Assembly (NCBI RefSeq): GCF_014863405.1
Contig: NZ_JACZZA010000001.1
Location: 930,001-994,000 of the forward strand
From: Dyella acidiphila
GTDB taxonomy: Bacteria; Pseudomonadota; Gammaproteobacteria; Xanthomonadales; Rhodanobacteraceae
Direction of reading: 5' to 3'
Length of the DNA: 64,000 nucleotides
Shown here one piece after another: positions 1 to 64,000 of the stretch. Positions within the stretch are counted from its first letter, which is position 1. Each line of letters begins with the position of its first letter. The notes beneath the pieces were generated by a model. It worked only from the letters and a program-made list of their open reading frames with translations. It was not told the DNA's origin and searched no databases. Both the position numbers and the translations under genes were made by a program.

Positions 1-429
1 GACCAGATCCAGGGCGGCATCGCCTACGTGATCGACGTATCCAAGCCGGCCGGCCAGCGCATCGTGAAGCTCAGCTATCACGGCAAGCCGGTGCAGCCCG
101 CGCAAAGCTTCGTGGTGGTGACCAACAACTACCGCGCCAGCGGCGGCGGCCATTTCCCCGGCCTGGACGGCAACAACATCGTGCTGGCCGCACCGGATGG
201 CACGCGTGAAATCGTGGCGCAATGGCTGCAAAAACATCCTTCGCTGGACAGCAAGGATGTACCCGCCGCTTCGTGGCATTTCGCGCGCCTGAAAACCCAC
301 GGCCCGGTGGTGTTCACGTCGGCCGGCGACAAGCAGGCGGTAGCGCAGGGCGATGGCCTGCACAACATCACGCAGCTACGCGACAACGGTGACGGTACGG
401 CGGTGTATTCGATCGACCTGTCGCACTGA
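1..429 (+). CDS. cpdB: 2',3'-cyclic-nucleotide 2'-phosphodiesterase/3'-nucleotidase, C-terminal part (5' end outside window)
   Basis: Open from the first base in frame 1, ending with TGA at 427-429, so only the last ~142 residues are present. The stretch TNNYRASGGGHFPGLDG is the substrate-binding segment of the C-terminal 5'-nucleotidase domain of CpdB-type enzymes. These are periplasmic metallophosphoesterases that hydrolyse 2',3'-cyclic nucleotides and 3'-nucleotides to salvage extracellular nucleotides. The catalytic metallophosphoesterase domain and signal peptide lie upstream of the window. Identification rests on the motif and is fairly firm. Confidence 0.8.
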   Translation, partial: DQIQGGIAYVIDVSKPAGQRIVKLSYHGKPVQPAQSFVVVTNNYRASGGGHFPGLDGNNIVLAAPDGTREIVAQWLQKHPSLDSKDVPAASWHFARLKTHGPVVFTSAGDKQAVAQGDGLHNITQLRDNGDGTAVYSIDLSH

Positions 430-461
430 GCCCGGAAAATCGCGGTCTTCATTGCGCCACC

Positions 462-538
462 GTCATCCCGGCGAAAGCCGGGACCCCGCGCCTGCAGTGC
501 AGCAAAGGCACTGGATCCCGGCCTTCGCCGGGATGACG
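462..538. repeat. REP-like inverted repeat
   Basis: Two arms, GTCATCCCGGCGAAAGCC at 462-479 and GGCCTTCGCCGGGATGAC at 521-538, are near-perfect inverted complements separated by about 41 bases. This CGTCATCCCGGC type of palindrome is a common dispersed intergenic repeat in proteobacteria. It lies just after cpdB and ahead of the thr promoter and may form a hairpin at the 3' end of the cpdB transcript. Confidence 0.75.
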
Positions 539-590
539 AGCAAAGAAAAAGTGCGCCGCAAGCTCATGCAATAGTTTCATTAGGCAACTG

Positions 591-620
591 TTGACAGCCG
601 CTGCAGCGCACAACTACTGT
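591..620 (+). promoter_or_regulatory. candidate sigma-70 promoter of the thr operon
   Basis: A perfect -35 hexamer TTGACA (591-596) is followed after 18 bases by TACTGT (615-620), a 4/6 match to the -10 consensus. The predicted start of transcription, about 7 bases further on, falls at or next to the ATG of the thrL leader peptide at 628. No Shine-Dalgarno sequence precedes that ATG, so the transcript may be leaderless. Confidence 0.55.
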
Positions 621-627
621 CGGTTCC

Positions 628-780
628 ATGTCGCCCGCATCCGCGCCAGCACGCATCGTTTTCACCCCGGCCATCGCCGGGCGTGCGCGCATTGCGACGA
701 CCACGATCATCGCCACGATTATTACCACCACTACCGGAACCGGTACGACCGGCTACGGGGTGGTGTCAGTGCGCGAGTAA
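628..780 (+). CDS. thrL: thr operon leader peptide (attenuation peptide)
   Basis: A 50-codon reading frame (ATG 628, TAA 778-780). Its middle reads TTTIIATIITTTTGTGTTG, an extreme run of Thr and Ile codons. It sits directly before the threonine genes, the same arrangement as E. coli thrL, in which ribosome stalling at Thr/Ile codons relieves transcription attenuation when charged tRNA-Thr or tRNA-Ile is scarce. The N-terminal ~20 residues before the Thr/Ile run are an extension relative to the 21-aa E. coli peptide, so an internal start is possible, but no SD marks one. Assignment rests on composition and position. Confidence 0.85.
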   Translation: MSPASAPARIVFTPAIAGRARIATTTIIATIITTTTGTGTTGYGVVSVRE

Positions 781-795
781 GTTCTCAAACGCCAC

Positions 796-823
796 GGCCC
801 CGCCCTCGAAGAGGCGGGCCGGG
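796..823 (+). terminator. GC-rich hairpin in the thr leader, possible attenuator
   Basis: GGCCCCGCCCTC (796-807) can pair with GAGGCGGGCC (811-820) with one bulged C and a 3-base loop, between the thrL stop and the start of the homoserine dehydrogenase gene. This is where an attenuator stem is expected. It is not followed by a U tract, so either termination is not of the classical type or another pairing is used. Confidence 0.45.
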
Positions 824-869
824 CCACTCCCGAACCGCCAGCGAGCAGGGGCCTCTACCGGAGGCCATC

Positions 870-2012
870 ATGGATAGCTGCGCATCACTCATCGCCGAAC
901 ACCCGTACCGACTGCCCCCTTTGCAGGCCGCCAGTTCGCGGCGTCGAACCCTGGCGGTGGGCCTGATCGGTCCCGGACGTGTCGGCAGCGTGCTGCTGGC
1001 GCAGTTGCGCGCCGCACAGGAACGGCTGGCACGCGAGGCCGGACTGGAACTGAAACTCTGCGGCGTGGCCGCCAGCCGCCGCATGTGGCTCGATTGCGAC
1101 GATCCCGAGCTCAATGCGCAGCACGATGCGCAGACCTGGCGGCCGGCCGACCTGGATCAGTTCGCCGCCCATGTGCGCGGCGAAGGCCAGCGCCACGCGA
1201 TGCTGATCGACTGCAGCGCCAGCGACATGGTCGCCTCGCAATATCCGTACTGGCTGGCGTCCGGCCTGCATGTGGTGACGCCGAGCAAGCTGGCCAGCAG
1301 CGGTCCGCTGTCGCGCTGGCAATCGATTCGCGCAGCCAGCCAGTACGGCGGGCGCTTCCGCTACGAAGCCACGGTATGCGCCGGCCTGCCGGTGGTGCAG
1401 ACGCTGCGCGACCTGCTCGATACCGGCGATCAGCTGCTGTCGGTGGAAGGCATGTTCTCCGGCACCCTGGCCTGGCTGTGCTGCCAGTACGACGGCCAGC
1501 GCCCGTTCTCCGCCCTGCTGCGCGAAGCGCATGCGCTGGGTTATACCGAGCCCGACCCGCGCGACGATCTTTCCGGCATGGATGTCGCGCGCAAGCTGGT
1601 GATCCTGGCGCGCGAAGCGGGCTGGCCGCTGTCCCTGCACGACGTGGCGGTGGAGAGCCTGGTGCCGGCGGAACTGGCCGAGGTACCGGTGGAGGAATTC
1701 ATGGCGCGGCTGGAGCAGCTCGATGCGCCGATGGCCCAGCGGCTGGCGGCGGCCCAGGCCGCGCAAGGCGTGCTGCGCCACGTGGCCAGCCTGGACTGCG
1801 ACGGCCGCGCCCGGGTCGGCCTGCATGCGCTGCCGGCCGCGCATGCATTCGCGCATACGCGGCTTACGGATAACATCGTGCAATTCCGCACTCAGCGTTA
1901 CCGCGATAATCCGCTGCTGGTGCAAGGCCCTGGCGCAGGTCCCGAAGTGACCGCCGCCGGGGTATTTGCCGATCTGCTGCGCATCGCCGAATCGCTGGAG
2001 GTGCGCGCATGA
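870..2012 (+). CDS. hom: homoserine dehydrogenase (monofunctional)
   Basis: NAD(P)-dependent reduction of aspartate-4-semialdehyde to homoserine, the branch point to threonine and methionine. The nucleotide-binding loop [10 protein letters not shown] is at residues 31-40. The homoserine dehydrogenase signature is seen as [19 protein letters not shown], with the conserved Glu, Asp and Lys. The frame is open further upstream, but ATG 870 follows a GGAGG at 860-864 and gives 380 aa. There is no aspartokinase domain, unlike enteric ThrA, and no C-terminal ACT domain, so allosteric threonine feedback on this protein is not expected. The gene overlaps thrB by ATGA. Confidence 0.9.
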
Positions 2013-2992
2013 ACACTCCTCTTGCCATGAAGTCCCCGATGTCGCCGCAACGCCTGCAATCCGCTTCCGCCGTCGCCTTCGCCAGCGTGGGCAATGTCGG
2101 CGTGGGCTTCGACATTCTCGGCCACTGCATCGCCGGCGCTTCCGACCGCGTGGATGTGCGCCGCATCGATACTTCCACCGTGCGCATCGCCGGCATTGAC
2201 GGCTGTGTCGACGTATTACCGACCGACGCTGCACAGAACACCGCAGGCGCCGCCCTGCTCGCCCTGCGCAAGGCGCTGGGCCTGCAGCATGGTTTCGAAC
2301 TTTTCCTGCACAAAGGCATTGCGCTGGGCTCGGGCATGGGCGGCTCGGCCGCATCGTGCGTGGCGGCGCTGGTCGCCGCCAATGCATTGCTGGAACGGCC
2401 GCTGTCGCGCGAATCGCTGTATGGCTTTGCGATGGAAGGCGAGGCCGTGGCCAGCGGCGGACGGCATGGCGACAACGTGGGGCCGATGCTGCTCGGCGGC
2501 CTGGCGCTGGCTACGCGCGAACGCCTGCTGCGCGTGCCGGTGCCGGCCAGCTGGCACTGCGCCCTGGTGCATCCGCACGTGGTGCTGGAAACGCGCAAGG
2601 CACGCGCCGCGCTGGCCGGCGACTACGCGTTGGGCGAATTCGTGGCGCAGTCGGCCAACCTCGCGCTGGTGCTGGCCGGCTGCTGGCGCGGCGAAGCGGA
2701 ACTGGTGCGCGAAGGCCTGAAGGATGTGCTGGTGGAACCGCGCCGTGCACCGCTGGTGCCGAATTTTGCGCGCGTGAAACAGGCAGCACTGGACCATCGC
2801 GCCCTGGGCGCGAGCATCTCCGGCGGCGGCCCCAGCGTCTTCGGCTGGTTCGAACAGCGCAGCGACGCAGAAGCTGCCGCACAGGCGATGCGCAGCGCTT
2901 TCGCCGAAGCCGGACTGGACAGCGACAGCTTTGTCGCTCCCGTCGACGGACCCGCCGCCGCCCTGCTGCCTGCTGCCGGTGAACCCGCATGA
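2009..2992 (+). CDS. thrB: homoserine kinase
   Basis: GHMP-family kinase phosphorylating homoserine to O-phosphohomoserine, the penultimate step to threonine. The ATP-binding glycine-rich motif [14 protein letters not shown] is at residues 103-116, and the C-terminal [12 protein letters not shown] loop is also typical of GHMP kinases. Length is 327 aa, slightly longer than E. coli ThrB, with ~15 extra N-terminal residues; Met7 or Met11 could be the true start. The start overlaps the stop of hom (ATGA) and its own stop overlaps the thrC start, so translation of the three enzymes is probably coupled. Confidence 0.93.
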
Positions 2993-4326
2993 GCGAAACC
3001 TTGCACTATCCCAGCACACGCGGCGCCAGTCCCGCGACCACCCTCAGCGCGGCGATCGCCGCGGGGCTCGCGCCGGATGGCGGTCTGTATGTGCCGGATC
3101 ACTTGCCCACACTCGACGTGCAGGATTTCGATCCGCGCGGCACGCTGGCCGATACGGCGGCAACTTTGCTTGCACCGTTTTTTGCGGGTGATGGATTGGC
3201 GCCTGCGCTGCCCTCGATCTGCGCCGAGGCACTCACCTTCCCCACGCCGCTGCGCAGCTTGCCGCAGCATCCCGGGACTTCCGTGCTGGAGTTGTTTCAC
3301 GGCCCCACCGCGGCATTCAAGGATGTCGGTGCGCGGTTTCTCGCCGCCTGCCTGCGCCGGCTGCGCGGCGACGATGCATCCCGGCTGACGATCCTGGTGG
3401 CAACTTCCGGCGACACCGGCGCGGCGGTGGGCGCAGCCTTTCACCGGCAGCCACATGTAGACGTGGTGATCCTGTATCCCGATGGCCGCGTCTCGCCGCG
3501 CCAGGCGCATCAGCTCGGCTGCTTCGGCGACAACGTGCAAGCCTTGCGCGTGCACGGCCGCTTCGACGATTGCCAGCGCATGGTCAAAGCAGCGTTGAAC
3601 GATGCCGCGCTGCAGGCACAGATGCCGCTGTCTTCGGCCAACAGCATCAGCCTCGGCCGCCTGCTGCCGCAGATGAGCTATTACGCCCACGCCGCTGTCG
3701 GCTGGTGGCACGACCACCGCGAAGCGCTGAACCTGGTCGTGCCCACCGGCAATCTCGGCAACGCACTGGCCGCGCTATGGGTGCGCCAGATGGGCCTGCC
3801 GCTGGGCCGTATCCAGCTGGCCTGCAACGCCAACGCCACCCTGCCCGATTATTTCGCCGGCCACGACTACACGCCGCGGCAAGCGGTGGCGACGCTGGCC
3901 AATGCCATGGACGTGGGCGCGCCGAGCAATTTCGAACGCCTGCAATGGACCTTCCCGCAAGCGCACGATCTGCGCGCGCAAGTGCAGGCGCACAGCGTGG
4001 ACGACCGCAGCATCTGCGCCACCATAGCGCTGCATGCGCGCGAACATGGCGAGGTGTTCTGTCCGCATACGGCTACCGCCATGCATGTGCTCGATCAGTT
4101 GCGGGCGCAGGGCGATGCCTCGCCCTGGGCGATCGTGGCCACCGCGCATCCGGCGAAATTCGAAAGCGTGGTCGAGCCCCTGGTCGGCGCACCGGTCGCA
4201 GTGCCCGCAGCCCTGGCGGCGATGTTGCAGCGCCCCGCCGCGGCCGAGCCGATCGACGCCGACTACGGCCTCTTCCGCCAATGGCTGCAGGAGCGCGCCA
4301 GCCAGGATCTGTCGGCGCCGTGCTGA
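2989..4326 (+). CDS. thrC: threonine synthase
   Basis: PLP enzyme converting O-phosphohomoserine to threonine. The PLP lysine is in [11 protein letters not shown] (K111), and the phosphate-binding loop appears as [10 protein letters not shown]. At 445 aa it fits the bacterial class I threonine synthase length. Last gene of the thr operon (ATGA overlap with thrB); the next gene starts 90 bp downstream and is unrelated. Confidence 0.95.
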
Positions 4327-4415
4327 CGGCGCCGGCCGACGTCATTCAGGCCTTTCGCAAGCAACTGCGATACCCTGCGCAGGTTATGAAGCCGCCGCCG
4401 CATGGCGTGGACTGA

Positions 4416-5045
4416 ATGCCGATGGAAACCTCCGAAGCGAAAAAACCGGGCGAACTACGCCGCGTGCCGCAGCGCCAGCGCGGTCACGAACGCGTGGCCG
4501 CGCTGCTGGAAGCGGCCGCGTCCTGCTTTGTCGAAAAGGGCTACGACGCCACCACCATGACCGAGGTGGCGGCACGGGCGGGCGCATCGATCGGCTCGCT
4601 GTATCAGTTCTTCCCGACCAAGGAAGTGCTGGCGCAGGCGCTGGTGGAGCAATACGCGCAGGCGGTATATGCCGAGCTGGCGACGCTGGCCGAGCAGTCC
4701 GTGCCGTGGAGCACCGAGGAACTGGCGCGGCAGCTGTGCGCGTTCCTGGTGTCGTTCCGCAAGCGTCACCCGGCCTTCGTGGTGTTGGTGGAAACGGTCA
4801 TCATGCCGTCCGTCGACGGCATGGCGATTCGCCGCCGCGTGCGCGCGCAATTGCAGGCGCTGCTGGCGCAGCGCGCCGCACATCGTTCAAGCGAAGACAT
4901 GCATGCCGCCGCCGTGGTGGTGCAGCAGATGATGAAGGCGGCGATTGCGATTCACGCCGAGCCCGACATGCCTGGCCGCGATGCGGCACTGATGCAATTG
5001 CAGCACGCCATGCAGCTGTATCTGCATGGCGTGTTCGCCAAGTAG
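4416..5045 (+). CDS. TetR/AcrR-family transcriptional regulator
   Basis: 209 aa. The N-terminal helix-turn-helix lies at about residues 25-70 and contains TMTEVAARAGASIGSLYQFF, the classic TetR recognition-helix region. The rest is a helical ligand-binding domain with no recognisable subtype. A second ATG lies two codons in. The regulated gene is not evident: the upstream thr operon is co-directional and the next gene converges. Ligand unknown. Confidence 0.85.
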   Translation: MPMETSEAKKPGELRRVPQRQRGHERVAALLEAAASCFVEKGYDATTMTEVAARAGASIGSLYQFFPTKEVLAQALVEQYAQAVYAELATLAEQSVPWSTEELARQLCAFLVSFRKRHPAFVVLVETVIMPSVDGMAIRRRVRAQLQALLAQRAAHRSSEDMHAAAVVVQQMMKAAIAIHAEPDMPGRDAALMQLQHAMQLYLHGVFAK

Positions 5046-5051
5046 GGCGAA

Positions 5052-5492
5052 TCAGCCGCCCTTGGTCGGATAGGTCTGGAAACCGCCGCCCTGCTGTTGC
5101 GGCGCCTGCGCCGGCTGCTGCGGCTGAGACTGCGGATTGCCCTGGATCGGCGGCGGTGCCGACGACCCCACCGGGTGATTGCCGCAGTAATACGCTTCCC
5201 ACGGCTGCGAACCGTCGACCGGATCGGCCAGCGGCTTCATCGTGTCTGCATGCATGCTGGCTGCGCTGTTGCGCGCCTGCACCTGCAGCTCGTCGCGCAC
5301 CTTGATGTCGTTGCGATCGAACGGTCCGACGTGGTCCATCACCGAAACGGTGATCTTGCCCAGGTCATGGCAACCGGAAACATCGCCTGTCCATACTGTG
5401 CGCACGCCGTTGGATCCCGGATCGGGATTAATGCCCCAGGTACAGCCGCCAAGCAGTACTGCGGGTACGAGCAACAGCAGGGTCTTGCGCAT
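5052..5492 (-). CDS. DUF4156-type outer-membrane lipoprotein
   Basis: 146 aa starting at MRKTLLLL, chosen over a longer open frame because GGAG precedes this ATG and the signal peptide begins here. The lipobox is LLGGC, so it is exported and lipidated. The body has CxxLG and AxxMxAD(T) features of DUF4156 proteins. The last ~40 residues are a low-complexity Gln/Pro/Gly tail not typical of that family. Function unknown. Convergent with the TetR gene, 6 bp apart. Confidence 0.7.
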   Translation of the reverse strand: MRKTLLLLVPAVLLGGCTWGINPDPGSNGVRTVWTGDVSGCHDLGKITVSVMDHVGPFDRNDIKVRDELQVQARNSAASMHADTMKPLADPVDGSQPWEAYYCGNHPVGSSAPPPIQGNPQSQPQQPAQAPQQQGGGFQTYPTKGG

Positions 5493-5778
5493 GAGTAGCT
5501 CCATGGATGCGTTTGATGCGAAGGGTTGAGATCCGCGTTGCATCGTAACGCGTGCCGGCGCCTTGTCATCGAACGCCGGCTTAGCAGCGCGGCCTGCGGT
5601 GTCCGTCCGGACACTGTCCGGTTATGGGTGTCCGGTGTCCGCGGACATCCAGGCCGCCGCCGAGACATCGCAACAAATCGATGTTTATCAGCATATTACG
5701 ACGCAAGAACAGGCTGGCACGGCGTTTGCACTCTGGTAGGCAAGGACCCTGACGGTCCTCCCAACTGGAGCCAAGGAC

Positions 5779-6000
5779 ATGAAATTCAGTGAAGCCAAAT
5801 TCGAAGCGATGGTCCTGCGCGGACTGTTCGCCGCTTGCCTGCTGGTCAGCGGTCTGATCCTGGCCGCGATGGTCGTCGCCAAGCCCGCCGCGGTGCAACT
5901 GGCCGCTGGCAATCCGGTCGAGGCCTTGTTCGCCGCTGCACCGTCGAGCTGCGCACTGCCGGACCTGGGCAACATGGTTTGCATCCGTGCCGCCGGCTGA
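5779..6000 (+). CDS. small single-pass membrane protein, first of a paralogous pair
   Basis: 73 aa with GGAG at 5767-5770, 8 bases before the ATG. An N-terminal amphipathic stretch is followed by one transmembrane segment (GLFAACLLVSGLILAAMVVA) and a short C-terminal tail with two cysteines. It is clearly related to the next gene: both begin M(K/N)F, share a LR(G/S)LFxAC-LV-GL core and an A-K-x(4)-QLAA tail. No known family recognised. The two-gene duplication and good ribosome sites argue that both are expressed. Confidence 0.6.
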   Translation: MKFSEAKFEAMVLRGLFAACLLVSGLILAAMVVAKPAAVQLAAGNPVEALFAAAPSSCALPDLGNMVCIRAAG

Positions 6001-6037
6001 TCGGCGCCACCCACACCTTTTATCAGGAGATATCGCC

Positions 6038-6190
6038 ATGAACTTCGAAACGATGATGCTGCGCAGCCTGTTTGGAGCATGCGTACTGGTCTGCGGCCTG
6101 GCCCTGGTCTCGATGGTGAGCGCCAAGTCGGTGCCGGCCCAGCTGGCTGCCCACGCTCCGATCGCCACCGCCACCGTCGTGACCGGCTGA
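6038..6190 (+). CDS. small single-pass membrane protein, second of a paralogous pair
   Basis: 50 aa, starting at ATG 6038 with AGGAGA at 6025-6030. One transmembrane segment ([20 protein letters not shown]) followed by KSVPAQLAA, matching the first paralogue, which carries ~23 extra C-terminal residues. It lies 37 bp downstream of that paralogue and 40 bp before trmL, so the pair may be co-transcribed with trmL. Function unknown. Confidence 0.6.
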
Positions 6191-6230
6191 GCACGAGACG
6201 CGATCGGCCCCGTCATCCGATAATGGCGGC

Positions 6231-6701
6231 ATGCTGCATGTCATCCTGTTCAGACCCGAAATCCCGCCCAATACCGGCAACGTGATCCGCCTGTGCGCCA
6301 ATACCGGCGCCAGCCTGCACCTGATCCGCCCGCTGGGCTTCGAGCTCGACGATACGCGCCTGCGCCGCGCCGGCCTCGATTACCACGAATATGCGCGCGT
6401 AAGCGTGCACGACGATCTCGATGCCTGCCTCGCGACGCTGAAGCATCCGCGCGTGTTCGCCTTCTCCACCCGCGGACGCAGCATGCACGTGGATGCACGT
6501 TTCCGTGACGGCGATGCCCTGTTGTTCGGCTGCGAAACCGCGGGGCTGCCCGATGCAGTGCTGGACGCATTGCCGCCGGAGCAGCGCCTGCGCCTGCCGA
6601 TGTGCCCGGACAGCCGCAGCCTGAATCTGTCCAACAGCGTAGCGGTGGCGGTGTATGAAGCCTGGCGGCAGCTCGGCTTCGCCGGCGCCAAACCGGTGTG
6701 A
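6231..6701 (+). CDS. trmL: tRNA (cytidine(34)-2'-O)-methyltransferase
   Basis: 156 aa SPOUT-family methyltransferase that 2'-O-methylates the wobble base of tRNA-Leu isoacceptors using SAM. The N-terminal motif [19 protein letters not shown] and the C-terminal trefoil-knot residues ([30 protein letters not shown]) are diagnostic. Length matches E. coli TrmL (157 aa). Confidence 0.93.
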
Positions 6702-6750
6702 TCGCCGCCCCTCACGATCAGCGCGACGCCTGGGCGGCTACAATCCCGGG

Positions 6751-7398
6751 ATGAATGCCGCCTCATCTCCCCGTCTGCTGCCGCAACCGCTGCGCAAACT
6801 CGCCGGTCGCGCACTGGAGACAGCGCTCAATCACGCGCTGTCGCTCGATCCCGATACCCAGGCCAGGCTGGCCGCGCTGGAAGGCCGCAGCGTGCAATTG
6901 CAACTGCGCGGCCTGGAGGTGTCGATGGCCATCAGCGTCGAGCAGGGACGGCTGAAAGTCGGTCCCGCGCCGGACAGCAGCGATCTGCGCGTCGCCGCCA
7001 CGCCCGGCAGCCTGCTGTCGATGCTGTTTCGCCGCGGCGACGAGAGCATGGCGCCGGGCAAGGTGGATATCGCCGGCGATGCGGAGCTGGCGCGCCGGCT
7101 GGAAAAACTCGCCAGCGGCTTTGCGCCGGATTTCGAAGAAGCCTTTGCCCGCACCTTCGGCGATGTGCTCGGCGTACCGCTGGCCAAGGCGGTGCGCGAA
7201 GGATTGGCGCACGCGCGCGAATCGGCGTCGCACCTGAGTCAGGACAGTGCTGCCTGGCTGCGCGACGAGGCGCGCCTGGCCCTCGCGCCCGGCGAAGTCG
7301 AGGGTTTTCTCGATGACGTGGACGCTCTGCGCGAGCGCACCGAGCGGCTGGAAGCGCGGCTGGCGCGCCTGGAACGCCGGCGGGGATCGCATCCGTGA
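6751..7398 (+). CDS. ubiJ: ubiquinone biosynthesis accessory factor UbiJ (SCP2 domain)
   Basis: 215 aa starting at ATG 6751; the frame is open further upstream but that part overlaps trmL. The N-terminal half is an SCP2-like lipid-binding domain ([38 protein letters not shown]). The C-terminus is a predicted coiled coil of alternating Leu, Glu and Arg. UbiJ acts in the soluble Ubi complex that hydroxylates ubiquinone precursors, together with UbiK. Its stop overlaps the GTG start of ubiB, the usual gene pairing. Confidence 0.88.
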
Positions 7399-9041
7399 CG
7401 CCGCTGAAAGTCGTACCCGGCCTGCTGCGCGTCACTATCGTCCTGCTGCGCTACCGGCTGGATGAGCTGATCGACGCCACCCACCTGTTCCGCCCGCTGA
7501 AGCTGATCCGTCCGTTCCTTGGCCGTCCCGCCGTCGACGTGCGCCCGCTGTCACGCGGTGCGCGGATCCGCCTGGCCTTGAACGAGCTCGGCCCGATCTT
7601 CGTCAAGGCCGGGCAGGTGTTGTCGACCCGGCGCGACCTGGTGCCGGCCGATATCGCCGACGAGCTGTCGCTGCTGCAGGACCAGGTGCCGCCGTTTCCG
7701 GGCGAGCAGGCGCGCGTGATCGTGCAGCGCGAACTGAAGCTGCCGGTGGAAACGCTATATGCCAGCTTCGATCCGGTACCGCTCGCTTCCGCCTCGATCT
7801 CGCAGGTGCACCCCGCCACGTTGCTGGACGGCCGCGCCGTGGTGGTGAAGGTGCTGCGTCCGGGCATCGAGCAGCGCATTGCGCGCGACGTGAACCTGAT
7901 TCATTCGCTGGGCGAACTGGCCGAACGCTGGCATCCGAACGCAGACAAGATCCGCCCGCTCGACGTGGTCGCCGAAGTCGAGAAGATGCTGGAGAACGAG
8001 CTGGACCTGCAGCGCGAAGGCGCCAATGCCAGCCTGCTGCGGCGCAATTTCGCCAGCGGCGTGGACATGTACGTGCCCGAGGTGCATTGGGAACTCACCT
8101 CCGCGCGCGTGCTCACGCTGGAGCGCGTGTCGGGCGTGAGCTGCGACGACATCGCCGCGATCGACGCTGCCGGCATCGACCGCAAGCAGCTGGCCGCCAA
8201 GGGTGTGCGCCTGTTCTACGAACAGGTCTTCCGCGACAATTTTTTCCATGCCGACGCGCATCCGGGCAATATCTGGGTGGATCCCACGCGGGCGCAGGAG
8301 CCGCGCTTCATTGCGCTGGATTTCGGCATCATGGGTTCGCTGCCGGAAGCGGACCAATACTGGCTGGCGCAGAATTTCATCGCACTGTTCGAACGCGATT
8401 ACGCGCGCATCGCCAAGCTGCATGTGGACGCCGGCTGGATGCCCGCCAGTATCCGCATGGACGAACTGGAAGCGGCCGTGCGCACGGTCTGCGAGCCGTA
8501 TTTCACCCGCCCGCTGTCGCAGATCTCGCTGGCGGAACTGGTGGTAAAGCTGTTCCAGACCGCACGCCGCTTCGAGCTGATCTTGCAGCCGCAGCTGATT
8601 CTGCTGCAAAAAACCCTGCTCAATATCGAAGGCGTGGGACGCATGCTGGATCCGGAGATCGACATCTGGGCGGTGGCGCATCCGGTGCTCAAGCGCATCC
8701 TGCGCGAGCGCTACAGCCCGCTGCGCACTTTGCGCGAAATCCGCAAGCGCGTGCCGGAGTGGTTCCACAATGCGCCGCAGCTGCCGGAGCTGGTGCGCGA
8801 TGCGATGCGCCAGATTGCCGTCGGCGAACAGCGCATGGTGGCCGATTTCGAAATGCTGGGTCATCAGCGCGACCTGGCGCGGCGCGTGCTGCGCATGGTC
8901 GGCTGCGGCATGCTTGGCGGCACGCTGATTGTCAGCGCGACCTTGCTGGCGACACTGTCGCCGCAGCACGGCATGTTGCTGCCAGCGTGCGTAGGAGCGG
9001 CTGGCCTGCTGTCGTTTGTATATGGCTGGGTGCGGCGCTGA
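7395..9041 (+). CDS. ubiB: UbiB/ABC1-family atypical kinase for ubiquinone biosynthesis
   Basis: 548 aa with a GTG start overlapping the ubiJ stop. It has the ABC1/ADCK signature KAGQ (residues 71-74), the QVHPAT Ala-rich nucleotide loop region, a VVVKVLRPG strand with the ATP-binding lysine, and [13 protein letters not shown] plus the LDFG metal-binding motif. Two hydrophobic C-terminal segments anchor it to the inner membrane. UbiB supports ubiquinone synthesis, probably by mobilising lipid precursors through its ATPase activity. Confidence 0.94.
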
Positions 9042-9091
9042 CAAAGCTGCCGCAGCGGCCCTTTTTGCTGTTATCTGCACTCCGCTTCACC

Positions 9092-9115
9092 GTCATTCGG
9101 CGCGTGTCGAATGAC
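9092..9115. repeat. short palindrome downstream of ubiB
   Basis: GTCATTCG (9092-9099) and CGAATGAC (9108-9115) form an 8-bp perfect stem with an 8-base loop between ubiB and truC. No U tract follows, so it is a weak terminator candidate at best. Confidence 0.4.
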
Positions 9116-9152
9116 AGCGAGGCAATCCGCAGGCATCTCCGAGTGATTCACG

Positions 9153-9872
9153 TTGCCCCTTGAAATCCTCTACCAGGACGACGCCCTGATCGCGGTGAAC
9201 AAGCCCGCGGGCATGGCCGTGCATCGCTCGAAAATGGTCGGCAACACCGATGTTTTCCTGATCGATGTGCTGCGCGAGCAGGTCGGCGGCACGGTCTACC
9301 TGGCGCATCGCCTGGACCGCGCCACCAGCGGCGTGCTGCTGATTGCGCGCTCCAGCGAAGTGGCGGCGGCATTGGGCGAGCAGTTCATGAGCCGCGACGT
9401 ACACAAGCAATATCTCGCCGTGGTGCGCGGCTGGCCGGAGCCGGCCGAGGGTATCGTCGACTACCCGCTGCCGGGCTCGCGCGAAACCGGACCGCGGCGC
9501 GATGCGCTGACCGCCTACCGGTGCATGGCTACGGTGGAAGTGCCGATCGCGCTGGGCCGCTATCCGCAGCAGCGCTATGCACTGGTGCTGGCCGAGCCGC
9601 AGAGCGGCCGCTTCCGCCAGATCCGCAAGCATATGGCGCATATCCATCACCCGGTGATCGGCGACTGCCAGCATGGGCGCAGCGATCACAATCGCCTTTA
9701 CAAGCAGTATTTCAGCTGTCACCGCATGCTGCTGCATGCCTGGCGGCTGCACCTGCGCCATCCGCTGGACGGCCGGCCGATGCGCCTGGAGGCTCCCTTG
9801 GACGACGCCTATCGAAGCCTGCTGGCGCGCTTCGACTGGGAGCTGCCGCAGGAAAGCACGGCGACCAGCTAA
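9153..9872 (+). CDS. truC: tRNA pseudouridine(65) synthase
   Basis: 239 aa RluA-family pseudouridine synthase with the catalytic motif HRLDRATSGVLL (Asp55). The compact domain without an S4 domain and the C-terminal segment (YFSCHRMLLHAWRL) fit TruC, which modifies U65 in tRNA-Ile and tRNA-Asp. The start is a TTG at 9153, the first available start before the conserved LEILYQDD strand, with no strong SD. Confidence 0.88.
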   Translation: MPLEILYQDDALIAVNKPAGMAVHRSKMVGNTDVFLIDVLREQVGGTVYLAHRLDRATSGVLLIARSSEVAAALGEQFMSRDVHKQYLAVVRGWPEPAEGIVDYPLPGSRETGPRRDALTAYRCMATVEVPIALGRYPQQRYALVLAEPQSGRFRQIRKHMAHIHHPVIGDCQHGRSDHNRLYKQYFSCHRMLLHAWRLHLRHPLDGRPMRLEAPLDDAYRSLLARFDWELPQESTATS

Positions 9873-9882
9873 ACTGCGCCGC

Positions 9883-10305
9883 ATGTTATCCGTGAGCCGA
9901 TCCATCGTCCTGCCGGACTCCGAGCTGGTCGTACGCTTCCTGCGTGCCGACGGCCCGGGCGGCCAGCATGTGAACCGCACCGAGAGTGCGGTAGAACTGC
10001 GCTTCGACGTACTGCATTCGCCGTCGCTGCCCGACGATGTGCGCGCACGCCTGCTGGCGCGCAGCGACCGCCGCCTTACCGATGAAGGCGTGCTGGTGAT
10101 CCAGGCCCGGCGCTTCCGCGACCAGGGCCGCAATCGCGAGGACGCGCGCGAGCGCCTGCTGGAAATCCTGCGCGCCGCGCTGGTGGTGCCCAAGAAGCGG
10201 GTCGCCACCAAGCCCACCCGCGCATCGCAAAAGCGCCGGCTGGAAGGCAAGCAGCAGCGCGGCAAACTCAAGCAAGCCCGATCGCGATCCTGGAGCCACG
10301 AGTGA
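9883..10305 (+). CDS. arfB: alternative ribosome-rescue factor / peptidyl-tRNA hydrolase ArfB (YaeJ)
   Basis: 140 aa, starting at ATG 9883. The GGQ motif of class I release factors is present (GPGGQHVN, residues 24-31). The C-terminus is a basic tail rich in Lys, Arg and Gln that in this family threads into the empty mRNA channel of stalled ribosomes. It lacks the codon-recognition domains of full release factors. The stop overlaps the start of the next gene. Confidence 0.92.
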   Translation: MLSVSRSIVLPDSELVVRFLRADGPGGQHVNRTESAVELRFDVLHSPSLPDDVRARLLARSDRRLTDEGVLVIQARRFRDQGRNREDARERLLEILRAALVVPKKRVATKPTRASQKRRLEGKQQRGKLKQARSRSWSHE

Positions 10306-10895
10306 GCCCACCCATCCTGCCTGCCGTACCGCCCCAGGCACCGCTGCTGCAGAGCCGCTTCTGGCCCTGGCTGATGCGCAGCCTGCTGCGCCTGTCGGGC
10401 TGGCGCCTGCTCGGCCAGCTGCCGGACGTGCCCAAGCTGATCATCATCGGCGCACCGCATTCGTCCTATTGGGACGGCGTATGGGGGCTGATGATGAAGA
10501 TCGGCCTGGGCATCAACATCAACATCATGATCAAGCGCGAAGTGCTGGATGGCCCGCTGGGCATCATCCTGCGGCCGATCGGACTGATCCCGATCAATCG
10601 CAGCGCCGCGCTGAACGTGGTCGGCCAGATGGTGCAACGCTTTCAGCAGCACGATCGCATGTGGCTGGGCATTACCCCCGAGGGCACGCGCAAGCACGTG
10701 AAGCAGTGGAAATCGGGTTTTCTGCGCATTGCGCACGAAGCGAACGTGCCGATCCAGACCTTGTTTATCGACTACCCCAGCAAGACCTTCACCCTCGGTC
10801 CCGTGGTGCAGGCCAGCGACGATCCCGACGCGGACATGAGCACGATCCGCGCCTTGTTCCGTCCCTACCACGGCAAGCATCGCAATACCGAATAA
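10302..10895 (+). CDS. PlsC-like 1-acyl-glycerol-3-phosphate acyltransferase family protein
   Basis: 197 aa with a GTG start overlapping the arfB stop. It carries the acyltransferase HX4D motif (HSSYWD, residues 53-58) and the substrate-binding ITPEGTRK block (~124-131). It is shorter than typical PlsC and lacks an obvious N-terminal transmembrane anchor. Probably a lysophospholipid or other glycerolipid acyltransferase; substrate not inferable. Confidence 0.8.
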   Translation: MSPPILPAVPPQAPLLQSRFWPWLMRSLLRLSGWRLLGQLPDVPKLIIIGAPHSSYWDGVWGLMMKIGLGININIMIKREVLDGPLGIILRPIGLIPINRSAALNVVGQMVQRFQQHDRMWLGITPEGTRKHVKQWKSGFLRIAHEANVPIQTLFIDYPSKTFTLGPVVQASDDPDADMSTIRALFRPYHGKHRNTE

Positions 10896-10907
10896 AGGAG
10901 TACGCGC

Positions 10908-11552
10908 ATGGCCCTGATGGACACCCTCGGCATCCAGCACTACGACGCCTTCCTGCTCGCCTGCGTGGCGCTCGCCCTCACTCCCGGGCTCGATACCTTC
11001 TACATTCTCACGCGCAGCGGCCGTGAAGGGCATGTCGTGGGACTGGCGGCAGTATTGGGCATCAACACGGGCTGCATTGTGCACACGCTGGCGGCGGCGC
11101 TGGGCATCTCCGCGATTTTGATGACGTCGGCGCTGGCCTTCAGCGTGCTGAAGTACCTGGGCGCAGCCTATCTGGTGTGGACCGGCGTGCGCATGCTGCT
11201 GTCGCGCCGCAGTGCGCACCAGCCGACCGTGACGCGCGGCCAGGGTTTTGCCGCAGCATTTCGCCAGGGCATGCTGACCAATGTGCTCAATCCCAAGGTC
11301 GCGCTGTTCTTTCTGGCGCTGCTGCCACAGTTCGTTTCCATGCACGCGGCGCATCCGCAGTTCGGCTTGGTTGTACTTGGCCTCACAGTGATCGGCATCG
11401 GCCTGACCTGGTCAAGCGCGCTGGCGCTGATGGGCGGCCGCGTGCATCGCCTGCTGCTCGCCAAGCCGCGGCTGGGACAATGGATGGATCGCGTATGCGG
11501 CACCATCCTGCTCAGCTTCGGCGTGAAACTGGCATTGCAGCAGCGCAGCTAG
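10908..11552 (+). CDS. LysE/RhtB-family amino-acid exporter
   Basis: 214 aa, six predicted membrane segments. It shows ALTPGLDTFYIL in helix 1, GxxxG-rich helix 2 and the family block GFAAAFRQGMLTNVLNPKVALFFLALLPQF. Such transporters export homoserine/threonine, lysine or similar amino acids. Substrate cannot be read from the sequence. GGAG precedes the ATG, and it is 12 bp downstream of the acyltransferase gene. Confidence 0.88.
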   Translation: MALMDTLGIQHYDAFLLACVALALTPGLDTFYILTRSGREGHVVGLAAVLGINTGCIVHTLAAALGISAILMTSALAFSVLKYLGAAYLVWTGVRMLLSRRSAHQPTVTRGQGFAAAFRQGMLTNVLNPKVALFFLALLPQFVSMHAAHPQFGLVVLGLTVIGIGLTWSSALALMGGRVHRLLLAKPRLGQWMDRVCGTILLSFGVKLALQQRS

Positions 11553-11574
11553 TTCCTGCGAACCGCCGGCTGGC

Positions 11575-11610
11575 TTAGTCCGGACTTGCTCCGGGGATAA
11601 CCCAACACAC
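11575..11610. repeat. partial copy of the TAACCCAAC repeat, left of the NTF2-fold gene
   Basis: The segment with TCCGGACTTGCTCCGGGG followed by ATAACCCAAC resembles the right half of the fuller repeat at 12185-12230 (CCGGACCAAGCCCGGGGTAACCCAGC). Related repeats therefore lie on both sides of the gene at 11673-12116. Confidence 0.5.
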
Positions 11611-11672
11611 TCGGCTCGAAGCAACATCGTTCGGTTACCTGCGGATCAAGCCCGCAGTCGCCAAAGCTACGG

Positions 11673-12116
11673 TCATCCGCAATTTTCTTTTCGCTCGTTG
11701 TCGGACAAGCCGATGATGATCCAGCGATCCTGCACCTTGCCGAGCGTAAGTACGTCTGTGCCACAGTGATCCACGCGGCCATTGATGGTGAATTTGTATG
11801 GCGCCCATACCACCGCCAGGTTCTGGTCGACGTGCACGATCGGATCGTAGATGTTTTCGGCGATCGGGCCGCCCTTGTGCGCGGCGATGGCATCGGCCAG
11901 CTTTTCGATCGTCGGCCGACGCAGCTCGTTCTCATGCATGCTGGTGATTTCGATATTCGGTGCCACCACGGCGAGCAAGCCGTTTTTGTCCTGCTTGCCC
12001 AACGCATCGAAAAAGCGATGCACCGGCTCCATCACTTGGGCGTTTTGATCGGCAGCGTGGCAGCTCCACGCCGATCCCAATGCAAGCGCAGCAAACACGA
12101 CTAAACGACGATTCAT
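11673..12116 (-). CDS. exported SnoaL/NTF2-fold protein
   Basis: 147 aa with an N-terminal signal peptide (VVFAALALGSAWSCHA) and a DUF4440/SnoaL-like body: HRFFDALGKQDKNGLLAVVAPNIEIT, then ENIYDPIVHVDQNLAVVWAPYKF. Members bind small molecules or have ketosteroid-isomerase-like folds; activity here is unknown. It is isolated between the LysE exporter and the LysR gene and flanked by GTAGGTTGGG-type repeats. Confidence 0.65.
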   Translation of the reverse strand: MNRRLVVFAALALGSAWSCHAADQNAQVMEPVHRFFDALGKQDKNGLLAVVAPNIEITSMHENELRRPTIEKLADAIAAHKGGPIAENIYDPIVHVDQNLAVVWAPYKFTINGRVDHCGTDVLTLGKVQDRWIIIGLSDNERKENCG

Positions 12117-12136
12117 GGCATACGTCCCTTGGCAGC

Positions 12137-12230
12137 GTAGGTTGGGTTAGCGCAGCGTAACCCAACGATATCGCTACGAAGCGAGTAGGTTGGGTTACCC
12201 CCGGACCAAGCCCGGGGTAACCCAGCCTAC
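12137..12230. repeat. two tandem GTAGGTTGGGTTA inverted repeats
   Basis: Copy one, at 12137-12166, begins GTAGGTTGGGTTAGCGCAGC and closes with GTAACCCAAC. Copy two, at 12185-12230, begins GTAGGTTGGGTTACCCC and closes with GGGGTAACCCAGCCTAC. Each folds into a hairpin. This GTAGGTTGGGTTAGC family is a dispersed palindromic repeat known from many gammaproteobacterial genomes. Confidence 0.75.
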
Positions 12231-12236
12231 GAATAG

Positions 12237-13247
12237 CTAGCGCTCGGAGTGGCCGGATTCGTCGTAGTCGCGATGCGTCAGCAGGCCAGGCCGGATCAGA
12301 TCGATGAACGCGCGCGCTTCCTGGCTGAGGAACTTGCCCTTGCGCATCACCACGCCATAACTGCGCTGCGGAAAGTACTGGCGCATATTGCGCACCATCA
12401 GCCGCGCGCGATCGGCTTCGGTAATGCAGATGCCGGTGACGATGGAAATGCCCAGCCCCATCGCCACGTATTCCTTGATCACCTCCCAGCCGCCGACCTC
12501 GATCGCCACCTGGTACGGCACCTGGCGCTGCTGGAAAACCAAGTCCACCAGCCGGTAGGTGGACAGGCGCTGCGGCGGCAGGATCAGGCCGTGCGGCGAG
12601 AGATCTTCCAGGGTGATGTCCTCTTTCTGCGCCAACGGGTGGTCCAGCGGCGTGATCAGCATCGGGTCGTAGTGATAGACCGGCGCCCAGGCGATGTCGT
12701 TGGGCACGTCCAGCATCGAGCCGACGGCGAAATCGGCTTCGTCGGCGCGCAGCAGCGCCATGCCGTCCTTGCCGGTGACATTGGCCAGCTGCAGCTGCAC
12801 TGCGGGGTATTGCTCGCGGTAGCGCCGCACCAGTTCGGGCAGCAGGTACTGGATGGTGGAACTGCCGGCGGCCACGGTCAGCCGTCCGGCCTGCATGCCC
12901 TTGATCTTGGCCTGGAAGTCGCGATCCAGATGCTCCCAGCCCTCCACCAGCGGGCGCGCCAGCTCATACAAGGCTTCGCCGGCGTCGGTGAGGTTGATGC
13001 GGCGCCGGCTGCGCTGCAGCAGCTCCACCCCCAGCTCGCGCTCCAGCGCCTGTAACTGCAGGCTGATCGAGGGCTGGGACAGGTACAGCGCCTCGGCCGC
13101 GCGGCTGAGGGTGCCAAGCTTTACGGTGGTGACAAAGGCGCGCATCTGCTTGAGCCGGTTGCCTTTGTAGTAGTACCGGCCGGCTTCCCCGCTGGCGGCG
13201 GTTTTGCGCGGGCGCCGCTTGGCGGCTGGGGCGACTTTTTTTGTCAT
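12237..13247 (-). CDS. LysR-family regulator, CysB-like, divergent from aceBA
   Basis: 336 aa. After a basic Lys/Arg/Ala-rich N-terminal extension of ~28 residues comes the LysR winged helix-turn-helix (QMRAFVTTVKLGTLSRAAEA, LYLSQPSISLQLQALERELG). A periplasmic-binding-protein-like effector domain follows. It starts 150 bp from aceB in divergent orientation, so it probably controls the glyoxylate shunt and itself. Inducer unknown. Many bacteria use IclR for this job, making a LysR here notable. Confidence 0.85.
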   Translation of the reverse strand: MTKKVAPAAKRRPRKTAASGEAGRYYYKGNRLKQMRAFVTTVKLGTLSRAAEALYLSQPSISLQLQALERELGVELLQRSRRRINLTDAGEALYELARPLVEGWEHLDRDFQAKIKGMQAGRLTVAAGSSTIQYLLPELVRRYREQYPAVQLQLANVTGKDGMALLRADEADFAVGSMLDVPNDIAWAPVYHYDPMLITPLDHPLAQKEDITLEDLSPHGLILPPQRLSTYRLVDLVFQQRQVPYQVAIEVGGWEVIKEYVAMGLGISIVTGICITEADRARLMVRNMRQYFPQRSYGVVMRKGKFLSQEARAFIDLIRPGLLTHRDYDESGHSER

Positions 13248-13283
13248 GTTCGGCTTCCGTTTGGGCTATTTCATGACAGCATC

Positions 13284-13331
13284 TTCAATACCTTAGCGTA
13301 TGTATTAATAAATTCAATAACTAGAATTGAA
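13284..13331. promoter_or_regulatory. AT-rich LysR/aceB intergenic region with TTCAAT half-sites
   Basis: The divergent intergenic region is strikingly AT-rich compared with its surroundings. TTCAAT occurs at 13284-13289 and 13313-13318, and its complement ATTGAA at 13326-13331. The last two form an inverted repeat with a 7-base spacer of the size expected for a LysR-type operator. Assignment as the binding site is inference. Confidence 0.45.
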
Positions 13332-13397
13332 ATATTTGGTTTGTCAAATCAAATCCCCGTGACTAGCTTCAGCACCGAACCCATGGTGGAGAAGCTC

Positions 13398-14993
13398 ATG
13401 GCAGTACTCAGTGAAAAGTTGGTCGCCCAGCCGGCCTGGATCCTTGCCGATGGCGCGGCCTACCGCGACATCCTGACTCCGGACGCGCTGGCCTTTCTGG
13501 CCCATCTGCACCGTTGTGCGGAGCCCAAGCGGCAGGCCTTGCTCAAGGCCCGCCGCCAGCGCCAGGCGCGCTATGACGCCGGCGCGCTGCCGGATTTCCG
13601 GCCGGATACCCAGGCCATCCGCGAGTCCGACTGGCTGGTGGCGCCGATTCCGGCCGCGCTGCAGGACCGCCGCGTGGAAATCACCGGCCCGGTCGAGCGC
13701 AAGATGATCATCAACGCCCTCAATTCCGGGGCGAAGGTGTTCATGGCCGATTTCGAGGATTCCTCGGCGCCCAGCTTTGCCAACCAGCTCGATGGCCAGC
13801 GCAACCTGCGCGATGCGGTCAACGGCACGCTGGAATACCGCTCGCCCGAGGGCAAGGAATACCGCGTCGGCGCCAATCCGGCTGTACTGGTGGTGCGTCC
13901 GCGTGGCTGGCACCTGCCGGAACGCCATGTCACCGTCGACGGCGAAACGATGGCCGGCGCCCTGGTCGACTTCGGCCTGTACGCCTTCCACAACGCCCAT
14001 GCCCTGCACAAGCGCGAGCTCGGCCCGTATTTCTACCTGCCCAAGCTGGAGGCGATGGAAGAAGCCGCGCTTTGGGACGAGGTGATGGCGCTGGCCGAAG
14101 ACGAACTGGGCCTGCCGCTGGGCACGATGAAGGCCACCGTGCTGATCGAAACCCTGCCGGCGGTGTTCCAGATGCATGAGATCCTGCATGCGCTGCGCGG
14201 CCGTGCGGTCGGCCTCAACTGTGGCCGCTGGGACTACATCTTTTCCTACCTGAAAACGCTGCGCGGCCATCGCGACCGCCTGCTGCCCGAACGCGGCCAG
14301 GTGGTGATGACGGTGCCGTTCCTGAAGAGCTATTCGGAACTGCTGATCCAGACCTGCCATCGCCGCGGCGCTTTTGCGATGGGCGGCATGGCCGCGCAGA
14401 TCCCGATCAAGGGCGACGACGACGCCAACGACAAGGCGCTGGCCAAGGTACGTGCCGACAAGCTGCGCGAAGTGCAGGCCGGCCACGACGGCACCTGGGT
14501 GGCGCATCCGGCGCTGGTGCCGGTCGCGATGGATATCTTCGACCGGCACATGCCCACGCCGAACCAGCTGCATGTGCTGCGCGACGATGTCAGCGCCGAC
14601 CGCGACGCGCTGATCGCCCCATGCGGCGGCACCATCAGCCGCGCCGGCTTCGACAACAACGTGGAAGTGGCGCTGCGCTACACCGCCGCATGGCTGGAAG
14701 GCATGGGTTGCGTGCCGATCCATAACCTGATGGAAGACGCCGCCACCGCGGAAATCGCCCGCGCGCAATTGTGGCAATGGCTGCATCACGGCAGCCTGGA
14801 ATTCCCCGATCACGCGCCGATCGACTTCGCCCTGTTCGATCACGCGCTGGCCGCGCACACGCATCGCCTGCAACAAAGCGAGCTGCCCGGCGCACGCCGC
14901 GCCGCCGACGCCGCCGAGCTGCTGACCGCGCTTACGCACGCCGACCAGCTCGGCGACTTCCTCACCCTTCCCGCCTACGCACAGCTCGCCTGA
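13398..14993 (+). CDS. aceB: malate synthase A
   Basis: Condenses glyoxylate with acetyl-CoA to malate in the glyoxylate shunt. Conserved blocks include [61 protein letters not shown] and [13 protein letters not shown], all typical of the A isoform. I chose ATG 13398 because GGAGAAG lies just before it and the resulting 531 aa match the family length (E. coli 533). The frame also opens at TTG 13341 and ATG 13383, which would add 19 or 5 residues without SD support. First gene of aceB-aceA. Confidence 0.93.
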
Positions 14994-15028
14994 TCGCGCG
15001 CATTGGCAACACCGTAAGGAGCCATGAC

Positions 15029-16324
15029 ATGAAGAACCATCTCCCCACCGCCGAACAGATCGCGCTGGACTGGAAGAACAATCCGCGCTGGACCGACGTG
15101 CGCCGCAACTACAGTGCCGAAGACGTGGCGCGCCTGCGCGGCACGGTGCAGGTCGAACATTCGCTGGCCCGCCGCGGCGCCGAGCGGCTGTGGAAATCGC
15201 TGCACAAGGAAGACTTCGTCAACGCGCTGGGCGCGCTCACCGGCAACCAGGCCATGCAGCAGGTGAAGGCCGGCCTGCAGGCGATTTACCTCAGCGGCTG
15301 GCAGGTGGCCGCCGATGCGAACGTGGCCGGCGAGATGTATCCGGACCAGTCGCTGTATCCGGCCAATTCGGTGCCGCAGGTGGTCAAGCGCATCAACAAC
15401 ACCTTGCTGCGCGCCGACCAGTTGCATCACGCCGAAGGCAAGGACGAGATCGACTGGATGGCGCCGATCGTGGCCGATGCCGAAGCCGGCTTCGGCGGCG
15501 TGCTCAACGCCTTCGAGCTGATGAAGGCGATGATTGAAGCAGGCGCGGCCGGCGTGCATTTCGAAGACCAGCTGGCGGCGGTGAAAAAGTGCGGCCACAT
15601 GGGCGGCAAGGTGCTGGTGCCCACGCGCGAAGCAGTGGACAAGCTCAATGTCGCGCGCCTGGCGGCTGACGTGCTCGGCGTGCCCACCTTGCTGGTGGCG
15701 CGCACCGATGCGGACGCCGCGGATCTGCTCACTTCCGACATCGACGACAACGACCGGCCGTTCACCACCGGCGAACGCACCGTGGAAGGTTTCTTCCGCG
15801 TGCGCGCCGGCCTGGACCAGGCCATCAGCCGCGGCCTGGCCTATGCCCCGTATGCCGATCTGGTGTGGTGCGAAACCAGCAAGCCAAACCTGGAAGAAGC
15901 GCGCAAGTTCGCCGAGGCGATTCATGCGAAATTCCCTGGCAAGCTGCTGGCCTACAACTGCTCGCCCAGCTTCAACTGGAAGAAGAACCTGGACGACGCC
16001 ACCATCGCCAAATTCCAGCGCGAGCTGGGCGCAATGGGCTACAAATTCCAGTTCATCACCCTGGCCGGCTTCCATAGCCTCAACTACGGCATGTTCGATC
16101 TGGCGCATGGCTATGCGCGCCGCCAGATGAGTGCATTCGTGGAATTGCAGGAAAAGGAATTCGCGGCCGCCGAACGAGGTTTCACCGCGGTGAAGCATCA
16201 GCGCGAAGTGGGCACCGGCTATTTCGACCAGGTAACGCAGGCGATCCAGCAGGGGCAGTCGTCGACGACTGCGCTGAAGGGCTCGACCGAAGAAGCCCAA
16301 TTTCATCGGGCTTCGGCAGCCTGA
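15029..16324 (+). CDS. aceA: isocitrate lyase
   Basis: 431 aa, starting at ATG 15029 with TAAGGA at 15015-15020. Cleaves isocitrate to succinate and glyoxylate. The catalytic signature [14 protein letters not shown] is at residues 186-199 (nucleophilic Cys188), and the substrate loop YNCSPSFNW is present. Length matches the ~430-aa bacterial class. It follows aceB by 35 bp, so the shunt enzymes are co-transcribed. Confidence 0.96.
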
Positions 16325-16394
16325 GCAGGCTTTCCTCCGCCGCCATGCCAACCAACGGGGACGGCCATGGCGGTGGAGGAAAATGGATCGTCCC

Positions 16395-18191
16395 TCAGGG
16401 TGCCGCCGGGTTCTCCGGCGGCACCAATACGATCACCGTCCAGCCGGGCCGCGGTTCCAGCTCGCGCCGCTCGGCGGCGACCCGCAACGCACCTTTTTCA
16501 TCCACGCCGAACATCAGCAGCGAAGTCGAACCGTATTGCTCGATGAAATGCGGCCAGTCGAAGGTGGCGCTGAGTCCGGTCGCCTTGATGCGCCAGCCGC
16601 GAATCAGCAGATCGGCAAAGCGCGCGTGCGTCATCCCTTCCTCGAACAACGCCGGCACCAGCAGGCGATCGTTGAACTCCTTGCGCTGGCTGGCTTCCTG
16701 CGGCGACAGATTGCGCAGGCGATAAACCTTCTCGCGGCCGAATTCCTGCTGATAGTGCAGACAGGCCAGCGAATTGCGCTCGCGGTGCGTGGACAGGCCC
16801 AACATCTGGCCGATACCGATCACGCTCAGATGGCGATCGGCGTGAGCGGAAACCGGATTGCCGTAGAAGGTATGGAAGCCATCCATGCGTGCGCGGCGGA
16901 TGCCGTCCCAATCATCGTCGGCCAGCAGGATATGGAAGCCTGCATCCTTCAGCACCTTGCCGATGGCCCGCGCCACCGCATCCGAACCATAGATCAACAC
17001 GCCATGCGGATCTGGTTCGGCCACCTTCAGCCAGCGCGCCAGCGGCCGTGCCGTGGCACTCTGGAACACCACGGTGCCGATGATCAGGATAAACACTAGC
17101 GGCACCAGCACTTCGCTGCCGTGGATGCCCAGGTTGGCCAGGCGCAGCGCGAACAGCGCCGATACCGAAGCGGCCACGATGCCGCGCGGCGCCACCCACG
17201 AAATCAGCGCACGCTCGCGCCAGTTCAGGCTGCTGCCGAAGCTGGAGATGATCACGCTGATCGGCCGTATGACGAACTGCGCGACCAGGAAGATGGCGAT
17301 GCCCGCCCACAACACACCTGGCGGCAGCGGCCAATGCAGCCGCGCTGCGAGCAGGATAAACAGCATCGATACCAGCAAGATGGTGAGATGCTCTTTGAAG
17401 TCCAGGATGTCGTCGATGTGCACATCGCGCATATTGCCCAGCGCAATACCCATGATCGTCACCGCCAGCAGTCCCGAATCGTGCGCCAGCTGATTGGCGA
17501 ACGTGAAAGCGAGCAACACCAGCGCCAGCACTCCGAAATTCTGCAGGTATTCGGGAATCCACTGCCGCCGCAGCAGCAAGGCCAAGATCAGCGCAGCCAC
17601 GCCACCACATAGCGCGCCGGTCAGCACGGTCGAGACGAACACGCCAATCGCATGGCCCTGGTGATGCGAGACGATGGCTTCGTAGATCAGTACCGCGAAC
17701 AGTGCACCGAGGGGATCAATCGCAATGCCTTCCCAGCGCAGCGTATTGGCGATGCGCTCGTTCGGCCGCAGCGTGCGCAGCATCGGCACGATCACCGTGG
17801 GGCCGGTGACGCAGGTGAGTGCGCCGAACAGCAACGCCAGATCCCAGGCCATGCCGGCCAGGTAGTGCGCGGCTGCGGCCAGCAGCAGCAAGGCCACAAT
17901 CGCCCCATAGCTCACCAGGCCACGCACGACATGGCTGATGCCCGACAATTCGTGGAAGCGCAGCGTAAGGCTGCCTTCGAACAGGATCAGCGCGACCGAC
18001 AGGGAGACCATCGGCATCAGCAGCGGGCCGAGCAGCTTGTCCGGATCGAACACTTGCCCCACCGGCCCCAGCAGGATGCCGGCCAGCAGCAGGAACAGGA
18101 TCGCCGGAAGTTTTACGCGCCAAGCCAGCCATTGCGCAAAAAAGCCGATCGCCAGCATGCCGGTCAGCATCAGGCCCAGCTCGATATTCAT
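16395..18191 (-). CDS. CPA1-type cation:proton antiporter with C-terminal regulatory domain
   Basis: 598 aa, starting at MNIELG with a purine-rich AAAGGGG upstream. About 12 membrane segments make up the first ~390 residues, including LFGALTCVTGPTVIVPML and WEGIAIDPLGALFAVLIYEA, where conserved Asp/Asn residues of Na+/H+ exchangers sit. The remainder (~400-590) resembles a TrkA-N NAD-binding domain (HGVLIYGSDAVARAIGKVL) and a TrkA-C-like tail, suggesting nucleotide gating. Likely an inner-membrane Na+(K+)/H+ antiporter; ion specificity not determinable. Confidence 0.85.
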   Translation of the reverse strand: MNIELGLMLTGMLAIGFFAQWLAWRVKLPAILFLLLAGILLGPVGQVFDPDKLLGPLLMPMVSLSVALILFEGSLTLRFHELSGISHVVRGLVSYGAIVALLLLAAAAHYLAGMAWDLALLFGALTCVTGPTVIVPMLRTLRPNERIANTLRWEGIAIDPLGALFAVLIYEAIVSHHQGHAIGVFVSTVLTGALCGGVAALILALLLRRQWIPEYLQNFGVLALVLLAFTFANQLAHDSGLLAVTIMGIALGNMRDVHIDDILDFKEHLTILLVSMLFILLAARLHWPLPPGVLWAGIAIFLVAQFVIRPISVIISSFGSSLNWRERALISWVAPRGIVAASVSALFALRLANLGIHGSEVLVPLVFILIIGTVVFQSATARPLARWLKVAEPDPHGVLIYGSDAVARAIGKVLKDAGFHILLADDDWDGIRRARMDGFHTFYGNPVSAHADRHLSVIGIGQMLGLSTHRERNSLACLHYQQEFGREKVYRLRNLSPQEASQRKEFNDRLLVPALFEEGMTHARFADLLIRGWRIKATGLSATFDWPHFIEQYGSTSLLMFGVDEKGALRVAAERRELEPRPGWTVIVLVPPENPAAP

Positions 18192-18256
18192 GCGCGCCCC
18201 TTTTGCGATAACGGCGGATGGCCGCAACGCAACTTAAGCACGGCGCATGTCCAGGT

Positions 18257-19771
18257 CTAGTCAGAGAGCAGCGACAGGCGCCGGTATTGCAGGGCTTCGG
18301 CCAGATGCTGGCGATCCAGCGCAGCGGCGCCGTTGTCCAGGTCGGCGATGGTGCGCGCCACGCGCAAGGTGCGGTGATACGCGCGCGCCGACAGGCCCAG
18401 TCGTTCCAGTGCGCCGTCGAACCAGCGCCGCTCGCTCGGCCCCAGGGCGCAATCGCGCTCCAGTTCGCGCGTGCTGATTTCGGCATTCGGGCGACCGGCG
18501 CGGGCCAGCGCATGCTGGCGGGCGCGCACCACGCGCTTGCGCACCGTGGCGGAATCTTCGTCCTGGCCGCTGCGCGGCGAGGTCAGGTCAGCCAACGGCA
18601 CGGTGGGCACCTCCACGCTCAGGTCGATGCGATCGAGCAGCGGACCGGAAATGCGTGCGCGGTAGCGCTGCACCTGATCGGGCGTGCAGCGGCAGCGCTG
18701 GCGCGTCTCGCCCGCATAACCGCAAGGGCACGGGTTCATCGCCGCCACCAGCTGGAACTGGGCCGGGAAATTCAGCTGACGCGCAGCCCGCGAAATAAGA
18801 ATCTGGCCGGACTCCATCGGCTCGCGCAGCACTTCCAGCACGTGCCGACTGAATTCCGGAAATTCGTCCAGGAACAGCACGCCGTTGTGCGCCAGCGAAA
18901 TCTCACCGGGCCGCGGCTGCGAGCCACCACCCACCAGCGCCACGGCCGAGGCCGTGTGATGGGGCGCGCGAAACGGACGGCGGCGCCAATGGGCCGGATC
19001 CACCGGATGACCGGCCACCGACATCACGGCGCAGGTTTCCAGCGCCTCGGATTCGCTCATCGGCGGCAGGATGCCGGGCAGCCGTTCCGCCAGCATGCTC
19101 TTGCCAGTGCCGGGCGGCCCGACCAGCAGCAGGTGATGGCCGCCGACCGCGGCAATTTCCAGTGCGCGGCGCGCCTGCAATTGGCCGCGCACGTCGATCA
19201 GGTCGGGGCTGGCGGCGTCGCCGGTGAGGGTCAGCGTGGCGGTCGGCGGCGGCAGTTCATGGGCACCGCGCAGCCAGCTGCAGACATCGGTCAGCGAATC
19301 GGCTACGCGCACGTCCACTTCGGGGATCAGCGCTGCTTCCTCGGCATTGGCGCGCGGCACCACCACCCGGCGCCCACGCGCACGCGCACGCAGCAGGGCC
19401 GGCAGCACGCCCGATACCGGGCGCAGCTGGCCGGACAGCGCCAGTTCGCCCAAGAATTCGCAGTCATCCAGCTTTTCGCGCGGAACCTGATGGCCGGCCG
19501 CAAGAATGCCCAGCGCGATGGCCAGGTCGAAACGGCCGCCGTCCTTGGGCAACTCGGCCGGGGCCAGATTTACCGTGACCTTGCGATTGGGGTATTCGAA
19601 CGCAGCGCTCTGGATGGCCACGCGCACGCGGTCGCGCGCCTCACGCACGGCCGCTTCCGGCAGGCCGACGATGCTGGTGCTGGGCAAACCACCGGAAAGG
19701 TGGACTTCCACCATCACCTGCGGCGCGGCAACGCCCTCCTGGGCACGGCTTAAGGTGACGGCCAGGCTCAT
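18257..19771 (-). CDS. comM: YifB/ComM-family Mg-chelatase-like AAA+ ATPase
   Basis: 504 aa. The N-terminal ChlI-like domain contains VEVHLSGGLPSTSIVGLPEAAV. The Walker A motif GPPGTGKS is at residues 218-225, followed by Walker B (NGVLFLDEFPEF). A C-terminal domain contains NPCPCGY with CRC cysteines. In naturally transformable gammaproteobacteria ComM is a hexameric helicase that promotes branch migration during integration of transforming DNA. It lies downstream of ubiK, separated by two hairpins. Confidence 0.9.
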   Translation of the reverse strand: MSLAVTLSRAQEGVAAPQVMVEVHLSGGLPSTSIVGLPEAAVREARDRVRVAIQSAAFEYPNRKVTVNLAPAELPKDGGRFDLAIALGILAAGHQVPREKLDDCEFLGELALSGQLRPVSGVLPALLRARARGRRVVVPRANAEEAALIPEVDVRVADSLTDVCSWLRGAHELPPPTATLTLTGDAASPDLIDVRGQLQARRALEIAAVGGHHLLLVGPPGTGKSMLAERLPGILPPMSESEALETCAVMSVAGHPVDPAHWRRRPFRAPHHTASAVALVGGGSQPRPGEISLAHNGVLFLDEFPEFSRHVLEVLREPMESGQILISRAARQLNFPAQFQLVAAMNPCPCGYAGETRQRCRCTPDQVQRYRARISGPLLDRIDLSVEVPTVPLADLTSPRSGQDEDSATVRKRVVRARQHALARAGRPNAEISTRELERDCALGPSERRWFDGALERLGLSARAYHRTLRVARTIADLDNGAAALDRQHLAEALQYRRLSLLSD

Positions 19772-19798
19772 CGGATGCGATGCAGGGGGATGGTGAGG

Positions 19799-19831
19799 GA
19801 GTCGCTGCTTGTTCGATCCATCGAGCGACTC
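19799..19831 (-). terminator. hairpin upstream of comM
   Basis: GAGTCGCT (19799-19806) and AGCGACTC (19824-19831) form a perfect 8-bp stem in the ubiK-comM gap. No clear U tract follows on either strand. It may shape the comM 5' untranslated region. Confidence 0.4.
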
Positions 19832-19857
19832 CTTGGGAAACGGGAGAGAAGAAAACG

Positions 19858-19902
19858 GCCGCCCCCGACTCCTTGGGGTGATGGTGACGAATCGGGGGCG
19901 GC
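19858..19902 (-). terminator. rho-independent-like terminator after ubiK
   Basis: On the minus strand an 11-bp perfect stem (GCCGCCCCCGA with TCGGGGGCGGC, outer ends 19902 and 19858) is followed by GCCGTTTTCTTCTC. The T-rich tail, 12 bp downstream of the ubiK stop, is consistent with termination of ubiK mRNA. Confidence 0.6.
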
Positions 19903-19914
19903 TACCGGAACTGG

Positions 19915-20172
19915 CTATGCCCCTTGAGGTGGCATGCCGGCTTCCAGCTCCGCCACGCGCCGCTCGAGTTCCTCGACCCGGGCGCGGGTACGCGCCAATA
20001 CCTGGGTCTGAACGTCGAACTCCTCTCGGGTAACCAGCTCGAGATGGCGCAGTCCCTGCGCCAGGATATCGCGAAAATTGGCGCGCAGATCCTTGTGCGC
20101 GTCTGCCAGCCCTGGCGGTACCAACGAAACAAGTCGAAGGGCAATTTGATCGATATCCTGCCTGCCCGTCAT
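19915..20172 (-). CDS. ubiK: ubiquinone biosynthesis accessory factor UbiK
   Basis: 85 aa. The start is set at the ATG before TGRQDIDQIALRLVSLVPPGL, the family's N-terminal helix; the frame is open further upstream but shows no homology there. The centre reads DLRANFRDILAQGLRHLELVTREEFDVQ and the C-terminus is a coiled coil (RARVEELERRVAELE). UbiK partners UbiJ in the cytosolic Ubi complex. Length matches E. coli UbiK (YqiC, ~96 aa). Confidence 0.88.
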   Translation of the reverse strand: MTGRQDIDQIALRLVSLVPPGLADAHKDLRANFRDILAQGLRHLELVTREEFDVQTQVLARTRARVEELERRVAELEAGMPPQGA

Positions 20173-20177
20173 GGTAG

Positions 20178-20690
<513 letters not shown>

Positions 20691-21230
20691 CTAGACCGGC
20701 TGTTCCGGCCGGGCGCGCAGCAGCCGCTGGTGATGGATCAGCAGGCCGGCGAAGTAGCAGATGTAATACCCCACGAACAGGCCGAACATGGCGAAGGTCA
20801 ACGGACTCTGGCCGATCGCCGGGCCGTGCACCGGCGGGGTCATGCCACTGGCATCCTGCAGCTGCGGCGACAGCATGGCGAAGCGCCACAGCAGGCGGGT
20901 CAGCAGCAGGATGGTGACCAGCGCGCCGATATAGGGATTGGGCACGTAGCAATCGCCCTTGACGGCATCGACATGGAAGCGGGTCAGGCGCAGGCCGAGC
21001 AGCCCGAGGCCGGCACCGACCACCAGGCCGCCGACCAGACCTTCCAGCATGGTCGGATAGCGCAAGGCAAACGCCGCGCTCAAGACCCCAAGCACCGAGA
21101 AAATGGCGATGCGCAACGACATGCGCCTGCGCCGGATCGGCTGCACGCCGAACTGGGTGCGCACGCGCCGCCAGACGATCAATACCAGCAGCGGAATCAT
21201 CACCAGCGGCATGCTGAAGTGAGGAGCCAT
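20691..21230 (-). CDS. integral membrane protein, possibly CcdC/DUF1453-like
   Basis: 179 aa with five predicted transmembrane segments, including PLVMIPLLVLIVW, GLVGGLVVGAGLGLLGLRL and FGLFVGYYICYFAGLLIHH. A VRTQFGVQPIRRRRM loop follows the first helix, as in proteins assigned to the CcdC-like DUF1453 family. The start at 21230 is preferred because the first helix begins here; the frame extends to 21305. It abuts the PII stop codon convergently. Function unknown. Confidence 0.6.
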   Translation of the reverse strand: MAPHFSMPLVMIPLLVLIVWRRVRTQFGVQPIRRRRMSLRIAIFSVLGVLSAAFALRYPTMLEGLVGGLVVGAGLGLLGLRLTRFHVDAVKGDCYVPNPYIGALVTILLLTRLLWRFAMLSPQLQDASGMTPPVHGPAIGQSPLTFAMFGLFVGYYICYFAGLLIHHQRLLRARPEQPV

Positions 21231-21321
21231 CTTTGCCACCTGCGCGGTCGGGAAACCGGCGCAGCTTAGCAATCGTGCGCAAGCCAGGCGACTGACGCCT
21301 GTCATGCATCGGGGCCGGGTC

Positions 21322-22065
21322 TTACTTGGCCTTGCCCTGGTTGGCCACGGCGGCCAGCTTGGCGGCGATGGCGTCGGCGTCGCCCAGGTAGTAGTGGCGC
21401 AGCGGCTTGAGCTGGTCGTCGAATTCGTAGACCAGCGGCACGCCGTTGGGGATGTTCAATTCCACGATGTCGTCGTCCGAAATGCCGTCCAGATACTTCA
21501 CCAGCGCACGGATCGAATTGCCGTGCGCCACCAGCAGCACGCGCTGGCCGGCACGGATCGCCGGGGCCAGCACTTCATTCCAGTACGGCATCACGCGGGC
21601 CACGGTGTCCTTCAGGCACTCGGTATCCGGGATCAGCGTGGGATCGAGGGTGGCGTAGCGCGGATCGTGCAGCGCAGGATTGCTGCTGCGCTCCAGCGCC
21701 GGCGGCGGGATGTCGTAGCTGCGGCGCCAGACCTTGACCTGATCCTCGCCGTACTTGGCGGCGGTTTCGGCCTTGTTGAGGCCGGTGAGCGCGCCATAGT
21801 GGCGCTCGTTGAGGCGCCAGTCGGTGAGGACCGGGATCCACATCTGGTCCATGGCGTCCTGCACATGCCACAAGGTACGCACGGCGCGCTTGAGCACCGA
21901 GGTATGCGCCACGTCGAAGCGATAGCCGGCCTGGACCAGCAGCTCGCCCGACTCGCGCGCTTCGGCCGCGCCCTGCTCGGTGATATCGACGTCGGCCCAG
22001 CCGCTGAAGCGGTTTTCGAGGTTCCACTGGGACTGGCCGTGGCGGATCAATACGAGCTTGTGCAT
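21322..22065 (-). CDS. gpmA: 2,3-bisphosphoglycerate-dependent phosphoglycerate mutase
   Basis: 247 aa. Interconverts 3- and 2-phosphoglycerate in glycolysis. The catalytic histidine motif [20 protein letters not shown] is at residues 4-23 (the phosphorylated His is His9). The substrate block [21 protein letters not shown] and the second active-site segment [16 protein letters not shown] are complete. Length matches E. coli GpmA (250 aa). Confidence 0.95.
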
Positions 22066-22212
22066 GGGATCGGTTCAATCGGAGTCGAGGCGAGTCGGGA
22101 ATGGTGAAGCCCCGTCCCACCCCCGTCAATCGCCGCCCCTGTCGTAAGTCACACTAAACCCTGCGGGCAGATCGACGCATCCTATGGGTGATTGCCACCC
22201 AGGAGTTCTGTC

Positions 22213-22848
22213 ATGCGTCTAGCTGTGCTTACCCTCGCCTTGCTGCTGCCGGTGGCAGTGGCGGCCCAGGATATCGACAAGGTCAACGGCACCGCCTCGG
22301 TCGGTGCGGGAGAACATGCCGGTGATGTCCATAGCGTCAACGGCTCCGTGCATATCGGCGATGGCGCCGTGGTGCAGAGCGCCGGCACCGTCAACGGCTC
22401 GGTCGACCTGGGCAGCAATGCGCAGGCCAGTTCGCTGCATACCGTGAACGGCCGCCTCAGCCTGCATGAAGGCGCTCGCGTCGGCGGCGAGGCCGAGACC
22501 ACCAACGGCAGCATTACGCTGGATCCACATGCCGAGGTCGCCGGCCGGGCCTCCACCACCAACGGCTCGATCACGCTCGATCATGCACATGTCGGCGGCG
22601 GCATCGAAACCACCAGCGGCGATATCACGGTGGGCGACGGCTCACGCGTGCAGGGCGGCATTCTGGTCAACGAAGTGCATTCGATGGGCTGGTCCAACCG
22701 TCCGCCGCATATCGTGATCGGTCCGCATGCCGTCGTAAGCGGTACGCTGGATTTCCACCGCGAGGTGGTGCTCGATGTCAGCGACAGCGCGCAGATCGGT
22801 CCGGTACGTGGCGCCAAGGCCAATATCTTCCATGGCGCGATGCCCTGA
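22213..22848 (+). CDS. exported repetitive beta-helix-like protein (VNGSV repeats)
   Basis: 211 aa with AGGAG just before the ATG. It has a signal peptide (LAVLTLALLLPVAVAAQ) and at least seven repeats of the type xVNGSVxxG/TTNGSITLxxxAxVxG spaced 17-19 residues apart. This periodicity suggests a right-handed beta-helix like bactofilins or polymer-forming cytoskeletal proteins, but here secreted to the periplasm. Function unknown. Convergent with hemF. Confidence 0.65.
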   Translation: MRLAVLTLALLLPVAVAAQDIDKVNGTASVGAGEHAGDVHSVNGSVHIGDGAVVQSAGTVNGSVDLGSNAQASSLHTVNGRLSLHEGARVGGEAETTNGSITLDPHAEVAGRASTTNGSITLDHAHVGGGIETTSGDITVGDGSRVQGGILVNEVHSMGWSNRPPHIVIGPHAVVSGTLDFHREVVLDVSDSAQIGPVRGAKANIFHGAMP

Positions 22849-22860
22849 ACGGCAATTGTT

Positions 22861-23802
<942 letters not shown>

Positions 23803-23918
23803 TTAACAAGACCGGCTTCACATAAAGCGGTGGTGGGGCGTCGCGGACTGTGAATGATCGCCTGCGCCCCTTGGGACAAGACCTAGGCAAGCCCCAGACC
23901 GCTGGCTAGGCTCATGAC

Positions 23919-25133
23919 ATGCCTGTTACATCCGCCCCGCTCGCCGTCACTGCATACACTGCCACCTCGGCCGTGGGTGCCGGGCTGAATGCCCATCTGC
24001 AGGCTCTGCAAGAACAACGCAGCGGACTGCGCCGCAACGATTTCAGCACCGCCGCGCTGCCGTGCTGGATCGGTCGCGTCGACGGTATCGAAACCCAGCC
24101 CCTGCCCGACGCCTATGCCCAATGGGATTGTCGCAACAACCGCCTGGCCTGGCTGGGTTTGCAGCAGGATGATTTCCTGTCCCACCTGCAGGCAGCGCGA
24201 CAGCGTTATGGATCGGCGCGCATTGCCCTGTTGCTGGGCACTTCCACCGCCAGCATCGCTGCGACCGAAGCCGGTTATCGACGCCTCGAAGACAATGGCC
24301 GTCTGCCGGCCGACCTGCGTCGCAGGGCCATCCACAATCCGCATTCGCTGACAGCCTTCGTCGCCGCGGCGCTGGAGATCGACGGCCCCTGTCTGACCAT
24401 CTCCACCGCCTGCTCCTCCAGCGCCAAAGTGTTTGCGAGCGCGGAACGATTGATCCGGCTCGGCATGGTGGATGCCGCCGTGGTCGGCGGGGTCGATTCG
24501 CTGTGCGATAGCGTGCTGTTCGGCTTCAATTCGCTGGAGCTTATATCGCCCGAACCCTGCCGCCCGTTCGATGCGCAGCGGCGCGGCATTTCCATTGGCG
24601 AAGCGGCCGGATTTGCACTGCTGGAGCGACTCGATGCACATCCGCATGCAAGCCTGCGCCTGCTCGGCTGCGGCGAATCCAGCGATGCGCATCACATGTC
24701 CACGCCCGATCCGAGCGGCATGGGCGCGGAATTGGCGTTGCGCGATGTATTGGATCGCGCCGGCATCGACGCGACGCAAGTCGACTACATCAATCTGCAT
24801 GGCACGGCGAGCCAGAAGAACGACGCCATGGAGGCTGCGCTGATTGCGCGCCGGTTTCCGCACAGCACGCGCGTCAGCTCAACCAAAGGACTTACCGGCC
24901 ACACGCTCGGCGCAGCCGGCATCGTCGAGGCCGCCATCACCCTGCTCGCCTTGCGCGAAGGCCTGGTGCCCGGCAACACAGGTGTGCACACACCCGATCC
25001 GGCCTGCTCGTCGCACTTCGCGTGGCGCAATGAATCGCGTCCGTTGGCAATTGCGCTCAGTCATTCCTTCGGCTTCGGCGGCAGCAATGCATGCCTGGCC
25101 TTTGCACGCACAACCGACGGTGCTGCGGCATGA
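23919..25133 (+). CDS. beta-ketoacyl-ACP synthase of an aryl-polyene-type pigment cluster
   Basis: 404 aa FabF/FabB-like ketosynthase with the complete Cys-His-His triad: Cys165 in ISTACSSSAK, His294 in NLHGTAS, His328 in GLTGHTLGAAG. It probably elongates the polyene chain on a dedicated ACP. The next genes overlap by ATGA or GTGA, forming a three-gene plus-strand unit facing the ACP/dehydratase operon. The involvement in pigment synthesis is inferred from that neighbourhood and from xanB2. Confidence 0.85.
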   Translation: MPVTSAPLAVTAYTATSAVGAGLNAHLQALQEQRSGLRRNDFSTAALPCWIGRVDGIETQPLPDAYAQWDCRNNRLAWLGLQQDDFLSHLQAARQRYGSARIALLLGTSTASIAATEAGYRRLEDNGRLPADLRRRAIHNPHSLTAFVAAALEIDGPCLTISTACSSSAKVFASAERLIRLGMVDAAVVGGVDSLCDSVLFGFNSLELISPEPCRPFDAQRRGISIGEAAGFALLERLDAHPHASLRLLGCGESSDAHHMSTPDPSGMGAELALRDVLDRAGIDATQVDYINLHGTASQKNDAMEAALIARRFPHSTRVSSTKGLTGHTLGAAGIVEAAITLLALREGLVPGNTGVHTPDPACSSHFAWRNESRPLAIALSHSFGFGGSNACLAFARTTDGAAA

Positions 25134-25921
25134 GCGCACTGTGCGTACAAGTGGAAGGCGTCGGCCTGTGGACACCGCTGTCGACCCATTTCGAGGCACT
25201 GCGCCATGTACTGGCCGGTGAAGCGCTGCCGGAAGCGGCAGCACGGCCGCCCACCGAAACCTTGTCGGTCAACGAACGCCGGCGCGCGCCGGAAAGTGTG
25301 ATGGTGGCGATCGAAGTTGCTTCACAGGCGGTGAACATGAGCGGCCACGCAGCCAGCGATCTGGCCTGCGTGTTCGCTTCCGCCTATGGCGATCAAGCCA
25401 CGACGGATTACATGTGTCGTGTACTCGCGCACGTACCCACCGAACTTTCACCCACTCGCTTCCACAATTCCGTACACAACGCGTCCGCCGGCTATTGGAC
25501 CATCGCCACGGATTGCCATGCACCATCAAGCGCCGTCTGCGCCGGCACCGCCAGCTTTGGCGCTGCACTGCTCGAGGCCGCCACACAGGCATGTACTCGG
25601 CAGTGCGCGGTGTTGCTGGTATGCAGCGATACCGCCGGTGTAGGGCCGTTGGGTGAGCTGATCGGTTGTCAGCTTGCGTTCGGCGCGGCGCTGGTACTTT
25701 CGCCAGCCACCGACGAAGCGATGCCGCAGCTGCGGCTCAGCTGGGTTGCCCAGGCGCCACGGCACGCACCGCTGCCGCCGGCCTGCACGACATGGATGCG
25801 TGACAACCCCTCCGCAGCCAGCCTGCCGGTGCTGGCCATGCTGGCCGCCGGCGGTGGCGAATGTGTGGTGGCCGCGTCCGAACGGCGCGGATTGCTGGTC
25901 CAGATGGAGAGAACCACGTGA
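25130..25921 (+). CDS. beta-ketoacyl synthase-like (chain-length-factor type) protein
   Basis: 263 aa, start overlapping the previous stop by ATGA. It resembles an N-terminal ketosynthase domain only: LACVFASAYGD, FHNSVHNASAGYWTIATDCHAPSSAVCAGTASFGAALLEA. A cysteine (Cys137) lies at the nucleophilic-elbow position, but the second half with the active-site histidines is missing. Such truncated partners accompany ketosynthases in aryl polyene clusters and may set chain length. Confidence 0.75.
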   Translation: MSALCVQVEGVGLWTPLSTHFEALRHVLAGEALPEAAARPPTETLSVNERRRAPESVMVAIEVASQAVNMSGHAASDLACVFASAYGDQATTDYMCRVLAHVPTELSPTRFHNSVHNASAGYWTIATDCHAPSSAVCAGTASFGAALLEAATQACTRQCAVLLVCSDTAGVGPLGELIGCQLAFGAALVLSPATDEAMPQLRLSWVAQAPRHAPLPPACTTWMRDNPSAASLPVLAMLAAGGGECVVAASERRGLLVQMERTT

Positions 25922-26703
25922 AGAATGCTGTGCGCTGGTGTGTGCTGATCCCTTGCCTCAACGAGGAAAAGGCGATCCGTCACGTGGTGAAGTCCGCTTT
26001 GCGCCTGGGCGTTACGGTGATCGTGATCGACGACGGATCCGACGATCGCACGCCCGACATCGTCAGCGCCCTGCCGGTGATCCTGCTGCGCCACGACGCG
26101 CGGCGCGGCAAGGGCGAAGCGCTGCGCACCGGCTTTCGCGAAGCATTGCGACTGGGTTTCGATGCGGTGGTGAGCATGGATGGCGATGGCCAGCATCTGG
26201 CCGAGGATATTCCGCGCCTGGTCGATGTCGGCCTGCGCTTTCCCGACCACATCGTGATCGGCGCACGCCTGCTGCAACGCGAGCAGCAGCCGAAGGGGCG
26301 CCGCCGCGCCAACGACCTGGCCGACTGGGGTATTTCCTGGGCTTGCGCGCAAGCGGTGGCCGATACGCAAAGCGGGCAGCGCTGGTATCCGCGCAGTGCG
26401 CTGGATCTGGTGGAGGTGAATGCGGAGAACTTCGTGTTCGAAGCCGCAGTGCTGATTGCCGCCTCACGTGAAAAAGGGCTCGGCATCGTGTCGGTGCCGA
26501 TTGCCTCGCGCTACGAAGACACGTTTCGCCTGAGCCACTTCAGCCCGGTGAAGGATGCGGTGCGCATCGCCATGTATACACTCGGCCGCATCGTCCATTA
26601 CGGCAGCATCCGCGCCAGCTACAACCGATCGCGCACGCAGCCGCTGGTGATCGACGACAGCTATTCCCACCGCACTGCCTACAACGCTCAGCGCGCGGTA
26701 TAG
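25918..26703 (+). CDS. family 2 glycosyltransferase
   Basis: 261 aa with a GTG start overlapping the previous stop. GT-A fold motifs: VLIPCLNEEKAI, VIDDGSDDRTPD and the DXD-like MDGDGQH. Similar to polyprenyl-phosphate glycosyltransferases but without C-terminal membrane helices. In this cluster it may glycosylate the polyene head group or a lipid carrier; this is inference. Its 3' end overlaps the convergent hot-dog gene by 16 bp. Confidence 0.82.
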   Translation: MKNAVRWCVLIPCLNEEKAIRHVVKSALRLGVTVIVIDDGSDDRTPDIVSALPVILLRHDARRGKGEALRTGFREALRLGFDAVVSMDGDGQHLAEDIPRLVDVGLRFPDHIVIGARLLQREQQPKGRRRANDLADWGISWACAQAVADTQSGQRWYPRSALDLVEVNAENFVFEAAVLIAASREKGLGIVSVPIASRYEDTFRLSHFSPVKDAVRIAMYTLGRIVHYGSIRASYNRSRTQPLVIDDSYSHRTAYNAQRAV

Positions 26704-27128
26704 ATCACCGCTACGCGGCCAGACGCCAGCGGGCGTCCATGCTGTTCGATCGCGAAGCTGTACTGGGCACCATGCTCATCGGCCAGCAGGCACTGCGCCT
26801 GCACATCGAGTGCGCCACCGGCAAGATCGACATATTCCACCGCCAGCTGTACATCGCGCAGGCTGACCAGGCGTCCCGCCTGCACCTTGTCCTCACCGCG
26901 CTCCATCGCCAGCAGCGCAGCATGCACCGCGCTCGCCTGAGCGCCGTATTCGGCCAGATGGATGGCATGCAGCCGCATGCCGTGTTGCAGCGGATGATCG
27001 TGCATCGCATGCCGCTCGGCCAACGCATGGATGCTGCGCTCGTCCCATGCCGTCACCTGGTCCAGCAGACGCATGGTGCCGGCGTGAGGTATGCGTTCGG
27101 ACCAGTCCGCCAGCCGCGGCAGCGTCAT
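26688..27128 (-). CDS. hot-dog fold protein of the pigment cluster (ApeP-like dehydratase)
   Basis: 146 aa. The start shows IPHAGTMRLLDQVTAWDE, then HPLQHGMRLHAIHLAEYGAQASAVHAAL, resembling the 3-hydroxyacyl-ACP dehydratase-like hot-dog proteins of aryl polyene loci. The His in the PHAGTM region and the Glu in AEYGAQ are candidate active-site residues. Last gene of the minus-strand pigment operon, overlapping the acyltransferase gene by 4 bp. Confidence 0.68.
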   Translation of the reverse strand: MTLPRLADWSERIPHAGTMRLLDQVTAWDERSIHALAERHAMHDHPLQHGMRLHAIHLAEYGAQASAVHAALLAMERGEDKVQAGRLVSLRDVQLAVEYVDLAGGALDVQAQCLLADEHGAQYSFAIEQHGRPLASGRVAVIYTAR

Positions 27129-28072
27129 GCCTCGGGCACCGTGCGGGGATGCGGCGGCGCCATCGTGGCGGCTTCGTCCTGTTGCCAGAAATCGTAGAAG
27201 TTGAACCAGTTGTAGGGTTCAAGTCGTGCGTAATGTTCCAGGCGCTGCGCATAGCGGTGCAGGACCTGGTCCAGCATTTCGTGCCGCGAATCGCGCGCAA
27301 TCTCCACGCGTTCGGCGAACAGCTCAAAGCTGAGCGCATAGCGGCGGCCGCCACGATACATGCCAAAGCACAGCACCACCGGCACCTGCAACGTACTGGC
27401 CAGCAGCCACGGACCGATCGGAAACGGCGCCGCTTCGCCCAGGAACGGCACCCGGCGCAAGCTCTCATGCGCACGGCCGCGATCGGCCAGCAGTGCCACC
27501 ATGCCACCGGCCTTGCAGGTTTCCGCCACCGCAAGCGTCACCGCCGTGCCGCCCTGCGAGACATCGATAACGGCTTCACCCACTTCCGGCGCAAGCGCCT
27601 CCAGCAACTCGGTGATGGCGGGTGTTTTCTGCTTGTCCAGCAGTACGCGCAGCGGCACTTCCGGACAGCGCGCACTGAGCGCACGCAGCACTTCGAAGCT
27701 GCCCTGGTGCGAACCCACCAGCAAAACCCCGCGGCCCTGCGCGATGCATTGCTGCAACTGTTCCAGCCCGCTTACTTCGATCTCGAAACCCTGCTCGCCA
27801 TGCGCCAGCAGATAGATGCGATCGAGCATGGTGACGGAAAAGCAGTGGATGTGCCTGAGCACCTGCCACGCCGATGCCGGGCGGCCGAACAAGCGCGTCA
27901 GATAATCCCGCGAGGCGCGACGCTCGGCGGCGCGGCGCAGGAAGTAGTACAGCGCGATCGGATACATGCAGCACAGCATGAAAGCGCGGCCGCAGCGCAG
28001 AGCGGTATTCACCATGAAGTTGATCGAAGCGCGGCTGCCGCCTTCGCGCTGCTGCTGCCAGTGCGCGCTCAT
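27125..28072 (-). CDS. LpxL/HtrB-like acyltransferase of the pigment cluster
   Basis: 315 aa. The HX4(D/E) acyltransferase motif appears as SHQGSFEV, with a following block MVALLADRGRAHESLRRVPFLG, both characteristic of the lipid A late-acyltransferase family. One N-terminal membrane segment (AFMLCCMYPIALYYFL). In aryl polyene/xanthomonadin loci such proteins are thought to attach the polyene to a lipid anchor rather than act on lipid A. Overlaps both neighbours by ATGA. Confidence 0.8.
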   Translation of the reverse strand: MSAHWQQQREGGSRASINFMVNTALRCGRAFMLCCMYPIALYYFLRRAAERRASRDYLTRLFGRPASAWQVLRHIHCFSVTMLDRIYLLAHGEQGFEIEVSGLEQLQQCIAQGRGVLLVGSHQGSFEVLRALSARCPEVPLRVLLDKQKTPAITELLEALAPEVGEAVIDVSQGGTAVTLAVAETCKAGGMVALLADRGRAHESLRRVPFLGEAAPFPIGPWLLASTLQVPVVLCFGMYRGGRRYALSFELFAERVEIARDSRHEMLDQVLHRYAQRLEHYARLEPYNWFNFYDFWQQDEAATMAPPHPRTVPEA

Positions 28073-28383
28073 GCCTGGCCCTCCACGACGCCGCGCGCCA
28101 GCAGTTGGCTGTCACGGGAAATTGCGAAACGGATGCGCCCCGCCTGTTCGCCCAGCTCCAGCTCGGCCTGCTCGCCCGGATACAGCGGCGCGACGAACTT
28201 GGCCTCCACAACCCGGGCCAGGCGCTGGTTGCGCCAGCTGCGCAGAGCGATGGCCACCTGCTCCAGCAGGACTACGCCGGGCACCAGCGGCTGGCCGGGG
28301 AAATGCCCGGGCAGGCACGGGTGTTCCGGGGGTACGCAGAGCACCGTTCGATAGCGGTTGTCGCTCGAGTTGGGCTGATCCAC
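28069..28383 (-). CDS. FabA/FabZ-like 3-hydroxyacyl-ACP dehydratase, hot-dog fold
   Basis: About 104 aa. The FabZ-like loop VPPEHPCLPGHFPGQPLVPGVVLLEQV is split here: PEHPCLPGHFPG contains the catalytic-type His, followed by the central helix. The chosen start is GTG 28383; TTG 28413 would add ten residues. No ATG precedes the homologous part, and the frame farther upstream runs into ACP-antisense sequence. It would dehydrate the growing polyketide to give polyene double bonds. Confidence 0.72.
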   Translation of the reverse strand: MDQPNSSDNRYRTVLCVPPEHPCLPGHFPGQPLVPGVVLLEQVAIALRSWRNQRLARVVEAKFVAPLYPGEQAELELGEQAGRIRFAISRDSQLLARGVVEGQA

Positions 28384-28486
28384 GTGAAGGCACCGATGGG
28401 TAGTTACCCGCAAAATGATGCCGACCGCGCCTGTCAGACGGCTTAACGCAAGAGTTTGCCGCCTGGAACCGCGAGCTGCGGTGAAA

Positions 28487-28756
28487 TCAGGCCGTGCGCT
28501 CCTGCTCGATATGCGCGGACAGGGCATGCAAACTGCTGAAAATACGCTGGTTATCCGGATGGTCCGAGCGCAGCTGCATGCCATAACGCTTGGATACCGC
28601 CAAGGCGATCTCCAACGCATCGATGGAATCCAGTCCCAGCTCACCGCCGAACAGCGCTGCCTGCGGGTCGATCTGCGCCGGATCGATGCCCTCCAGATTG
28701 AGGGCTTCCACGATCAGGGTGGCCAGTTCGTGTTCGGCGGCAGTCTGCGTGGGCAT
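28487..28756 (-). CDS. xanC: acyl carrier protein of the pigment cluster
   Basis: 89 aa, starting at ATG 28756. The phosphopantetheine attachment motif GLDSIDALEIA places the modified Ser at residue 44, and the surrounding acidic four-helix composition is typical. First gene of the minus-strand operon ACP, dehydratase, acyltransferase, hot-dog. Its position next to xanB2 matches the xanthomonadin ACP XanC, so the symbol is a contextual suggestion. An inverted-repeat element lies ~90 bp upstream of its start. Confidence 0.82.
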   Translation of the reverse strand: MPTQTAAEHELATLIVEALNLEGIDPAQIDPQAALFGGELGLDSIDALEIALAVSKRYGMQLRSDHPDNQRIFSSLHALSAHIEQERTA

Positions 28757-28844
28757 GCGTGTTTCGTTGCTCCGGCTGGCGCTGCCAACCCCAGGGCTGA
28801 AGCGGCCGGCCAGTGTAACATAGGGGTCTTGTCGTTCTCGGTTG

Positions 28845-29111
28845 AGAGCCTGCTTATGATCTCTGCACGGCCCGCGCCACGCCTGTTTACCTCTTGGGCA
28901 AGGAGGAGCGAAGGCGTGTATGTCGATACACAACTGAGCGAGGACGCCGCCCAAGAGGCAAACAGGCGTGGCCCTTCGGGTTGCCACGTTGGAGCCGACA
29001 AGCAGCAGCGCGCGGCTTGGCTTGACAGCCAGTCAAGCGCTGCGCCCCGCACTACCACCTGCCCGGCCCAACGTGACAACGCGGGCTATGCAGAGATCAT
29101 AAGCAGGCTCT
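28845..29111. mobile_element. 267-bp inverted-repeat element with nested stems (MITE-like or structured RNA)
   Basis: The ends are perfect 23-bp inverted repeats (28845-28867 and 29089-29111, starting AGAGCCTGCTTATGATCTCT). Pairing extends inward through GCCCGCG (28870-28876) with CGCGGGC (29080-29086). Inside are a 23-bp hairpin with one mismatch (28877-28899 with 28949-28971), a stem of ~16 bp (28980-28996 with 29065-29080), and within it GCTTGAC/GTCAAGC (29020-29026, 29032-29038). The whole can fold as a three-way-junction structure. No credible protein is encoded. It fills the gap between the divergent ACP gene and xanB2. Confidence 0.75.
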
Positions 29112-29114
29112 AGC

Positions 29115-30107
29115 ATGGCTCAGGCAGGCGAAAACCTACAGGTCAGCTCAGGCCTGTCGCGTACCCCGCACATCACCTACCGCATGGCCCAGCCAGAAGT
29201 TGCTCTGGCCGAGTCAGGCACCCTGGCAGCGTTTGGATTCGGTGCGGGCACATCCGACAACGATGATCCCCGCTGGCTTCGAGTTGCCCTGGAAAGCTTC
29301 GATGCCCCTGCGCCGATCGAGCTGTGGCAAGTCGATGCCCCAGTCGTTTGCGGCCGCCAGAACGATGTGCGCTGGTCTGCCGGTGGCGGCTGGCTGTTCG
29401 TCGCCATCGAGGTTGATGAGCAGATGGCTGGCGGCATCGAGCACGCCGCGCACCACGCTTACGCAGCGCTGCGGCAGTTCATGGGCACACGCAACGAACG
29501 CCATGTGCTGCGCATCTGGAATTACATCGGCGACATCAACCGCGGCGATGGCGATGCGGAACGCTACAAGCAGTTCTGCGATGGCCGCGCGGCCGGACTC
29601 GGCGACTTCTTCGCCACCGGCTTCCCTGCCGCCACGGCGATCGGCCACCACGATCGCCAGCGGACGCTGCAGATCTATCTGTTGGCCAGCCTCGATGCCG
29701 GCCAGGCAGTGGAGAATCCGCGCCAGACCAGTGCCTGGCGTTATCCGCGCCAATACGGCCGTACCTCGCCCGGATTCGCCCGCGCCATGCTGATGCCAGC
29801 GCGCGACGTGCTGGCCATCTCCGGCACTGCCGCGGTGGTGGGACACGCCTCGGCCCACGAGGGCAATGTGGAAGCACAGCTCAGCGAAACCCTGACCAAT
29901 CTCGAAGCGCTGCTGACCAGCGCCGGGATGCCGGCCGGCTTCGATACGCACTCCCCGCTCAAGGCCTATGTGCGTCACGCCACCGATGCGGGCCGCGTGC
30001 GCGACATCCTGCAGCAACGGCTGCCCGGCGTGCCGGTGCTGCTGATGCACGGCGACGTTTGCCGCAGCGAATTGCTGGTCGAACTCGACGGCTGGCGCTA
30101 CGCATAA
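29115..30107 (+). CDS. xanB2: chorismatase, 3-/4-hydroxybenzoate synthase (XanB2-type)
   Basis: 330 aa. Resembles the FkbO/Hyg5/XanB2 chorismatase family (once annotated pteridine-dependent dioxygenase): RVALESFDAPAPIELWQVDAPV, LFVAIEVDE, HVLRIWNYIGDIN, GRTSPGFARAML, ISGTAAVVGHAS. In Xanthomonas XanB2 cleaves chorismate to 3-hydroxybenzoate for the yellow pigment and 4-hydroxybenzoate for ubiquinone. It begins 4 bp after the inverted-repeat element, and no clear SD precedes ATG 29115, so an in-frame downstream start (Met24) is possible. Confidence 0.88.
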   Translation: MAQAGENLQVSSGLSRTPHITYRMAQPEVALAESGTLAAFGFGAGTSDNDDPRWLRVALESFDAPAPIELWQVDAPVVCGRQNDVRWSAGGGWLFVAIEVDEQMAGGIEHAAHHAYAALRQFMGTRNERHVLRIWNYIGDINRGDGDAERYKQFCDGRAAGLGDFFATGFPAATAIGHHDRQRTLQIYLLASLDAGQAVENPRQTSAWRYPRQYGRTSPGFARAMLMPARDVLAISGTAAVVGHASAHEGNVEAQLSETLTNLEALLTSAGMPAGFDTHSPLKAYVRHATDAGRVRDILQQRLPGVPVLLMHGDVCRSELLVELDGWRYA

Positions 30108-30140
30108 CGCTGCGGCGGTGCCGCAGCGTTTGCAGCGCGA

Positions 30141-31514
30141 TTATTTCGGTTGCTTGGTCGGGCGCTTCCAGCCCGGAAGCGTGGCCTGCCGCGCGCGCGC
30201 CACGGTGAGTTCGCCGGCCGGCGCATCCTTGGTGATGATCGAGCCGGCGCCGATGGTCGCGCCGTCCCCCACCGTGACCGGCGCCACCAAGGCCGAATTG
30301 GAACCGATAAACACATCGTCTCCGATGGTGGTGACGAACTTGTTCACGCCATCGTAGTTGCAGGTGATGGTGCCCGCACCGACGTTGACGCTGCGGCCGA
30401 TTACCGTGTCGCCGAGATAGGTGAGGTGATTGGCCTTGCTGCCTTCGCCGATTTGCGTTTTCTTGATTTCAACGAAGTTGCCGACATGCACACCGGCGGC
30501 CAGCTCGGTGCCCGGACGCAGGCGCGAGAACGGTCCGATGGTGCAGGGACCATGCGTAACCACGCCCTCCAGATCGCAATGCGCCAGCACCACCGTGCCG
30601 GCGGCCAGCTGCACGTTCTTCAGGCGCACGTACGGGCCCACACGCACATCCTCGCCCAGCTGCACATCGCCTTCGAGAATCACATCGATGTCGAGATCCA
30701 CGTCGCGTGCCGCCGTAACTTCGCCACGCACATCGATGCGGCGCGGATCGGCCATGCGTACGCCGTCCTGCGCCAGCTTCTGCGCCGCATGCAGGCGATA
30801 TGCATCTTCGAGTTCGGTCAGCTGCCAGGGCGTATTGGCGCCGGCCGCTTCCATCGGGTCCTCGCACTCAACGCATTGCGCCGGATGATTCTCCGCGGCC
30901 GCCTGCTTGAAGATATCGGTGAGGTAATACTCGCCCTGGGCGTTGTTGCGATCCAGGCGGGCGATCCAGCGCTTCAGCGACGCTGCATCGGCGGCAAGAA
31001 TGCCGGTGTTGATCAGGTTGATCGCGCGCTGCGCATCGTCGGCGTCCTTTTCTTCGACCACCGCGCGCACCAGGCCATTACCGTCGCGCAAGACGCGGCC
31101 ATAACCCTGCGGATTAGCTACGCGCGTAGCCAGCATGGCCACGCTGCTTTCGGCCTTTACCAGGCGCTGCAAGGTTTCGGGGCGGGTGAGCGGCACATCC
31201 CCGTATAGCACCAGCACCTGCACCTCGTCGGGCACGTTGCGCAGGGCTTGCTCCACCGCGTGGCCGGTACCTAGTTGCTCGGCCTGCAAGGTCCAGTGCA
31301 GATCCGGCTGGCCGTCGAATGCCGCCAGCACCTGATCGCCATGGAAGCCGTACACCACATGGATGGCTTGCGCCCGCAGCGCCCGCGCCGTCGCCAGCAC
31401 ATGTCCCAGCAAGGGCCGCCCGGCCAACGGCATCAGCACCTTGGCCTTCTTCGACTTCATCCGCTTGCCTTCACCGGCGGCAAGAACGATGACGTGCAGA
31501 GGTAGCTGGTTCAT
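30141..31514 (-). CDS. glmU: bifunctional UDP-GlcNAc pyrophosphorylase/GlcN-1-P acetyltransferase
   Basis: 457 aa starting at MNQLPLHV (E. coli 456). The N-terminal uridylyltransferase domain has [20 protein letters not shown]. The C-terminal part is a left-handed beta-helix of hexapeptide repeats with [20 protein letters not shown] and [13 protein letters not shown], the acetyltransferase active site. It supplies UDP-GlcNAc for peptidoglycan and lipopolysaccharide. It follows the atp operon on the same strand, a common arrangement, but with a terminator between. Confidence 0.96.
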
Positions 31515-31690
31515 GGCAGACCATTGGACTGGGAATGAGGGCATAAGAATAGCCGCTCATCCGGGTCTGCTTGGGGCGCCGGCCAGTCCGGGCGAAGACG
31601 CGGCAACGTTACGGTTCAGGAGGGTAAATATCCGCCTTGGACCATCACTTCGTGTTCATCGCGGCTACGCCACCACCCCGCCGCGCCAAC

Positions 31691-31717
31691 AAAAACGCCG
31701 GCACGAGACCGGCGTTT
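31691..31717 (-). terminator. rho-independent terminator of the atp operon
   Basis: On the minus strand the 9-bp stem AAACGCCGG/CCGGCGTTT with a 7-base loop runs into TTTTTG, 20 bp downstream of the atpC stop. Clear intrinsic terminator. Confidence 0.85.
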
Positions 31718-31736
31718 CGCAACAAGCACGTCGGGC

Positions 31737-32159
31737 TTAGTGCTTGAGGTTCTTGCGCAAGCGCTCCAGCGCCTGCAGCTGGGCCAGCGCCTGGGCCAGC
31801 TTGGCCTGGGCTTCGGCCACTTCGACCGCGTCGGTACGGCTGGCCAGCGCATCTTCGGCTTCCTTCTTGGCACGCTGGGCGGCGGCTTCATCCAGGTCGG
31901 CGGCGCGCACAGCGGTATCGGCCAGCACGGTCACTACCTGCGGCTGCACTTCCAGGATGCCGCCGGACACGTAGAACTGCTGACGTTCGCCGCCCTGCAG
32001 CACCACGTCGATATGACCGGGCTTCAGACGCGTGATCAGCGGGGCGTGGCGGGGCGTGATGCCCAGTTCGCCCAGTTCGCCGGTGGCAACCACCATCACC
32101 GCTTCGCCGTGAAAGATCTCGGCTTCGGCACTGACGATGTCGCAACGAATGGTGCTCAT
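31737..32159 (-). CDS. atpC: F1F0 ATP synthase subunit epsilon
   Basis: 140 aa. The N-terminal beta-sandwich has [20 protein letters not shown] and [18 protein letters not shown]; the C-terminal two-helix regulatory domain is rich in Ala, Gln and Leu. Epsilon connects gamma to the c-ring and can inhibit hydrolysis. Last gene of the operon. Confidence 0.95.
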
Positions 32160-32256
32160 AACTTTCTCGCTTCGTCCGATGGGATGGACGGAAAGGATTT
32201 ATCGGTTTCGCCGGAACCTGCCCGCCTGAGCGTGCAGGTTCCGATGGCGACCGGGA

Positions 32257-33711
<1,455 letters not shown>

Positions 33712-33817
33712 TTAAGTGTCTGGTTTACTGCGAAAGCGCCGCCTGGGCGTCGCTCTTAGTGAATAGTGCAGCCACGGATGGCCGCTTTTTGATCGTTGCG
33801 GTCCTGGATGACCGCAC

Positions 33818-34717
33818 TCATACCGCCGCGGCGCCGCCGACGATTTCGGAAATTTCCTGGGTAATCGCTGCCTGGCGCGCCTTGTTGTAGCTGAGCGTCA
33901 GTTCGCCGATCACCTTGGTGGCGTTGTCCGAAGCGGACTTCATCGCGACCATGCGCGCGGCATGTTCGCTGGCGAGATTTTCCAGCACGCCCTGATACAC
34001 CACCGACTCGATGTAGCGACCCAGCACGTGCTCGAGCACGGTGGCGGCATCGGGTTCGTAGATGTAGTCCCAGTCGTGCGACTGCTCCAGCGCCGCGCCC
34101 GAAATGTGCTGCGCTTCCAGCTCGGCGGCCACTGCCGGCAACGGCAGCAGTGCGTCGATCGACGGCTTCTGCGTCATGGTGTTGACGAAGTCGTTGTAGG
34201 CCAGGAACACGCGGTCCAGCTTGCCTTCGATGTAGGCGTCCAGCACCACCTTGATCACGCCGATCAGCTGCTCCACCTTCGGGCGCTCGCCCAGGTGGGT
34301 GGCACTGCCGATCAGGTTCACGCCCTTGAGGCGGCGGAAGAACTGCACAGCCTTCTGGCCGATCGCCACCACATCCACCTGCACACCCTTGTCCTGGTAC
34401 TCGCGGATCACGGGCAGCAGGCGGCGGAACAGGTTGGAGTTGAGGCCGCCGCAAAGACCGCGGTCGGTGCTGACCACCACGAAACCGACCCGCGCGATGT
34501 CGGTGCGCTCGATCAGGAACGGATGGCTGAAATCGGTGCTGGCCTGGGCGACGTGCGCGATCACCTTGCGCATGGCACGCGCATAGGGGCGCGATGCCTT
34601 CATCAGATCCTGCGCCTTGCGGATCTTGGAGGCCGAGACCATTTCGAGCGCGCGCGTCACCTTGCGCATGTTCTGCGTGCTCTTGATCTTGGTTTTGATT
34701 TCGCGTCCGCTTGCCAC
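33818..34717 (-). CDS. atpG: F1F0 ATP synthase subunit gamma
   Basis: 299 aa. The N-terminal helix [28 protein letters not shown] and the C-terminal [29 protein letters not shown] are the long coiled-coil rotor shaft. The central Rossmann-like part shows [19 protein letters not shown]. Complete and at its usual place between atpA and atpD. Confidence 0.96.
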
Positions 34718-34809
34718 GTTTGCCTCAACCTGTTGGGTCTATGCCGGGCCGGAATGTCGGCCGGCGTACGGTGCCATCGTTCCTCGCGAACGACGGCACA
34801 CCCTGCTGC

Positions 34810-36360
<1,551 letters not shown>

Positions 36361-36384
36361 GGTCGTGATCCTGAATGTGTATGC

Positions 36385-36921
36385 TTAATTCGTAAGGGCC
36401 GATGCCAGGCGCTGCAGGCGACCGCGGGCGGAGCCGTCGATCACTTCGCTGCCGGTATCGATCACCACACCGCCGAGCAGCGAGGGGTCGACCTGGGTTT
36501 CCAGTTCGATCTCGCGCTTGAAGCGGCGCTTCAGCGATGCCTTGAGCTCTTCGGCCTGCGCAGCGTCCAAAGCCATCGCGCTGGTGACCTTCACCAGCAG
36601 CAGGGACTCGGCGTCGCGCTTATAGGTTTCATACAGCGCACCGATTTCCGGCAACAGCGTCATGCGGCGCTTCTCGGCCAGCTCCGCCAGGAACTTGCCG
36701 AAGGTGCTGTCGGCCTGCATGCCCTGCGGCAGATGCAGACCCACCAGCTGGGCGGGCTGCACGCGCGGATCGATGCTGAGCGCGGCCACGCGCGGGTCCT
36801 TCGCCACTTCCGCGGCGAACGCCAGCGCCTGCGACCAGGCGGCGAATTGGCCTTCCGCCTGCGCCAGCTCGAAAGCGGCGCGGGCGTAGGGGCGGGCGAG
36901 CGTGATTGCCTGGGCTGCCAT
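36385..36921 (-). CDS. atpH: F1F0 ATP synthase subunit delta
   Basis: 178 aa stalk subunit. N-terminal helical domain (TLARPYARAAFELAQAEGQ) and the C-terminal signature VKVTSAMALDAAQAEELKASLKRRF, then VDPSLLGGVVIDTGSEVIDGS. Three bases separate it from atpF. Confidence 0.95.
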   Translation of the reverse strand: MAAQAITLARPYARAAFELAQAEGQFAAWSQALAFAAEVAKDPRVAALSIDPRVQPAQLVGLHLPQGMQADSTFGKFLAELAEKRRMTLLPEIGALYETYKRDAESLLLVKVTSAMALDAAQAEELKASLKRRFKREIELETQVDPSLLGGVVIDTGSEVIDGSARGRLQRLASALTN

Positions 36922-36924
36922 CGA

Positions 36925-37398
36925 TCAGATCTCGGCAGCGAGCTGGTCGAGCATCGCCTTGTGCGTGGCCGGATCGATTTCGCGCTGCACGATCTTCGAC
37001 GCACCCTGCACTGCCAGGGCGCCGACGCGTTCGCGCAGCTCTTCGCGGGCGCGCTGCGCCATCGAAGCGATATCGTCCTGCGCATTCGCCTTCAGGCGAT
37101 TGATCTCGGCGACTGCATCAGCGCGGGCCTTGTCCAGAATCTGGTTGGCCTGCTGCTGCGCACGGTCGATGATTTCGGTTGCCTGCTGGCGTGCCTGCTT
37201 GATCTCGGCCGCCACTTTGCTGTCGGCGTCCTTCAGTTCGGCGTGCGCGCGCTCGGCGGCATTGAGGCCATCAGCGATTTTCAGCTGGCGCTCTTCGATG
37301 GCCTTGGTGACATTGGGCCAGATGAAGTGGACGCAAAACCAGATCAGGATGGCGAAGGCGATCATTTCGCCGATCAAGGTTGCGTTGAAATCCAACAT
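36925..37398 (-). CDS. atpF: F1F0 ATP synthase subunit b
   Basis: 157 aa: one N-terminal transmembrane segment ([20 protein letters not shown]) and a long charged helical stalk to the C-terminus. Typical b subunit length (E. coli 156). Confidence 0.95.
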
Positions 37399-37483
37399 CG
37401 CTGCGATACCTGTACGTGTCGATTGCTAGAGGATGCGGCCGCTCAAGGACGGCCGCACCGGCGATGGCCCTGAGGCCAGCGGA

Positions 37484-37801
<318 letters not shown>

Positions 37802-37824
37802 CTAATGAAGGGAAAGCGGATGAA

Positions 37825-38637
<813 letters not shown>

Positions 38638-39051
38638 TTAACCCTTGAATCTGAACGCCAGCAGATTAACCGCGTAAGCCACCACCAGCCCCGTAATGGC
38701 GGCTAGCGGCGGCAATTTGTATTGAAACATGATCGCGATCATCCCCCCGATGATCACCATCCATTTCAGGATCATGCCCGTCAGGAAGCGTCCCAGCGCC
38801 AGGCCGGCACCGCTTACCTGACTGAAGACCCTCACCGACAGCAGCGCGGTACCCAACGCCACGACCGTCGCTCCCGCCGCTGCCGCTATCGCCTCGCGCC
38901 GACCCTCCAGCGCGAAAACGAGGCCCACGCTGAACGCCGCAAATAGCTGCCATAGCAGCAATCGCAGGGCGAGACGTCGACCGGAAGCAAGACTGTTGAG
39001 CACGTGAGGTTCCCGCGGTTGCGCACCAGGCGTAAACACGCCACGGGTCAC
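38638..39051 (-). CDS. atpI: AtpI-family protein of the ATP synthase operon
   Basis: Up to 137 aa with four hydrophobic segments, including LALRLLLWQLFAAFSVGLVFAL and MILKWMVIIGGMIAIMFQY. AtpI helps c-ring assembly or Mg2+ supply in some bacteria and is typically the first gene of the atp operon, as here. Two GTG starts are possible, 39051 and 39003 (giving VLNSLASGRRLAL); neither has a strong SD. Separated from atpB by 3 bp. Confidence 0.8.
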   Translation of the reverse strand: MTRGVFTPGAQPREPHVLNSLASGRRLALRLLLWQLFAAFSVGLVFALEGRREAIAAAAGATVVALGTALLSVRVFSQVSGAGLALGRFLTGMILKWMVIIGGMIAIMFQYKLPPLAAITGLVVAYAVNLLAFRFKG

Positions 39052-39143
39052 GATCCAATCCGGAAAATTATATCAGCGTGACTTTTGGCCCAGCAAGCCG
39101 AGCTTGCTGCGACACGCCGCCTCACGGGGGGCCGTGCGGACAG

Positions 39144-39170
39144 AAAAAGGCCGGACACAGCGGTCCGGCC
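39144..39170 (-). terminator. rho-independent terminator of the phasin gene
   Basis: Minus-strand stem GGCCGGAC/GTCCGGCC, with a short CGCT-type loop, is followed by TTTTTCTG. It lies 43 bp past the phasin stop and just ahead of the atp operon start. Confidence 0.8.
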
Positions 39171-39212
39171 CAAGGCATATCGCAAGGGGAGTCGCGATAC
39201 GCGGGAAGACGA

Positions 39213-39605
39213 TTACTTGCCGGTGGCGGCTTTCTTGATGGCGGCAACCGGGGCGGCCACGGCTTCGTTGGCAGCCTTCTGCTGCTCCTGCAGGAGCGCA
39301 TTGAGGGATTCGGCGGTCTTCTGGGTCACGGCGACCACTTCCTTGGTCACGGCCACAGCGTGCTCAGCCTGCTCGCGGCTCAGCGAGGTGCCCTTTTCCC
39401 ACAGGCCGCGCAGAGCGTCGATATCGCGCACTTCAGCCGCCTGGGCAATGAAATCGGCCGTCGCCTGGGTCTGCTTTTCGAACGCAGCCAGCTGCAGTTC
39501 GGCAACCTGCTCCAGACCCTTGATGGTCAGGGCGTGCGCCTTGAAGGCGTTGTCCGACAGCTGCTTGGCGTAGGCAAAGATCTGGTTGTTCAGTTGCTGA
39601 GTCAT
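39213..39605 (-). CDS. phasin family protein
   Basis: 130 aa, starting at ATG 39605 with AGGGA upstream. All-helical, Gln/Ala-rich: QIFAYAKQLSDNAFKAHALTIKGLEQVAELQLAAFEKQ, LWEKGTSLSREQAEHAVAVTKEVV. Phasins coat polyhydroxyalkanoate granules; some act as chaperone-like stress proteins. No pha genes are visible here. The N-terminal part is the conserved phasin_2-like region; the C-terminus is an Ala/Lys-rich tail. Confidence 0.83.
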   Translation of the reverse strand: MTQQLNNQIFAYAKQLSDNAFKAHALTIKGLEQVAELQLAAFEKQTQATADFIAQAAEVRDIDALRGLWEKGTSLSREQAEHAVAVTKEVVAVTQKTAESLNALLQEQQKAANEAVAAPVAAIKKAATGK

Positions 39606-39759
39606 GGCGTTGTCCCTCGACAGGGAGATGGGAGAGTGGGACAAAGCCTAACAGGGGATTTTGTGCACTGCAATATCTTTTTTGTTAAAAAAGCGATATG
39701 TCACAAAATCTTCAACAAACACAGCCGGTTGGTGACAGATCGATTAATCTTGCGGCGCG

Positions 39760-40122
39760 TCAAAAGCTATCCCGGGTGCAGGCCGCACCCGATGTGCAGG
39801 TCTCGTGCACCACTACTTTGTCCAGCCCCGGCAGGGCCGGCTCCAGGCGCCGCCAGATCCAGCGGGCGAGCATTTCGCTGGTGGGGTTTTCCAGCCCTTC
39901 GATATCGTTGAGATAGCGGTGGTCGAGCTGTTCGTAGAGCGGCGCGAAGGCGGCTTTTACGTCGGCGAAATCCATCACCCAGCCCAGTGCGGGATCCGGC
40001 TCGCCGCGCAGATGGATTTCGATACGGAACGAATGGCCATGCAGCCGCGCGCACTTGTGGCCGGCCGGCACATTGGGAAGCCGGTGCGCGGCTTCGATCT
40101 GGAACACTTTGAAGATATGCAT
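39760..40122 (-). CDS. queD: 6-carboxy-5,6,7,8-tetrahydropterin synthase (QueD)
   Basis: 120 aa, starting at [13 protein letters not shown]. The zinc-binding histidines lie in EAAHRLPNV and [10 protein letters not shown]. The catalytic Cys is in the GHKC segment, and the [11 protein letters not shown] end provides the substrate-binding Glu. QueD makes 6-carboxytetrahydropterin from dihydroneopterin triphosphate for queuosine. Length matches E. coli QueD (121 aa). Confidence 0.92.
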
Positions 40123-40182
40123 GCGGCTATTGTACTGCCGCCTCTCGCGGTGCCGCAGCGATCGCCGCGGCACCGGCGTTAC

Positions 40183-41622
40183 TCAGTCGTCGCCATTGCG
40201 TGCGATCGAGCGCCATTGATGATCGGGATCAAGCAGCCGCGCCTGCGTCGCCGGCCCTTCGGAACCGGAGGCGTAGAAATCGGGCGTGCCTTTCTCCCAT
40301 GCCTCCAGCACCGGCGTCAGCACGCGCCAGGCCCATTCCACCTCGTCGAAACGCAGGAAGTTGGAGCGATCGCCGCCTAGCGCATCCAGCAGCAACTGCT
40401 CATAGGCGGAAAACTCGCGATCGTCCGGCGTGGCATAAGGCGCCGTCAGCGTCACCGGACGCCCCGCCAGCTTTACGCCCGGCTGCTTGGCAGTGACCAG
40501 CAGATCCATGCGCTCGACCGGGCGGATGCGGAAAATCATCCAGTTGTTGCCCGCATGCACGGCGTGCGGAATCGGCCCCGGCACTTCGCGAAACTGCACC
40601 GCGATTTCGGAGTAATTGGTGGCCAGGCGTTTGCCGCTGCGCAGATAGAACGGCACGCCGTGCCAGCGCCAGTTATCTACTTCAAGCCTCAGTGCGGCAA
40701 ACGTCTCCGTATTGGAGCCGCGCTTGATACCGGGTTCGCTGCGGTAGCCGATCAGTTTTTTGCGCCCCAGCTTGCCGGCCCGGTACTGCCCGCGCACTGC
40801 GTGCTCGTCGACGGTACGACTGGTGATGGGAATTACCGAACGCAGCACTTCCACCTTGTGATCGCGCAGCACCTCGGCATCCCAGCTCGAAGGCGGCTCC
40901 ATCGCAGCGAGGCTGAACAACTGCATCAGATGGTTCTGCAGCATGTCGCGCAGCGCGCCCGCTTTGTCGTAATAAGCCGCGCGCTGTTCGACACCCAGCG
41001 TTTCGGCGTAAGTAATCTGCACCTGCGCAATGTGCTGGGTATTCCAGAGCGGCTCGAGGAAGCGATTGGCGAAGCGGAACACCATCAGGTTCTGGGTGGT
41101 TTCCTTGCCCAGGAAGTGATCGATGCGCAGGATCTGTTCTTCTTCCCAATACGCATGCATCTGCTCGCGCAGCGCACGGGCGGATTCGAGATCGGTACCG
41201 AACGGCTTTTCCACCACCAGGCGGCGCCAGCCGCCGCGCGGACTCTTGGAAAAACCGGCCTCGCCCAGCGCCGTGGCCGCCACGCCGAACAACGGCGGCG
41301 GCAGCGCGAGGTAGAACATGCTGGAAGGGCTCAATTTATCCTTGAGCGCCGCCAGCTCATCGGCCTGCAGTTCGCCGCCCACATAATCGAGCTGGCGGCG
41401 AAAGCGATTCCATTGCGCCGGCGTGTAGTCCACCGCAAACGCCTGCAATGCCTTCTGGATATGCCGCTCGAAATGCTCGCGCGTCCATGCCTCCTTGGCA
41501 TAGCCCACGATACGCAGCTCCGGTGTCAGGCCCAGCAGATGCAGTCGGAACAAGGCCGGCATCAGCAGGCGCTGGGTGAGATCACCGCTGGCGCCCAGGA
41601 TTACAAGCGTGGTGGCCGTCAT
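40183..41622 (-). CDS. zwf: glucose-6-phosphate 1-dehydrogenase
   Basis: 479 aa. First oxidative pentose-phosphate step, giving 6-phosphogluconolactone and NADPH. N-terminal nucleotide loop VILGASGDLTQRLLMPALF; active-site RIDHFLGKETTQN; also FRFANRFLEPLWN. Last gene of the operon tal, pgi-glucokinase, gnd, zwf (minus strand), 3 bp after gnd. No lactonase gene is next to it. Confidence 0.95.
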   Translation of the reverse strand: MTATTLVILGASGDLTQRLLMPALFRLHLLGLTPELRIVGYAKEAWTREHFERHIQKALQAFAVDYTPAQWNRFRRQLDYVGGELQADELAALKDKLSPSSMFYLALPPPLFGVAATALGEAGFSKSPRGGWRRLVVEKPFGTDLESARALREQMHAYWEEEQILRIDHFLGKETTQNLMVFRFANRFLEPLWNTQHIAQVQITYAETLGVEQRAAYYDKAGALRDMLQNHLMQLFSLAAMEPPSSWDAEVLRDHKVEVLRSVIPITSRTVDEHAVRGQYRAGKLGRKKLIGYRSEPGIKRGSNTETFAALRLEVDNWRWHGVPFYLRSGKRLATNYSEIAVQFREVPGPIPHAVHAGNNWMIFRIRPVERMDLLVTAKQPGVKLAGRPVTLTAPYATPDDREFSAYEQLLLDALGGDRSNFLRFDEVEWAWRVLTPVLEAWEKGTPDFYASGSEGPATQARLLDPDHQWRSIARNGDD

Positions 41623-41625
41623 CGA

Positions 41626-42678
41626 TCAATCCTTGTTGTCGGTCTTGATCTCGTGATGGCCACCGAATGCATGGCGCATGGCGGACATCACCTTGTTGGC
41701 GTACAACTCGTTGCCTTGCGAGGTGAAGCGGCCGAACAGCGCCGCCGTAAGCACCGGCACGGGTACGCCCTCGTCGATCGCCGCCTGCGCCGTCCAGCGG
41801 CCCTCACCGGAATCGGACACGCGGCCGGTGTAATCCTTCAACGAGGCATCGCGGCTCAGCTCGTCAGCGGTAAGGTCGAGCAGCCACGAACCGACCACGC
41901 TGCCGCGGCGCCACAGCTCCACGATGTCGCCGACCGGAAAGTCGTACTGATAAAGCTCCGGCCGCTCCAGCGGCGAGGTCTCGGCGTCGGCATTGCGCTT
42001 CTGCTTGCCGGCATTGGCGTTCTTCAGCACGTTAAGGCCTTCGGCATACGCCGCCATCAAGCCGTATTCGATGCCGTTGTGCACCATCTTCACAAAATGG
42101 CCGGCACCGCTTTGACCGCAGTAGAGATAACCCTTTTCGGCCGGCGTCGGATCGCCGCTGCGGCTGGCACTGCGCGGTGCCGCGTCAAAGCCCGGCGCCA
42201 ACGCTGCAAATGCAGGTTCCAGCCGTTGATAAGCCTGCTCGGGGCCGCCGATCATCTGGCAATAGCCGCGTTCGCGTCCCCATACGCCACCGCTGACGCC
42301 CACATCGACATACATGATCTGATGCTTGCCGAGTTCCGCCGCGCGGCGCAGATCTTCCACGTAGTGCGAATTGCCGCCATCGATCACCGTATCGCCGGCA
42401 GCCAGCAACGGCACCAGCTGATCGAGTACGGCATCCACCACCGCCGTGGGCAGCATCAACCATACGGCGCGCGGGCCTTCCAGCTTTTCGGCCAGATCCT
42501 GGATCGACTGCGCCGCCGTCGCGCCATAGCTGGCCGCTTCTTTGCGCGCATCGAGATTGGTGTCGAAAACCACGCAATCGATGCCGGCCTGCTGCATGCG
42601 GCGAACCATGTTCAGCCCCATGCGGCCCAGCCCGACAAAGCCGAGTTGCAGCGTCTGCTGCGCTTTTCCTGCACTCAT
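41626..42678 (-). CDS. gnd: 6-phosphogluconate dehydrogenase (decarboxylating), short NAD-type
   Basis: 350 aa, starting at MSAGKAQQ, overlapping the fusion-gene stop by ATGA. Rossmann loop [15 protein letters not shown]; catalytic blocks [33 protein letters not shown] and [18 protein letters not shown] with the catalytic Lys. It belongs to the short GndA/YqeC-type class rather than the ~470-aa enteric enzyme. Members often prefer NAD+. Confidence 0.9.
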
Positions 42679-44996
42679 GTCTTGTTCTCCCACAAACGGA
42701 ATCCACCGGCGAAGGCATTGTGATTGTCACCACGGCGCACGCCTTCCGGCAGCTCCAGCAGATGCCGCACGTTGCCACCGCCGAGCACGATGTAGTCCGG
42801 CTCCAATGCGGCCTGGAAATGCTTGATTACATCGACCACGTTGGCGTGCCACTTCTTCTTGCCGAATTTCTTCAGGCCACGCGCGCCGACATAGTCTTCG
42901 AACGTGCCCTTCTTGTAAGGCAGATGCGCCAGCTCCATCGGCTCGATCAGGCCATCGACGATAAAAGCGGTGCCGAGCCCGGTACCCAGGCCGAGGAACA
43001 GCATGCGGCCGCCCTCATAGCTGCCCAGTGCCTGCATGGCGGCGTCGTTGATGAGCTTCACCGGGCAGCCCAGCGCCTTGGCGAAATCGAAACCCACCCA
43101 GCCCTTGCCCAGATTGTAGGGATCGCGCGCGATGCGCTCGTGCAACAGCGGGCCGGGATAACCAATGCTTACCGCGCTGTATTTCCAGCTGCGGATGGCC
43201 GGCTTCAACTGCTTGATCATGGACTCCGGCGTAAGCGTGCGATCGGACTTGATCTCCACTTCGCGCGGATTGCCGCTGAGCATTGCCTTGACGTGACTGC
43301 CGCCGATATCGATCACCAGCACCCGCTGTGCGGACGACTTGGCAGCGGGCGCCGCCGCATCGTCCTTGGCCGTTTTGTGGCGCGCCTTGCGATACCAGGC
43401 AATGGTGGCATTGGTGGCGCTGTCGTGATTGAGTGGCTTGCGCGGCGACTCGATCTCTTCCACCACGCGCAGCGCCAGCTGCTTGCCAAGCTCCACGCCC
43501 CACTGATCGAACGGATTGATATGCCAGATCGCCGCCTGCGTAAACACGCTGTGCTCGTACAGGGCAATCAGGCTGCCTAGTGCCGTCGGCGTGAGGCGAT
43601 CGGCAAGCAGCAGGCTGGAAGGGCGATTGCCTTCGAAGACGCGATGCGGTGCCAGCTCGTCGCTGATGCCTTCGGCCTTGACCTGCTCCAGCGTCTTGCC
43701 GAAGGCCAGTGCCTCGGCCTGTGCGATCACGTTGGCGATCAGCAAGTCGTGATGGCGTCCGGACGGATTCAAGGACTGCGCGAAGCCGACAAAGTCGCAC
43801 GGAATCAGGCGCGTGCCCTGGTGGATCAGCTGATAGAACGAATGTTGTCCGTTGGTGCCCGGCTCGCCCCAATAGACCGGGCCGGTCTGGTAGTCCACGG
43901 CGCTACCGTCCAGCGTGACATGCTTGCCGTTCGACTCCATGGTGAGCTGCTGCAGGTACGCCGGGAAGCGTTTCAGATATTGCTCGTAGGGCAGCACGGC
44001 CTGCGTTTCAGCACCGAAGAAGTCGGTGTACCACACGCCCAGCAGGCCCATCAGCACCGGCAGATTGCGCTCCAGCGGCGCGGTACGGAAGTGCTCGTCC
44101 ATGGCGTGGAAGCCGGCGAGCATTTCGCCGAAGGCATCCGGACCCAGCGCAATCATGGTCGATAAGCCGATCGACGAATCCATCGAGTAGCGGCCGCCCA
44201 CCCAATCCCAGAAGCCGTACATCTGCTCGGTGGAGATGCCGAATTCTTCCACGGCCTTTTCGTTAGTGGAGAGCGCGACAAAATGCTTGGCCACCGCCTT
44301 CTTGTCGCCGCCAGCCGCCGCCATCAGCCAATCGCGCGCGCTGTGCGCGTTGGTCATCGTCTCCAGCGTGGTGAAGGTCTTGGAAGCAATGATGAAAAGC
44401 GTTTCGTCCGGGCGAAGATCGTGCACCGCTTCGGCGAAATCGGTGTAATCCACATTGGAGACGAAGCGTAGCTGCAGCTTGCGATCGCTGTAGTGGCGCA
44501 GGGCCTCATAGGCCATCACCGGCCCCAGGTCGGAGCCGCCGATGCCTACATTGACGATGTTGCGGATCGGCTTGCCGCTGAAGCCCAGCCAGCTGCCGGC
44601 GCGGATCGCATTGGCGAACGTGGCCATGCGCTTGAGCACGTCGTGCACTTCCGGCACGACGTTGACGCCGTCGACCTTGATCACCTTGCGCGCCGGCGCG
44701 CGCAGCGCGATATGCAGTGCCGCTCGCTGCTCGGTGACATTGACCTTTTCGCCGGCGAACATCGCATCGCGCCGGGCTTCCACGCCGCATTCGCGGGCCA
44801 GTGCAAACAGATGTTGCAGCGTCTGGTCGTTGACGCGGTGGCGCGAATAGTCGAACTTCCAGCCCGCCGCGTCAGCGCGATAACGCTCGGCGCGGCCTGG
44901 ATCGGTCTTGAACAGATCCCGCAGATGCTGTGCGGCGAGTTCCGGTTGATGTGCTTCTAATGCGCGCCATGCTGCTTTCTCGCGCAAGGCGCTCAT
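42675..44996 (-). CDS. pgi: fusion of glucose-6-phosphate isomerase and polyphosphate-glucokinase-like kinase
   Basis: 773 aa. Residues ~1-535 are a complete phosphoglucose isomerase: [18 protein letters not shown], the catalytic region [12 protein letters not shown]-type ([15 protein letters not shown]), ESNGKHV and [14 protein letters not shown]. After a Lys/Ala linker (~536-557), residues 558-773 form a ROK-fold kinase: [15 protein letters not shown] (phosphate 1), [11 protein letters not shown] with the catalytic Asp, and [11 protein letters not shown]. This second part resembles polyphosphate/ATP glucokinase but lacks a ROK zinc motif. The protein would phosphorylate glucose and isomerise the product to fructose-6-P. 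In an operon with tal, gnd and zwf. Confidence 0.92.
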
Positions 44997-46066
44997 GCGG
45001 TGGCCCTCACGCGCTCGCCGATGGTGTCGAGCAATTCGCGCCAGGATTTGACGAAAGCCTCGGCGCCCTCTTCCTGCAGCGTCTGCGCCAGCGGCTCCAC
45101 CTGGATGCCGGCGGCTTCGAAGCGGGCCAGCGTGCTGTCCACATCGTCGCCGCCCAGGGCCATCAGCTGCTCGGCCTTGCCATGGTCAGCGAACGCCAGC
45201 AGCGTTTTCTCGGGCATGGTGTTGACGGTCAGCGGGGCGATCAGGTTTTCGATGTACATCACATCGCTGGCTTTCGGATCCTTGGTGCCAGTGCTGGCCC
45301 AGAGCAGGCGCTGTACGCGCGCGCCGGCATTCTGCAGACGCTGCAAACGCGGGGAATCCAGCAACTGGCGGTACTTGGCGTAGATCTGTCCGCACACGGC
45401 GAAGCCGAGCTTGTTTTGCAGGTCGGCCGGCACCTTGTCGGCCACCTTCACGTCCCAGCGGCTGATGAATACCGAGGCGACCGAGGCCACATCCAAATCC
45501 AGCCCCGCTGCATGGCGGCGTTCCAGGCCACGCAGCCAGGCGTCGGCGGCGGCCTGATATTGCTCGGCCGAGAACAGCAGAGTGACGTTGATCGGCACGC
45601 CACGGAAGATCAGCTCTTCGATCGCGCCGACACCGGCGGGCGTGCCCGGCACCTTGATGAAAAGATTGCGCACTGACGCCTGCTTGTGCAGCGCCACTGC
45701 CTGCTCGATGGTGCGCGAGGTGTCGTTGGCCAGCAGCGGCGACACTTCCAGCGAGACCCAGCCGTCCACGCCGTGCGTGTGCTGGTAGACCGGTTCGAAA
45801 ATCGCCGCGGCGCGGCGCAGATCGTCGATGGCCAGCCCGAAGAACGCCGTCTCCGGCTCCACCTGTCCGGCGGCGCGGATCGACGCGTCATAGTCCTTAC
45901 CGGCCTTGATTGCCTGGGCGAAAATGGTGGGATTGGACGTGAGGCCGGTGACGTTCTTCTGCTCGCGGTAGCCGAGCAAGGTGCCGTCCCCCAGCATGCT
46001 TCGCGTGATGTTATCCAGCCACAGGCTCTGGCCGAGCCCATTCAGCGTGCGGGTTGGATGGTCCAT
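44993..46066 (-). CDS. tal: transaldolase
   Basis: 357 aa, long transaldolase type. [17 protein letters not shown] and [13 protein letters not shown] are N-terminal signatures. The Schiff-base lysine is in [13 protein letters not shown]. Links sedoheptulose-7-P and fructose-6-P. First gene of the sugar-phosphate operon; its stop overlaps the fusion-gene start by ATGA. Confidence 0.93.
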
Positions 46067-46355
46067 TGCAGTACTCCTAAGGTGAAATGAGGCGAGTTAT
46101 CCGTCTGGACCGGGGCAGTCCGCGAGGTCGCTCGCAGCAGTGTCAAAATTCGGCAGGCCCATCCGCGGATGCAGCCGTGCTCATGGCCGTGCATCACCTG
46201 GGTACCTGCGGCGCCGGCGCCGGATGGCAGCGCAGTGCGCAGGATTCAAGTGACAGGCCAATCAGCATAGTCCTTTTAGCGCGAGGTGCCACGCGCCAGA
46301 TTAGCAAGCCGGATGTCACCGCCTGATGACCATGGGGCATGTGCCCATGGGCATC
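46067..46355. other. gap between tal and the HAD phosphatase gene
   Basis: About 290 bases without a supportable gene. It contains a palindrome around 46331-46350 (CATGGGGCATGTGCCCATG type) and presumably the tal promoter. I found no tRNA or convincing -35/-10 pair. Confidence 0.4.
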
Positions 46356-46401
46356 GCGCGGCCCGTGCCGGATGACAAGAACGTGTCATGCACGGGCGCG
46401 C
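46356..46401 (-). terminator. long stable hairpin at the 3' end of the HAD gene
   Basis: GCGCGGCCCGTGC at 46356-46368 pairs with GCACGGGCGCGC at 46390-46401 (one bulge). An inner stem ATGACA/TGTCAT continues it after a 2-base bulge. It touches the stop codon of the HAD gene. No U run follows, so it may stabilise the mRNA end rather than terminate. Confidence 0.5.
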
Positions 46402-46994
46402 TAGGCCACCTCTCGCCAGCGGTAATATTTCTTGTGCGCCATGCCCAGCATGTCGAGATCTTCCTCGGTGTCGCCGTAGGCATATACCAGCGGGAAGTGC
46501 CGGAGCTCGCAGGCCTCGCGTACGCGCCTGGATTTTTCTGCGCCAACACATTGCAGTCCGTCATAGCGCCCGGTCAACTTGCCCGCCACTACCTCAAGGC
46601 GCGAGCAGATCAATTCAAGCCCCTGCTCATGGCACCAGTGCTGGAGATACACATTCAGCGCACCCGAAACGACTACCACGCGATCGCCTTGCTCGCGGTG
46701 CCAGCGAATCCGCTCCAGCGCCATCGGTCTCAGCACGGTCGGCAGGATTTCACGAGAAAAGCGCTGGCCCATCTCGTTCGCATGATCGGCCGGCATGCCG
46801 CGCAAGCCAAAGTTCACAACGCGTGCACGAATGGTGTTGCCGGACACCACGCCCAGCTTGTAGCCCAGCAGCATCGGCCCAAACACCGGGGCGGCGAGCA
46901 AGCGGCGCCGGCGCGATACTGCAAAGCGGATGAAATCGCCAAACATTGCCTTGTGGGTAATCGTGCCGTCGAAGTCGAACAAGGCCAGATTCAT
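46401..46994 (-). CDS. HAD-superfamily phosphatase, PSPase-like (subfamily IB)
   Basis: 197 aa. HAD motif I is ALFDFDGTITH (nucleophile Asp7), motif II VVVVSGALNVYL, and motif III/IV VYAYGDTEEDLDML. The cap follows motif I, as in phosphoserine-phosphatase-like IB members; several of these act on phospholipid head-group or sugar phosphates. Substrate unknown. Confidence 0.85.
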   Translation of the reverse strand: MNLALFDFDGTITHKAMFGDFIRFAVSRRRRLLAAPVFGPMLLGYKLGVVSGNTIRARVVNFGLRGMPADHANEMGQRFSREILPTVLRPMALERIRWHREQGDRVVVVSGALNVYLQHWCHEQGLELICSRLEVVAGKLTGRYDGLQCVGAEKSRRVREACELRHFPLVYAYGDTEEDLDMLGMAHKKYYRWREVA

Positions 46995-47201
46995 GCGGAA
47001 GTGCTTCCTTCGTGGATGGCAATGGTGACTCGTATGATCGATAGGGGATGCGGCGCATGTCCATGATGGCGTCTTCGAGTGCGGCGTCAGATCGCCGCCA
47101 ACGAGAAACTGTTGCCATCCGATGTCAGCAGCGCGATTGGGACGGGAAGTTTTTTCGCCGGCCGGCCTGCATCATGACCTTATATATCCCGAGTCCCCAC
47201 C

Positions 47202-48083
47202 ATGCCTTCTCGTTTGTCGTTCGGCCCCACGGCGTTGGCGATCGGCGCACTGCTGATCAGCATGGCGTCGTATCAAGCCGGCGCGGCCGTCGCCAAACAA
47301 TTGTTTCCACTCGTCGGAGCGCAAGGCGCCACCGCATTCCGGCTCGGTTTGGGCGCGCTGATCCTGTTGCTGCTGCGGCGACCGTGGCGCAGTGCACACA
47401 GCCACACCGGCTGGCGCGCGCTGTGGGGCTACGGCCTGTCGATGGGCGTGATGAATCTCGTGTTCTATATGGCCTTGCGCAGCATTCCGCTGGGCATTGC
47501 GGTGGCCCTGGAATTCAGCGGCCCACTGACGCTTGCGTTGTTTGCATCGCGCCGCTGGTCGGATTTCGCATGGATCGCCCTGGCAGTGATCGGATTGCTC
47601 TTGCTATTGCCGTTGCGCGGGCACGCACAAGCGCTCGATCCGACAGGCGTGTTGTATGCACTGACAGCAGGTGTCGGCTGGGCGCTCTATATTCTGTTCG
47701 GGCAGAAAGCCGGCGCAGCTTATGGCCCGGACGCAGTGACCCTGGGCATCGCCATCGGCGCCCTGGTAGCGGTACCGGCGGGCTTCACGCATGCGGGCAT
47801 CGCCTTGCTGTCGCCCGCCCTGCTGCCGCTGGGATTGGGCGTGGCACTGCTGAGCTCGGTGCTGCCTTATTCGCTCGAAATGGTGGCCCTGACGCGCCTG
47901 CCCACGCGCACTTTCAGCGTACTGCTGAGCCTGGAGCCCGCGGTCGCCGCACTGGCCGGAGCGAGTTTTCTGGGCGAGCAGCTGGACACCCTGCAATGGC
48001 TTGCCATCGGCGCCGTCGTGGCAGCGTCCGCCGGCAGCGCATGGAGCGTGCGTCGCCCGATCGTGGAACCGTCAGTGAATTGA
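47202..48083 (+). CDS. rhtA: EamA-family exporter, RhtA-like
   Basis: 293 aa with ten predicted membrane helices in two EamA repeats. ASYQAGAAVAKQLFPLVGAQGATAFRLGLG and the C-terminal FSVLLSLEPAVAALAGASFLGEQL match the threonine/homoserine exporter RhtA. Preceded by a long presumed promoter region and followed by an inverted-repeat terminator. Substrate by similarity only. Confidence 0.82.
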   Translation: MPSRLSFGPTALAIGALLISMASYQAGAAVAKQLFPLVGAQGATAFRLGLGALILLLLRRPWRSAHSHTGWRALWGYGLSMGVMNLVFYMALRSIPLGIAVALEFSGPLTLALFASRRWSDFAWIALAVIGLLLLLPLRGHAQALDPTGVLYALTAGVGWALYILFGQKAGAAYGPDAVTLGIAIGALVAVPAGFTHAGIALLSPALLPLGLGVALLSSVLPYSLEMVALTRLPTRTFSVLLSLEPAVAALAGASFLGEQLDTLQWLAIGAVVAASAGSAWSVRRPIVEPSVN

Positions 48084-48096
48084 CCGGCATCGACAC

Positions 48097-48126
48097 ACGA
48101 AAACCCCGGAATTACGCGGGTTTCGT
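48097..48126 (+). terminator. terminator-like hairpin after rhtA
   Basis: ACGAAAACCCCG and CGCGGGTTTCGT pair around a GAATTA loop, giving a ~12-bp stem with minor mismatches, 14 bp past the rhtA stop. Only a short T stretch is in the descending arm. It also marks the left edge of the island-like region. Confidence 0.6.
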
Positions 48127-48349
48127 CGATTGCGGCAGGGAAAAGGATAGATGGTGGTATGGGTGCACCGGAATAAGTCGATTATCTATTTGATAGATAA
48201 GATTTAAATTCCATTGCCATTTGCCTGTTACCGTCAAAGTTACCGTCGCCACGCACCCACTAGACTCGCGTTTATCTGGCGTTTGGAAATCTTCCCAAGC
48301 CAGGCACGTCCAGACGTCCGAGAGCCCATTCCACTTTCGGACCTCTGCC

Positions 48350-49162
48350 ATGAAGCCAATCCGCCTTCTCCCATTCCTCTCGATCGTCAGCCTATCCGGC
48401 TGCATCTTCCCAGCCCCCGCTGGGGCTCATTACGAACTCGGTAGCTTCACCGCGAAGCCGAACGATCAATGTGCCCCGTATTACCTTGATCAACCGCGGG
48501 CCATCTCCAGCATCAATGCCTCAATCGGACAGGCCGGCGGTGTGGAACAGCGTATTTCGTCCATTGACGAGTCCCGGAGCATCACTGTCGACGATGCCAG
48601 GGTATTGGGCATCCCGGTTGACCCCAACGGCGCCATTCAAGGAATTGCCTGCTATGCCACCCTGCATTACCAGGCCGGCGGCACAGAGACGGGGGTGCTG
48701 ACCTCCGTTCGCTCGGACCCGAGCCAGCCCTACCGCCTCACATGGATCAGCCAGCAAGCCCTAAACGAAGCCAGGAAGGCCCAGGGCGAGCGGGAAGAGA
48801 TGGCCAGGGAGCGCTTACAGGAAGAGCATCAACGGTCGATCGCATATAGCGGTTATCTGCAGGCCTGCACGCTCGAATGGAAGATGGGGATCGAGGCGAA
48901 GTCCCTCCTGGCCTCGGGAGAGCCCCAAGGAACCGTCGAAGAGGATTTGATCAATCGGCATGCCTACGGGCCATCTGGGCAGGTCTACCGCGATTCTGAT
49001 GACCTGGCCGAGTTGGTCCGCCGGGTAGTAGCCGCGGTTGCCATGCGCCCGGAGATGCGGAACCAAGCCGGCGTTCCAGATTACGCGAGCCATGAATTTC
49101 TGGAGGATTGTCCCGCTAGGGCTCGTAAAGCGATGGAACAGGCTACGAAAACGTCCGATTAA
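48350..49162 (+). CDS. hypothetical lipoprotein at the island edge
   Basis: 270 aa from ATG 48350. A signal peptide with lipobox SLSGC (Cys18) predicts export and lipidation. The central region contains a Glu/Arg/Gln-rich helical stretch (ARKAQGEREEMARERLQEEHQ). No recognised family. The upstream extension of the frame to 48221 lacks signal features and is unlikely coding. Confidence 0.6.
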   Translation: MKPIRLLPFLSIVSLSGCIFPAPAGAHYELGSFTAKPNDQCAPYYLDQPRAISSINASIGQAGGVEQRISSIDESRSITVDDARVLGIPVDPNGAIQGIACYATLHYQAGGTETGVLTSVRSDPSQPYRLTWISQQALNEARKAQGEREEMARERLQEEHQRSIAYSGYLQACTLEWKMGIEAKSLLASGEPQGTVEEDLINRHAYGPSGQVYRDSDDLAELVRRVVAAVAMRPEMRNQAGVPDYASHEFLEDCPARARKAMEQATKTSD

Positions 49163-49335
49163 GATCGTTATCGGCCAATATCAAAGCCGGCTCGCGCCGG
49201 TCAGGATGGGGCGGGCACTCCTGTCCCATCGCTGCTTCTCAACCGTACGCAACAAATTTGACTGGTCTTGATTGCCGGGATGCGGTACGTCCGCTGTGCG
49301 CCGCACACATGCCATAACCACTGGAGAGGCCATTG

Positions 49336-49611
49336 ATGTCCGAACAAGAAATGCTCGAAACCATCAAGCGGAGCGAGGACATCTGTTCCGCCATGGTCGG
49401 AGCCATGAAGGCCCTGGAGTATGGGGTGCGTACCCTGATCGCCACCCATCCTGATCCCGAGCTCATGAAACACACCTGGCACGACCTTCTGTCGGACCTG
49501 CCGGATCGCCATCAGGATACTTCGGCCCCGAACCCCCAGCTCTTCAACGCCACGATGAGCGCCATGCTCGGGGTGTTAACGGGACAGATCGACCTGGCCG
49601 CCCGGCCGTGA
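49336..49611 (+). CDS. hypothetical protein
   Basis: 91 aa from ATG 49336, preceded by GGAGAGG at 49323-49329, a good SD. Predicted mostly helical, soluble; contains KRSEDICSAMVGAMKALEYGVRTLIATHPDPELM. No family recognised. It may pair with the upstream lipoprotein gene (174 bp away). Confidence 0.5.
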   Translation: MSEQEMLETIKRSEDICSAMVGAMKALEYGVRTLIATHPDPELMKHTWHDLLSDLPDRHQDTSAPNPQLFNATMSAMLGVLTGQIDLAARP

Positions 49612-49926
49612 TTTTGAGCCGGGCGATGGCAGCCTCATTTTGGGCGCCCTACCATCACTCGGCCTTCACAAAATCTTTTCTGCGCCATCGTATTCATGAC
49701 CCCGGAGCCACCGGATCCAATCCCGGCATGGAAGCCTGGATCTCTGCTGCCAGGCGAACCAATAGGAGGTTTTCCGGTTTCAAACCGGAGAACTCAGGGG
49801 CGCGGGCAACTCGTCAATTGCTAATGCGCTTCCCGCTCAAATTCGAAATGCATCAGTTGGTTAAGTCATCCTCGCGCGCGTGCGCGCGCAGGTAGCGCGC
49901 GCGAAGTGAGAAGTGACACGTATCGG
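49612..49926. other. non-coding gap with alternating CG tract
   Basis: 315 bases with no credible gene. It holds a TTTCCGGTTTCAAACCGGAG palindrome near 49773-49793. At 49873-49890 there is an uninterrupted alternating purine-pyrimidine (CG)n/TG tract, followed by GCGCGCGCG at 49895-49903. The two can pair as a hairpin and could form Z-DNA. It lies at the 3' end of the minus-strand phage-like operon. Confidence 0.5.
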
Positions 49927-50292
49927 CTATCTCCCTCTCTTCTCAAACTGCGTGGCCACCCAGTTCTTGAGCTTCCTCCGCTCCCTCAATCCCTGCTCAA
50001 TCGATGCCCGAGCCTTGGGTGACTTGCGCCGTATGGCCGGCCCCGCATGTGAAAAGCACCGGCCGTTCGGATAGATCCCAAGGGCGCGACACGGGCGTCC
50101 TGACATGGTTGGAGCGTTGCACAGGCGAGGGTCGTCGCCAGCATAGTCAGCCGGAATGCCGCGGCTTGTCTCTCCTGGAGCTGGGTTCGACTTCCTGGGG
50201 AGGGTTTTCCAATACGTGAGATCGGGACGTTCCTTCCGCGTTTTCTTGCCGGTGCCATCAGTTGGTGTCGTGGGTGGAATCTTGCGGGTCAT
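49927..50292 (-). CDS. small HGGxSTG-like Cys/His phage protein
   Basis: 121 aa from ATG 50292. The core CNAPTMSGRPCRALGIYPNGRCFSHAG resembles the short Cys-rich HGGxSTG motif proteins common in phages (CxAxTxxGxPCRxxxxxNGRCxxHGG), with the first Gly of the HGG replaced by Ala. The flanks are rich in Lys and Arg, hinting at nucleic-acid binding. Last gene of the coupled module; its start overlaps the stop of the spike gene. Confidence 0.6.
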   Translation of the reverse strand: MTRKIPPTTPTDGTGKKTRKERPDLTYWKTLPRKSNPAPGETSRGIPADYAGDDPRLCNAPTMSGRPCRALGIYPNGRCFSHAGPAIRRKSPKARASIEQGLRERRKLKNWVATQFEKRGR

Positions 50293-50894
50293 GATTGCGG
50301 TCCTCCTGTCTCGGTGGGCGTCCCGCTGCCCGGCGCGTAAAGGTGGGTGTGCGAATCGAACAGCACGCCGTCGATCGTCAGGCCAGTACCGTTGAGGGTG
50401 ACCGTCTTCCCACCGAAGCTCATGGTGATGCCGTCGTCGTTGACGGTGAGCGATGCGTTGCCGCTGGTTGTCCGGATGATGGCTCCGTTCGGCCCCTCGA
50501 TCTGGGCAGCGTTCTGATCGATCGGCGGCGAGTTCTTGTTGCTGAGCGGCAGGAAAACCAGCGTGGAGAGGTTGCCGTGGAAGGCCATGTTGGCGATCCC
50601 GGTGCCCATGCCGGTCACGCCGGCGAGGCTGACGTCGCCCGGGATCGTCAGGCCGATATCGCCCACCTGGGTCGGCATCCGCACCCACTGGCTCTCGGCT
50701 TTTGGAATGGTGATCTGCGGCAGCGTCCAGGGCGTCGAGTCGACTTCGAACTTCACGGTTACCAGCGAGCCGCTTACGGCCACCACACTGCAGGGTAGTG
50801 CGCGGCCGGTGTTCTGGATTGCCTGCTGAGCACGGCCAATGGCCAGGCTGTTGAGTGACCTTTGGAGCGAAAGCTTCGTTGAGTTGTTGCCCAT
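50289..50894 (-). CDS. phage baseplate spike-like protein (Gp138/GpV-like)
   Basis: 201 aa from ATG 50894. The N-terminal OB-like part (RALPCSVVAVSGSLVTVKFE, TPTQVGDIGLTIPGDVSL-type block) resembles the Gp138 membrane-puncturing spike N-terminal domain. The C-terminus has NGAIIRTTSGNASLTVNDDGITMSF beta-helix-like repeats and ends SHTHLYAPGSGTP, typical of phage spike or GpV proteins. Two bases separate its start from the hub gene stop. Confidence 0.68.
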   Translation of the reverse strand: MGNNSTKLSLQRSLNSLAIGRAQQAIQNTGRALPCSVVAVSGSLVTVKFEVDSTPWTLPQITIPKAESQWVRMPTQVGDIGLTIPGDVSLAGVTGMGTGIANMAFHGNLSTLVFLPLSNKNSPPIDQNAAQIEGPNGAIIRTTSGNASLTVNDDGITMSFGGKTVTLNGTGLTIDGVLFDSHTHLYAPGSGTPTETGGPQS

Positions 50895-50896
50895 GG

Positions 50897-51874
50897 TCAG
50901 CCAGCCTCCACGCAATCGAAAACAGTGGCCCAATCCTCACCGGCAGGCGATCGATAACTGCCGATATGCCGGATCGACGCGATGGTGAAATTGTTTTGAA
51001 AAGTGGACTGGTTCTTGTTGGTCGACGCGATGCCGGCGCCATCCGATGACAGGGCGGCGCCCGATGGCGCAACCACAAAGCCAGGTCCATTTTGGAGGCC
51101 TTTTGGCATCGTAATAACCGATCCAATCTGCAGGTCCGCGCGCATCACCGTTTTCATCTGCATGGTTTTGGTTGCGATCCAGGTCGGTTGGCCGATGAGA
51201 TCGGTGAAGACTATTTGAATAGGCGAGGGCTTATAGGTTTTGTCGAAGATGATGAACTTTCCGCCCTGGAGCGTGATCGTTACCCGTTGTTGGAAAACCT
51301 TCTCGGTCAAATCACCGATGTATTGTGAGAGCTGCTCAACCGTGGCGCAGAAGTGACATTTCGTCGAATCGAACACCAGGTTCGATCCGATGTTCATGCT
51401 CACCGGAATGCTGGGGTACACGATCGACAGCGTTGCTTTCAGCGTATCTGCCAGCGATTGGCCGGGGAGCCAATTCAAGACGAAGTTGCCGGGAAGGTCG
51501 TTGGAATGGTCCGGTGGATAGATGATCAGATCTAGGCGCATGTCGGTGCCCTCCCAATTTCCGAATGCCTGCCAGATCTGCCCTTGCAGCAACATGCCGC
51601 TTTGCAATGGATTGGCTAGTGGTAGTCCCTGCTTCATTCCGCCGTACACGGCGATGTTCATGCCGACAAGTTTGTACGCCTGGCTGATGTTCACCAAGGG
51701 GACGCCATGAATTGTCAATGCCATGGCTCCCGTGGGAACGTTGTAGGGCGCAATCGGCATATCGAATTCGACGTTCAACGCAGCAGGGTCAAACGTTCCG
51801 CCAGGGTGCGATGTCAACTCGATAAACGGTTTCGTTCCACCGCTTTGTGTGATTACGATGTTGTAGAAGCGCAT
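50897..51874 (-). CDS. phage baseplate hub-like protein
   Basis: 325 aa. Predicted beta-rich: ALNVEFDMPIAPYNVPTGAMALTIHGV, LQGQIWQAFGNWEGTDMRLDLIIYP, and a middle domain TVEQLSQYIGDLTEKVFQQRVTITLQGGKFIIFDK. The order hub then spike and the PxxxxxIQIVFTDLIGQPTW block fit contractile-tail hub proteins (gp27/gp44-like). Similarity is structural rather than motif-level, so moderate confidence. Confidence 0.58.
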   Translation of the reverse strand: MRFYNIVITQSGGTKPFIELTSHPGGTFDPAALNVEFDMPIAPYNVPTGAMALTIHGVPLVNISQAYKLVGMNIAVYGGMKQGLPLANPLQSGMLLQGQIWQAFGNWEGTDMRLDLIIYPPDHSNDLPGNFVLNWLPGQSLADTLKATLSIVYPSIPVSMNIGSNLVFDSTKCHFCATVEQLSQYIGDLTEKVFQQRVTITLQGGKFIIFDKTYKPSPIQIVFTDLIGQPTWIATKTMQMKTVMRADLQIGSVITMPKGLQNGPGFVVAPSGAALSSDGAGIASTNKNQSTFQNNFTIASIRHIGSYRSPAGEDWATVFDCVEAG

Positions 51875-51905
51875 CGTTCATTTACCTTGAAATTCGGGCC
51901 AGCAC

Positions 51906-53702
51906 TTACGCGCTGACGTGGTTTGTTGCAGGCACCGCGGAAAAAGGGACCATTGGTCGCGGAGCATGATCGGGCGCGGCAAGAAACTGGGTGGTGGATT
52001 TGTCGAACCAGAGTGCGATCGAGGGTTCAACGCCCGTCGCGCGCTGCTTGAGCACGTTGAGATACGTGCTAGCCGTTCCGATGCGATCAGGGACTGGCGT
52101 GCCATCACGTTCGAGACGTTCGAGTGCCCGCTCGAGCGGCTTGTTGCGCCAGACTTCGATCAGGGTATCGACCATATCGGTGATTCCGCCGGACCCCTTC
52201 ACGGCCATCTTGCCGGCAGGGTGGTCTTCACCATCGCCCTTGCGCATGTGGGCAACAATTGCGACGTGAGTCGATTCCAATCGGGCGAAGTCCGAAAGCT
52301 CTTCGACGAATCGTTTCTGGCCCGAGTAATCGTCATCGTCGAAACCGCACTTCGTGAGGTTATCGATGACAAAGAGCTCGATGGCGTAGCGCCGGCGCGC
52401 GTATCGGAAAACCTCCAGGATGCGTTGGGCTTTGGCAGAGCCTGCGACATCGAAGGCCCAAAGCTGCCCTTTGAGCGCGCGGACAATAGCCCGGATATAG
52501 GCCTCGGTCGGATGAGGTGTGCCAGCGATCTGGCGAGCCATGCGCATCAGCCATACCGGCGTCCTGAATTCCATCGATGCGACACAGCATCGGACGTCAT
52601 GGGTGGCGAGGTCACCGACGACCTGGGAGATGACTGCGCTCTTGCCATGACCATTTACGCCAGCCCAGATCGAGGTTTCGCCTGGGCGCAGGAGCAGGAC
52701 GTTATGGGTCTTCTGCCACGGAAGTCGCATGCCGTCGTCAACGCGCGTAAATTCGCTCCAGACCGCGTCTTCGAAGTCCGCAGCCGGCTTCAGCTCCGAC
52801 GGATCCAGCGTGCGTGCGTCCCGGAGTGCGGCGGCCATGTCACCGGCCTCAATGCCTCGCATCAGGCAGTCATTGGCGTCCTTGTGCGCCAGGCGCACGA
52901 TGCGGCAGCGCTCACGCCCGAGTCGTTCGGCGATCTCTCGTTCTGCCTGCTGGCCGGGGCCGTCACTGTCCAGGGAGAGGTAGATGGTGTCGTAAACCGC
53001 CAGCCGATCGAACTCCGAGGCGATCCAGCCCTGCTTGGCACCGCCGCCGCCGCCCATCGGCACAGACAGCGCCGGGAACCCGTAGGTGTGCCAGGCCATG
53101 GCGTCCAGCTCTCCCTCGGTGATGATCACGCTGCGCGCGTCATCGGCGATCGCTTGCCATCCGAAGAGGCACGGTTCGCAGTCGGGGTCCTGGCGAAAGG
53201 ACTTCGGCAGCTTGCGGTACTTCGCCGCGATCAATTCACCATCACGCAGGTAGGGGAACATCAGCCAGCCATCACGCGAGGCGAGCTTGTACGCGTCGAT
53301 AGTGCTGGAAGCGATTCTGCGAGTCGCTGTGAGCCACGCAGTATGCTCTGAATGGAGACGTAGCACCCCCTCCTTCGTCGGTCGCTGGAAGCGTTTCTGT
53401 GGTGGATCAATTTTGTCTTCGCGGATGCCGAGGTAATCCATCGCCTCCTTGCACGCGTCACGTAGGGAGAGTTTCCGCGAAGCCATCCAGAGTCCGATCA
53501 GGTCGCCGCTTTCGCCGGTACTGAAGTCGCTCCACACGCCCGCCTTGTCGCCGGTGAGGTGCACGCCGAGCGATTGACCAGCCTCGCCTTCGGAAGACCC
53601 TGCGCGCCATTCCTGGCCCTGGCGCTTACCGTTGGGAAGCAGCATGCGGACGACGGCGTCGACCTGCGCGGAAAGTCGCTGCGCAATCTCGGTAGCACGC
53701 AT
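51906..53702 (-). CDS. phage/satellite primase-helicase (toprim + DnaB-like)
   Basis: 598 aa. The N-terminal ~100 residues resemble a primase domain (VWSDFSTGESGDLIGLWMAS) but have no zinc-binding Cys/His set. The toprim domain shows ITEGELDAMAW (Glu197) and SLDSDGPG (Asp245, Asp247). The RecA-like helicase has Walker A AGVNGHGKSA (347-356) and Walker B-like LFVIDNLTKCG. The layout matches T7 gp4-type primase-helicases. Start overlaps the preceding replication gene stop. Likely replicates the element; an RNA-priming role is uncertain without the zinc finger. Confidence 0.85.
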   Translation of the reverse strand: MRATEIAQRLSAQVDAVVRMLLPNGKRQGQEWRAGSSEGEAGQSLGVHLTGDKAGVWSDFSTGESGDLIGLWMASRKLSLRDACKEAMDYLGIREDKIDPPQKRFQRPTKEGVLRLHSEHTAWLTATRRIASSTIDAYKLASRDGWLMFPYLRDGELIAAKYRKLPKSFRQDPDCEPCLFGWQAIADDARSVIITEGELDAMAWHTYGFPALSVPMGGGGGAKQGWIASEFDRLAVYDTIYLSLDSDGPGQQAEREIAERLGRERCRIVRLAHKDANDCLMRGIEAGDMAAALRDARTLDPSELKPAADFEDAVWSEFTRVDDGMRLPWQKTHNVLLLRPGETSIWAGVNGHGKSAVISQVVGDLATHDVRCCVASMEFRTPVWLMRMARQIAGTPHPTEAYIRAIVRALKGQLWAFDVAGSAKAQRILEVFRYARRRYAIELFVIDNLTKCGFDDDDYSGQKRFVEELSDFARLESTHVAIVAHMRKGDGEDHPAGKMAVKGSGGITDMVDTLIEVWRNKPLERALERLERDGTPVPDRIGTASTYLNVLKQRATGVEPSIALWFDKSTTQFLAAPDHAPRPMVPFSAVPATNHVSA

Positions 53703-54463
53703 CAGATCGCCCTCCGCAGCAGGTCGCTGTTTTCAGCGCGGGAATCACCGCTGTCACCCAAGTCCATGGGAACCTCGTCCTCCCAGCGGCGTCCGTTGAG
53801 CCAGGTCGCGGCATGGGGGATGTACTGACCGCCGTCACGCTGCCACTGGTCCGTCTGCTGCTGGCGCTTCACCGCGGCGAGCATCCTGCCCAGCAACTCG
53901 CCATCGGGCTTGAGCTTGGCGAACGCCTTCATCGCGGCTCGCTTGCCCGCATGCCGGGGATACGCTGCCCAGAACCGATCGAATTCCACGGTTGGATTTT
54001 CGACACGTCGCTCAGCTGGCTGAGCAAGAGGTTTTTTCTGGATAGGGGAATCAGGAATCAGGGAAGGGGAATCAGCCGGGCCGGAACTGTGCGAGCACTG
54101 TGCTTGAACCGGGTCAATACCAGTGCAAGCACTGTGCATGTCTGGTGCTGGTATCGAGCTAGCCGGTTCGCGAACGTGTGGGTTCTGGTGCTTTTTGAAG
54201 GCGGGGATGGCAATATATGGCGCTCCATCAATGACATAGCGGATGATGAAGCCGCGTTGCTCGAGTTCTGTCAGCAGTTCGTCGACGTCGCAGTTGTCGT
54301 ACGCCAAGTACTCTGCCTTCAGTCGTTTCGGCCGATCTTCCAAGCGACCCTCGCGATCCGCCTCGCACCACAAGCCCGAGAACAGGATGCGAGCAAGTGG
54401 CTGGCACTCCGCCAACCGATCGTTTTTGAAGAAGCCGGGTTTGATGTTGCGGGCGCGTGCCAT
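53702..54463 (-). CDS. phage replication initiation-type protein
   Basis: 253 aa from ATG 54463. The N-terminal winged-helix-like region reads NIKPGFFKNDRLAECQPLARILFSGLWCEADREGRLEDRPKRLK, then YIAIPAFKKHQNPHVREP, a widespread phage replication-protein start. A Ser/Pro-rich linker leads to a C-terminal domain FDRFWAAYPRHAGKRAAMKAFAKLK, as in DnaT/gpO-like helicase loaders. It precedes and overlaps the primase-helicase gene, consistent with helicase recruitment. Confidence 0.78.
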   Translation of the reverse strand: MARARNIKPGFFKNDRLAECQPLARILFSGLWCEADREGRLEDRPKRLKAEYLAYDNCDVDELLTELEQRGFIIRYVIDGAPYIAIPAFKKHQNPHVREPASSIPAPDMHSACTGIDPVQAQCSHSSGPADSPSLIPDSPIQKKPLAQPAERRVENPTVEFDRFWAAYPRHAGKRAAMKAFAKLKPDGELLGRMLAAVKRQQQTDQWQRDGGQYIPHAATWLNGRRWEDEVPMDLGDSGDSRAENSDLLRRAI

Positions 54464-54465
54464 GG

Positions 54466-54864
54466 CTATACCCCGTGCAACTGGAGCACATGGAAGGTTG
54501 TGGTGACCGCGGCCGCTGGTATCCAGCCGTGGCAGAACGCCAGCACCAATGCCGACTTCACCTGACGGCGGATCCGAAGACCGAGCTTGGCTTCCATGCG
54601 CTCGATTTGCTCGGGAGAGCGCTCCGTGATCGCGCAGCGGAATTGCTCCCAATGGACGGCCGCGTCTTCCTGATTGCCGGCGGCCTGAGCGGCGGCACAG
54701 GCCTGCCCGAGGCGTTTGATGCGACGCTCGAGCTGCAGATCACGGAGCCGCGCCGTCGCTGATGCGTTGCGGTTAGTGGTAGGATTTGTGCGTCCGCCAA
54801 GACGATTGCCTTCATTGAAGCCAGCCCTTACCGGCTGGCTTCGTCGTATCTGGGAGGGGGTCAT
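54466..54864 (-). CDS. hypothetical protein of the phage-like replication module
   Basis: 132 aa from ATG 54864. Basic, helical: ATARLRDLQLERRIKRLGQACAAAQAAGNQEDAAVHWEQFR, with a more hydrophobic C-terminus. No recognised family. The start overlaps the stop of the 29-aa peptide gene (ATGA), and 2 bp separate its stop from the replication gene start. Unknown role. Confidence 0.55.
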   Translation of the reverse strand: MTPSQIRRSQPVRAGFNEGNRLGGRTNPTTNRNASATARLRDLQLERRIKRLGQACAAAQAAGNQEDAAVHWEQFRCAITERSPEQIERMEAKLGLRIRRQVKSALVLAFCHGWIPAAAVTTTFHVLQLHGV

Positions 54865-54950
54865 TGCTGGCACCCCGCTATCAGTAAAACCAGGATGGCG
54901 AGCAGGAAGACGGTCACCGGTGCAATGGAATGCCTTGGTGCGATCATCAT
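54861..54950 (-). CDS. 29-aa lipopeptide/membrane peptide coupled by ATGA at both ends
   Basis: A 30-codon frame whose start (54950) overlaps the AlpA stop as ATGA and whose stop overlaps the next start as ATGA. The product has a short polar N-terminus and a hydrophobic helix ending VFLLAILVLLIAGCQQ, so LIAGC forms a lipobox with Cys four residues from the end. It could be a lysis-type lipopeptide or small membrane regulator. A similar hydrophobic tail could arise by chance, but the double coupling supports it. Confidence 0.55.
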   Translation of the reverse strand: MMIAPRHSIAPVTVFLLAILVLLIAGCQQ

Positions 54951-55210
54951 GCAGCCACCTTTTCCAGATAAGCGCGGATATCTTCGACGCGCCAGGCGGT
55001 GATGCGCTCACCCAGCTTTACCGGCTTGGGGAATTTGCCATCACGTACCCACTGCCAGAGTGTGCTGGCGCTCACCGGCACTAAGGCGGGTAGGCCAGGA
55101 TTGTCCTTAGACGGCTTCTTACCGATGATCTGCGGCTGACGCAGATAGCCGGTGGCTGGCAGTAGTGCGCCCTGATGAATTGGGCCAGTCGCAGGCGATT
55201 GCGTATACAT
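54947..55210 (-). CDS. alpA: AlpA-family DNA-binding regulator/excisionase-like
   Basis: 87 aa. The C-terminal half is the AlpA helix-turn-helix: LVPVSASTLWQWVRDGKFPKPVKLGERITAWRVEDIRAYLE. AlpA proteins control excision or early genes of P4-like and CP4-57-type elements. The ~35-residue N-terminal extension is Pro/Gln-rich. First gene of the tightly coupled chain, 141 bp from the next upstream gene. Confidence 0.82.
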   Translation of the reverse strand: MYTQSPATGPIHQGALLPATGYLRQPQIIGKKPSKDNPGLPALVPVSASTLWQWVRDGKFPKPVKLGERITAWRVEDIRAYLEKVAA

Positions 55211-55307
55211 GATATCGCTTCCAGTTCATCGCCGCCGGGTGGCGGCGCATGACCCCGGACGGGGCGACATCCATCAAATCTCAACAACTATGGGTGAGTG
55301 CAACTGT

Positions 55308-55341
55308 GGGGTATAGGGTATTTTTCCCCATACCCTACCCC
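55308..55341 (-). terminator. strong hairpin at the end of the 360-aa gene
   Basis: GGGGTATAGGGTA (55308-55320) and TACCCTACCCC (55331-55341) form an 11-bp stem with a 2-base bulge, 10 bp past the stop of the gene at 55351. No T run follows on the minus strand. Confidence 0.5.
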
Positions 55342-55350
55342 AGCTCGTAC

Positions 55351-56433
55351 CTAGGTTGCGTCCTTGATTCGTCCGTCTTTACGCAGGCGCTTCCAGGCGT
55401 CATTGAACTGGTGGTCGCTCAGTCCACTTACCGCGACATGGTCTCGTACATCCTTTTTTATGCCTGGTTTACCGCGCTTTTGAGCAGGAAGCTTGAGGGG
55501 GTCATAATTAAGCAGCCTAATGGCTTCGAGAACTGCCTTTTCGTTCTGCTGGCTGACAGGTACTGCCCTACTCGGCTTCGAGGCAGGTGATGCATCAAGC
55601 CTGTTATTGAGTAGTGCCTCCACATCATCCCTTCGGAATAGCAAATCATCATCTGTGGGGGTGTCATGCCAGCCATGAGCCGGTACGAATGAAAGGCTAT
55701 CTGGCGGTGTATCTATGCAACCTTCGGTTGTCGGATAGCGCAATGCAAAGTAATTTTTCGGGACTCCACGGTCTGTCCACGGGACGAATACGCTTTCGCT
55801 GATCCACCACGAGGGCGGCGTGACTCTCACTGGACTGACAAAACGCCCGGCGCGGGCCCAACGTATCAAGGTATCCCTGGTCAATCGCACTGTTCCAGAA
55901 AGTGCGAAGTGCGGGAAGTCTGGGTCAGATGGATCTACGGGCAGGATATGATCTAACAGCACTCCTTGAATGGATACACCATCGTCGCCCAATTGCTCTG
56001 GGTGAATCACGCATTCCGCTCCCTGGATGCCATTGGTATTACGCCAATCACCCCATAGGGGTCCATGAGGGAAGGCAATAAACCATCCGTTCCATGGCTT
56101 GAGCATGTATAGCTTTGAGCGAAGATCGTGGCGCCTCGTCCACTCGCTTCCATCCTTACGGGTATCTAGCAAGTCAGCCAAAAGTCGTCCGCCACCATTG
56201 GTCTTATCACAATTCAAATATCCCATCACCTCATCGTTCATCTTGTCCTTGTCCGACTCGTGAAAGAGGCCAGATAGGAAGTCAGCGAGAAATAGCTTGG
56301 AGCCTGATCGAAGATAGCCAGGCAGAGTCACTTTGCCCTCCTCAATGGCTCGGCAGAAGTTATCTCTTGCCACCCCAAGTGCTCCCAATGTCTCAGTTAG
56401 AGATAAATAGTCGGAGAGTGATTGGATGGACAC
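55351..56433 (-). CDS. hypothetical phage-associated protein
   Basis: 360 aa, beginning at MSIQSLSDYLSLTETLGALG. Contains possible helix-turn-helix-like sections (GTVRLTRDTLIRWARAGRFV; HVAVSGLSDHQFNDAWKRLRKDGRI at the C-terminus). No family recognised. Lower GC than the conserved part of the window. It lies in the early region between the DUF3077-like genes and alpA. Confidence 0.55.
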   Translation of the reverse strand: MSIQSLSDYLSLTETLGALGVARDNFCRAIEEGKVTLPGYLRSGSKLFLADFLSGLFHESDKDKMNDEVMGYLNCDKTNGGGRLLADLLDTRKDGSEWTRRHDLRSKLYMLKPWNGWFIAFPHGPLWGDWRNTNGIQGAECVIHPEQLGDDGVSIQGVLLDHILPVDPSDPDFPHFALSGTVRLTRDTLIRWARAGRFVSPVRVTPPSWWISESVFVPWTDRGVPKNYFALRYPTTEGCIDTPPDSLSFVPAHGWHDTPTDDDLLFRRDDVEALLNNRLDASPASKPSRAVPVSQQNEKAVLEAIRLLNYDPLKLPAQKRGKPGIKKDVRDHVAVSGLSDHQFNDAWKRLRKDGRIKDAT

Positions 56434-56579
56434 GCGCGCTCCTTCAAGCGCCCTTCAAATGGGAGCCGCGCCAGCCACGGAAGGTGCGTGGTTTTCGGGG
56501 ATCAGCCTAGGCGCGGCATAAACCGATTACACATAACCTAGCAAGTCATTCTGCGCATTGCATGTTTCGTGACGGGCAC

Positions 56580-56879
56580 TTATTTGCGGGCCCTCTCCAG
56601 GTCGGCTTGAACAGCCTCGCAGAGATTCTTTGCCATCTCAACGAAGTGGCGTATGCCGAAGATCATCGATTGATCTTCAAGAGGAACATCTGCACAGAAT
56701 CCCAAAATGAGTTTGTTGAGCATGGCTTCCGCGGAGTCAAGAAAGACGGACGCATCGCTTGCCATAGACTCTGCTGACGTGTCCGATGACACGTTATAGG
56801 TTCCTGAAAACTGGAAAAATTTGCGAGCGTTATCTGTTTCGGCAGGGGTAACTGCGATGTTCTCTGGCTTCATGTTCAT
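56580..56879 (-). CDS. DUF3077-like protein (paralogue 1)
   Basis: 99 aa. FFQFSGTYNVSSDTSAESMASDASVFLDSAEAML and MIFGIRHFVEMAKNLCEAVQ parallel the next gene upstream (ASDASCLLDGV, MLFGVLFQLEMVKNLTDAL). These small helical proteins are frequent in prophage and island early regions; function unknown. The MNMKPEN start is used; Met3 is alternative. Confidence 0.6.
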   Translation of the reverse strand: MNMKPENIAVTPAETDNARKFFQFSGTYNVSSDTSAESMASDASVFLDSAEAMLNKLILGFCADVPLEDQSMIFGIRHFVEMAKNLCEAVQADLERARK

Positions 56880-56933
56880 GGTCTACCTCTGAGATTGGAG
56901 AGAAGCAAGGGCGTTCCGCTACACCGATTTGTC

Positions 56934-57215
56934 TCAGTTCAAAATCTCTAGGGCATCGGTAAGGTTTTTAACCATTTCGAGTTGGAACAGTACTCCGAAC
57001 AGCATTGCCGGCACCTGTTTATGCGCGTCTGCGCTCATCTGACTCCCTTTGTTTGACATGCCATCGATCACTGCCTGCACGGTTTGAATTACGCCGTCCA
57101 GCAGGCAGCTGGCATCACTTGCAAGATCCGTAGGCTTTGAAGATGGGTCGATGCAATAGCGCCCATTGAGCGAAAAGAACTCTTTAGCAATGATGGTATT
57201 CGCGGGAGCGTTCAT
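56934..57215 (-). CDS. DUF3077-like protein (paralogue 2)
   Basis: 93 aa from ATG 57215, chosen because GAGGTGAT precedes it; the frame is open to 57245. It has FFSLNGRYCIDPSSKPTDLASDASCLLDGVIQ and AMLFGVLFQLEMVKNL, clearly a paralogue of the 56580 gene. 26 bp downstream of the 109-aa gene. Confidence 0.6.
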   Translation of the reverse strand: MNAPANTIIAKEFFSLNGRYCIDPSSKPTDLASDASCLLDGVIQTVQAVIDGMSNKGSQMSADAHKQVPAMLFGVLFQLEMVKNLTDALEILN

Positions 57216-57241
57216 TTGATCACCTCGCTGATGTTTCATGG

Positions 57242-57571
57242 TCACAGTCCCTTCTGGGTCAGTTCATCCATGTAAGCCGTGATCGGCACGCCACCCTTCA
57301 CCAGCGTCCAGTCCCCCTGCTGCGTGCAGGGTCTGCGCATGAAGTCAAGCAACGCTGAGGCGTATGCCTCGCTGTGTCCGCCGTCGACGAACAGGTCGAA
57401 AATCTCGCGTTCGGTGTTGGCCAGGTGGCGATCGCGCGCCGACGTGGTATTCCCGGAGGCGGCATCAAAGATGCGCGCATCGTCGCCTTCTTCGTCCCAG
57501 TGCTGGAACACCAGTGCGAACAGGCGGTCGGCCGGTTGCTGGAGATTCGAGGTAATTGTGTTGGTTGCCAT
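57242..57571 (-). CDS. hypothetical protein, first gene after the C4-type RNA
   Basis: 109 aa. Helical, acidic: PADRLFALVFQHWDEEGDDARIFDAASG, then AYASALLDFMRRPCTQQGDW. No family recognised. It starts 41 bp downstream of the C4-like antisense RNA, the position of the antirepressor-type target genes in P1/P7 and P4, though no sequence relation to Ant is seen. Confidence 0.5.
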   Translation of the reverse strand: MATNTITSNLQQPADRLFALVFQHWDEEGDDARIFDAASGNTTSARDRHLANTEREIFDLFVDGGHSEAYASALLDFMRRPCTQQGDWTLVKGGVPITAYMDELTQKGL

Positions 57572-57611
57572 AGCTCAGCCCTCTAGTGAGCCACCAAAGC
57601 CATTGCGGCAA

Positions 57612-57694
57612 GGGTGGCGGACGTGCAGGGTTGGCGAACCGGTTCAGAAGGTCACCGGCCAGCCCGAAGGCTGCCCTGCACGCCCGCCATAGAA
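57612..57694 (-). ncRNA. C4-type antisense RNA of phage immunity
   Basis: On the minus strand the RNA starts TTTCTATGGCGGGCGTGCAG and ends CCCTGCACGTCCGCCACCC. Its ends pair (GGCGGGCGTGCAGGG with CCCTGCACGTCCGCC), enclosing two hairpins: GCAGCCTTCGGGCTG, then GGCCGGTGACCTTCTGAACCGGTTC. This is the cloverleaf plan of the P1/P7/P4 C4 antisense RNA, including the conserved GCCGG-CCGG arm and terminal CCGCCACCC. It lies just upstream of the small early genes. Recognition is by eye. Confidence 0.72.
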
Positions 57695-57718
57695 AGCGGG
57701 TTGCTACGCAACGGGCAC

Positions 57719-57739
57719 AAAAAAAGCGCCATCGGCGCC
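57719..57739 (-). terminator. rho-independent terminator before the C4-type RNA
   Basis: Minus-strand GCGCC-GAT-GGCGC stem followed by TTTTTTT (57719-57725 on the plus strand are A). It lies 25 bp upstream of the C4-like RNA and would end transcripts coming from higher coordinates, or act as part of the immunity leader. Confidence 0.65.
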
Positions 57740-57970
57740 GTTGCGCCTTCTGAAAATCAGGTCGCCAAACCTGGCCCCCGAATTGGCGGGGACGGGAAGA
57801 GAGTGCTACCGTTCCAGGCGAAATGCAAGGGGTCGCATCTGTGGAAAAGGGCTGTACACAGAAAAACGCCATACGGTACATATTTCCAAGATTAGACCTG
57901 CACCATGTTTTCGGTGAAAGAAAAAACTCACCGCCTACTTTTCGTTCGCACCTGATGCAAGGAGTGTAAA

Positions 57971-58198
57971 ATGTTTTCAGATAAGCCGATTTCAGATACG
58001 TATGCGATCTACAACGCGTACACTGATCAGATAAAAAAAATCTATGACGATTTCGCTGGCTTACTTTTTAGCGAACAAGGCAACCCGGCATCGGAAGCCG
58101 AGGCGAAACAGAACTTTGTTGAAAGAATAAATGCTGCTCGAAAGGGAAGAGACCTAGCTCTTTCCATATTGCCGCCAGATCCGAATCCAGCCAAGTGA
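57971..58198 (+). CDS. hypothetical protein
   Basis: 75 aa with AAGGAG at 57959-57964, a strong SD. Low-GC codon use (AAAAAAAT run) unlike the conserved part of the window. Helical; FSDKPISDTYAIYNAYTDQI, then EAEAKQNFVERINAARKGRDLAL. No family recognised. Divergent from the early phage-like operon, separated by ~400 bp. Confidence 0.6.
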   Translation: MFSDKPISDTYAIYNAYTDQIKKIYDDFAGLLFSEQGNPASEAEAKQNFVERINAARKGRDLALSILPPDPNPAK

Positions 58199-58305
58199 AT
58201 CTCGTGCTGAACGCGGCACGGATGCCAAACCTGGTCCCCAGATGTACAGGGGCGAATGCAGAAGGCTACTGTCGTGAAATGGTGTCAGGCATAAGGGGGA
58301 GACGC

Positions 58306-58554
58306 ATGCCATACGAAACGACTGAGCACAGGGGCATCGAAATCAGGTATGGCTACAACATCCATACCGATGGCTATAGGGCCAATTTTACGCTTCCTTC
58401 GGAACGGCAGCGAAGGCCGAATTTTCCGCGAGCTTTGCAGATGAACTTTCCGGAAGCTGTGGAGCCTGGAAAGAACCATACTGATGCAGATTCAGCTGGT
58501 GAAGCAATCGCGGTGGCTTGTCGGAAAATTGATAGCTACTTGGGACAGGAATAG
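58306..58554 (+). CDS. hypothetical protein
   Basis: 82 aa from ATG 58306 with AAGGGGGA just before it. TTEHRGIEIRYGYNIHTDGYRANFTL, then AGEAIAVACRKIDSYLG: a two-strand/helix pattern common to many small proteobacterial proteins of unknown function. The frame is open upstream to 58195, but homology-like sequence starts at 58306. Confidence 0.6.
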   Translation: MPYETTEHRGIEIRYGYNIHTDGYRANFTLPSERQRRPNFPRALQMNFPEAVEPGKNHTDADSAGEAIAVACRKIDSYLGQE

Positions 58555-58620
58555 TTGTGTGTCTAGCAAGCTCCGATATTGCCGTGCATCACGCTACCAA
58601 CATTTCGGCCCAAGCATGGC

Positions 58621-59085
58621 TCACATGGGTTCGACCGGCGGCGGCCGGCGTCTGATGATCTGGCCTTTGACGGTGATGGCTGTGCTGATGGTGGCATCGG
58701 TCGCCAGTCGCTCCACGATACTGTCGAGATGTTTCATGGATCGTGCGAATAGCCGCGCTATAAAGTAGTCATCACCCGAGACTTTGTCGCATTCCACGAT
58801 TTCCGGAGTGCCCTCGATCAGCTTCTCCACGGGCTTCATGCGGCCCGGCATTGGGCGTATTTGCACAATTGCCTGCAGTGAGTAACCGAGCGCCTCCGGA
58901 ACGAGCTCTGTGGTGTAGCGGCAAATGAAGCCGTTTTCCTCCAGGCGTTGCACCCGTTCTTGTACTTGGGCCGCAGATAAGTGAAGGCGGCGTCCCAGTT
59001 CCTGGAAGGGAGCGCGCGCGCGGCCGGCCAGCTCCTTGAGAAGCAAGCAGTCGACGAGGTCGATCTTGGAAAATGGCATGTCCAT
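58621..59085 (-). CDS. Lrp/AsnC-family transcriptional regulator
   Basis: 154 aa. N-terminal winged HTH (LLLKELAGRARAPFQELGRRLHLSAAQVQERVQRLEENGFI) and a C-terminal RAM domain (IVECDKVSGDDYFIARLFARSMKHLDSIVERL). Met3 is better placed relative to an AGGA and may be the start. Target genes unknown; the divergent neighbour is a 75-aa hypothetical. Confidence 0.87.
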   Translation of the reverse strand: MDMPFSKIDLVDCLLLKELAGRARAPFQELGRRLHLSAAQVQERVQRLEENGFICRYTTELVPEALGYSLQAIVQIRPMPGRMKPVEKLIEGTPEIVECDKVSGDDYFIARLFARSMKHLDSIVERLATDATISTAITVKGQIIRRRPPPVEPM

Positions 59086-59236
59086 ATCCTGCCCAGGGTA
59101 GTTACAAATGATAGATCACCGCCGTTCTTTTACGCATGGATAGTGGACATTGCGCGTGACCGTATCTGGCTATCGCAATCAATTACGATTGAGGCCCGCC
59201 TCCGACTCATAGCAGTCGCAACCATTTCTGAGATTA

Positions 59237-59464
59237 ATGAAAACTCGCAAGCAGCTCCGCGAAATCCTCGACGACATTGAGGCCACCGTTCCCGAGGCAA
59301 AGAGGCGGCACGCAGACGACATTGAGTTCCTCGCGGAAATTCGCAGCATGGTGCAGCTTGCGATCCTTTCCGCCGGCAGTGAGGATAAGGACTGGGTGAT
59401 CGCCCAGGTGGACGCGTTGTTGATGAGTCACGGCATACCTGTAACGGTGTGGTCGACCCAATGA
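59237..59464 (+). CDS. hypothetical protein
   Basis: 75 aa helical protein (MKTRKQLREILDDIEATVPE, ADDIEFLAEIRSMVQLAIL). No family recognised. Starts 151 bp from the divergent Lrp gene. Confidence 0.5.
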   Translation: MKTRKQLREILDDIEATVPEAKRRHADDIEFLAEIRSMVQLAILSAGSEDKDWVIAQVDALLMSHGIPVTVWSTQ

Positions 59465-59541
59465 CCCAGCGAGTGAATCCGCATGCCGTGTGAAGTTGTT
59501 ACGTCCGCTTTAGACCCAAAGCCGAAACCAAGTTAGACACA

Positions 59542-59745
59542 CTATGGCTTGGCTGGCTTGAAAACCTCAATTTCGTTTAGGATCCTGCGTGCATCTCCCA
59601 TGATCTTTTCGCCCAAGGGGGCATAAGGATTTGGACGAGACGGATCTTGTATTTGATAGATCAATTGGACCAACCGCATAGCAGTTTCGCGCAGTTGATC
59701 GTAATCCGTTGGGCGGTTGATCTGGGTTCCGATTGACGTAGACAT
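59542..59745 (-). CDS. hypothetical protein
   Basis: 67 aa, mostly helical (TDYDQLRETAMRLVQLIYQIQDPSRPNPYAPLGEKIM). AGGG lies upstream of the ATG. No family recognised; low GC. Confidence 0.5.
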   Translation of the reverse strand: MSTSIGTQINRPTDYDQLRETAMRLVQLIYQIQDPSRPNPYAPLGEKIMGDARRILNEIEVFKPAKP

Positions 59746-59979
59746 GGGTAAACCCTAGTTGGCGTTGTCATAGAGTGTAGCCAGTCCCTGGTTAGTGAGT
59801 TTGGCGTCCGCCGATATTGGGGGGATAACCTGTATCGGGCGTATGCAACCACGGACCAGATGGATATATCCCGGGCGATTCCGGATACCAATCGCAACAC
59901 GCTATGGCAACGTCCCTATGGAAGGAAACCCGTGGGCAAAGTAGTCGCCGACCACTACTAACCGATACCACTTCCACTT

Positions 59980-60216
59980 TTAGTGGAAGAGCCGAGCGTC
60001 GCCTGGACCCACGTAGGCATCCATGCGTTCATATATTTTTTGACGAAGGGATAATTCGCAAGTCGCGGCTTCTTCTCGACATGCAAAGTGGCCGGTGATG
60101 AAAGTAACGGCACCTTCATCGTCTTCGATGCTTGCCGACCAGGCTAGCGTTGCCCCTTCGCGTCGATAGATGGCGATGTAGATCAGGCCTCTGTATGAAC
60201 CTTTGATCTCAGGCAT
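59980..60216 (-). CDS. hypothetical protein
   Basis: 78 aa from ATG 60216, chosen because AGGAGG lies 5 bases upstream. Beta-rich: IKGSYRGLIYIAIYRREGATLAWSASIEDDEGAVTFITG, then a helix SLRQKIYERMDAYVG. Resembles small proteins of unknown function in pseudomonads and xanthomonads. Confidence 0.58.
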   Translation of the reverse strand: MPEIKGSYRGLIYIAIYRREGATLAWSASIEDDEGAVTFITGHFACREEAATCELSLRQKIYERMDAYVGPGDARLFH

Positions 60217-60278
60217 CGGAGCCTCCTGCAAAACTTATGTCTTTTCGAGCTGCATAAAGTGATGTCAACACGTTGTAG

Positions 60279-60311
60279 AAAAAAAGGCCCGCAAATGCAG
60301 GCCTTCTTTTT
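60279..60311. terminator. bidirectional rho-independent terminator
   Basis: AAGGCC/GGCCTT with an inner GCAAATGC forms a compact hairpin flanked by seven A and five T, so U tracts arise on both strands. On the minus strand it is ~33 bp after the 58-aa gene. Confidence 0.8.
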
Positions 60312-60343
60312 GCGCACGTCTTGTGGTTCAGCGCAACGCTGCA

Positions 60344-60520
60344 TCAGCGCTTTGTCGTGCCTTCTTGATCGGCGGATGGCTGACCCTGAGAAGGGGCTTC
60401 CTTGTCCTTATGCGGGGCGCCCTGCTGCTCCCGTTCTTTCGAGGACCCATCATCATTCCCCGCCTGTTTGGCCGGTTGAGCAGGGTTGTGGGATGGGTTG
60501 GAGGGGCCTTGGTTATTCAT
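60344..60520 (-). CDS. small hydrophilic Gln/Pro/Gly-rich protein
   Basis: 58 aa, from ATG 60520 with AGAGGA upstream, ending TGA. Strongly hydrophilic, without Phe, Trp, Leu, Ile or Val: MNNQGPSNPSHNPAQPAK at the start, then KEREQQGAPHKDKEAPSQ. Composition suggests an intrinsically disordered, hydrophilin-like stress protein. A clean terminator follows. Function not shown. Confidence 0.6.
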   Translation of the reverse strand: MNNQGPSNPSHNPAQPAKQAGNDDGSSKEREQQGAPHKDKEAPSQGQPSADQEGTTKR

Positions 60521-60637
60521 CTGAAAATCCTCTGCTTCACTGATTCCGGAGGAACCTGAGCGAGCTTCATCACGGTGACACGTCTCTTGTTACGTGCCCG
60601 TTCTTTATCGGTGACAAGTGGCATTCATGGTGTCAAC

Positions 60638-60856
60638 TTACAGCCGGGCCTGTATCCATTCTCTCTTTATCCATCGCTCTATCGCAGATACCAATTTGTC
60701 ATCCGCCATTCTGGTAAATCGATTCACGTAAGTCGGCCCATTTGGGATGACAAGCTTGACGTTAAGAGAGCCTTTTTCTCCGCGTGCAATGTGTGCTTGT
60801 AGGGCATCGCCACGCGCGTCTCTCACCGTTAGTACCCGCGTTAGCTCGGTATCCAT
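60638..60856 (-). CDS. hypothetical protein, related to the next upstream gene
   Basis: 72 aa: LTRVLTVRDARGDALQAHIARG, then MADDKLVSAIERWIKREW. The layout (strand with DxRGxxLQA, middle strands, Ala-Ile-containing C-terminal helix) parallels the 78-aa protein at 60978-61214. No family recognised. Confidence 0.55.
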   Translation of the reverse strand: MDTELTRVLTVRDARGDALQAHIARGEKGSLNVKLVIPNGPTYVNRFTRMADDKLVSAIERWIKREWIQARL

Positions 60857-60977
60857 ATTTTCTCACGGAGGTGTCAGGGATCCACGTATATCGTGATACT
60901 TCCGAGGCGATGCCCGGTGACGACGCGTGCTTTGATTCGAAGCAGAATGTATTTTCTGGAAATATCGTCGATGCCAT

Positions 60978-61214
60978 TCAATGCGGGTTGGTAATGCCAG
61001 GGATTGTTAGAGCATGGATGGCGCGCTCTTTCAATTCCACGATGATGGCTTCTTCCAGCGTCGACCCCGCCGGCGCTTTCACGCGAAAGCTTCCCATTTG
61101 CCCCTTTAGGTCCGATAGGATTACATCCCATGTACGCGTATCCAGGTCGACAAGCGAGCAGATCGCTTGCAACTCCTGGCCCCGCTCATCCCACACTCGT
61201 AGGTGAAGTTCCAT
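60978..61214 (-). CDS. hypothetical protein, paralogue-like
   Basis: 78 aa: LHLRVWDERGQELQAICSLVD, then KAPAGSTLEEAIIVELKERAI. Shares the VxDxRGxxLQA start and an AI-containing C-terminal helix with the 60638 gene. Possibly co-transcribed with the 61223 gene (8 bp apart). Confidence 0.55.
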   Translation of the reverse strand: MELHLRVWDERGQELQAICSLVDLDTRTWDVILSDLKGQMGSFRVKAPAGSTLEEAIIVELKERAIHALTIPGITNPH

Positions 61215-61222
61215 GGTGTTGC

Positions 61223-61456
61223 CTACTTGCCGTCGGCGGTCTGTTTGAGAGTCGTTTTGGAGCTTTTCGCATCGGCGGCCGTTACGGCCTCTTTTGATCG
61301 ACGGACAATTGGCGTGTTTCCAAGCACCTCAATATGGCCACCAGCCTTATTGAATGCATCTATGTCTGACGCAATGCGCTCGCTGGTGAGCAACAACCTG
61401 GAGGAGCCGCTGCCGGTGTAGGTGCCTCCCGCAGTGGACTGGCGATGACTAGACAT
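61223..61456 (-). CDS. hypothetical protein
   Basis: 77 aa. Ser/Thr/Gly-rich start, then LTSERIASDIDAFNKAGGHIEVLGNTPIVRRSKEAVT. The pattern around FNKAGGHIEVLGNTP is seen in short proteins of unknown function, no named family recalled. Ends 8 bp before the 78-aa gene, so likely one operon. Confidence 0.5.
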   Translation of the reverse strand: MSSHRQSTAGGTYTGSGSSRLLLTSERIASDIDAFNKAGGHIEVLGNTPIVRRSKEAVTAADAKSSKTTLKQTADGK

Positions 61457-61556
61457 GACGGCTCCTGCTTGATAAGCATCAATCTTTCAGGTGGATTGGT
61501 TAATGCTCGCCAGTAGAACGAGCGTTGCATTGCTGAATACGACGGACATCCCAGCG

Positions 61557-62099
61557 TCAGAATCGGGATGATGTTTCGCCCAGCGCGAATCTTTCACTGG
61601 TCATCCACTGGCCTTCATCGTTCGTCATCAGTGATAGCTCGCTACATACGGCCATCAGTGCGCCTCGTTGCTTGATCCGGCCTTCCAGGGCCATGCCTAA
61701 CATGACGGTCTGACTAGGCGACAATCCTCCACCCATCGATACTCTTGGAATGGTCTCAAGTGTTTCCAACTGCCTATTGGCAAAAATCCTGGCGATTCTG
61801 GATTTAAGGCGAAAGATGGGCTCTGATGGCTCTGGAGTGAAATAAACGACACCGCGGGAATAACCCACGCGCGCTAATGCGATCTCGAAAGGTGATGAAA
61901 ATGCGCATATTGCGGCAAGCAACCTAAAGGTTTCTTTAGTCCATTCACCTGACGAACAGTGGCCGGCCCGAATGGCTATATGAGTTCCAAGTGATCGAGT
62001 CGAAGACCTATCGTATCGATGGCGTAAGTCTCCAAATAGAAGGTCGACCTCGGGTAACCGGAGCGCAAGCAGTGTGTTGGTGGCGAATGAGTTGTGCAT
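61557..62099 (-). CDS. 2'-5' RNA ligase-like (2H phosphoesterase fold) protein, degenerate second motif
   Basis: 180 aa from ATG 62099; ATG 62120 and 62144 are alternatives with no stronger SD. Family features: TNTLLALRLPEVDLLFGDL at the start, PFEIALARVGYSRGVVYFTPEP, and the C-terminal strand ELSLMTNDEGQW. The first HxT-type motif is HIAIRAG. At the second, where HxS/T is expected, IPRVSMGGG has Arg for His. Loss of one catalytic His makes classical RNA-ligase or cyclic-phosphodiesterase activity doubtful. Confidence 0.62.
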   Translation of the reverse strand: MHNSFATNTLLALRLPEVDLLFGDLRHRYDRSSTRSLGTHIAIRAGHCSSGEWTKETFRLLAAICAFSSPFEIALARVGYSRGVVYFTPEPSEPIFRLKSRIARIFANRQLETLETIPRVSMGGGLSPSQTVMLGMALEGRIKQRGALMAVCSELSLMTNDEGQWMTSERFALGETSSRF

Positions 62100-62313
62100 G
62101 GATGCTTCTACTGACGCCATGGATGGAGGATGAACTGGGCCCATGTTGTCTTGCGCTCGATGCTTTTTTGCCCCTGCTGCAGCAAGTGACGATGTTGTTC
62201 AAGCTCACCTGGGCATCCTTGCCCTCAGCGGAGATTCCTTCTCAGTGAGGGCGTCCTGCCGAGCTGAGACACGTTAGGCCCAGGGGATGAAGGCTCCACT
62301 GGTCGATTAACCG

Positions 62314-62508
62314 TCAGTATTTTTTCTTATTGCTCGAAAAATTAGAGTGCAGCGGCGAGCGTCCTGAAAGCACCGGATCGCGGACATAGGCTGAAGTTTT
62401 CGAATATCGAATTGCTTCTGCATCAACCGCCTTGTTCTTGGGATCGCTCCCGGATGCATAGACACTATGAATCTGGGCCGCTGATAGCGGCTCAACATTG
62501 CGTGGCAT
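62314..62508 (-). CDS. hypothetical small protein
   Basis: 64 aa from ATG 62508, basic, C-terminus NFSSNKKKY. PRNVEPLSAAQIHSVYASGS is the most ordered-looking part. No family recognised; the frame is open to 62553. Modest evidence only. Confidence 0.35.
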   Translation of the reverse strand: MPRNVEPLSAAQIHSVYASGSDPKNKAVDAEAIRYSKTSAYVRDPVLSGRSPLHSNFSSNKKKY

Positions 62509-62867
62509 GGTCGATTTGCCTGAGAAGATGATCGCGAAAGTGCGCGACAACACTGGAGAGGACCCTACGGAGCGAGAGGTAGGGTAAGACTCATAGGCGA
62601 CAACATGCGATCGCAGGTGAGATGCCGGGCAAGTTGCGCTCGACGTTGATCCATCTTGCGCTCGTATGGCTTAAATAGCAATTTTTGAAATATGCAGCGA
62701 AATCATGGTCATGGTGATATCTGGTACGAGTGACGTGAGAGGGGCACAACTTCTTCATTCTCACAGGGGCGTCCACGCCCGCTGATGGGCGTCCTTCCCG
62801 TGAAGGCATCCTAGCCAGCCAATCACCTCCCCTTATGACGAGACCACCCAACACAAACCTACGTTGG
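62509..62867. other. gap without supportable gene
   Basis: About 360 bases. Includes a GGGCGTCCACGCCC palindrome near 62765-62780 and AT-rich stretches (AGCAATTTTTGAAATATGCAG, ~62679-62698). A 108-codon minus-strand frame here has poor codon character and overlaps the fasciclin stop. No tRNA recognised. Confidence 0.35.
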
Positions 62868-63320
62868 TTAGCGCTTTCTGGATACAAGAACCGTGTCGAT
62901 GGCATGGATGACGCCATTGCTTGATGTTATGTCTTGCTGAGTAATCTTGGCACCCGCGATGCTAAGCGCTTCGTCATCTTTCGTTATCGGAGCTTTTTGG
63001 CCTTGCATCATCGTTGGCGCGGTCAATTTCTCGACTTCAACGGCTGATGCCCTACCTGGCAGAACGTGATACTTCAACACGGAAATTAGCTCAGCTCTGT
63101 TTTCCGGCTTGAACCAGCTATCGAGCATTCCCTGGGGGAGCTTCGCGAAAGCGGCATCCGTTGGTGCGAAGAAAGTAAAAGGCCCAGAGCTTTTCAGAAT
63201 GCTCGCCAAATCAGCCGCGTCGATAGCCTTTCCCAGTGTTTGGAAGGAGCCGTTCGCCACTGCTGTATCCACAATGTTCGTGGAGGAAGCTTGCGAGGTG
63301 TTGGAGTCATGGGTAGACAT
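62868..63320 (-). CDS. fasciclin (FAS1) domain protein without signal peptide
   Basis: 150 aa, a single FAS1 domain: NIVDTAVANGSFQTLGKAIDAADLA, GPFTFFAPTDAAFAKLP, LKYHVLPGRASA, SSNGVIHAIDTVLV. FAS1 proteins normally are exported adhesins; here the N-terminus (MSTHDSNTSQASSTN) is hydrophilic, so cytoplasmic location or a lost signal is suggested. No membrane segment. Confidence 0.88.
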   Translation of the reverse strand: MSTHDSNTSQASSTNIVDTAVANGSFQTLGKAIDAADLASILKSSGPFTFFAPTDAAFAKLPQGMLDSWFKPENRAELISVLKYHVLPGRASAVEVEKLTAPTMMQGQKAPITKDDEALSIAGAKITQQDITSSNGVIHAIDTVLVSRKR

Positions 63321-63603
63321 GATTTCGCCTTGAGTGGTAATCCGCGCAGCGGATTTTGAGCGGACAGAACCGCAGCCCCAGCTTGGAGGTTGGGGAGATA
63401 CTCAGTTGGCGTTAGGGAATAGGACCGCGCGGCTGAGACGCTCGGGCAGCATGCGCTTGCAGTTGTTAGCTGGGTGTAATTTGACGATGCGACGCGTTGA
63501 CAGGATTTAGCGGATGTCACACACCTGGCCGGAGTTCGCTCGCCAGCACCGCTCCGGGCTCAATAAAGGAATATGCTGAGGCAAATTGTCCAGGGGAGCA
63601 TCC

Positions 63604-63825
63604 ATGGCTATCGTTTCTGGCAAGACAAAAAATGGATATACGTATGAGGGAGACTATCAACATGCAAACTCTGACCGTGTGACGTGGACAGCCACTTACA
63701 GGCTAGAAGGCCATTTCTATGGCATGCGGCACGGCCGCATTGATCAGCTTGGGGGCGCTTCAGTGAGCGACGTTGACGATGCTGTAAAAGACGATATTGA
63801 ATCGACGTGGACGAAGCCTGGCTAA
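63604..63825 (+). CDS. hypothetical protein
   Basis: 73 aa from ATG 63604 with AGGGGAG at 63592-63598. Beta-rich start IVSGKTKNGYTYEGDYQHAN, then SVSDVDDAVKDDIESTW. The pattern recalls small stress-linked proteins of unknown function. Confidence 0.55.
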   Translation: MAIVSGKTKNGYTYEGDYQHANSDRVTWTATYRLEGHFYGMRHGRIDQLGGASVSDVDDAVKDDIESTWTKPG

Positions 63826-63866
63826 GCTAAGGTGGCGCTTCCACTTTCCTGCAGCATCGGGATTGC

Positions 63867-64000
63867 CTAAGCGCACTCGATCGCGTCCACGATTGGGAAC
63901 ATCAGGCGGATGCTTGTTCCTTTGCCGGCTTCGGATTCAACTTCCACGAAGCCATGCGCACCTCGTACTGTACTATAGATCTGTGCCATCCCCAGCCCCG
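63867..64000 (-). CDS. sensor histidine kinase, C-terminal end (5' part outside window)
   Basis: Minus-strand frame entering from the window edge and ending TAG at 63867-63869. The 44 visible codons read GLGMAQIYSTVRGAHGFVEV then SEAGKGTSIRLMFP, the G2 box and last strand of a histidine kinase HATPase_c domain. Sensor input and dimerisation regions are beyond the window. Confidence 0.8.
   Translation of the reverse strand, partial: GLGMAQIYSTVRGAHGFVEVESEAGKGTSIRLMFPIVDAIECA

Follow-up and report, generated by a model that had tools for sequence, protein, structure and literature searches.

The window, a stretch of 64,000 nucleotides from Dyella acidiphila, features a 267-nt element that is located between an acyl carrier protein gene and a gene of the xanB2 type. 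The name xanB2 is that of an earlier note on this DNA, and the Pfam match of the gene (PF21168) is chorismatase-like. The features of the locus are as follows.

28487..28756, minus strand: acyl carrier protein gene (PF00550), whose start is 88 nt from the element
28811..28825, plus strand: CAGTGTAACATAGGG, probable -10 region of the xanB2 promoter
28845..29111, plus strand: whole element, 267 nt, with arm 1 preceding arm 2 on this strand
28845..28875, plus strand: left side of the outer stem P1, which is the terminal inverted repeat; the conserved end AGAGCCTG is followed by hypervariable, self-matching sequence
28876..28972, plus strand: arm 1, with an outer stem 28876-28899 / 28949-28972
28900..28948, plus strand: conserved arm-1 core, with purine-rich internal loops around the hairpin GTGTAT-GTCG-ATACAC
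28973..28979, plus strand: tip hairpin CC(TTC)GG of the three-way junction, with a loop that is inverted both ways within the family
28980..29080, plus strand: arm 2, GTTG...CAAC, whose outer stem is paired but hypervariable and whose core is more conserved
29081..29111, plus strand: right side of the outer stem P1, which terminates in CAGGCTCT
29115..30107, plus strand: xanB2-type gene, whose ATG is 3 nt beyond the element (PF21168, chorismatase FkbO/Hyg5-like N-terminal)

The element begins and ends exactly where the earlier note had placed it, and the 23-bp perfect terminal inverted repeats described there form the outer part of 32-nt inverted repeats (28845-28876 and 29080-29111) that are 94% complementary. 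Inside them are an arm of 24 nt (28876-28899 and 28949-28972) that is 96% complementary and an arm of 40 nt (28977-29016 and 29044-29083) that is 70% complementary. The element folds with -172.4 kcal/mol, compared to -103.1 ± 5.4 kcal/mol for 200 dinucleotide shuffles (z = -12.8), and 0 of the 200 shuffles folded as well. The fold recovers the three internal stems that had been described as a three-way junction, and the junction is kept with covariation across the family. The remark that the internal pairing goes well beyond that of a usual MITE, and is of a cruciform type, is likewise borne out. In the arm-1 core, repeated tandem G-A pairs are possible, judged by eye, between the Watson-Crick pairs, and on the minus strand of arm 2 a G-U pair is seen by eye at roughly each third position. 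A short reading frame noticed by eye in the arm-1 hairpin, ATG TCG ATA CAC AAC TGA, was not taken as coding, since the changes in the stem are compensatory (for instance GTG/CAC to GCG/CGC) and do not follow codons. A search for intrinsic terminators returned a sole terminator-like site, which lies within the element on the minus strand.

Further copies, which the earlier note had proposed to look for, were found in 16 of 16 Dyella genomes, with 1 to 23 matching stretches per genome when partial ones are counted; the case that the note had set against its own reading, no second copy in any genome, is not what is observed. The host genome carries only one full copy, at xanB2, plus remnants that include an arm-1 remnant (C23:206785) and a collapsed outer stem of ~42 nt (C23:269370). 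A left-end fragment is possible at C11:21924, where the reversed control of the end pattern also matches once. Search patterns taken from part of the arm-1 core at 28900-28948 matched, with up to 2 mismatches, 42 of the 398 genomes searched across the order, all 42 belonging to two of the twelve families sampled, and the reversed control of the core pattern had no match in the same 398-genome table. A stricter exact pattern, searched in 84,980 species with a single genome apiece, returned 26 stretches, all in Dyella, Lysobacter, Luteimonas or a Lysobacterales MAG. The carriers belong to two families of the order and include Dyella, Lysobacter, and Luteimonas. The element itself had no match in plasmids or phages, and the exact core pattern had none in viral contigs.

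A total of 156 distinct copies was collected, of which 143 have clear ends; the other 13 were dropped, 6 because no inverted repeat was found and 7 for weak ends. The length is 262-270 nt in 111 of the 143 copies, and the structure counts leave out the 32 bounded copies of other lengths. Two Lysobacter copies, L042:4235-4501 and L042:4824-5090, lie ~0.3 kb apart in opposite orientation. Being short, non-coding, and multi-copy with terminal inverted repeats, the family has the features of a bacterial MITE in the broad sense, which agrees with the resemblance first pointed out in the earlier note. The literature on repeats in these genera, on ERIC/YPAL-like repeats, and on hairpin repeats, covered mostly outside the subscription journals, does not describe it among the matches listed, and the family is apparently undescribed before.

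At xanB2 all 15 Dyella loci have the sequence CAGTGTAACATAGGG upstream of the site, whether they carry the element or not. This sequence is probably the -10 region of the xanB2 promoter; a promoter consensus scan did not report it. Because it is located upstream of the element, the element should be transcribed as part of the xanB2 leader. The insertion would have occurred downstream of the probable promoter and just ahead of the ATG, and the mRNA should therefore carry a 267-nt folded leader. The site is empty in 13 of the 15 xanB2 loci of the genus and filled in 2 (G000 and G004), where the host locus is counted among the 15 and the protein at one of the empty loci, G015, matched only over its first 29 residues. 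This distribution does not support a dedicated role at the xanB2 promoter of the kind suggested in the earlier note. Empty sites read ..GGTTGCAAGCATG in several genomes, and the filled site of G000 reads ..GGTTG[E]AGCATG, where E is the element. G000 and G004 share the filled xanB2 site and the same unusual outer stem. G000 groups with G002, which has an empty site, in the xanB2 tree (support 0.995) and in the tree of the upstream gene (0.967), and the glnS tree places it weakly (0.377) with G002 and G006; G004 is placed apart from G000 in all three gene trees. The shared site could have been inherited and lost elsewhere, acquired by transfer, or filled more than once.

Joining the flanks of ten other copies allowed empty sites to be read at 6 of the 10 further junctions tried. 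One of these has a split stop codon, which reads GAG-T^AA-GC-ATG when empty and GAAT[E]AGGCATG when filled. At seven aligned sites the occupied and empty forms differ by the element plus 0-2 nt, some of them with junction substitutions. At the glnS/deaminase junction (names by eye) the element or a shortened form is present in 5 of 16 genomes and there is otherwise a gap of a few bases, and here the filled and empty flanks differ by more than 2 nt. It is from such presence and absence between species that the mobility of the family is deduced.

The neighbours of the copies were determined with a crude codon-usage gene caller that finds 58 genes and 76% coding sequence in the window, and the distances to starts are less reliable than those to stops. 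Two of the 143 copies lie inside a called gene and were left out; the remaining 141 are located between 107 codirectional, 23 divergent, and 11 convergent gene pairs. A stop codon overlaps the element end in 44 of 141 copies and lies within -3 to +10 nt of an end in 74 of 141, compared to 1.5% and 4.2%, respectively, of the non-coding-plus-stop positions of the window, expectations that are maybe about two times too low since the caller probably gives too little coding sequence. Part of this excess may come from survival rather than site choice. Insertion right before a start codon should be costly, which favours a site preference.

Shortened forms were also found. Paired ends are present in 13 of 16 stretches taken as short forms or remnants, and the one-armed derivatives measure 160-163 nt, those that lack a full arm 90 and 62 nt, and mixed ones 121, 132, and 197 nt. 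The outer stem is well paired in most derivatives and decayed in L277, L286, and L288. In G008 and G006 the stretches L289, L275, L278, and L279 comprise armless forms (62 and 90 nt) and mixed forms (132 and 121 nt), all with a well-paired outer stem. Scars of 7-9 nt, AGGCTCT and AGAGGCTCT, are present at the L216 site in L266 (G006) and L267 (G012), and these are the joined ends of a vanished element. The arm losses and scars are what would be left by hairpin-mediated deletion or by REPIN-like excision. Both scars sit between the T and the rest of a stop codon, and another Dyella genome has the full element at this position.

The earlier note had also asked whether the stems show compensatory changes, and these are abundant. 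In a sequence-only alignment of 40 of the 89 non-redundant full copies, 97.0% of the consensus-structure cells are paired, compared to 78.9% after shuffling and at most 40.2% when the structure is slid, a control that leans toward the structure because the structure derives from the same alignment. Both sides have changed in 75 of 95 pairs (43.9 after shuffling) and in 652 cells (164.6 after shuffling). At positions 9-24 of the outer stem, the two ends of one copy are 96.3% complementary and the ends of different copies are 42.5% complementary, and in 85 of 89 copies no end of another copy matches better than the copy's own. The outer part of arm 2 features the same perfectly paired hypervariability, so that the pattern is not merely one of terminal repeats co-evolving with a transposase. 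Comparison of 11 pairs of copies that occupy the same site in different genomes (10 sites), some of which could be separate insertions, revealed 86 two-sided Watson-Crick changes and 16 other two-sided changes along with one-sided changes to G-U (26), A-C (40), and other states (28).

Many copies, near-constant length, filled and empty sites, insertion without duplication, enrichment at stop codons and tight junctions, shortened derivatives, and covariation characterize this family. The preferred reading, with a probability of roughly 0.6, is a non-autonomous family of mobile DNA, similar to REPINs or palindromic MITEs, that is copied and inserted as a two-armed DNA hairpin with a three-way junction. 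An enzyme acting in trans would recognize the fold together with the conserved ends AGAGCCTG and CAGGCTCT and the arm cores. Template switching between the two sides of a stem at replication would re-copy one side from the other, which would give stems that are perfectly paired yet hypervariable as well as inverted loops, and hairpin formation would also cause the loss of arms and the collapse to a scar. More tentatively, and on balance doubtfully, the family may represent a new class of mobile DNA. The moving form would be a branched fold, single-stranded or cruciform, that is recognized by its shape plus short motifs in the ends and arms and not by inverted repeats of fixed sequence. It would insert at the T-A step of a stop codon where stop and start lie close together, without duplicating the target, and template switching would renew its perfect pairing. 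Several observations stand against the mobile-DNA reading. Of the 33 copies of subfamily G (core GAGGAC) that lie between codirectional genes, 30 point in the direction of the downstream gene (30 vs 3; P ~1e-6), which pure selfish DNA does not predict. The search for a mobilizer among PF01797, PF02371, and PF13358 in the genomes of the genus did not find one, parts of the stems have a mismatch asymmetry, and the tree placement of G000 and G004 and the glnS flanks also count against it.

The first alternative is an ordinary MITE of a DDE transposon, in which the ends co-vary to fit a diverging transposase, the target duplications have decayed, and the internal pairing is hitch-hiking. The terminal inverted repeats, in which the outer octamer is conserved, the T-A rich junctions, and the many subfamilies are consistent with this alternative, which is nevertheless unlikely. 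Target duplications, which the earlier note had proposed to look for, are not clearly above chance in 143 copies (2, 2, and 1 at k = 3, 4, and 5, where 2.08, 0.59, and 0.19, respectively, are expected), although the ends are intact, and they are absent from the occupied/empty site pairs. Shifting the boundaries for duplications of TA or TNA gave no clear signal, and the bases at -1 and +1 are identical in 48 of 143 copies, compared to ~41 expected from base composition (mutual-information z 2.6). The internal stem of arm 2 is far from the ends and is equally paired and hypervariable, and the two-sided changes between copies at shared sites also argue against this alternative. PF13358 (IS630-type) matched in 1 of 16 genomes, the host's own, and PF02371 (IS110) in 6 of 16, and neither tracks copy number, nor does PF01797. 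A search of the 16 genomes with the end pattern found pairs ~90-275 nt apart and none at 1-3 kb spacing among the matches listed (into G008), with no autonomous copy among the matches listed.

The second alternative is a structured RNA, a leader or small RNA, that is selected for its fold and spread by transposition, and whose transcript regulates or insulates the downstream gene. Many copies are located directly before start codons, the internal loops of arm 1 are conserved and purine-rich, and the orientation of subfamily G is as described above; subfamily T (core GATGAC) is found in the same direction as the downstream gene in 22 of 68 cases and in the opposite direction in 46 (P ~0.005), which argues against this alternative. 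If one RNA strand were selected, G-U pairs should be tolerated in it and A-C mismatches should not. Mismatch counts in 109 of the 111 copies (2 of neither subfamily were left out), in which inherited states are counted many times, gave an excess of G-U over A-C in inner arm 1 (137 vs 16), which fits an RNA, at the arm-2 tip (90 vs 3), and at outer-stem positions 25-31 (57 vs 20, mostly one column). The same counts are near equal in outer arm 1 (16 G-U vs 21 A-C), symmetric at outer-stem positions 9-24 (27 vs 27 among 1744 cells), and reversed in lower and middle arm 2, where 165 A-C vs 22 G-U on the same strand correspond to G-U on the opposite strand. A preference for G-U over A-C on one strand throughout, as expected of a structured RNA, is thus not what is found. 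That the fold in its entirety is selected as a single RNA, as the earlier note had considered, is not supported, given the symmetric outer stem and the one-sided changes at shared sites, where A-C is the more frequent. Each of the seven loci compared has empty orthologous sites, 13 of 15 in the case of xanB2, and no Rfam family reached its gathering threshold, with four weak matches of which the best has 31.7 bits against a threshold of 90. Taken with this evidence, the structured RNA is quite unlikely.

The pairing of the hypervariable stems looks to be kept at the DNA level by template switching and not as RNA, because G-U and A-C are equally rare in the outer stem and the tip loop is found in both inverted forms. 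The tip loops of the 111 copies include GAA (39), TTC (34), GGA (15), and TCC (7), which are two reverse-complement pairs, and one copy, L229, has an inverted arm-2 loop. In PMC8794818 and PMC8604942, changes on both sides of a stem and inversions of the loop are given as signatures of template switching between inverted repeats, and according to PMC8794818 the two together are rare in rRNA. The preferred reading of mobile DNA leaves the strand asymmetry of the arm cores unexplained, and this asymmetry and the orientation bias are two facts outside it. The orientation bias of subfamily G and the G-U excess of inner arm 1 remain compatible with a role as an RNA or in regulation.

That the element is a true REPIN moved by a RAYT (REP-associated Y1 transposase) is very unlikely: the inverted ends, long hairpin, and compensatory changes are as reported for REPINs and GTAG REPs, as are scars that keep the last right-end bases and an element end that supplies stop codons (PMC3116915, PMC3733652), but the ends have no conserved GTAG tag, the element is much larger and branched, and PF01797 (Y1/RAYT-type), present in 13 of 16 genomes, has no match in G011, G013 (86% complete), and G014 despite 15, 6, and 20 element matches.

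Among known systems the element appears most like REPINs and palindromic MITEs, but it misses a defining feature of each, namely the GTAG tag and associated RAYT of the former and the target duplication of the latter. REPINs and GTAG REPs are, like the element, non-coding, dispersed, and palindromic, with predicted single-stranded DNA hairpins. In PMC3116915 the REPIN stems are described with compensatory changes, which the hairpin of the element shares, and some 6 bp of the right end are described as remaining after excision; in PMC3733652 the REPs are 20-40 bp and the ends of GTAG REPs often supply a TAG stop to flanking ORFs. The element is ~267 nt and two-armed and its ends are AGAGCCTG and CAGGCTCT (AGAGCC), whereas REPIN hairpins are unbranched. 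ERIC/IRU, YPAL, Correia/NEMIS, and RUP are described as small non-coding intergenic repeats with highly paired transcripts (PMC2229807, PMC10969869), and terminal inverted repeats are found in the element and in most of these. The description in PMC2229807 has ERIC, YPAL, Correia, and RUP as mostly < about 200 bp and A+T-rich, with TA termini, target duplications, and one long stem-loop; in contrast, the element has no duplication, is GC-rich, and is branched. A MITE of the IS630/Tc1-mariner type (RUP-like) has a TA duplication and a resident IS630-type transposase, which differs from what is found here. CIR of Caulobacter and Brucella consists of two long inverted-repeat arms plus a linker, and an outer stem closing both arms is not part of its description in PMC2229807, which sets it apart from the element by description alone. 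Many short palindromes are also reported in Stenotrophomonas maltophilia, which belongs to the same order as the element carriers (a paper cited in PMC3733652).

If the mobilizer does recognize a branched DNA shape, it would provide a new means of inserting DNA at gene junctions site-selectively and without duplication. The S. maltophilia palindromes, which we take to be those named SMAG, are short GTAG-tagged hairpins, and they contrast with the element by description alone. The inverted terminal repeat of AAV folds into a T, made up of one outer stem plus a pair of small arms, and has inverted forms; it is a viral genome end, and its likeness to the element is in form alone. The family documents with unusual clarity, in nature, how the pairing of stems is maintained while the sequence turns over, with the two-sided changes, few G-U intermediates, and inverted loops that DNA template switching predicts, and it warns that covariation by itself is no proof of a functional RNA. 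In the 3.5-Mb genome G012, at least 16 Y1 transposase genes of 152 aa with near-identical PF01797 scores were observed, which are a probable recent IS200-like expansion.
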